From positions 1 through 42,344 of the forward strand of contig JAFGQW010000161.1 in the NCBI GenBank assembly GCA_016935485.1: DNA of 42,344 nt. The letters are read 5' to 3'. This DNA comes from Planctomycetota bacterium (lineage in GTDB: Bacteria > Planctomycetota > JAFGQW01). Position numbers and translations under genes: made by a program. Shown here one piece after another: positions 1 to 42,344 of the stretch; position 1 is the stretch's first letter, and every line of letters begins with the position of its first letter. A model generated the notes under the pieces. It was not told the origin of the DNA, ran no database searches, and saw only the letters and a list, made by a program, of their open reading frames with translations.

Positions 1-676
1 AGACGCAGAGCGCGGCGATGATCACGTGCCCGCTGGGGCAGACATCGCGAATCCGCTCGCCCTCGAGATGCCACAGCGTGCTCAGCATGGCATCGGTCAT
101 GCCCGCCGTGCGGGCCGGGGGCGCCCCGAGCCACTCCGGATAATACCCCGGACCGAGCGCCGGCGTGACGAAGTAGCCGAGGTACGACAGGTACCAGCCG
201 GCCGTGAGGGCGAACACCGCCATGGCGAACGGCGCCGGGTCGCCCGCGCCGCACCGGCCTGCCCGCCAGGCCGGCACCGCCACCACGAACGGCAGCACGA
301 AGTACGACATCCAGCACAGCCGCAGGACGTCGGTCAGCCACGCCGATTCGAGGCCGCGGAGATACACGGAAGGATGATCGCCGAACAGCATGCGGTCCCA
401 GCGGAGCAGCGCGGCATCCACGTCCGTCGGACTGACCTGCGGAACCAGGATGCCGTTGAGCTTGAAGACCACCGGGACGAGCACGAGCGGATACCAGTAG
501 CGCAGCCACCGCCACGCCGCTCCGGGACGGCGGGCGTGCTGCCGGACCAGCCACCCGACGGCGAGCCCGAGCCCCAGGTGTGCGCCGGCAAAGAGCGCGG
601 CGTGCGCCACCCGCTCGCGGCGGACCAGGACGATCGCGGCCACCACCCCGAGGTAGAAGAGGGCCGCCAGATCCAT
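1..676 (-). CDS. PAP2 superfamily / inositolphosphotransferase-like membrane protein (C-terminus runs off window)
   Basis: Minus-strand frame open to the window edge reads MDLAALFYLGVV...GYFVTPALGPGYYPEWLG...LWHLEGERIRDVCPSGHVIIAALCV; PSGH-type PAP2 motif and several hydrophobic segments. Not listed as a complete ORF because it has no stop in the window. Start codon uncertain. Confidence 0.7.
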   Translation of the reverse strand, partial: MDLAALFYLGVVAAIVLVRRERVAHAALFAGAHLGLGLAVGWLVRQHARRPGAAWRWLRYWYPLVLVPVVFKLNGILVPQVSPTDVDAALLRWDRMLFGDHPSVYLRGLESAWLTDVLRLCWMSYFVLPFVVAVPAWRAGRCGAGDPAPFAMAVFALTAGWYLSYLGYFVTPALGPGYYPEWLGAPPARTAGMTDAMLSTLWHLEGERIRDVCPSGHVIIAALCV

Positions 677-833
677 GGGCAGGAGCCCTCGGGGCGCACG
701 CCCTCGGATCTCCTCGACGACGAGCGGTGCCGTCTGGCTCGTCGATCGGGCCCGATGGGCCGGTCGCGCCGTGGTCGCGCCGGGGTCCGGAGCGCGCGCT
801 TCACGCCGTGGTTCCGGCCCGCGGCGCGCCGCC

Positions 834-1922
834 TCACGCGACACCGGCGACCTCCCGGTAGAGGGCGAGCGTCTGGCGGGCGGCGCGCTCCCAGGTGTAC
901 TCCGCCGCGCGCGCGCGCCCGCGCCGGCGAAGCTCGTCGGCCAAACCCGGTTCGCTGACGACGCGCTCGACGGCGTGGGTGACCGCCGGCACGTCGGTCG
1001 GGTCCACCAGCAACGCCGCGTCCGCGGCGACCTCCGGGATGGCCCCGCGATCGGAGGCGACCACCGGGACGCCGGCCACGAAGGCCTCGAGCACGGGCAT
1101 GCCGAAACCCTCGTCCAGACTGAGCAGCAGATGCACGGCCGCGCCCGCGTAGAGCGGCGGGAGATCCGCGTCGGCAACCGCGCCGAGCACGCGCACTCTT
1201 CGACCCAATCCGAGGCGCCGGTGGGCGTCGGCGATCGCGTCGGCGCCGTCGGCCGGCGGACCGGCAAGCACGAGCGTCAGTTCGGCCGGCAAGCGCGCCA
1301 CCGCCTCGAGCGCCGTGACGAGGTTCTTGCGCCGGCTGAGCTGACCGACGTAGAGTGCGTAGGGACGCTCGATGCCGTGGCGGCGCAGCGCCTGCTCGCA
1401 TTGCGCCGCGGTGGCCGCGGCGAAGCGCCTCTCCACACCGTGCGGGATCACGCGCACCTTGTCGGGATCGGCGCCCGTATGCAGCAGGAACCGGCGGCGC
1501 GTGTGCTCGCTCACCGCGATCACCGCTGCCGCCCGCCGTGCCACGTCGGCGTACCGGCTCACCTTCTTCGCGCGGAATCCCGCCCCGGCGAACCCGGCGG
1601 AGTCCGCGCTGAAGAGATCGTGCACCGTCGCCACCAGCGGCAGGTTGCGATAGCCGGGAAGCCGCGCATCCGGACCGTGGAAGACCGCCAGGCGCCGCGG
1701 ATAGCCGCCGTGCAACCGCTCGAGCAGGCAGCGCGTGCGGAACGACGGGTCCGGCGGACGCAGGAAGTACCTCCGCCGTTTCCAGCGAGAGAGGCGGTAG
1801 AGCAGATCGAAGCGACAGCCGCTCTCCAGACGGGCCAGCGCCGCCACCAGCTCGGCGATGTACCGCCCGATGCCGGTCCGCGGGGACCGGGCGGCCGAGG
1901 AGACGTCGATGCCGATCCGCAT
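834..1922 (-). CDS. GT4-family glycosyltransferase
   Basis: MRIGIDVSSAARSPRTGIGRYIAELVAAL...VSEHTRRRFLLHTGADPDKVRVIPHGVE...SLDEGFGMPVLEAFVAGVPVVASDRGAIPEVAADAALLVDP; GT-B EGFGMPVLEA signature. Confidence 0.92.
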   Translation of the reverse strand: MRIGIDVSSAARSPRTGIGRYIAELVAALARLESGCRFDLLYRLSRWKRRRYFLRPPDPSFRTRCLLERLHGGYPRRLAVFHGPDARLPGYRNLPLVATVHDLFSADSAGFAGAGFRAKKVSRYADVARRAAAVIAVSEHTRRRFLLHTGADPDKVRVIPHGVERRFAAATAAQCEQALRRHGIERPYALYVGQLSRRKNLVTALEAVARLPAELTLVLAGPPADGADAIADAHRRLGLGRRVRVLGAVADADLPPLYAGAAVHLLLSLDEGFGMPVLEAFVAGVPVVASDRGAIPEVAADAALLVDPTDVPAVTHAVERVVSEPGLADELRRRGRARAAEYTWERAARQTLALYREVAGVA

Positions 1923-2028
1923 GTCTTGCGTGCCTGCCCATCCGGGTGCGGCGTCGCCGGACGGCGTCACCCGCTTGGAACCCGACGGTCGTGGGCGCCC
2001 CGGCCGCCCTGCGCGCGTCTCCTGGCGG

Positions 2029-3417
2029 TTACTCCGATCGCGTGAGCCCGTAGTCCTTGAGCTTGCGCTGCAGAGTGCGCAGGCTAATGCCGAGAACGCC
2101 GGCCACCCGCGCCCGATTGCCGCCGAACTCGTCCATGGTCCGCAGGATCAGCGCCTTCTCGGCGGCCCGCAGCGAGGTGCCCGGGCGGATCATCATCCCC
2201 TCCTCGTCCGGGCGCACCGCCGGGCGAATCTCCGGCGGGAGATCCTCGACGTCGATCACCTCGCGATCGGACAGTACGATGATCTGCTCCAGCGTGTTGC
2301 GAAGCTCGCGGACGTTTCCGGGCCAGGGGTACTGCTCGAGGATCCGCAGGGCCTCGGGCGTCATGGACTTCACGGACCGACCGTTGGCGGCGCTGATCTC
2401 GTCGAGGAAGGCCCGGCTCAAAATGGAGATGTCTCCCGGCCGCTCGCGCAGCGCCGGCAGATCGATCCGCACCACGTTGATCCGATAGAAGAGGTCCTCC
2501 CGGAAGCGCCCGGCCTCCACCTCCTCGCGGAGCGGCCGGTTCGTGGCCGCCAGCACGCGCACGTCCACCTTCTCCATCGCGGTGCTGCCGACGGGACTGA
2601 ACTCCATCGTTTCCAGAACGCGCAGCAGCTTCGCCTGGGTGCGCGGCGCCATCTCCCCGATCTCGTCCACGAGCAGCGTGCCGCGATGGGCCTGCTTGAA
2701 GCGACCGTCGCGATTGCTGTCGGCGCCGGTGTAGGCCCCCCGCACGTGCCCGAACAGCTCGTCTTCCACGAGCGGCTCCGGCAGGGCCGCGCAGTTCACG
2801 GCCACGAACGGGCGGTTCCTCCGCTCGCTGAGCTGGTGAATCGCCCGGGCGACGAGCTCCTTTCCGGTGCCGCTCTCCCCGGTGATCAGCACGGTGGATC
2901 GGACGCCCGCCACCTGGGAGATCTTCTCGAACACCTTGCGCATGGCGGGGGAGCTGCCGAGGAGGCCGCGCACGCCGAATTTCTCGTCGAGCTGCGCCTT
3001 GAGATGCTGGATCTCCCAGTCGAGCCGGCGGCGCTCGACGGCTTCGCGCAGCACGCCGAGCAGTTCCTCCGCCTCGATCGGCTTGGGAATGTAGTTGAAG
3101 GCGCCCTCCTTGACGGCCTGGACCGCCCGGCGCTCGCTGCCGTGCCCCGTGACCACGATCACCGGCAGCCGTGGATCTTCCTTCTGGAGGCGCTCGAGGA
3201 CCTTCATGCCGTCCATGTCGGGCAGCCGGAGGTCGAGCAGCACGGATGCGATCCGGGCCTCCACCTTCGCGAGCCCTTCGGTTCCGGTCTCCGCCAGCAC
3301 CGGCGCGTAGCCGCGTCGCTCCAGTAGCTCGGCGAGCGTCAGGCGAAGGGCCTCGTCGTCCTCGATCAGGAGAACCGAAGCCCGGGGAAGATCGTCTCGG
3401 GAAGCCCGCTCTGTCAT
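2029..3417 (-). CDS. NtrC-family sigma-54-dependent response regulator (receiver, AAA+, Fis-type HTH)
   Basis: Receiver VLLIEDDEALRLTL...LLDLRLPDMDG; Walker A GESGTGKE; ELFGHVRGAYTGA (GAFTGA variant); C-terminal Fis-like HTH NRARVAGVLGISLRTLQRKLKDYGL. Confidence 0.95.
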   Translation of the reverse strand: MTERASRDDLPRASVLLIEDDEALRLTLAELLERRGYAPVLAETGTEGLAKVEARIASVLLDLRLPDMDGMKVLERLQKEDPRLPVIVVTGHGSERRAVQAVKEGAFNYIPKPIEAEELLGVLREAVERRRLDWEIQHLKAQLDEKFGVRGLLGSSPAMRKVFEKISQVAGVRSTVLITGESGTGKELVARAIHQLSERRNRPFVAVNCAALPEPLVEDELFGHVRGAYTGADSNRDGRFKQAHRGTLLVDEIGEMAPRTQAKLLRVLETMEFSPVGSTAMEKVDVRVLAATNRPLREEVEAGRFREDLFYRINVVRIDLPALRERPGDISILSRAFLDEISAANGRSVKSMTPEALRILEQYPWPGNVRELRNTLEQIIVLSDREVIDVEDLPPEIRPAVRPDEEGMMIRPGTSLRAAEKALILRTMDEFGGNRARVAGVLGISLRTLQRKLKDYGLTRSE

Positions 3418-3891
3418 GTCTACAGTTCGTCCGCCTCGGCGGCGCCTCGAAGCGCGGTGCGGAAACGCGCAGCCGCGGGGCAGGCAAGGGGAGCAGCGCG
3501 ACGGAAAGAGTTATCCGCCAGGCCCATCCGGTTGTCAAGCACGACATTGCCCGGCGGGGAGGGCGTCGCCGTGCGAACCGCGAGACCGCGGAGAACCACA
3601 GCGCGCCGGGCTTCCTGCCGGCGTTCGTCGACCACGGAGCGGCAGTCGCCGGCGAAGGAAGGGCCGGCCCTTCCGCGATGCGGCCTTGATTCTCGCGCCC
3701 GGCGCGACGGAATCCGCGAATCGACGCGCCCGCTGCGGTGGCGCGGCGCGCCGCCAACCCGTCCCGCGGGCGGCTCCGGCTCCGGACGACGGCGGGTTTG
3801 ACCGGGCGGGCCGACGCTGTCCGCGTACCGCTTCCGCTGCGCAAGCGGATCGCTGACCACTGACGGCCGTGGGCCGTGGGCAGGGCCCGCG

Positions 3892-4335
3892 CTAGGGATT
3901 GGCTTCGCCCGGGCGGTTGGTCAGCGTCACCCGGCCGTCGCGCTCCCGGATGATGACCACGTCCGAGTCTGCGACCTTCTCCACGACCCGGCTGTCGGGA
4001 GGAGCCACCACGGCCGTTCTGATCGGGTAGACAAACGAGGCCGCCGGCGCGGCGGGTGCTCCTTCCAGCACCACCGGCGCGGCCGGCCGGGCCGCCGCCA
4101 CACGCCGGGCCCAGATCTCGTCGAGCTCCCTCGCGATCTCCTGCATCGACCGGTCGGTCCGGGTGGTGTTGGTGTTCACCCCCTTGAAGTAGGCCAGGTC
4201 GAGCTGGACGGCATCCGCGAGCAGACTGCCCTGTTCGCCCCACTCGCTGGCGAAGTTGGTGAACTCGTTGGTCAGACAGCCTCCCAGCACGAGCAACGAC
4301 ACGGCAAGAACGGGTAGCAGTGAAAGCCTCATCAA
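3892..4335 (-). CDS. Hypothetical lipoprotein
   Basis: Signal peptide and lipobox MMRLSLLPVLAVSLLVLGGC, 147 aa ORF. Confidence 0.65.
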   Translation of the reverse strand: MMRLSLLPVLAVSLLVLGGCLTNEFTNFASEWGEQGSLLADAVQLDLAYFKGVNTNTTRTDRSMQEIARELDEIWARRVAAARPAAPVVLEGAPAAPAASFVYPIRTAVVAPPDSRVVEKVADSDVVIIRERDGRVTLTNRPGEANP

Positions 4336-4557
4336 AGCCTCCTTCTCATGACCCTCGCGCTATCCCGAGGATCGGCTTGTGTTATCCTCTCCAGACGCGC
4401 ACCGGCGGTGCCGGTTCGGCGGCCGGGAAGGAGCGGTCCTCGGTTGCAATCACGCCCGCATCCCGGTCTCAGGAATCCAAACTAAAGAGCGTAACCTACT
4501 TTGTCAATAGGCACTTACAAGAAAAACGCTCGGTGCTCTCCCGGTGGAATTCGCGTG

Positions 4558-5559
4558 ATGGACGAGTTCGAGCTGATCGAGCGCCTGCTGGAACGTACTG
4601 GGGCCGGAGTGCGTGGCGTCCGGCTCGGCCCGGGCGACGATGCGTGCGTTCTTCGTCCGCGGCCCGGCAGCGATGTCGTCGTCACGACGGACGTCCAGGT
4701 GGAAGGAACGCACTTTCGCTGGGAATGGCTCCGGCCCGCCGATGTCGGCCATCGCGCGGTCGCTGCCTGCCTGAGCGATCTAGCGGCTATGGGCGCACGC
4801 CCCTGGGTGGTGCTCTCGAGCCTCGCGATCCCGGCGGCCCTTTCTCCGGCGCGGATCCACGGCGTGCAGCGCGGCATGGATCGTGCCCTCCGGCGGTATG
4901 GCGCCGCTCTGGTCGGCGGGAACATCTCGTCGACGTCCGGGCCCTACTCGATCACGCTGACCGGGCTCGGCTCGGTGCCCGCGGGCAGCCATCTGGCGCG
5001 TCGCGGCGCGACTGCCGGCGACGGGATCTGGGTGAGCGGCGAGCCCGGCCGCGCTGCCCTCGGCCGGGAGCATCTCGCGCGGGGAATCCGCACCCCTGCC
5101 TACGAGCGGGCGTTTTGCCGCCCGGAGCCGCGCCTGGCGCTGGGGTGGGCCCTCCGGCGCCGCCGGCTGGCAAGCGCCATGATCGACGTCAGTGATGGTC
5201 TGGCGGGGGATCTCGCCCACCTGCTCGCCGCCAGGCTGGGTGCCCGTCTGGAAGCGCCTGCGCTGGTTCCACCGGCGCACTTCACGCAGCGCTGCCGGTC
5301 GCTGGGGCTCGACGCGGAGGGCCTCGTGCTGAACGGAGGCGAGGACTACGAACTGCTCTTCACGGCGCCGCCGCGGGTGAGCGAGCGGTCGCTCGGCCCG
5401 CTTGCCCGCCGGCTCGGCGTGCGCATCCGGCGCATCGGAACGATCGAGGCCACGCCCGCAATCTGGATGGCCGACGTCGACGGGAGCCTGCGCCGCGTAT
5501 CCCCGCGCGGCTGGCGCCACGGCGTCGCGACCGGCGGTCCCGGGCGCGCGAGCGAGTGA
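4558..5559 (+). CDS. thiL: Thiamine-monophosphate kinase
   Basis: MDEFELIERLLER...GPGDDACVL...VTTDVQVEGTHFRWEWLRPADVGHRAVAACLSDLAAMGARP...IDVSDGLAGDLAHLL; typical ThiL/PurM-fold motifs. Start set at ATG 4558. Confidence 0.93.
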   Translation: MDEFELIERLLERTGAGVRGVRLGPGDDACVLRPRPGSDVVVTTDVQVEGTHFRWEWLRPADVGHRAVAACLSDLAAMGARPWVVLSSLAIPAALSPARIHGVQRGMDRALRRYGAALVGGNISSTSGPYSITLTGLGSVPAGSHLARRGATAGDGIWVSGEPGRAALGREHLARGIRTPAYERAFCRPEPRLALGWALRRRRLASAMIDVSDGLAGDLAHLLAARLGARLEAPALVPPAHFTQRCRSLGLDAEGLVLNGGEDYELLFTAPPRVSERSLGPLARRLGVRIRRIGTIEATPAIWMADVDGSLRRVSPRGWRHGVATGGPGRASE

Positions 5560-5602
5560 AAGCACACGGCGGAGCGCTTCTGGCGCGGCGGCCCCGGGGC
5601 CC

Positions 5603-5971
5603 TCAGCAGACGCACGCGGCGAGTGCCCGGTCGATCTCCCGCAGGAAGGCCGTCGGATCGAGGGGTTTGTCGAGAAAGCCCGCGATCCGCTCCTTGAGAT
5701 CTCCGACCACGCGATCGTGCGTGGCGGGTCGGCCGACGGCCAGCAACGTGATGCCGGGCTTGGCTTCCTTGATGCGCTGCAGAAGATCCGTCCCGGGGGC
5801 CTCGAGGTCCTCCAGGCACAGCAACACGAGATCCACCCGCCGATTGGTCACGATGTCCACGCCCGTGCCCCCGTGCAATGCGATTTCCACCTCGAAGCCA
5901 TGCTGCTCGAGGAGAGTCCTCGCGCCGGCGATGAACTCCACATCCCGATCGATGAGCAGAACCCGTTGCAT
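5603..5971 (-). CDS. Stand-alone receiver-like domain (pseudo-receiver, Cys at phospho-Asp position)
   Basis: MQRVLLIDRDVEFIAGARTLLEQHGFEVEIALHGGTGVDIVTNRRVDLVLLCLEDLEAPGTDLL...FLDKPLDPTAFLREIDRAL; CheY-like pattern with conserved K (DKP) but LLCLED in place of LLDLxMP. Confidence 0.8.
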   Translation of the reverse strand: MQRVLLIDRDVEFIAGARTLLEQHGFEVEIALHGGTGVDIVTNRRVDLVLLCLEDLEAPGTDLLQRIKEAKPGITLLAVGRPATHDRVVGDLKERIAGFLDKPLDPTAFLREIDRALAACVC

Positions 5972-6190
5972 GCGGTGTCGTCCCCTCCCCGCGGCCGTCT
6001 GTTGAGCCGACCGAACCGTTTGGCCGGAAACCGCCCGGCGCGCATCCCGATCGCGCGTTCGCTTCCCCCGCGATTTCCCGGAGACCCCATCGGTCAGAAC
6101 CGCGGCTCGGCTTGGGAGAAAAACGGCTTTCGCGGCGGCCGCCCTAACCCGAGACTCTGCCGGGCTCGAGCGGCGCAATCCGGCCGGCGC

Positions 6191-7594
6191 TCAGGCCGAA
6201 ATGGAGTCGAGAAGAGGTTCGAGCGCGCGGCGGCGGTCGGGCACCCGCAGTTTGCGCAGGGCCCGGATCTCGATCTGGCGGACGCGCTCACGGCTCACGC
6301 AGTAGCGCCGCCCGATCTGGTCGAGGGTCAGCACCTCGGCGCCGTCCAGTCCGTAGCGCATCCGCAGCACCGCCCGCTCCCGGTCGCTCAGCACCCGGAA
6401 GCTCTGGCGGATCTTGCCGCGCAGTACCTCCTCGTCGAGACGGATCTCCGGGTCGGGCTCCCCGTCGCCCGCCCGGAGGATGCGGTTGAGTGCATGCGAG
6501 TTCTCCTCCTCGTACTGCTGGTCGAGCGAAATGGGATTGCGCAGGAACTGGGTCAACCGCTGCGCGTCCACGCCGTCGATGGGACCGCTGTCGGCGCCGG
6601 TCTCCGCCGTGCCGGCGCTGCGATTGGCGAGCATCTTCTCCGCGCGGGTCAGGTTCTCGATCATGTGCACGGGGATGCGGATGATCCGGGATTTCTCGGC
6701 CAGCGCCCGGCTGATCGCCTGCCGGATCCACCACGTCGCATAGGTGGAAAACTTGAAGCCGCGGCGCACGTCGAAGCGGTCCACCGCCTTCATGAGCCCG
6801 AGGTTGCCTTCCTGCACGAGATCGAGGAAGGGCATGTGGCGACTGCGGTAGCGCTTGGCGATGTAGACCACCAGCCGCAGGTTCCGGACGTACAGCGCCG
6901 ACTTGTTCTGGACGAAGCGCGCCCTCAGGTCCGCAATCTGCCGGTGGTGCGCCACGATCTCATCCCACGGCATGAGCGTGCCGGCCAGGCCCCGCAGGAA
7001 ATCGTTCCATGCGGAACGGCGCGCCGTCCCCGGACCCCCCCCTCTCGCCCGCTGCCGCAGGGCGACGAGAGGGCGGAAAGCGCGCGTGAAGCGGGCGATC
7101 GATGGATCGAGGTCGACAATGCGGAACTCGGCGGCGTCGATAGCGCGGTGCGCCCGCACGAGCGGAGCGCGGGCCGGCCGTGCTGCGGAGCCCGTCCGGA
7201 GCAGTGCGCCAAGGTAGCGGGTCTGCGCGCGACGCAAGCGGGAAATCGTCACCTCGTGTGCCGCTCGCTCCGCCTGGCAGACCGCCCGCGTTCTGAGCTG
7301 CTCGACGGCCGCCAGGAAGTGGCAGGGCCGGGAGAGGGTCTCCTCGATCAGCGCGCGGCGCGCGGCGTCCATCCGGAGGGCGACCTCCACTTCCGATTCC
7401 CGGTCCAGCAGCGGAATCGTGCTGATCTCGTCCAGGTAGATCTGCTCGATTTCCGGCCCGCCACCGGACCGGGCGCACTCGGGATCGACCGCGTCGAGGT
7501 GCTCGCCAAGCGTTGTCTGCTCCCGCTCGAGCTCGTCGAACTTCGGTGTCCTCCTTCTCCTCCCACGCTTCTCGGTGTCCGGAAAGCCGCTCAT
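6191..7594 (-). CDS. RNA polymerase sigma-70 family factor (group 1/2)
   Basis: Region 1.2 [27 protein letters not shown]; region 2 [57 protein letters not shown]; region 4.2 [29 protein letters not shown]. Start chosen at MSGFPDTEK (ATG 7594). Confidence 0.93.
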
Positions 7595-8141
7595 GTTGCC
7601 GACCTCGCTTTCCCCTTCTTCTCCCTGCGCTCCCGCCGTCGGTGGAGTTTCCCCGGTTCCGAACCCTCCCACCCGGCTGTCTCGCACCGCCGGCGATCCG
7701 GATCCCACTTCCTGTGCGCCGTTACCAGCCGGTAACCCGGTCACCTTCCGGCGGGCTCGCTTGCCTCCTCGAGTCCACCTTCGCTGGGCGCAAGCGTGGT
7801 TTTCAGAGCCGACCTCCCGTCGGCCCCACCGGGTCATCACCGCTGGATACCTTTGACCTAGCAATTTTCATGCCATCGATTGCCGCCGCGGGGAACCGCT
7901 CGCTTAGGTCACAGACCTCAAGGACTTAAACGGTGACAGCTGGCGAGAGGCGGGCCCTTTTCCCCGTTGTACACCGCGTCCGGGCGGGAAAAGCACGGTC
8001 GGGACGAGCGGGATCGCTCGGTTTCCGATGAAACGTCTCGGGCAATCGGGGTACGTGGAATGCCGCGCATTGCGACAGGCCGCCGCCGGAGCCGTCACGC
8101 CGGGCGCGCATGCCCATGGCACGCCCAACCCCCGGCAACGA

Positions 8142-8795
8142 TCAGGTGCGGACGCGGCGCCAGATCTGCCCGTCCGTGCCGCGGCCCCGATCACGCGCTG
8201 CGACCACGGCGGGACAGTCCACAATGCGATCGGGATCGGCCGCCACGAAGCCCGAACCTGGCCGCGGCGCCCGGTCCCGCCCCTGATAGCGACGCCGGAT
8301 GTTCTCCGTGGACAGGATCGTGCCGTCGGCGACGAGCAGAAAGGTTCGCCGACCGGTCGTGCCGAACCGCTCCGGCCATGCGTAACACGCCAGATGCACA
8401 CTGGACTCAGACTCGTTCACCTCGTCTTTGCGCTCGTGACCGATCCCATGGCCTTCCGCGTCCGGCAGGAACACGCGGAAGCGGTAGCCCCCCGACCTGA
8501 GATCGCCGCCCTCTAGATCTGCGCGCAGTGCTGCCCGGAATCGCTCGGAAGCGTGCGTCGCGCCCCGGACATCCGCAAGCTCTGGAAGGAACAGGAACCG
8601 GGCCGCGTCTGCACCGCCCGCCCGCTGCTGTTCCTGCTCCAGGCGGAAGATCGTCTCGAGATCCCGGAGTGCGGCCTCCTCGTTTTTCTGGACCGTACAG
8701 CCGCGCACTCGAGGCACGTAGATCGCCAGACCGAACCCGATCATGAGCAACCCGCTCAGGACGGACAGCAGGGAAAGCCGGGTGTCAAGGCCCAT
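8142..8795 (-). CDS. Hypothetical membrane-anchored protein with single N-terminal hydrophobic segment
   Basis: MGLDTRLSLLSVLSGLLMIGFGLAIYVPRV then soluble domain GYRFRVFLPDAEGHG...CYAWPERFGTTGRRTFLLVADGTILSTENIRRRYQG; overlaps the 3' end of the TolC gene by 11 bp. Loosely resembles DUF2950-like domains (recollection only). Confidence 0.65.
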   Translation of the reverse strand: MGLDTRLSLLSVLSGLLMIGFGLAIYVPRVRGCTVQKNEEAALRDLETIFRLEQEQQRAGGADAARFLFLPELADVRGATHASERFRAALRADLEGGDLRSGGYRFRVFLPDAEGHGIGHERKDEVNESESSVHLACYAWPERFGTTGRRTFLLVADGTILSTENIRRRYQGRDRAPRPGSGFVAADPDRIVDCPAVVAARDRGRGTDGQIWRRVRT

Positions 8796-10542
8796 CGCCT
8801 CGGCGCTCCTCCCCGCCCGGCCGTGGGGCCGCGGCCAGACCGAAGTAGCGCAGCAGCGTTCCCTTGGAGCGCTCGAGCTGCGCCCGTGCGATCATATGGT
8901 CCAGCAACGCCCGCCGCTCGTTGATCTGCGCTTGCGCAAGGTCCTCCTGGATGTCCAGAACCTGGTAGCTCGTGCTCTTGCCGACCTCCAGCCGCGCCTG
9001 CTCGCCCTTGAGCTGTTCCCGGGCGAAGCGCAGCGCTTCGCGCGTCTGCGTGATCGTATCGAAGGTCGTGTTGATCTCCCGGACCGCCTCGCGAATCTCG
9101 AGGTGGATGCGCGCGCGCAGCTCCTCCAGATCGGCCTGCACTCGCCGGCGATCCAGCACCGCTCGCAAGTAGTTCGCCCGGGCGGACTGGTTGCCGAGGG
9201 GCCACTCCAGGAGGAATCCGACCGACCAGCTGTCGTACTCCGCCCGGAGCACGTCGCGCATGGGATCCGACGCGTTCCCGCCGAGCCCGTTGTAGCGCAG
9301 CGAATACGTCAGATCGACCTTGGGCAGCACCTGATTGCGGTAGTCGTCCTCGTTGATCTTCGCGTTCTCGTACGCCAGCTGCCCCTCGCGCCAGTCGCCG
9401 CGGTGCACGAACGCTTCGGCGAGCGCCGCCGCGAACGGCGGCGCCTTCTCGCCGCGCTGGAGCGGACGATCGATCGGGTGCCACTCCTCGGCTGGGTCCG
9501 CATCGAAACCCTCCGGGTCCACGTACTGACGCAGACGATCCACCGTGTTCTTCACCGCGGCCGAAGCGCGCAGCACCTCGTTCTTGCGGGTGGCGATCTC
9601 GAAGTCCGCCTGGGTGACGTCCAGCCGGGTCATGGTCCCCGCTTTGAACTTCTCCAGGTTGTCGCGCTTGAGCGTTTCCGCCAGCCGCAGACTCTCCCGC
9701 GTGACGTCCAGGTTCTCGAGCGCATAGACGAGATTCCAGTAGGTCTGCTGCACGTTGAAGACGAGGTCATCGGTCGCGGTGCGCAGCTGTTCGCGGGCCA
9801 TCTGGCGCTGGTTTTCGCTCTGGCGCAGGCCCGCCAGGTTGGCCGTGAACCAGCCGCCGCGGAGCAGCGGCTGGGTCACATGGAACTGCACTTGGTCGGT
9901 GTAGCTGGGGTTGATGGTGGCGAAGTACTGGTTGGTCTTGAGCCGCTCGAAGCTGTAGCTCACTGCCACCTCGGTTCCCGTCGCGAACTTCTTCTCGAGC
10001 GAGAGGTCCCACGAGTAGGACTGGCGCCTGGGCACCGCGGGCGAGTCGTTCGTCGTGGTGCTCGCTGGGAAACCGGGCCCGAGGTTTCCGGTGAACCCTC
10101 CCGAGGCCGAGCCCCCGGGGGCCTGCGTTCCCTCGAGTGCGCTCGCTGTCGGGCTGGTCTGGTCCCCGTAGGAGCCGCGCGACCGCAATACCGGGTCGAA
10201 CGCCCCCGCGGCAGCCGCCACCCCGGTTGCACTGGCCCCGGCGGCAAGGCGGTGCGCCTTCAGCTGGAAGTTGTTGTCGAGCGCCAGCCGGACGCACCCG
10301 GCCAGGGTGACCGGCCGAAGTGACGGGGCCGGCGCGTCCGGACCGCCCTCCTGGCCGCAGCCATGGCGGCCGCACAGTCCGATCGCGAGCCCGACGAACA
10401 CCACGATGCACCTGCCGGGTCCGCACCGCCCGCGGCCCGATCTTTCGCGACCCCCCGAGCCTCGGGGGCCTCGTTGTACCTGCGCCCCTGCCCCAATGCC
10501 AATGCCAATGCCAATGCCAACGCCAACGCCAACGTGCTTCAT
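8785..10542 (-). CDS. TolC family outer membrane efflux protein
   Basis: VTLAGCVRLALDNNFQLKAHRLAAGAS... and ...VRFHVTQPLL-type/ANYLRAVLDRRRVQADLEELRARIHLEIREAVREINTTFDTITQTREALRFAREQLKGEQARLEVGKSTSYQVLDIQEDLAQAQINERRALLDHMIARAQLERSKGTLL; typical OEP repeats. Start ATG 10542 overlaps the upstream stop as ATGA. Confidence 0.88.
   Translation of the reverse strand: MKHVGVGVGIGIGIGIGAGAQVQRGPRGSGGRERSGRGRCGPGRCIVVFVGLAIGLCGRHGCGQEGGPDAPAPSLRPVTLAGCVRLALDNNFQLKAHRLAAGASATGVAAAAGAFDPVLRSRGSYGDQTSPTASALEGTQAPGGSASGGFTGNLGPGFPASTTTNDSPAVPRRQSYSWDLSLEKKFATGTEVAVSYSFERLKTNQYFATINPSYTDQVQFHVTQPLLRGGWFTANLAGLRQSENQRQMAREQLRTATDDLVFNVQQTYWNLVYALENLDVTRESLRLAETLKRDNLEKFKAGTMTRLDVTQADFEIATRKNEVLRASAAVKNTVDRLRQYVDPEGFDADPAEEWHPIDRPLQRGEKAPPFAAALAEAFVHRGDWREGQLAYENAKINEDDYRNQVLPKVDLTYSLRYNGLGGNASDPMRDVLRAEYDSWSVGFLLEWPLGNQSARANYLRAVLDRRRVQADLEELRARIHLEIREAVREINTTFDTITQTREALRFAREQLKGEQARLEVGKSTSYQVLDIQEDLAQAQINERRALLDHMIARAQLERSKGTLLRYFGLAAAPRPGGEERRGDGP
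10493..10534. repeat. Hexanucleotide microsatellite: 4x CCAATG then 3x CCAACG (7 units, 42 bp)
   Basis: Read directly on + strand: ccaatgccaatgccaatgccaatgccaacgccaacgccaacg; encodes GVGVGVGIGIGIGIG-like dipeptides right after the TolC start codon on the - strand. Confidence 0.97.
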
Positions 10543-11789
10543 CGCGAACGGCCTCCCCGGGTCTGGTCAGAGATCTGTGGTCCGGCGCGCGCCTGGGACG
10601 CCCGCAGCGCCGCTTCCTGCTTGCTGAACTGCTCGCTGAAGACGAACTCGAGGAGCTTCAGCCACTCGCCGCACTCCGTGTCCGGCGAGTTCGCCAGGCG
10701 CGATCGATGTTCGCGCAGCGCGGCGAGTGAGTCCGCGGTTCCGATGCGCGCCAGCGCGAGGATCGCCGACCGCCTCAGCTCCGGACGCTCGAGGGCCCGC
10801 CGGGCCGGCTCCGTGGCGGACCCTGCTTGCAGCCGGCCCAGAGCATCGAGAATACCCGAAGCCACGGACATCTCCGCCTCTTGAGCCAGGCGTGCCAGCA
10901 AGGCCGGAACCGCGACCGGGTCGCCGAGGCTGGCCAGATGCGCCGCGGCGAGCTCGCGCACCCGGGGCTCGGGTGCCGACAGGAGTTCGACCAGCAGCCC
11001 CAGCGCGTCCCGCCCCAGCTCGTCGAGCGCCTGCAGCATCGCGCCGATGCGGCCGGTCTCTTCCGCCGCCGTCTCGACGGCACGGCGGTGAAAGTCAATC
11101 CGCGCCCCGCGCCGATCCGGAAGGCGCTCCAGGCAGCGGCGCAGCTGCACCATGAGTCGGCGCGCCTGCGGCCGGGAGCTCGTGCGCTCCAGAATGCGCA
11201 GCCGATCCAGATCGCGGCAATCGAAGGCGCCGAGGTGGTTCGATGCGAGTTCGAGCAGCTCGCGCAAGGCGAGCAGCTGCACGTCCGGCAGGTCGCGCGA
11301 CAGCAGACCGAAGAACAGGTCCTTCAAGGCGCCGGCCTTCGCGGCGACGCCCGCTTCGGAATGCTCAATCGCAAGCACCTCCGCCAGCAACTCGAAGCGC
11401 CGCATGCCGAGGGGCGTGTCGAGCGTGATCCGGCTTACGGCCCGGTACTGCGGCGAAGGGCGCAGCGCTTCGAGGAAGAGCACCATTGGTTGATCGATCG
11501 CCGCGAAGTAGTCGGCACACCCGGCCAGCACGAGCAGCTCCGCGCCCCTGTCGGGACCCTCGCCATGGAAGACTCGCTCGACCTCGACGCACGCGATGGC
11601 CGAGCCGCGGAACGTGGAGATTCGCCGGACCACCCCGAGGATCCCGAGGTCACAGCGCGCCACCACTCGTGCGCCGACGTTCGAGACGAACGCGCCGGGG
11701 CGATCCTGGGCAGGCAGCGCCCCCCCGGCCAGGACGACGCCGAGCCAGATCGCGGCAGACCAGCAACTCCCGACGACCACTCGAGCCAT
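10539..11789 (-). CDS. Secreted HEAT-repeat-like protein
   Basis: Signal peptide MARVVVGSCWSAAIWLGVVLAGGALPAQ; alpha-helical repeats LLVELLSAPEPRVRELAAAHLASLGDPVAVPALLARLAQ...RRSAILALARIGTADSLAAL. ATGA overlap with the downstream TolC gene. Confidence 0.75.
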   Translation of the reverse strand: MARVVVGSCWSAAIWLGVVLAGGALPAQDRPGAFVSNVGARVVARCDLGILGVVRRISTFRGSAIACVEVERVFHGEGPDRGAELLVLAGCADYFAAIDQPMVLFLEALRPSPQYRAVSRITLDTPLGMRRFELLAEVLAIEHSEAGVAAKAGALKDLFFGLLSRDLPDVQLLALRELLELASNHLGAFDCRDLDRLRILERTSSRPQARRLMVQLRRCLERLPDRRGARIDFHRRAVETAAEETGRIGAMLQALDELGRDALGLLVELLSAPEPRVRELAAAHLASLGDPVAVPALLARLAQEAEMSVASGILDALGRLQAGSATEPARRALERPELRRSAILALARIGTADSLAALREHRSRLANSPDTECGEWLKLLEFVFSEQFSKQEAALRASQARAGPQISDQTRGGRSR

Positions 11790-11904
11790 GACCCGCGGAT
11801 TATAACAGGCCGGCCGCCGACCGGAGACCCCCGGGATCGGCGTGGGGCCCGAACAGAGCCGCTCCCCGCGTCGCCAAGCGCCGGTGCGGCGAGCGTCGAC
11901 GTCA

Positions 11905-12068
11905 GGGCCCGCGCAAGAGGAACCTGCCAGTCTGCGCGGATTCTCTCGCCCAGATCCGCACGGCGGAAAGCCGGTGGAATCGCTGATTCGAACCGGCTTT
12001 CCGCCCCGCCTCACGAACCTGAACCAGAATCTCGCGCGAAACCCGGGAAGTCACTCTTGCGGGGTTCC
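11905..12068. repeat. Dispersed palindromic element, copy A
   Basis: GGGCCCGCGCAAGAGG...GGCGGAAAGCCGGTGGAATCGCTGATTCGAACCGGCTTTCCGCC...GAACCTGAACCAGAATCTCGCGCGAAACCCGGGAAGTCACTCTTGCGGGGTTCC; near-identical segments in copies at 13059-13204 (inverted) and 35223-35381. Confidence 0.9.
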
Positions 12069-12341
12069 TCAGACCCCCGCGTGCCTCAGGTCCGAGAAAC
12101 TCGCGCGGTAGACGCGCTTGCCGTGGGTGCGCGTCAGTCGTTTGCGGTTGAGCTGACGCTGGACCTTCTCGTGGAGGATCGTGAGATAACGCCCGCACTC
12201 GTCGCGCGTGCCCACGAAGATCGCATCGTCGCTCAGGCTGTTGTAGACCTTGTACAGGCGCTTGCCGTGGACCCTTCTCAGGAAACGAACAGAGAGGTCC
12301 AGCTTGAAGCCATCGTTCTTCTGATCATGCTCGTGGCTCAT
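12069..12341 (-). CDS. Small basic hypothetical protein (90 aa) with internal HGKRxY duplication
   Basis: MSHEHDQKNDGFKLDLSVRFLRRVHGKRLYKVYNSLSDDAIFVGTRDECGRYLTILHEKVQRQLNRKRLTRTHGKRVYRASFSDLRHAGV; plausible start and composition; not recognised. Confidence 0.6.
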   Translation of the reverse strand: MSHEHDQKNDGFKLDLSVRFLRRVHGKRLYKVYNSLSDDAIFVGTRDECGRYLTILHEKVQRQLNRKRLTRTHGKRVYRASFSDLRHAGV

Positions 12342-12578
12342 GTTGGTTCCATTCCCAGCCTGGCCGGGAGCCGGCGGCAGCCCGGACGCCGCGGATGGCC
12401 AGCACATACCCGGCGTGGCCTTCGCCCGCAGCCCACCGCGATCCGCCGCGAGCCGTCAGATTGCGGCGCAGAAGCACTTCCCGAACCGAAACGGCCCGCC
12501 CAGCCGTCGAACCGAACGGTGTCCGGGGCCGTCGCGGCCCGCGTCGGAGGTCTTGGGCGCACCGTGCAACCGCTTCTT

Positions 12579-12606
12579 GCGAAAGGACTTGCGGATTTCC
12601 TTTCGC
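12579..12606. other. Stem-loop, perfect 9 bp stem (GCGAAAGGA / TCCTTTCGC, 10 nt loop)
   Basis: gcgaaaggacttgcggatttcctttcgc read directly; function unknown. Confidence 0.6.
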
Positions 12607-12832
12607 CGATCGAAGTTCGGGTCTGGCTGTAGCTATACAAGAGCAATGCCGCGGCCGAAAACGCCCTCTTTTCCCCAAAAAGTCGCCTCCATCGAGGCAG
12701 GGCGCTGCTGGTCGATCCAAGACCGGCGACGTCCAGTTTCCATCAGGACCTGATTCCGTCAGGGATCCTGCGACAGGACCCACAGGACAAACGCGACTCG
12801 AGAGTCCCTACAGGGTTTTGCTGCAGTCTGCG

Positions 12833-12875
12833 CGAGGCTGCGATCCTCGAGAGGCGGTTCCTTTCCGCAGCCTCG
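12833..12875. other. Inverted repeat, perfect 10 bp arms (CGAGGCTGCG / CGCAGCCTCG)
   Basis: cgaggctgcg atcctcgagaggcggttccttt cgcagcctcg region read directly, non-coding context. Confidence 0.55.
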
Positions 12876-13058
12876 GGCGAGAATCCGGTCCGCCACTCAA
12901 GACCCGACGACGATTCCAGAGAACCAATACGTGCCGAGCCCGCTCCGTGCGTGAGGAACTCCCGGTTTTTTTCTTCGCCGAGCATCGAAGGTTGCGAGCG
13001 CAGCGCATCGGGCGCATCGATCCAACCTGATTCTGTTCAGTCGCTTAGGGCGACTCAT

Positions 13059-13204
13059 GGCCCATGCAGGAAGCGCTTCCCGGGCTTGGAGGCCAGGTCT
13101 GAACTCAGGCTCCTGCGGCGGGATGCCGGTTCGAACCAGCGGTTCCACCGACTCTCCGCGGTGTGGACCTGGGCAAGAAAGGAAGGTGCTTCTCTCGCCG
13201 GCCC
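13059..13204. repeat. Dispersed palindromic element, copy B (inverted relative to A and C, more degenerate)
   Basis: ggcccatgcaggaagcgcttcccggg...caggtctgaactcagg...cgggatgccggttcgaaccagcggttccaccgactctccgcgg matches the reverse complement of copies A and C. Confidence 0.8.
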
Positions 13205-13542
13205 TTCTTTGCAGCTGGACCCCACGCGGGGCGGGATTGCCATGCTTTCCCTGAATCGCCTCGCTGCCACCTGCTCTGCCCAATCGCCCTGGCGGGTTCG
13301 TCGCCGCCGTGTGAAGCACTCCGGGATTCGTAACACGCGTTGAGCCCCGCCCGCCGCCGGACTCGTCGATCACGCTCCGCCGGATCCCTGCCGCCCTCCC
13401 CTCCTGCAGCGTCGGGCGCCGCCCCGCATTTCGATTAAAGCGCCATTCCGCCGAATCCCGAGAAGACTGCGTAGGCTGCGTTCATGCCATCTTCGAGTCC
13501 TTCACGGGCGCGAGCCGCGAGGCGGTGGAACGGAACCAAGTC

Positions 13543-15279
13543 ATGTCCGACCACAACAAGTCGATGCATCCCCACACGGATCCGGCAGCTGAAGATCTCG
13601 ACGAGCGGGCGCGTCTGTCCGACGCGATGCCGCCGGACGAGCTGGCCGATCCCGACGAGATCCTGATCCTCGAGCAGGACGCCGACCTGCAGTATTCTGA
13701 CGAAGGCGAGGTCCTCGTTTCCGCTCGCGAGCTCGAAGCCGGGTGTGAAGTGCAGGCTATGCGCGGCGACGCGCCGGACGCCGTTCCTGTCGCGGGCTCC
13801 GCCCCGACCCACCGCCCGGTGCAGGCGGCGCGCCGCCCCGGTCCCGCAACCGCCTCCCCGCCGGCTCGACAGACCCTGGTCGTGAAGATGCCGCGGCGCT
13901 CGCGCGCGCGCCTTCTTGTCTATGCCGCTACCGTGCTCGTCGCGGCGATGGCGGGCGCCACCTACTACTACACCCTTCACCCCGAGCACGTGCCCTGGAC
14001 TAGCCCGACGAAGAGCGCGACCACGGCCCGCATGAAACCGCCGCCCAGGCCGGCTCCGCTCACACCCGCCGAGATGCCGGACCCGGCAGCCGCGGAGGAA
14101 CCAGAGCCCGATCCCTTCGGCTCCGAGCCGGTTCCGGAGGACCCCGTCCCGCCGCCTGACGCCGGGCTCCCCGGCGAAGTCGACACGCCTCCGCCGCTGG
14201 AGGATCCGGTGCGCCGTGAGAATGGACGCCGTCCCGGCCCAGCCACCACAGCCCAGAGCCTTCAGGCGCTGCAGGAGCTCGTGAACATGCAGCTCGTCGA
14301 GGGCTTCGCCCGCCTGGAACCGGCCAGCGGCGGCATGACTCCTGGCATCACGGTCCGTTTGCGCGACGGCAAGGAAGTCGTGCTCGCTCCCGGCGAAAGC
14401 CTGGTCGAGCTCAGGAACGGCAATCACTTCAGGGGCGACATCGTCACTGTCGGCGAGGAGAGCCTGACGATGGCGTTTCCGTACGGCACGATTCGCATTC
14501 CCAGGCAGGATCTCAACCAGGTGCTGCCCCCGGGCACTGGTGGCGATCTGCCCCTCGATCAGTACCGGACCGGAATCGTCCGCCTGCGCAACGGCAACCG
14601 CCTCAGCGGCAAGATCGTGACGGTCACCGACGACCGGGTGGTCCTCGGCTTCCCCTCCGCCCAGATCGTCGTTCCCCGCACGGTCATGGCGGAAACCGAC
14701 GACGCGCTCGAGTATACCGAGGCCGACACGCCCCGCTACTACTTCGGCACCGCGCGCGCCGGGACTGCCGCGGCGCCAGGCGCGGGTCTGCCGGCGGAAG
14801 GTTTCCTCGGCGTCCCCTACTACGACTTCGTCAACGGTTTCAGCTTCGTGCCGCCTCGCGGATGGCAACGCTTCACCAAGGACGCGATCCTAGGGTTCCA
14901 TGCCCCGCCGGAATCCCCGCGGCCGGCCTCGCTCAACCTCGGCGGGCTGTACCTGGACGAAGGCGCCTTGCCAGGTGGTCTCGAGACCCTTCGTGACTCG
15001 CTGCCGAACGCGCTCGCGAACCTGCAGGTCCTCGGCGGTGTGCAGAGGACGACGACTCCGGAGCACACCTGGAACTTCGTGATCGAGTGCCTTGTGGTCG
15101 GCGCCGAGAGTACCGAGGCGGCAGCCGAACGCAGATCCCACGCCAAGCGGGCCCGCATCTACGTCTTCAGCCGCGCCCACCGCGTCTTCCTCATGAGCGC
15201 CTTCGCCATGGAGAGGGACTTCGACCAGATCGTGGCCGGCTTCGATCAGTGCGCGAAGACGTTCGACTACAAGAACTGA
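13543..15279 (+). CDS. Single-pass membrane protein with proline-rich linker and two LRNGN(x)nIPR modules
   Basis: Long acidic N-terminus, TM RARLLVYAATVLVAAMAGATYYYTL, PEPDPFGSEPVPEDPVPPPDAG linker, then VELRNGNHFRGDIVTVGEESLTMAFPYGTIRIPR and VRLRNGNRLSGKIVTVTDDRVVLGFPSAQIVVPR. Confidence 0.75.
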   Translation: MSDHNKSMHPHTDPAAEDLDERARLSDAMPPDELADPDEILILEQDADLQYSDEGEVLVSARELEAGCEVQAMRGDAPDAVPVAGSAPTHRPVQAARRPGPATASPPARQTLVVKMPRRSRARLLVYAATVLVAAMAGATYYYTLHPEHVPWTSPTKSATTARMKPPPRPAPLTPAEMPDPAAAEEPEPDPFGSEPVPEDPVPPPDAGLPGEVDTPPPLEDPVRRENGRRPGPATTAQSLQALQELVNMQLVEGFARLEPASGGMTPGITVRLRDGKEVVLAPGESLVELRNGNHFRGDIVTVGEESLTMAFPYGTIRIPRQDLNQVLPPGTGGDLPLDQYRTGIVRLRNGNRLSGKIVTVTDDRVVLGFPSAQIVVPRTVMAETDDALEYTEADTPRYYFGTARAGTAAAPGAGLPAEGFLGVPYYDFVNGFSFVPPRGWQRFTKDAILGFHAPPESPRPASLNLGGLYLDEGALPGGLETLRDSLPNALANLQVLGGVQRTTTPEHTWNFVIECLVVGAESTEAAAERRSHAKRARIYVFSRAHRVFLMSAFAMERDFDQIVAGFDQCAKTFDYKN

Positions 15280-15319
15280 CGCTCCGGTCCCGCAGGAACG
15301 ACGCCCCCCCGAGCGCGGC

Positions 15320-16477
<1,158 letters not shown>

Positions 16478-16575
16478 GGGTCCCTTCCCATCGCGATGGC
16501 CATGATCCCGAATCCATGACCGGGCCGGTCCCGAAGGCGTCGCGGCGGCCGGCCGACCGCGCGCACGCTCCGATC

Positions 16576-17235
16576 TCATCCACTTTCTGGTCTCGCTTCC
16601 GGAGCTTGCGGCTCCGGAAGATCAGGCGCGCCGTCCGGTCGCCGATCGCCCAGGCGCGCCTGAGCTAGTTCCTCGTAGTGCGGGCCGCGCGGACCGAGCA
16701 CGCTCCGCATCAAGGACGCCGCCGCCACGGTTTCCTCACCGAACCGCCGGTCGCGCCGGTACTCCAGGAAGGCGCGGAGCGTGCCGGCCCAGCCCGGTGC
16801 TCCCTTCCGGTCGCTGCCAGGTTTCGAACGAATGCGGCCGAGGGTGACGTGCGGAACAAACCGCTCTCGCTCACGGGGGAATCCCCGGCCGGCGAGCGCC
16901 TGTTCGAGCGAATCGGCCAGTCCGGCCAGCACGCCGGCGCCGTCTTCCGCTCCCGCCCAAAGCACCCGCGGCACGCGCCGTTGCAGGAACGCCCCGAGGC
17001 CGTGCACGACGAGCCGGGGCGCCGACCACGCGACGGTGGCCTCCTCCAGGGCTGCCCGAGCCGCTTCCAGGCGCTCCGGCGGGGTTTCCCCCAGGAATCG
17101 GAGCGTGAGATGGATGTTCTCGAACGCCACCCAGTTCACGGGAATGCCCGGCGGCAACTCCTCCTGGACCGACACCAGATTGCCTCGGGTCGCGGCCGAC
17201 AGGTTCAGGGCGACGAAAAGTCGCAGCGGCTCCAC
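16576..17235 (-). CDS. thpR: RNA 2',3'-cyclic phosphodiesterase (LigT/ThpR family)
   Basis: [17 protein letters not shown]...[14 protein letters not shown] and [14 protein letters not shown]: the two HxT motifs of the 2H phosphoesterases; adjacent to recA. GTG start inferred. Confidence 0.9.
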
Positions 17236-17675
17236 GCCCGTTCGTCCTTCCGTGATTCTCGATTCCCAGCTTCGCCCGCCGCCCGCAGCGAGCCTCGATC
17301 CATGTTTCGCCCGAGGGGTCGGAGCCCGAGCGGGCAACCACACTCCCTGTGCACGGCCCGGCATGCTACGCGATCCCATGACCCACGCGGCGTGCGACCG
17401 CAGCAGCACGGCGCAAAGTATTGCGGAAAAATGACTTGCAGATTCCCTCTTGCCCGCGGAGGAGGTCGCCGCGTTGGCGCGTATCGATCCGGCACAGTTT
17501 CACGAGCCCCGCCGGAAGCCAGTTAACATTTGCCTAACTCTAGCCGTCAGCCAGGGGGTCTGCAAGCCTTTTCCTCCCTGTCGTTGCGGAATCCCCCGTC
17601 GATCCTCCGGCTTGAGAATCCGGTCCACTTCCGGACCGCGATCTCCTCGAACCGGCCAGGCCGGGGGAGGGGTCC

Positions 17676-17705
17676 TTGACAAGGGGCGGAGCCGATCGGT
17701 AGACT
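17676..17705 (+). promoter_or_regulatory. Candidate sigma-70 promoter (TTGACA-N18-TAGACT)
   Basis: ttgacaaggggcggagccgatcggtagact upstream of the 17785 CDS; perfect -35, weak -10. Confidence 0.45.
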
Positions 17706-17784
17706 GGAGCCACTGCACGTGTGGAAGCGAGCAGAAAGGATGCTTGGACAAGCAGCCTGATCGCGGAACAAGCGAAAGAAGCTG

Positions 17785-18429
17785 ATGCCGATGCGAACGA
17801 CACCCCGGCTCGCGGCTCCCCTGCTGGGGGCGCTCCTGCTCGTCTCGAGCGCCGTCTCCACCTCCCAGGAGGCCCCGTTCCTCAGCCACGGCTCGGTCGG
17901 CGAGGACTCCGTTACGATCACGGTTCGCGGGACTCCCGGCGCGCACTGCGTGCTCGTCTGGGGCGTCTTCGAGGGTCGGACGATGTTCCATCTCCCCGAG
18001 AATCTCGGCGGCGCCGTCGCTCTTGACATCGCGCCGACGTGGCTGTTTGCCTCCACCCTCGACGGAAGCATCGCGTTCAACGCCGAGGGAGTCTGGACCT
18101 TCAAGATCCCCTGCCTTCCCCTGATCCGAATGCTCGTGGACCGGCTCCATTTCCAGGCTGTGTCGTTCCACCCGAGCGGCTCCCAGCTCAAGTCCGCGAC
18201 TTCGGTTCGTCTCGATCTGGAGATCTCCCGTCCCGTCAGCCCCAGGTCTGGACTGCTGGAAGCGCCGGGCACCTCTCGTGCCGGGGACCTCCCAGCCCAG
18301 CGTGCTCTGCCTGCTTCCAGGCAGCAGCCGTCTGTCTGGAGCGAACGTCGGGTCACCTCGAGCCAGGCCGCGTATCGCTATGATCCGTTCGGCAACCGCG
18401 TCCTGGAGCCGAGGATCTCGACGCGCTGA
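17785..18429 (+). CDS. Hypothetical secreted protein
   Basis: Signal peptide MPMRTTPRLAAPLLGALLLVSSAVSTSQ; beta-rich mature part. Confidence 0.6.
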   Translation: MPMRTTPRLAAPLLGALLLVSSAVSTSQEAPFLSHGSVGEDSVTITVRGTPGAHCVLVWGVFEGRTMFHLPENLGGAVALDIAPTWLFASTLDGSIAFNAEGVWTFKIPCLPLIRMLVDRLHFQAVSFHPSGSQLKSATSVRLDLEISRPVSPRSGLLEAPGTSRAGDLPAQRALPASRQQPSVWSERRVTSSQAAYRYDPFGNRVLEPRISTR

Positions 18430-18593
18430 GTTCTTCCCGATTTTCCGACGTTCCGTGCTCTGGGCACATAAGCATATTCCTATCAGGGGTTTAGCTGCGC
18501 TCTGCCCGCTTCTTTTTCGCATTTTTTCGCTAGCAGATTCCCGTGTGGACGCCACTATTAGCCGTGTCCGCGCGTGGAGGATGAGGTGGCGTT

Positions 18594-19178
18594 GTGTCGA
18601 TGGACCCGCGTGAAGCGGATCTCGTGGTGCGGTTTCAGAAGGGAGACGACGAAGCCGCCGCTGTCCTCGTGAAGCGTTACGCGAAATTGACTGCCGGACT
18701 CATCTACTCGCACATCGGGCGCGTCCAGGACGCGGACGACCTCCTCCAGGACGTTTTTCTCGAAGCGCAGAAGTCGATCGGGCACATTCGTAACCCCGAC
18801 CGATTCTCGAGCTGGCTCTACAAGATCACGCGCCGCGTCTGCAATCGGTGGTTGCGCGACCACAGACGGGCGCCGGTGGGTCTGGAAGAACCCGAGGAAA
18901 TCGCAGGTCCGGCGGCGGAGTCGGCGGATTCAGCGGGCCAGGGCGTGCGGATCCGACACGCGGTCGATGCGATGCCGAAGTCGCTCCGCGAGGTGATCTA
19001 CATGCGTTACTTCGAGAGTCTCTCCTACGAGCGTATGGGAGAAGTGCTCGGCATTTCCGCATCCGCCGTCAACGCCCGACTCCTCAAGGCGCGGAGGCTT
19101 CTGCGCAAGCGATGGTCCTCGGGCATCGATTCGGAACCGGGAGCCCACGGCTTGAGGAACAGAGGCGCGGCATGCTGA
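18594..19178 (+). CDS. ECF-type RNA polymerase sigma factor
   Basis: GTG start; LVVRFQKGDDEAAAVLVKRYAKL...DADDLLQDVFLEAQKSIGHIRNPDRFSSWLYKITRRVCNRWLRDHRR; region 4 AMPKSLREVIYMRYFESLSYERMGEVLGISASAVNARLLKARRLLRKRW. Confidence 0.92.
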   Translation: MSMDPREADLVVRFQKGDDEAAAVLVKRYAKLTAGLIYSHIGRVQDADDLLQDVFLEAQKSIGHIRNPDRFSSWLYKITRRVCNRWLRDHRRAPVGLEEPEEIAGPAAESADSAGQGVRIRHAVDAMPKSLREVIYMRYFESLSYERMGEVLGISASAVNARLLKARRLLRKRWSSGIDSEPGAHGLRNRGAAC

Positions 19179-20536
19179 CCCGGGAAGATGACGCTCTGCT
19201 CCAGCGCTACGTGGACGGTGAGCTCGACGCAGCCGCGACGCTGAAGGTCGAGGACCGCCTGCGCCGCTCGCCGGCCGCGCGCGCCCATCTCGCGGAGCTC
19301 CAGGTCCTCGACGCACGCCTCAGGCGCGCTCTGGGTCAACTGCCGGCCCCGGGGGCCGGCATCGAGGAGCGCATCGTCGCCCGCATGAAGCGCGCGCCCG
19401 CTGCTCCTCCCCCGTTCCGGGACCTCGAGCGCTACCGCCGGGCGACGCTGGGGCTGCGGATCGCGGCCGCGCTGCTGTTCGCTGCGATCGCGATCCAGAT
19501 CGCGTTCCTGCTGCGGTCGCGCCCCGAGCCCCGCGAGGATCCGGGCCGGATCGCACGCCTCCGCGAGACCGTCGACCGGCTCGAGCGGGAAAACCAGCTC
19601 CTCCGGGCGCAGCCCGGCCAGGACCGGCGTTCGCCCGGCACGCTGCGTGCCATCGACCCCAGGCCGAGCGCGGTGGCGGAGGCGCCCGAGCCGGGGCCCG
19701 CCGCCACGCCGGAACTCCCGCGCGCCGACAAAGACGCGACGTTCCGCTCGGTTCGCGCGCTCCTCGATGAGTTCCGGCGAACGGGCCGGTGGGACCGGAG
19801 TCTGCAGGCAGCGATCCTCGCCGAGCTGGATCGCCTGGACGATCTCGGCGAGGAGGATTTCCGCCAGTTCTGCCATCTCTACGCGCAGCAGGATCCCCAC
19901 ACCATGGGTCAGCTCTTCGTGGCCGAGATCCTCAGCCGGTACTTCACGCACGAGCTGGAAGGCCGCGCGTTCATCTACGCGCAGGCCGAGCAGCATCTGG
20001 AAGCCCTGAAGTCCAACCCCGAACCGTGGATGGGCGACCGCGTCTTGCGCCGCGCGTGGACGGAAGGACTGATGCACCGGTGGGATACGCGCAGCGTGGA
20101 CCTGCTGTATGAGCTGGGGCGGTACGAGCGGGACTGGGTCAACCGCAAGAACATCTACGGCGGGCTCGCCAATATCGGCACCGCCGACGCCGCGCTCCGT
20201 CTGGCGCAGCTGGCGGCCGCCGAGACCAATCCGATCCTGAAGCAGGACGCGCTCACGCATCTCTACGATATCATCTACAGCGATCCCTCGCTCCGCAGCG
20301 CCCTGGACGGCTCGGTCTTCGATCTGCTGCGAGGGGTCGTCCTGGGCGATGTCGGTGCGAACGGGGCGAACTTCGACTCCATGCTCTGGGCCCTGCAGAT
20401 CCTCGCCCATCTGGGCTATCCGATCGAGGAGCTACGGCGCGAGTGGGAGCGAAACAACGCCCAGCAGCCGGGCAGCGATCCCCGCGCCACGAATCCGCGG
20501 GGCGTGGCGCTCGACCAGCCGAAGTCGCCGAAGTAG
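19172..20536 (+). CDS. Putative transmembrane anti-sigma factor with helical (HEAT/TPR-like) C-terminal domain
   Basis: MLTREDDALLQRYVDGELDAAATLKVEDRLRRSPAARAHLAELQVLDARLRRAL (anti-sigma N-terminal pattern), TM LRIAAALLFAAIAIQIAFLL, coiled coil, then helical repeats; start overlaps the sigma stop (ATGCTGA). Confidence 0.78.
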   Translation: MLTREDDALLQRYVDGELDAAATLKVEDRLRRSPAARAHLAELQVLDARLRRALGQLPAPGAGIEERIVARMKRAPAAPPPFRDLERYRRATLGLRIAAALLFAAIAIQIAFLLRSRPEPREDPGRIARLRETVDRLERENQLLRAQPGQDRRSPGTLRAIDPRPSAVAEAPEPGPAATPELPRADKDATFRSVRALLDEFRRTGRWDRSLQAAILAELDRLDDLGEEDFRQFCHLYAQQDPHTMGQLFVAEILSRYFTHELEGRAFIYAQAEQHLEALKSNPEPWMGDRVLRRAWTEGLMHRWDTRSVDLLYELGRYERDWVNRKNIYGGLANIGTADAALRLAQLAAAETNPILKQDALTHLYDIIYSDPSLRSALDGSVFDLLRGVVLGDVGANGANFDSMLWALQILAHLGYPIEELRREWERNNAQQPGSDPRATNPRGVALDQPKSPK

Positions 20537-20694
20537 TCGTCCCTGCCCCGTCCGCTCCCGCCTGTGCAGCTCCGCTTCCTTGGCCTGACGTCTCTCGCTC
20601 GCAAAGAGCGCGGCGCGGCGCCACCGGCGTCGGAACCGCACGCCCGCGAGGACGCGGTCCGGCTGCCGGGGCGCGCCCTGCTGTCCGCGGGCCC

Positions 20695-23793
<3,099 letters not shown>

Positions 23794-23799
23794 GGCACC

Positions 23800-25281
23800 C
23801 TACTCGACGCGGCCGTGCAGGAACCAGCGGCGCCGCACGCGGTCGTAGAAGACCCAGAGCAGATCGCCGCGCCGGGTCTCGGCGAAGTGGTACTCGCGGT
23901 GCACGCGCCGCGCCCACCAGCCGCCGGAGACGAGATACGGCCCGTGGATCCGCACCACCGGCCCTTCCGCCAGCCCGCGGAGCATCCAGCCGTCCGGCTC
24001 GTGCCGCGCCCGCGCCGGCAGTGGCACCGGCCGCGCGAGCAACCGCCGCACCAGCACGCCGTCGCGCACCGCGCGCGGCCGTGCCTCCCCGAGCCGCGCC
24101 AGCGACTCCCAGGCGAACTGCGCTTCCGGAAGGTGCGCCTCCTCGAGCCGTGCCCGCACCACGGTGTCGTTTCCGAACCGGGCCTGGATCCGCGCCAGCG
24201 CGCGCTCGGCCGCCTGGCGCTGGCGCCGCACCTCCTCGACGAAGAGCTCGAGCTGCTCCGGAGTGGCCGCCTGTCCTTCGCCCTCCACCGCGACCTCGAC
24301 GACTCCGTCCTCCAGCCGGACCGACTCGAGCCGGAGCCGCACCAGCTCGCGCCACTGGCCGGCGTCGAGCGTCGGCGCCGCCGGCCGGACGACCTCCTCG
24401 CGGAGATCGCCGCGCGCGTGGCGAAGCACCATGCGGAGCTCGCCCAGCGCGAGGCCGCGGGCGGCGAGATCCTTGCGGAGGAGCGCGAGTAGATGGTCCA
24501 CCAGCACCTCGAGCCGGAGCGCATCCCGCTCGGCGTAGTCGAGATGCACCGCATGGCGAAGCGGCGGCGCGGGCCTTTCCGGCACGAACGGCGCCTCCTC
24601 GCCCCGCGCCTCCCGGTGCAGCCGGGCCGCGGATGTCCCGAAACGCCGCGCGATTCCCTCGGGCGGCAGATCCGCGAAGTCGCCCACGGTCCGGACGGCA
24701 AGCTTCTCCAGATCATCCCGCACCCGGGGATCGAGACCTACCCGATCGAGGGGCACGCGGCGAGCCGCCGCGCGTTCGACCTCGGCGGTCGGGAACACGA
24801 CGATGCCCCGGCTCGCCCGGGCCACGGCCGCGGTGGCGAACTTGCCGAAGCCCACCACCACGACGGCCTCGAAGCGCCAGCGCTCGAGCGCCGCGTGAAG
24901 CCCGCACGCCCACCGCGCCAGCGAGCCGAACAGCCGCTCGAGTCCGGTGGCGTTCAGCCAGTAGAGACCCGGCTCCGCGCCGGCCGCCTCCACGTCGGGC
25001 GAGAACCGCTGGAGCTGGCGGATCAGGGCCCGGCTGGTGCGCTCGATCGCCGCCGCCGGCACCACGCCCGCGCGCAGGTCCCCCGCCAGAGAGAGCGCGG
25101 CGGCGTACCGCATGCCGGTGCGGATGCGCCGCCGGCGGGCGCTCTCGTTCGTCCAGAGGACGCGCGCCTGCGGCCGGTCGCTCTCGACCACCACCACGGG
25201 ACCGTCGCGCCATTCCGGATGGCGGCGCAGGAGCAGCTGGAGCGGGAAGGCGGGCAGATCAACACAGGCCATCCGGTCCAT
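23800..25281 (-). CDS. imuB: ImuB, Y-family DNA polymerase-like protein
   Basis: MDRMACVDLPAFPLQLLLRRHPEWRDGPVVVVESDRPQARVLWTNESARRRRIRTGMRYAAALSL...; operon position between imuA and dnaE2; lacks the SxDE catalytic motif as expected for ImuB. Confidence 0.92.
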   Translation of the reverse strand: MDRMACVDLPAFPLQLLLRRHPEWRDGPVVVVESDRPQARVLWTNESARRRRIRTGMRYAAALSLAGDLRAGVVPAAAIERTSRALIRQLQRFSPDVEAAGAEPGLYWLNATGLERLFGSLARWACGLHAALERWRFEAVVVVGFGKFATAAVARASRGIVVFPTAEVERAAARRVPLDRVGLDPRVRDDLEKLAVRTVGDFADLPPEGIARRFGTSAARLHREARGEEAPFVPERPAPPLRHAVHLDYAERDALRLEVLVDHLLALLRKDLAARGLALGELRMVLRHARGDLREEVVRPAAPTLDAGQWRELVRLRLESVRLEDGVVEVAVEGEGQAATPEQLELFVEEVRRQRQAAERALARIQARFGNDTVVRARLEEAHLPEAQFAWESLARLGEARPRAVRDGVLVRRLLARPVPLPARARHEPDGWMLRGLAEGPVVRIHGPYLVSGGWWARRVHREYHFAETRRGDLLWVFYDRVRRRWFLHGRVE

Positions 25282-25915
25282 GGCCCACCTCCCGGTGCCG
25301 CCAGCCGAAGGACCGCCGCTTGTCCTTGAGCACGCCGGCCACAAGCTCGAAGCGCCCCTCTTCCGCGCCGGTGCGAACGGCCTCGGCCCGGAGGGAGACG
25401 AGCGAGCCCAGCGACGGCGCGGCGCGCTCCTTGGCCGTCAGACAGAGCAGGGCGGCATGGTGCTTCTTCGCCAGACCGGCCAGGCGGGTCTGCGCCGAGA
25501 TGGCGAGGTGCGCATTCGCGCCGAGATCCAGCACCACCAGACCGAAACCGCCGGAGCGCAGCAGCACATCTGCGACCAGGGCCATCCCGCCGGGCTGCCG
25601 CAGGCGCACCACCGCCAGCGCCGCGAGGTCGACGCCGGCCGCGGCCGCGTCGGGCGGGAAGAACGAGCTCGTGCACTCCGTGACCCAGACCACGGGTTCG
25701 CCGCGCTGCTGGGCCTCGCGCACCAGGCCAAACGCCAGCGTGAGCACGGCGGTGCACGGCCCGCCGGAGAGCTCCGCCAGGCGGCCGAGCAGGGCGTCGA
25801 GCCGCCAGCCCTCCGGGGCCGCCACAAGGCTCAAGCCCCGGCGTACCCCGCGCCGCGCCAGGGCCTCGCTCCCGAGCGTCAACGGCAGAGCGGTGATCGG
25901 GGCCGTCCTGCTCAT
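25259..25915 (-). CDS. imuA: ImuA (RecA-like accessory protein)
   Basis: ECTSSFFPPDAAAAGVDLAALAVVRLRQPGGMALVADVLLRSGGFGLVVLDLG matches the ImuA pattern; overlaps imuB by 23 bp. Confidence 0.82.
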   Translation of the reverse strand: MSRTAPITALPLTLGSEALARRGVRRGLSLVAAPEGWRLDALLGRLAELSGGPCTAVLTLAFGLVREAQQRGEPVVWVTECTSSFFPPDAAAAGVDLAALAVVRLRQPGGMALVADVLLRSGGFGLVVLDLGANAHLAISAQTRLAGLAKKHHAALLCLTAKERAAPSLGSLVSLRAEAVRTGAEEGRFELVAGVLKDKRRSFGWRHREVGHGPDGLC

Positions 25916-25918
25916 GGC

Positions 25919-26539
25919 TCACGCTCGATCCAGGTAGCGTCTCAGCTCGATGACCTTGCCCAGGATCTGCACCTCTTCCCGGGCCGGCACGATGGCTGCG
26001 AAATCGGGGTTCTCGGGGTGGAGCTCGAGGCGGCGACGGTGGATCCGGAGTCGCTTCACGGTGGCCTCCTCGCCCACCAGCGCGACCACGATGTCGCCCG
26101 AGTCCGCCGTGGGCTGACGGCGCACGACCACGATGTCGCCCGGCAGGATGCCGGCATCCCGCATGCTTTCCCCCCGGACCCTGAGGCCGAAGAGCTCGTC
26201 GACACCGCTGCCGCGGGGCTCGACCGCCACATAGCCCTCGAGGTCCTCGACGGCCGTGGAGAGAGCGCCCGCCTGGATGCGGCCCAGGATCGGCACGAGC
26301 ACGGGCGGGGCCCCGGCGCCCGCCGCCGCGGGCAGCCGGTAACCGCGCGCTCTTCCCCCTTCCTTCGCGAGCTGTCCTGCGGATACGAGCGCTTCCAGGT
26401 GCTCGCGGGCGGTCTGCACGGCCCGGAACCGGAATGCCGCCTGCACCTCCCGCACCGTGGGCGGGCGGCCGGCCAGCAGCCGCTCCTGCACGAACCGGAG
26501 GATCTTCTGTCGGGTCTCGCCGGGCGGAGTACATCCCAT
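25919..26539 (-). CDS. lexA: LexA repressor
   Basis: N-terminal wHTH RQKILRFVQERLLAGRPPTVREVQAAFRFRAVQTAREHLEAL; cleavage-type AG in GRIQAGAL; catalytic Ser in GESMRDAGILPGDIVVVRR and Lys in VVALVGEEATVKRL. Confidence 0.95.
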   Translation of the reverse strand: MGCTPPGETRQKILRFVQERLLAGRPPTVREVQAAFRFRAVQTAREHLEALVSAGQLAKEGGRARGYRLPAAAGAGAPPVLVPILGRIQAGALSTAVEDLEGYVAVEPRGSGVDELFGLRVRGESMRDAGILPGDIVVVRRQPTADSGDIVVALVGEEATVKRLRIHRRRLELHPENPDFAAIVPAREEVQILGKVIELRRYLDRA

Positions 26540-26607
26540 GTCCGGTCTCCTTCCTGCACCGGGGCCGCGCGGTCTGCGAGTCCGCAGGGTTGCGCGCCGG
26601 AAGAATA

Positions 26608-26623
26608 CCAGACATCTGTCTGG
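26608..26623. promoter_or_regulatory. Candidate LexA operator CCAGACATCTGTCTGG
   Basis: Perfect 7+2+7 inverted repeat 69-84 bp upstream of lexA, in the divergent lexA / metzincin intergenic region. Confidence 0.6.
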
Positions 26624-26843
26624 CTCACAAGAAAAAACTCTCCGGCAAAACGCGGCGGCCTCCCGTCCCCCCCGTTGAAGGCTTCAAGCCGTTCCACGGC
26701 GATTTCCGAAGGACAGTCCGGAATCGCGAGCTCCCGGAGCGGTTCCTCCGCGCCGCGTGCTGCAAGAGCAGTAGACGTGCATTCGGGCGATGGGCGCCCG
26801 GACGGCGCATTCGCTGCGCGGTCCCGGGATAGAGGAGGTCGGC

Positions 26844-29378
26844 GTGCGCGTACTGGGCGGAAGGCTTTCGGTAGCGCTGCTCGCCGCGGCATGGCTTGCG
26901 GGGGCCGGCTGCAGCGGTGGGAGCAGCGGATCCACCCCGCCCGGATTCAGCCTCGCCCTGAGCCAGCACACGCTCCTCCTCGTGGCCGGCCGCTCGGGCG
27001 ACATCGACGTGCGCGTCGCTCCGACCGGCGGGTTTTCCGGCACCGTGACGCTCTCGGTCGTCGGCGCTCCCGCCGGCCTCGTTGTGACCCTCGCCCCGAC
27101 CTCGATCCCGGCGGCCAGCGGCACGAGCCGGCTCCGTGTGGAAGCGCCTCCCGCCACGACGCCGGGCGATTATCCGTTGACCGTGCACGCCGCGAGCGGC
27201 GACCTCACCCGGGAGGAGCCCCTGACGGTCACCGTGGTCCTGCTTCCGCCCCAGCGCTTCTCTCTCGCGCTCGATCTCGAGACCCTCGTCGCGCCGCCCG
27301 TTGCGACCGCGCGCACGACGATCGACGTCTCCCCGATCGGCGGCTTCGCGGACCCGGTCTCCCTCGTGACCGTGGGTGTGCCGGCCGGGATCACGGCGGT
27401 CTTCACCCCGGCCACGGTGCCCGGCGGCAGCGGCCGTGTAGAGCTTTCGCTGGCCGTCGGCGCGAGCGTCAGCCCCGGTGCTCACGGGATCACCGTGCGC
27501 GGCACGGGCGGCTCCTACACCGAGGACCTTCCGCTCGCGATCCTCGTGCCGCCGGCGGCCACCGCGGCCGGCCTCACATTGCAGGCGGCGCCGTACGTCT
27601 CGCTCGCGGCCGGCCGGACCACCGCCGTCGAGATCGGCATCCAGCGCGCCGTGGGCGTGGTCGGCGGCGTCGACCTGGCGCTGGTCGACCTGCCGCCCGG
27701 GATGGCGGGCACGTTCTCCGAATCGCCCTGCGTGACGGCAGGAAGCCTGCTGACGTTGCAGGCCGCCGCACAGCTCGCCCCCGGCGTGTACCCGCTCGGC
27801 GTGCGCGGCACCACGGGCGCGAGCTCCGGTTCCGTGGGACTGCTCGTCGAGGTCGGGCCGGCGACGCAGCCGGCCGACGTCTGGATCAGCCGGGTGGAGT
27901 TCGCCCAGACCGTCCTCGGCGGCCAGCCGCGGCTCGTCCCCGGGAAGGCCGCACTCGTTCGCGCCCACGTGCTCGCCGATGCGCCGTCGGTTGGCAGTCC
28001 GCGCGTGCTGGTCACGGCGTTTCAGGGGGCGTCGACGCTCGGCACGCTGGTGCTCACCGGACCGACCACGCTGCCGACGCGCGAGGAGGTGAGCACGCTC
28101 GCGCTCGGCTTCACCGCCAGCCTCCCGCCCGCCTGGGTGGCCGCCGGGCTCGAGCTCAAGCTCGAGGTCGACCCGGCCCGGAGCCTCGCGGAGCGCAACG
28201 AGCGCAACAACGCGGTCCGGATCGCGCCGGCCGTGGCCCGGCCCACGCGCCTCGAGCTCACGATCGTGCCGATCCTGCTCGACGGCCGCACCGGCACGGC
28301 GCCCGATCTCCACCCCACGCTCGACCGCCAGTGGCCGCTCGGGGAGGTGGCGGTCGGCGTCCGGCACGTCTACGCGGTCACGAGCGTGCCGAAGGTCTAC
28401 CCGAACGGCGACGGCTGGAGCAGCGTGCTCGCGGAGATCGCCGCTCTCCGGCAGGCCGACCACGCGATCGGCCACTACTACGGCGTGATCAAGACCGACT
28501 ACGGCTCCGGCGTGGCCGGGATGGCCTACGTCGGCTATCCGGTGGCCATCGGCATGGACACGAGCACCAGCGTGGCCTCGCACGAGCTGGGCCATACCTT
28601 CGGGCTGCGCCATGCGCCGTGCGGCAATGTGACGGGCGTGGACGCGAACTATCCGTACCCCGGCGGCCTGATCGGCTCCTGGGGGTACCATGCCGGCACC
28701 GGCCAGCTTCTCGCCCCGGCGAGCACCATGGATCTCATGAGCTACTGCACGCCGACGTGGATCTCCGACTACCACTACCGCAAGGCGCATGCCTTCCTGG
28801 AACCGGCCGCGATGGCTGCATCCCCCGCGGCGCCGCCTGAGCCCGCCCTGATCGTCAGCGGGACGATCGACGCGGACGGCAGGATGCGCCTCATGCCGCT
28901 CCTCAAGACGCATCGTTCCGTGCCGCCGCACACGCGCGGGGACCACTGGCTGGTGCTGGAGAACGCGGGCGCCGGCGGCGGCACTGCCGTTCCCTTCTTG
29001 CCGGTCTTCGTGGGCTGCGGGCCCGCGGCCGGCAAGGCCGGCTACTTCACCCTGGTCGTGCCGGACCGCGGACCTCTCGCGCGCCTCCGCGTGGAACGTC
29101 CCGGCCACGCCCCGCTCGACGTGCGGGCCGCGGGCGCGCCGGTGCCGGCGGCGGCACTGTCGCTCGTGGAACAGAGCGGCCAGCTCGTGGTGCGGTGGAG
29201 CGCGGTGGACTTTCCGCACGCCACGGTCGCGCACGTTGGCGCTCGCCGCACGACGCTCGGCCTGTTCCTTGCCGGCGGCGAGGCGGCGCTTCCGACGCGC
29301 GGCCTTCCCCGCGGCGGCCACTTCGAGGTCACGCTCTCGCGCGATCTTGCGGCCGAGCGCTTCCTCTACCGCCGCTAG
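26844..29378 (+). CDS. Secreted metzincin-type zinc metalloprotease lipoprotein with N-terminal Ig-like and CARDB-like domains
   Basis: AGGAGG RBS then GTG start; lipobox LAGAGC; repeats GFSGTVTLSVVGAPAGLVVTLAPTSIP; LVRAHVLAD...RNERNN; zinc site SHELGHTFGLRHAPCG (HExxHxxGxxH) and Met-turn STMDLMSYC. Confidence 0.85.
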   Translation: MRVLGGRLSVALLAAAWLAGAGCSGGSSGSTPPGFSLALSQHTLLLVAGRSGDIDVRVAPTGGFSGTVTLSVVGAPAGLVVTLAPTSIPAASGTSRLRVEAPPATTPGDYPLTVHAASGDLTREEPLTVTVVLLPPQRFSLALDLETLVAPPVATARTTIDVSPIGGFADPVSLVTVGVPAGITAVFTPATVPGGSGRVELSLAVGASVSPGAHGITVRGTGGSYTEDLPLAILVPPAATAAGLTLQAAPYVSLAAGRTTAVEIGIQRAVGVVGGVDLALVDLPPGMAGTFSESPCVTAGSLLTLQAAAQLAPGVYPLGVRGTTGASSGSVGLLVEVGPATQPADVWISRVEFAQTVLGGQPRLVPGKAALVRAHVLADAPSVGSPRVLVTAFQGASTLGTLVLTGPTTLPTREEVSTLALGFTASLPPAWVAAGLELKLEVDPARSLAERNERNNAVRIAPAVARPTRLELTIVPILLDGRTGTAPDLHPTLDRQWPLGEVAVGVRHVYAVTSVPKVYPNGDGWSSVLAEIAALRQADHAIGHYYGVIKTDYGSGVAGMAYVGYPVAIGMDTSTSVASHELGHTFGLRHAPCGNVTGVDANYPYPGGLIGSWGYHAGTGQLLAPASTMDLMSYCTPTWISDYHYRKAHAFLEPAAMAASPAAPPEPALIVSGTIDADGRMRLMPLLKTHRSVPPHTRGDHWLVLENAGAGGGTAVPFLPVFVGCGPAAGKAGYFTLVVPDRGPLARLRVERPGHAPLDVRAAGAPVPAAALSLVEQSGQLVVRWSAVDFPHATVAHVGARRTTLGLFLAGGEAALPTRGLPRGGHFEVTLSRDLAAERFLYRR

Positions 29379-29536
29379 CCGCCGGCGCGGCGGTCTCCAC
29401 GACCGCCGAGTCTGGACGCTTCCCGGGCGGTTTCGCCGCACGCACCGAGGCGCGCGATTCCGTGGAATCTCGGGGCCGGACGGGTTAGGACTTCTCGGTA
29501 TTGCGCGCCGGTGTCCCCGATCCCGAGCCGACCCCC

Positions 29537-29554
29537 CGGTTCGGATCCGAACCG
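29537..29554. promoter_or_regulatory. Perfect 18 bp palindrome CGGTTCGGATCCGAACCG upstream of nifJ
   Basis: Self-complementary sequence read directly, in the nifJ leader/promoter region. Confidence 0.6.
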
Positions 29555-29564
29555 CGCAGCGGGC

Positions 29565-29585
29565 GCCGCTTCCGTAGGAAGCGGC
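29565..29585 (+). promoter_or_regulatory. Stem-loop GCCGCTTCC-GTA-GGAAGCGGC just upstream of the nifJ RBS
   Basis: Perfect 9 bp stem, 3 nt loop; RBS aggagg at 29595-29600. Confidence 0.6.
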
Positions 29586-29606
29586 TATTCCGACAGGAGG
29601 AGTCCG

Positions 29607-33176
<3,570 letters not shown>

Positions 33177-33184
33177 GGAAGACC

Positions 33185-34180
33185 ATGGACCTGTCCACCA
33201 CCTATCTCGGTCTTGAGCTCCCCCACCCGTTCATGCCGGGCGCCTCGCCCCTGACGGAGGACCTCGACTCGGTGCGCCGGCTCGAGGATGCCGGAGCATC
33301 CGCCATCGTGCTGGGCTCGCTCTTCGAGGAGCAGCTCGTCGGGGAGGAGATGGCGACGCGGCGCGCTCTCGACGCCTCGGCCGAGTTGAACGCGGAAGCC
33401 ACGTCCTACTTTCCGGATCCCGACGACTTCCGTCTCGGCCCGGACGACTACCTGGACCACCTGCAGCGCGTCAAGGAAGCCGTGGGCGTGCCGGTGATCG
33501 CGTCGCTCAACGGCACCACCACCGGCGGGTGGCTGCGCTACGCGGACCTCATGCAGGAGGCCGGCGCGGACGCGCTGGAGCTCAACCTCTATGCGCTCGC
33601 CACCGACCCCTCCGTGACCAGTGCCGCGCTCGAGGACAGCACGCTCGCGCTGGTGCGCTCGCTCAAGGGCCGGCTGAAGATCCCGCTCGCGGTGAAGCTC
33701 TCCCCTTTCTACACCTCGCTCGCGTCCTTCGCGCAGCGCCTCGACCAGATCGGAGTCGAGGGCGTGGTGATCTTCAACCGCTTCTACCAGCCCGACATCG
33801 ACATCGAGGCGCTGGAGGTCGCGCGGACCCTCGAGCTCTCCCGGTCCTCCGAGCTCCGGCTCCGGCTCCGCTGGGCCGCCATCCTCTCGAGCCAGGTCCG
33901 GGCCTCGATCGCGATCACCGGGGGGGTGCACACAGCCGAGGACGCGCTCAAGGCGGTGATGGCCGGTGCGAGCGCCGTGCAGATGGTCTCCGCACTGCTC
34001 GACAACGGACCCAAGCATCTCGAGCGCGTTCGCGCCGGCGTGGAGACGTGGCTGGTGGAGCACGAGTACGAGTCGCTCCGGCAGGCGCTGGGCAGCATGA
34101 ACCACAGCCGCTCGCCCGACCCGGCCGCCTTCGAGCGCGCCAACTACATGCACATCCTGGCCGGGTGGCGCCCGGACTGA
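33185..34180 (+). CDS. Dihydroorotate dehydrogenase-like protein
   Basis: MDLSTTYLGLELPHPFMPGASPLTEDLDSVRRLEDAGASAIVLGSLFEEQ...PVIASLNGTTTGGW...LAVKLSPFYTSLASFAQRLDQIGVEGVVIFNRFYQPDIDIE...GGVHTAEDALKAVMAGASAVQM; directly downstream of nifJ. Confidence 0.9.
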   Translation: MDLSTTYLGLELPHPFMPGASPLTEDLDSVRRLEDAGASAIVLGSLFEEQLVGEEMATRRALDASAELNAEATSYFPDPDDFRLGPDDYLDHLQRVKEAVGVPVIASLNGTTTGGWLRYADLMQEAGADALELNLYALATDPSVTSAALEDSTLALVRSLKGRLKIPLAVKLSPFYTSLASFAQRLDQIGVEGVVIFNRFYQPDIDIEALEVARTLELSRSSELRLRLRWAAILSSQVRASIAITGGVHTAEDALKAVMAGASAVQMVSALLDNGPKHLERVRAGVETWLVEHEYESLRQALGSMNHSRSPDPAAFERANYMHILAGWRPD

Positions 34181-34230
34181 GCCCGACTCCGGGGAACGGC
34201 CGCGGCCCGTTGCGCGGCACGGACTTGGGA

Positions 34231-34251
34231 CCGCCTCCGCTCTGGAGGCGG
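34231..34251 (+). terminator. GC-rich stem-loop CCGCCTCC-GCTCT-GGAGGCGG
   Basis: 8 bp perfect stem 50 bp downstream of the DHOD-like stop; no T-tract, so the terminator role is tentative. Confidence 0.4.
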
Positions 34252-34355
34252 CGCGCGCGCTCAATCCGTGCACCGATCCTGTCGATACTTCCCAGTGGGC
34301 ACCGGATGCCCGGGCGCCGCGTGGGGCGCCGGCGAGGAAGCAGCGGGGCAGTGCC

Positions 34356-35222
34356 ATGGTGTTCGAGAACGACCCCTTCGAGAACTTCAAGCGTCAGCGC
34401 CAGGTGGAGCTGATCGAGCAGGGCTTCAAGAACAAGGCGGAGACCCGCCGCAAGGAGCTCGACGATCTGGTGCGCAGCGGCCAGCGCTCCTCCGAGCTCG
34501 CCGACCGCATCCACGAGGAGATGCAGGAGTTCTTCAACGAAAGCAAGGAGCAGGTCTCCAGGCTCTTCAACGAGAGCAAGCACCCCGATTCGGTCGCGGC
34601 CGAGAAGGGCGTGCAGGAGGAGATGGAGGCCTTCTTCCGCGAGTCGACCGCGACCGCGGAGCGGCTGCTCGCCGGGATGTGCGACGCGGCGGGCGACCCG
34701 CACGAGGCCACCGACCGCATGGTGGACCACTTGAAGGACGTCTTCCAGCGATCGATGGACCGCATCGCCCGGGTGCGCGAACAGTACGCTCAGTCCGAGG
34801 AAACCGCCGCCAAGGTGGCGGGGGTCGCGAACCTGACCGACGTCGTGCAGACGATCAACGAGCTCGCGGACGGCGAGGACCCCTTCCGGCGCCAAACGCC
34901 GCCGGCAGCGCCCGTCCGGCCCGGCACCGCCGCCGGAGCCGCCTCGAGCGTCGTGACGGCCACACCCGAAGACGACCGCCTCGGCGCTGCACTCCCGCAC
35001 CGCCGCGTGGAGCGGGACAGTGACGAGGACACCTCCTCGCAGCGGATCCTCCGCCGCCACGGGCACCTGCCTTCCGGCAAGGCGCGCAAGGTCGGCATGA
35101 GCCTCCAGGAGATTGGCGAGCTTCGCGCCCTGAAGGAGCTCCTCATCCAGAAGGGCATCATCAGCCGCGAGGAGATCGCCGAGCAGCAGGCTGCCGCCAT
35201 CCGCGGCGCCCAGGCAGACTGA
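34356..35222 (+). CDS. Hypothetical coiled-coil protein
   Basis: MVFENDPFENFKRQRQVELIEQGFKNKAETRRKELDDLV...GMSLQEIGELRALKELLIQKGIISREEIAEQQAAAIRGAQAD; charged helical composition, plausible coding. Confidence 0.75.
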   Translation: MVFENDPFENFKRQRQVELIEQGFKNKAETRRKELDDLVRSGQRSSELADRIHEEMQEFFNESKEQVSRLFNESKHPDSVAAEKGVQEEMEAFFRESTATAERLLAGMCDAAGDPHEATDRMVDHLKDVFQRSMDRIARVREQYAQSEETAAKVAGVANLTDVVQTINELADGEDPFRRQTPPAAPVRPGTAAGAASSVVTATPEDDRLGAALPHRRVERDSDEDTSSQRILRRHGHLPSGKARKVGMSLQEIGELRALKELLIQKGIISREEIAEQQAAAIRGAQAD

Positions 35223-35381
35223 GGGCCCGCGCAAGAACGACTTCCCGTTTTCGCGGATCTGCTCGCCCGGGCCCGCGCGGCGGACAGCCGGTGGAATCGT
35301 TCATTCGAACCGGCTTCCCGCAACACGAACCTGAACCAGAATCTCGCGGCGAAACCCGGGAAGCTGTTCTTGCGCGGGCCC
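35223..35381. repeat. Dispersed palindromic element, copy C (159 bp, 16 bp perfect terminal inverted repeats)
   Basis: GGGCCCGCGCAAGAAC...GTTCTTGCGCGGGCCC termini; internal GCGGACAGCCGGTGGAATCGTTCATTCGAACCGGCTTCCCGC; begins at the base after the TGA at 35220-35222. Confidence 0.92.
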
Positions 35382-35490
35382 GTGAACCGCCGCCATCGTG
35401 CTGGCCGCCGCAAGGCGCCCCTGCTACACTTCAGCCCGCCGCCGATCGCCGCCGAAGCGGTCGGCGCACCCGGGAAGAGTCCTCCAGTCG

Positions 35491-36654
35491 ATGATGCCCG
35501 TTGCCGATCGCCCAGCCCGCGCGACGCGCCGCGCCACCCGCCGGCGAGGTGGCGTGATCCTGCCCCTGCCGTTCGTGGTCCTGGTCGCCATCGCCCTTGC
35601 CGGGGGCTGCCGCACCGGGTGGGACCACCGCAGCACCCTCCATCAGCTCTATATACCCGACGAAAGCGGCCAGCTCGTTGCCGCTTCCACCGTCAAGGAA
35701 CTGTCGTCTGGCCAGTGCCTGTTCCGCGCCGTCCTCGGACCGTTCGGGCTCTATGATCCCGTGCCCGAGGAGGTTCCGGTCCCCGACCCCGCGGGGCTAG
35801 GACGCACGACGATCCTCGAGCTCTCGGGCCTGCTCGCGGGCAACCCGGCGCTCACGGCGTTCGCGTTGCCCGAGTTCTCGGAGCTGGCGCTCAAGGCCCC
35901 GTTCGAGCTGACCCGTGCCCAGGCCGTCAAGGCGCTCGGCACGGCCCTCGACCGCCAGATCCCGCCGCTTGCACCGCTCCGGGGCGCGACCGAAGAAAGT
36001 GCCGAGAGAATCGGGGCCGCCGTCCGGGAGCTCATCGGTCGGGACGCTGCGGAGGCGACGGGCAGTGAGGCGCCCGGGACGCTTGGAGAGGAGCGCCGGC
36101 GCGAGCTCGTGCACGGGCTCGCCACGACCGACTACCGCTCGATCGAGAACACCCGCCCTGCCCTCAAGGCCCTCGGCCTGGTCGCTCGGTTCGCAGCGGG
36201 AGAGCCCGAGTCCATGCGCGGCGTCGCCGAGGAAGGCATTTATCGGCTGAGCCGGACGCTCTGTCGTCTGACGCTGCTTGCGCTGCTCGCAACCGAGCAG
36301 AGCACGGTCGTGCGCGGCGCGGCGGCCGAAGCGATCGGCGCGGCCCGAGAGGACTGGGCCGAGCGGGCGCTGCTCGATCTCCTGCCGGCAGAGAGCGACC
36401 CCGGCGTGATCCGCAAGGTCTACCGCTCGCTTGCGGAATACCGCACGTCCGCGGTCGCGCGAGCGCTGATCGCGGCGTGGAAAGCGCAGCCGAACTCGCT
36501 CAACGCGACGCTGGCCCGGCGTGCCCTGCTCGAGTTCACCCGGGAGGACCTCGGAAGCGCGCTCGATGCGTGGGAGAATCGGCTCGCCGAGCTGGGCTAC
36601 CTCGCGGCACCCCCACCCGCACCCCCGCGGGCGCCGCCCGTCCGCGCCACCTGA
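35491..36654 (+). CDS. HEAT-like repeat lipoprotein
   Basis: Lipobox VAIALAGGC; helical repeats STVVRGAAAEAIGAAREDWAERALLDLLPAESDPGVIRKVYRSLAEYRTSAVARALIAAWKAQ. Confidence 0.75.
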   Translation: MMPVADRPARATRRATRRRGGVILPLPFVVLVAIALAGGCRTGWDHRSTLHQLYIPDESGQLVAASTVKELSSGQCLFRAVLGPFGLYDPVPEEVPVPDPAGLGRTTILELSGLLAGNPALTAFALPEFSELALKAPFELTRAQAVKALGTALDRQIPPLAPLRGATEESAERIGAAVRELIGRDAAEATGSEAPGTLGEERRRELVHGLATTDYRSIENTRPALKALGLVARFAAGEPESMRGVAEEGIYRLSRTLCRLTLLALLATEQSTVVRGAAAEAIGAAREDWAERALLDLLPAESDPGVIRKVYRSLAEYRTSAVARALIAAWKAQPNSLNATLARRALLEFTREDLGSALDAWENRLAELGYLAAPPPAPPRAPPVRAT

Positions 36655-36684
36655 GCGCGCGCCCTTCGCGCGCGACACCCGCAC
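36614..36684 (+). repeat. 71 bp perfect direct repeat, copy 1 (covers the 3' end of the upstream CDS including its stop)
   Basis: cacccgcacccccgcgggcgccgcccgtccgcgccacctgagcgcgcgcccttcgcgcgcgacacccgcac, identical to 36726-36796. Confidence 0.97.
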
Positions 36685-36686
36685 GC

Positions 36687-36725
36687 CTATCTGAAAAATG
36701 CCCCAGGGGCGTTTTTTTCAGATAG
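36687..36725. terminator. Bidirectional intrinsic terminator palindrome CTATCTGAAAAATGCCCCAGGGGCGTTTTTTTCAGATAG
   Basis: GC stem with flanking A and T tracts inside a longer inverted repeat (CTATCTGAAAAA / TTTTTCAGATAG), between convergent genes. Confidence 0.85.
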
Positions 36726-36796
36726 CACCCGCACCCCCGCGGGCGCCGCCCGTCCGCGCCACCTGAGCGCGCGCCCTTCGCGCGCGACACCCGCAC
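36726..36796 (+). repeat. 71 bp perfect direct repeat, copy 2
   Basis: Base-for-base identical to 36614-36684. Confidence 0.97.
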
Positions 36797-36804
36797 CGGC
36801 TCCG

Positions 36805-38388
36805 TCAGAGAGCGCCGTACCGGTAGTAGACCTGGAGCAGCAGCACACTGGCGGCCGTGGAACGAACGGCATCCGGCCCGATCCCCCCGACGGCCGGCAG
36901 CCAGCTGAACCCGCCGTCCTCCCTCTGCCGCGACACCAGGCTCCGCACCAGGGTGCCGTTCCAGCGTGCCCAGGCCGCCTCATCGCCGCCGCGCACCAGA
37001 GCCTGGGCGGCGTGAAGCCAGGCCAGCAAGTCCCCGGTCCTCAAGTCCGCCGGATCCTGCTCGAGCACCGCTCTCACCGCCGCGGCGCCCGCATCAGGCG
37101 GCTCCTTTCCGGCCAGCTCGTCCAGCAGCAGCTGCCCGGCATGAAATGCCAGCGCCGCGGAGCCGCCCCGGTCGAATCGCCGGCGGTTCTCTTCATCGCC
37201 GAACCATCCCTGGCACTCGCTCAGGCGCTCCGGATCCACCGCGTAGCCCAGACTCCGGGCGAGAATCAGCGTGAAACCGGCCTGTGTCACCGCAGCCGGA
37301 TCGCCGAAACGGTCCGGACGGATCCCGGCGATGGCCTTGTCCACCGCCTCTTCAGGCACGCGCCCCACCCCCATGAGCACCGCCTCCAGCACCGCCTGCG
37401 TGGCCAGGGCGTGGTTCAGGAGCCGCGCGCCGTTCGCCTCGCCAGCGCCGCCGAAGAGGCCGTCGGCCTGCTGGCGCTTGATCAGGTACTCGAGCCCTCT
37501 CTCGACCGCCTCACGCTCCGCGCCCGCGACCCCTTGCCCGAGAAGGGCGAGCAGCGCGAGTCCCGTCGTTCCGACGCGCATGCCGTCTGCGGTCTCCGGA
37601 GCGCCCGCCGCGAACGAGCCGTCCACCTGCTGTCGGGCGGCGAGCCAGCGCAGCCCGCGGCGAACCGCGCTCTCCGTCTCGAGACCGCCGCCGCGGCGGA
37701 ACACCAGCGCCAGACGGCGCTGCTCGTCGGTGCGGGCCTGCCGGACCTGCGTCCGGAAGAGCTCGTGCGCCTGCGCGTCTCCGGAGGCGAGCCAGCCGCC
37801 GGACAGATCCCGGCTCGCGGGCAGCTCGTCCTCCGGACGGATCCGGATCCGCCCGGGCCGAAGCTCGTCGGCAACCTCGGGAATGCGCTCCTCGAGGCCG
37901 TCCTCGCGGAGCCCCGTCTCGTCCTCCCTGACGACGCGGTTCCAGCGGTCCTCCGCCGTGGGCTCCGGAGGCCGCTCGCGGAAGAGCCCGAACGCAAGCA
38001 CCGCGATCAGCACGGCCTGCGCGGCCGCGAACAGGACCAGGAAGCGAAAACGGGCCGAAGTGCGGAATCGCCCCCGGAGGTAGCCGACCGTCGATACGAC
38101 CTCGACGGCAAGCCGGGTCCAGACGGACTCCCGCTCGGTCCGCGGCGCGAACACCTCCCGGATCAGCGCCTCGCGCCGGCGAAAGTAGGCGGGAGAAAGC
38201 GGCGGGACCGGCGCCACCCGAGCCGCTTTCAGAACGCGCTCCACCTCCGCGTACTCCCGCCGCAGCGCCTCCGACGCCGCGAGCCTCTCGGCCATGGCAC
38301 GGCGCTCCGCCTCCGTCCCTTCGCCGAGCGCATACATCTCCAGAAGCGAACGGGTGCGGGCCTCGTCGCCTCCCGGATTACGAGTCAT
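36805..38388 (-). CDS. Anti-sigma-like membrane protein fused to a prenyltransferase/terpenoid-cyclase-like repeat domain
   Basis: MTRNPGGDEARTRSLLEMYALGEGTEAERRAMAERLAASEALRREYAEVERVL; TM RFLVLFAAAQAVLIAVLAFGLF; repeats AVRRGLRWLAARQQVDGSF, AVERGLEYLIKRQQADGLF, SRQREDGGFSWLP. ATGA overlap with the sigma gene upstream. Confidence 0.82.
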   Translation of the reverse strand: MTRNPGGDEARTRSLLEMYALGEGTEAERRAMAERLAASEALRREYAEVERVLKAARVAPVPPLSPAYFRRREALIREVFAPRTERESVWTRLAVEVVSTVGYLRGRFRTSARFRFLVLFAAAQAVLIAVLAFGLFRERPPEPTAEDRWNRVVREDETGLREDGLEERIPEVADELRPGRIRIRPEDELPASRDLSGGWLASGDAQAHELFRTQVRQARTDEQRRLALVFRRGGGLETESAVRRGLRWLAARQQVDGSFAAGAPETADGMRVGTTGLALLALLGQGVAGAEREAVERGLEYLIKRQQADGLFGGAGEANGARLLNHALATQAVLEAVLMGVGRVPEEAVDKAIAGIRPDRFGDPAAVTQAGFTLILARSLGYAVDPERLSECQGWFGDEENRRRFDRGGSAALAFHAGQLLLDELAGKEPPDAGAAAVRAVLEQDPADLRTGDLLAWLHAAQALVRGGDEAAWARWNGTLVRSLVSRQREDGGFSWLPAVGGIGPDAVRSTAASVLLLQVYYRYGAL

Positions 38389-39008
38389 GGACGGAGTCCC
38401 TCCTTTTCCAGCCAGGCCCGGAGCTTGCGCATCGACGTGTGCATCCTCGACTTCACGGTGCCCACCGGGATCTCCAGGATCGCGCCGATGTCGGCATACT
38501 TCAGCTCGTCGTACACGGCCATCTCGAACACGCGTTGCTCGCCCGCGTTCAGGCACTCCAGGGCCTCGCGGATCTTCGCCGCGAGCTCCCGGCCGACCTG
38601 ACGGGCCTCCGGGGCCGCCCCCCCCGCCTGCAGGAGCTCGCCCAGACTCGTGCCCTCGTCCGCCGCTGCGCTACCCACGGCGTGTTCGAGCGACAGCGTT
38701 TTTCGCGGGCGGTTCGCATGCACCCGGATATGGTCGATCCAGTGGTTCTTGACCACGCGGTAAAGAAACGTCGTGAAACGCGCTTGCGGGCGGTAGGTCT
38801 GCCGGGCCTGGTAAATCTTGTGCCACACCTCCAGGGTCAGGTCCTCGGCCAGTCCGGCGTCCTCCGACCGGCGGTAGAAGAAGGCAAAGACCCGCGCCTC
38901 GTGACGCTCCATGAGGCAGCGGAACGCCTCTTCCTCGCCCTGCTTGAGTCTCTCCATGAGCGCCTCGTCCGAGGACTCCATGGGCGGTCGAAAACGGCTC
39001 TGGGGCAC
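38385..39008 (-). CDS. ECF-type RNA polymerase sigma factor
   Basis: ALMERLKQGEEEAFRCLMERHEARVFAFFYRRSEDAGLAEDLTLEVWHKIYQARQTYRPQARFTTFLYRVVKNHWIDHIR; region 4 ECLNAGEQRVFEMAVYDELKYADIGAILEIPVGTVKSRMHTSMRKLR. Confidence 0.93.
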   Translation of the reverse strand: MPQSRFRPPMESSDEALMERLKQGEEEAFRCLMERHEARVFAFFYRRSEDAGLAEDLTLEVWHKIYQARQTYRPQARFTTFLYRVVKNHWIDHIRVHANRPRKTLSLEHAVGSAAADEGTSLGELLQAGGAAPEARQVGRELAAKIREALECLNAGEQRVFEMAVYDELKYADIGAILEIPVGTVKSRMHTSMRKLRAWLEKEGLRP

Positions 39009-39014
39009 CAGGGT

Positions 39015-39515
39015 TCAGTCTTCTCCGGCGATTTCGCGGATCAGCGGGCCGAAACGCCCGGCGTGGCCGTACAACCGGACCAGGCGGTCTCGATCCGAGA
39101 GGATGCGCATCCGAACGCACAATATCGGGGGCGGAAGCAGGCGTTTCAATCCCCCGCCCCACTCCACGGCGACGACGCCGTCCTCCCCGAGGAGCGCCTC
39201 GTCCGCCCATTCGAGGAGCTCCGCCAGGTCCCGGACCCGGTAGGCATCGAGGTGGTAGAGCGGCACGCGGCCCGGATACACGCCGCACAGCGCGAACGTC
39301 TGGCTGGTCACCCGGCAGGCCGGGTCCACGCCGAGACCCGCGGCCAGGCCCTGGACGAAGCAGGTCTTGCCGGCGCCGAGCGGGCCCGTGAGCAGCAGCC
39401 GGTCGCCGGCGCGAAGACCCCCGGCGACCCGGAAGGCCAGGGCTCGGGTCCCCTCGGCGCCCGCGGTGCGGACCGCCGCCACCGGCCAGCTCCAGGAGCT
39501 CCGGGAAGCGGTCAA
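39015..39515 (-). CDS. tsaE: tRNA threonylcarbamoyladenosine biosynthesis ATPase TsaE
   Basis: GDRLLLTGPLGAGKTCFVQGLAAGLGVDPACRVTSQTFALCGVYPGRVPLYHLDAYRV...VAVEWGGG; TTG start overlapping the recD2 stop (TTGA) inferred. Confidence 0.88.
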   Translation of the reverse strand: MTASRSSWSWPVAAVRTAGAEGTRALAFRVAGGLRAGDRLLLTGPLGAGKTCFVQGLAAGLGVDPACRVTSQTFALCGVYPGRVPLYHLDAYRVRDLAELLEWADEALLGEDGVVAVEWGGGLKRLLPPPILCVRMRILSDRDRLVRLYGHAGRFGPLIREIAGED

Positions 39516-41707
39516 CCCGCGCCTCCTCCCGGCGGGCGGTTCGCCGCTTCGCGCAGGCGCGCCAGCAGGCGGCCGTGCCGCGTCCGGATGCGGTCGTTCC
39601 GCACCGCCCGCTCCAGCGCCCGGCGCTCGCCCACCAGCACGACCAGCTTCTTGCCGCGCGTCACGGCGGTGTAGAGGAGGTTGCGCTGCAGGAGCGGCCA
39701 GTGCGTGGCGGTCAGCGGCACGACGACGGCCGGATACTCCGAGCCCTGCGCCTTGTGCACGGTCACCGCATAGGCCAGGGTCAGGTCGTCGAGGTCGGCC
39801 GCCTCGTACTCGACCGGCGCGCCGTCGATCTCCACCGTGATCCGGTCGCCCTCGAGGATGCGCACGACCGTGCCGACGTCGCCGTTGAACACGCCCTTTT
39901 CGTAGTCGTTCACGAGCTGCATCACGCGGTCGCCCGGCCGGAGCGCGAGGCTGCCCCGCACCAGCACTGACTCGCCCGGATTGATGAGTGCCTGCAGCCT
40001 GGCATTCAGGTTGTCCGCGCCCACGACGCCCCGGTACATCGGGGTGAGCACCTGGATGTCGCGGTCCGGTCGCAGCCCGAAGCGCCGCGGGATGCGCTTC
40101 GTGACCAGCTCCTCCACCAGGGCCAGGATCGCGGCCGGGTCCTCGCGCTGCACCAGGTAGAAGTCGGCCTCGTCGGTGTGGCTGGTCTCGGGGAGCTCGC
40201 CGCGGTTGATCCGGTGGGCGTTCTCGATGATCTTGCCGCCCTCCTGCTGGCGGAACACGCGCACGAGCCGGCAGCTCTGGAAAACGCCACTGTCGAGCAG
40301 GTCGCCGAGGACCCGGCCCGGCCCGACGCTCGGCAACTGGTCGGCATCCCCGATCAGCACCAGCCCGGCCGTGGGCGGCAGCGCGGCCAGCAGATCTCGG
40401 GCGAGCAGGAGATCCACCATGCTCGTCTCGTCGATCAGCACGAGCTCCGCATCGAGCGGACGGCCGGGCCCGCGGGCAAACGACCCCGTGCCCGGATCGA
40501 ACTCGAGCAGGCGGTGGATCGTGCGCGCGCCCATTCCCGTCGCCTCCGTGAGCCGCTTGGCCGCCCGCCCGGTGGGCGCCGCGAGCTCCACGCGCAATCC
40601 CATGCGGCGGCAGACGGAGACAATCGCGCGCACGATGGTGGTCTTGCCGACTCCCGGCCCGCCGGTGATCACGGAGACCCGGTGCGAAAGCGCCAGCTGC
40701 ACCGCATCGAGCTGCTCCTCGGTCAGCGAGATCCCGGCGGCCGTGCGCACTCCCGGCAGGAACTCGTGAATCCGTGCGCCAAGGACCGAGCGGCCTCGGG
40801 CGAGCGCGGCAAGACGCTCGGCCACCTCGACTTCCGCCGCGTGGAGGTGCGGCAGATAGACGAGGCGCTCGTGCGGCTCGCCGGCAGCTTCGACGCGGAC
40901 CTGTCGGTCCCGCTCGAGCTCCGCCAGGGCAGCGTCGACCAGCAGCGGATCGACGCCGAGGAGCCGCACGCCCTGCTCGACAAGGCTGGCCCATGGATAC
41001 GCCACATGGCCTTCCTGCACCTGGGCGGCAAGCACGTGCCGGAGCCCCGCCGCGAGCCGGTCCGGATCGTCCTCCGCAACTCCGAGCGACCGCGCCATCC
41101 GGTCGGCGATCACGAATCCCACCCCGGCGACGTCGCGCGCCAGCCGGTAGGGCTGCTCCCTCGCAATGGTGACGGCGCGCGCCCCGTACTGCTCGTAGAC
41201 CCGCGCCGCCAGCACGGGACCGAACCCGTGGCCGCGCAGGAAGACCAGCGTCTCGCGCGCGGCGCGCCCCGCCCCCCACGACTTCAGGATCTTCTTGAGC
41301 TTCTTCCGGCCGATGCCCTCGATTTCGAGCAGGCGCTGGGGCGTCTCGTCGATCACCCTCAGCGTGTCGATCCCGAAGGCTTCCACGATGCGCTCGGCCA
41401 GCACCTTCCCCATCCCGCTCAGCACGCCCGAGGCCAGGTAGCGGCGGATGCCGTCCTCGGTCGTCGGCACGATGGGCTGGAAGGACTCCACCTGGAACTG
41501 CGGCCCGAAACGACCGTGGATCACCTCGCGGCCGGTCACGCGGAGCTGCTCGCCGGGCTGGAGCCCCGGGATGATGCCGACAATGGTCAGACTGCGGTCG
41601 CTGTCGCTCACCTTCAAGCGAGCCACCGACCAGTGGTTCTGCTCGTTCGTGTAGACGACGTGCTGGAGAGTGCCCTCGTAGGTCTTGAGCTCCGCGTCGG
41701 TTTGCAT
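39512..41707 (-). CDS. recD2: RecD2-type ATP-dependent DNA helicase
   Basis: Helix-hairpin-helix region GIGRKKLKKILKSW; Walker A VITGGPGVGKTTIVRAIV; LIDETSMVDLLLARDLL; LIGDADQLPSVGPGRVLGDLL; C-terminal LAYAVTVHKAQGSEYPAVVVPL...NLLYTAVTRGKKLVVLVG. Confidence 0.96.
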   Translation of the reverse strand: MQTDAELKTYEGTLQHVVYTNEQNHWSVARLKVSDSDRSLTIVGIIPGLQPGEQLRVTGREVIHGRFGPQFQVESFQPIVPTTEDGIRRYLASGVLSGMGKVLAERIVEAFGIDTLRVIDETPQRLLEIEGIGRKKLKKILKSWGAGRAARETLVFLRGHGFGPVLAARVYEQYGARAVTIAREQPYRLARDVAGVGFVIADRMARSLGVAEDDPDRLAAGLRHVLAAQVQEGHVAYPWASLVEQGVRLLGVDPLLVDAALAELERDRQVRVEAAGEPHERLVYLPHLHAAEVEVAERLAALARGRSVLGARIHEFLPGVRTAAGISLTEEQLDAVQLALSHRVSVITGGPGVGKTTIVRAIVSVCRRMGLRVELAAPTGRAAKRLTEATGMGARTIHRLLEFDPGTGSFARGPGRPLDAELVLIDETSMVDLLLARDLLAALPPTAGLVLIGDADQLPSVGPGRVLGDLLDSGVFQSCRLVRVFRQQEGGKIIENAHRINRGELPETSHTDEADFYLVQREDPAAILALVEELVTKRIPRRFGLRPDRDIQVLTPMYRGVVGADNLNARLQALINPGESVLVRGSLALRPGDRVMQLVNDYEKGVFNGDVGTVVRILEGDRITVEIDGAPVEYEAADLDDLTLAYAVTVHKAQGSEYPAVVVPLTATHWPLLQRNLLYTAVTRGKKLVVLVGERRALERAVRNDRIRTRHGRLLARLREAANRPPGGGAG

Positions 41708-41788
41708 GGCGCGGTAATCTTATCACGCCCCGGATGGGATCCCAGGCTCGCCGCACGACCACGATGCGCGAGCCGGCGCACCCGCGAG

Positions 41789-42082
41789 ATGGCGGCCGAA
41801 TCGAGGTCGAAGCTGTGGTGCAGAGCTCCCCGGCTCAGAAAAAGGGGCGCCCTCCCCTGGGAGACGCGGGGCGGCTACCTCCGGTTCCGCTGCGGGCAGT
41901 GCCACGCGTTCGACACCGCCACCCACCCGCAGACCAACCTCGCCCGCTGCTTTCGCTGCGGCCAGAACTTCAACTCCATCGACCTCGTCATGGCCATCCG
42001 CCGGGTTCCATTCCTCGACGCCGCGCCTTACCTGCGCCTGCACGAGCTCCGCGTCCTGGGCGCCCAGCAAGCCCGTTCATGA
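41789..42082 (+). CDS. Small CHC2/DnaG-type zinc-ribbon protein
   Basis: YLRFRCGQCHAFDTATHPQTNLARCFRCGQNFNSIDLVMAIRRVPFLDAAPYLRL: CxxC...CxxC spacing and following helix like primase zinc ribbons. Start uncertain. Confidence 0.72.
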   Translation: MAAESRSKLWCRAPRLRKRGALPWETRGGYLRFRCGQCHAFDTATHPQTNLARCFRCGQNFNSIDLVMAIRRVPFLDAAPYLRLHELRVLGAQQARS

Positions 42083-42140
42083 CCCCGAATCGACACCCCA
42101 TCGATCACCGTGAGCACGCATGGCCAGTACAGTCTTGGGA

Positions 42141-42344
42141 TTATCCCCCCGCGGGGGAGTAAGTGTAGTAAACGGAAAGGGTGAGCACCATCAGCGCCGT
42201 CGAGTAGACGCGGCCGCCGTCCTTGCCCCAGGGCCCGATCGGATCCCAGGACCCCTTCTCGCACCACTGGCCCTTTCGCTGGTGATCGAGGATGGCCTTC
42301 TTCATCGCCTGGTTCCATGTGGCCCACTGACGCCCACCGACCTG
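42141..42344 (-). CDS. Prenyltransferase/squalene oxidase-like repeat protein, C-terminal fragment (N-terminus outside window)
   Basis: Minus frame open to the edge: QVGGRQWATWNQAMKKAILDHQRKGQWCEKGSWDPIGPWGKDGGRVYSTALMVLTLSVYYTYSPAGG*; GRVYSTALxxLxLxVYY pattern. Confidence 0.75.
   Translation of the reverse strand, partial: QVGGRQWATWNQAMKKAILDHQRKGQWCEKGSWDPIGPWGKDGGRVYSTALMVLTLSVYYTYSPAGG

Follow-up and report, generated by a model that had tools for sequence, protein, structure and literature searches.

A palindromic repeat often located at stop codons of a Planctomycetota genome is very probably an ISAzo13-type MITE

What kind of element is the palindromic repeat found in three copies on a contig of a Planctomycetota bacterium (JAFGQW010000161.1 of assembly GCA_016935485.1, analyzed over its entire 42,344 nucleotides and hereafter called the window), and how did its copies come to their positions? 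The original prediction, made from the letters of this stretch, described a new dispersed repeat family and left a choice between a MITE-like nonautonomous element, a REP/BIME-like repeat and a structured RNA. All three copies are located where they had been placed (Table 1), copy B in a degraded state, and the blocks shared among A, B and C, the perfect terminal repeat of copy C and a 14-bp perfect internal stem in copy A are present in the sequence. Copy B has its terminal GGG altered at the first base and is flanked by TCA and TTC. Beyond these earlier observations, copies A and C are both inserted exactly at stop codons with 3-bp TNA flanks. The 112-aa gene ending at copy A matched no Pfam family.

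Table 1 Features of the window related to the three repeat copies
Feature	Position	Strand	Remark
Copy A of the MITE	11905–12068	+	84% identical to family consensus
Copy A, left target duplication (TCA)	11902–11904
Copy A, right target duplication (TCA)	12069–12071		TGA stop of minus-strand gene 12069–12407
112-aa gene	12069–12407	-	Stop codon carries copy A; gene model gives 12069–12341
Copy B of the MITE	13058–13204	-	Decayed, internally deleted; 66 bits, E 1.5e-18 (profile)
Copy C of the MITE	35223–35381	+	Full length (159 bp), 16-bp perfect terminal inverted repeats
Copy C, left target duplication (TGA)	35220–35222		Stop of gene 34356–35222
Copy C, probable right target duplication (TGA)	35383–35385		Shifted by one extra G
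Gene A, 288 aa	34356–35222	+	Native stop codon carries copy C
Gene B (HEAT repeats)	35494–36654	+	Syntenic, downstream of copy C

The repeat extends far beyond the window. In the draft genome of the host (G000; 4.9 Mb in 405 contigs, 71% G+C, ~90% complete), a profile search of 737 kb of contigs, mostly picked for containing matches, located it at no fewer than 56 distinct places. The dispersed family is thus real, and the outcome that would have spoken against it, a genome search returning the three known copies only, did not occur. Many relatives of copy C within the same genome are 81–89% identical over the full length, and E-values of 1e-55 to 1e-20 for the best further copies exclude chance. 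The 23-bp end pattern occurs 58 times, 31 times in forward and 27 times in reverse orientation, compared with zero occurrences of a reversed-pattern control. The unit is short (154–159 bp, typically ~159 bp), non-coding and palindromic along nearly its whole length, with long terminal inverted repeats (GGGCCCGCGCAAGAATAACTTCC...); in the alignment, similarity among the copies sets in at GGGCCCGCGCAAGA and ceases after TCTTGCGCGGGCCC or TTGCGCGAACCC. Several copies are situated at contig ends, as expected since repeats break assemblies. At L235 (C44):1–222, two tandem copies are separated only by TGA and the contig ends there, an arrangement that possibly reflects re-use of a regenerated target or, alternatively, an assembly artefact.

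Traces of insertion are visible at the borders. Intact copies carry a 3-bp TNA direct repeat directly outside their ends, mostly preceded by C at the left border (CTNA) and followed by G at the right one (TNAG), usually in a CTNAG context. Among the 30 copies of the host genome with both flanks, the 3-bp flanks are identical in 12, and TNA forms the left flank in 18 and the right flank in 23; in other genomes, 54 of 96 flank pairs are identical, 52 of these being TNA. An empty site was identified in a member of another genus of the same family (G001), where homologues of gene A and gene B are neighbours at a distance of 41 nt without the element, and the gene A homologue ends in TAA with a C-terminus nearly as in the window. 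This comparison covers one locus in a divergent relative.

The search for a transposase gene bounded by the termini of the repeat, which had been proposed as a check, was successful. On a Candidatus Eisenbacteria contig (L157), ends of the MITE bound a 1906-bp element (L157:273–2178) with TTA on both flanks, whose open reading frame encodes an ISAzo13-family transposase (PF07592, 6e-117; NF033519, 8e-124). In a genome of the host's own phylum (G073:C337), such ends enclose a 1071-bp element that is again flanked by TTA and whose ISAzo13 transposase is broken. Relative to the 23-bp end of the MITE, one to two mismatches were counted at L157 and L283, and two to three at G073:C337. Further ISAzo13 loci of the phylum display GGGCC...AAGAATAAC ends with TNA flanks, and related ends adjoin TNA at such loci, for instance GGGCCCGCGCAAGAATAACATC, GGGCCGGCGCAAGAATAACACC and GGGCCCGTTAAAGAATAACTGAG. 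The L157 element also contains an upstream 260-aa open reading frame in another frame, which has no Pfam match and whose end resembles the usual transposase N-terminus; this may reflect a frameshift or an extended transposase. Within the ~90% complete host assembly, no intact ISAzo13 transposase was detected: the genes on contigs C38 and C46 are both decayed, and the ends of the C38 element resemble those of the MITE less well. An active partner may thus have been lost, may lie in the part of the genome that was not assembled, or may reside in another replicon or strain.

The terminal repeats, the TNA duplications, the empty site of the relative and the ends held in common with ISAzo13 elements agree with the mobile-element option of the original prediction, and we consider it very probable that the repeat is a MITE mobilized in trans by an ISAzo13-family transposase and inserting at CTNAG-like sites. 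In this mechanism, the DDE transposase would recognize the terminal inverted repeats of the MITE in trans, which we infer because the host assembly contains only broken transposase genes. Insertion would take place at a CTNAG-like site with duplication of the central TNA. As TAA and TGA, though not the third stop codon, are themselves TNA, an insertion there would regenerate the stop and be harmless, whereas most other sites of the 71% G+C genome lie within genes; copies would therefore be retained between genes and most often on stop codons, with selection as the presumed main cause of the bias. After insertion, the near-perfect palindrome would decay neutrally.

The positions of the copies were compared with genes predicted by a codon model that we built from those genes of the window with Pfam support; the stop-codon statistics rest on this model. 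Exactly at a predicted gene stop are 21 of 38 copies (≥60 bits) and 19 of the 30 with both flanks, and overlap with a predicted gene is limited to a single copy. The stop codon is left working since insertion duplicates its TNA. Among non-genic sites of the same contigs, stops account for 19% of TNA and 39% of CTNAG sites (binomial p = 8e-8 and 0.007, respectively). Much or most of the stop-codon bias would hence stem from the TNA/CTNAG target together with selection against insertion in genes, and the residual excess over CTNAG sites is modest and dependent on the gene calls (p = 0.007). In other genomes, 24 of 83 elements have their duplication exactly at the end of an open reading frame of ≥100 codons, compared with 14% of CTNAG sites. 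In 18 of the 21 stop-associated copies of the host genome, it is the same (left) end that adjoins the stop (p = 0.0015). Elsewhere, the corresponding ratios are 7:2 for a Sedimenticola family and 8:10 for the large cross-phylum family, and the orientation bias is not general across families.

This arrangement raises the question whether the copies at stops have been domesticated, i.e. whether a former MITE is kept at gene 3' ends because its hairpin benefits the upstream gene by terminating transcription, stabilizing the mRNA or providing a backup stop. The frequency of copies at stops and the preferred left-end orientation in the host genome would be in line with such a role, as would the strong hairpins (z-scores of -5 to -6), the folding energy being -109 kcal/mol for the consensus and -60 to -100 kcal/mol for individual copies. 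When the copy C hairpin is imposed, 19 pairs are changed on both sides compared with 10 in shuffles, a measure inflated by related copies. In addition, roughly half of the aligned copies have TAA, TGA or TAG in frame within the terminal repeat, 15 nt past the duplicated stop, possibly a backup stop; the equivalent codon of copy C (window 35238–35240) is not a stop. Several results nevertheless oppose domestication. Hairpin energy weakens as divergence from the consensus grows (Spearman -0.58), the RNAalifold covariation term is +0.2, and the proportion of co-directional next genes is that of genes in general (12:4 versus 390:142). The orientation bias is moreover absent from the largest sister family. 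An intrinsic terminator was considered and rejected, as copy C has neither a terminator-like site nor a terminator-like T run. Taken together, we regard domestication as improbable and attribute the palindrome to the mobile ancestor rather than to a conserved host function.

A structured non-coding RNA family, another option initially proposed, would fit the low folding energy. Searches against Rfam gave no match at the curated threshold and nothing above chance level when the threshold was lifted; covariation is little, copies occur in both orientations relative to genes, and they are flanked by target duplications, leaving this explanation with very small probability. A tRNA-like origin, hinted at by an internal GGTTCGAATC box, was dismissed since ARAGORN finds nothing. 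Least probable is a REP/BIME-like repeat dispersed by a RAYT (Y1) transposase: the repeat is indeed palindromic, intergenic and multi-copy, yet REPs measure 20–40 bp and carry a tag on one side (PMC3733652), whereas the unit here is ~159 bp long and has long terminal inverted repeats, 3-bp target duplications and the ends of a DDE family.

Elements with the same ends as the MITE were found in many phyla. Such sister elements exist in Nitrospinota, Acidobacteria, Deltaproteobacteria, Sedimenticola, Rokubacteria, Gemmatimonadetes, Nitrospirae and other Planctomycetota, and resemble the MITE in their ends, similar length (157–184 bp) and TNA duplication. Their interiors are different, and over the full length the 180-bp family resembles the MITE only weakly (E 4e-9). 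The sister elements cluster into three groups. One group of 57 elements spans Nitrospinota, Acidobacteria, Deltaproteobacteria, Nitrospirae and Planctomycetota at 69–97% identity, where the highest identities between phyla may be due to mis-binning, as some of the MAGs originate from the same studies; a Nitrospinota/Nitrospirae pair (87%) belongs to different isolate series. Judged from sequence comparison, interiors of 69–97% identity across phyla and MAGs (L094–L205) suggest either horizontal spread or mis-binned contigs. With respect to possible vectors, phages and plasmids gave no match to the element, and viral contigs no exact match to the end pattern. On a Desulfosarcina plasmid (NZ_CP087953.1:100145–100203), 60 bp match the end of the 157-bp sister family (82%).

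Under the MITE reading, a transposase family can now be assigned to palindromic repeats of a kind that abounds in uncultured bacteria and breaks their assemblies, and the element ends (GGGYYYGCGCAAGAATAASTTCC) can help to annotate such elements in different phyla. The positions would further illustrate simple harm avoidance in a gene-dense genome, by means of a target whose duplication recreates the stop that was hit. A broader idea is that the stop codon acts as a safe harbour for ISAzo13 MITEs, combining self-repairing insertion at TGA or TAA, non-random orientation and spread through many phyla, with some copies becoming functional gene 3' ends; in this full form we hold it to be rather unlikely.

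With regard to known systems, the initial statement that the repeat matches no nameable family holds in part: its ends can now be named as those of the ISAzo13 family, while the particular 159-bp family appears to be undescribed. In the open-access papers searched, ISAzo13 MITEs had not been described before, which is weak evidence as subscription journals mostly lie outside this set; a paper naming ISAzo13 as well as MITEs reports no elements of this type, and a 2024 review of prokaryotic MITEs mentions neither ISAzo13 nor stop codons (PMC10969869). The MITE shares with ISAzo13 insertion sequences (PF07592, NF033519) the same 20–23 bp ends (GGGCCCGCGCAAGAATAAC...) and 3-bp TNA flanks. Unlike these, it lacks a transposase gene, and is 154–159 bp long instead of ~1.1–1.9 kb. 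With the one full-length interior compared, that of L157, it has nothing visible in common, so that this comparison gave no sign of an origin by internal deletion. Similar to the IS630-derived RUP, Correia elements and MITEAba12, it is short, non-coding and multi-copy, with terminal inverted repeats, a target duplication and ends shared with an insertion sequence. It differs from RUP, Correia elements and MITEAba12 in its ISAzo13 partner, its TNA/CTNAG target, a palindrome of nearly full length, and the location of most well-flanked copies on stop codons.
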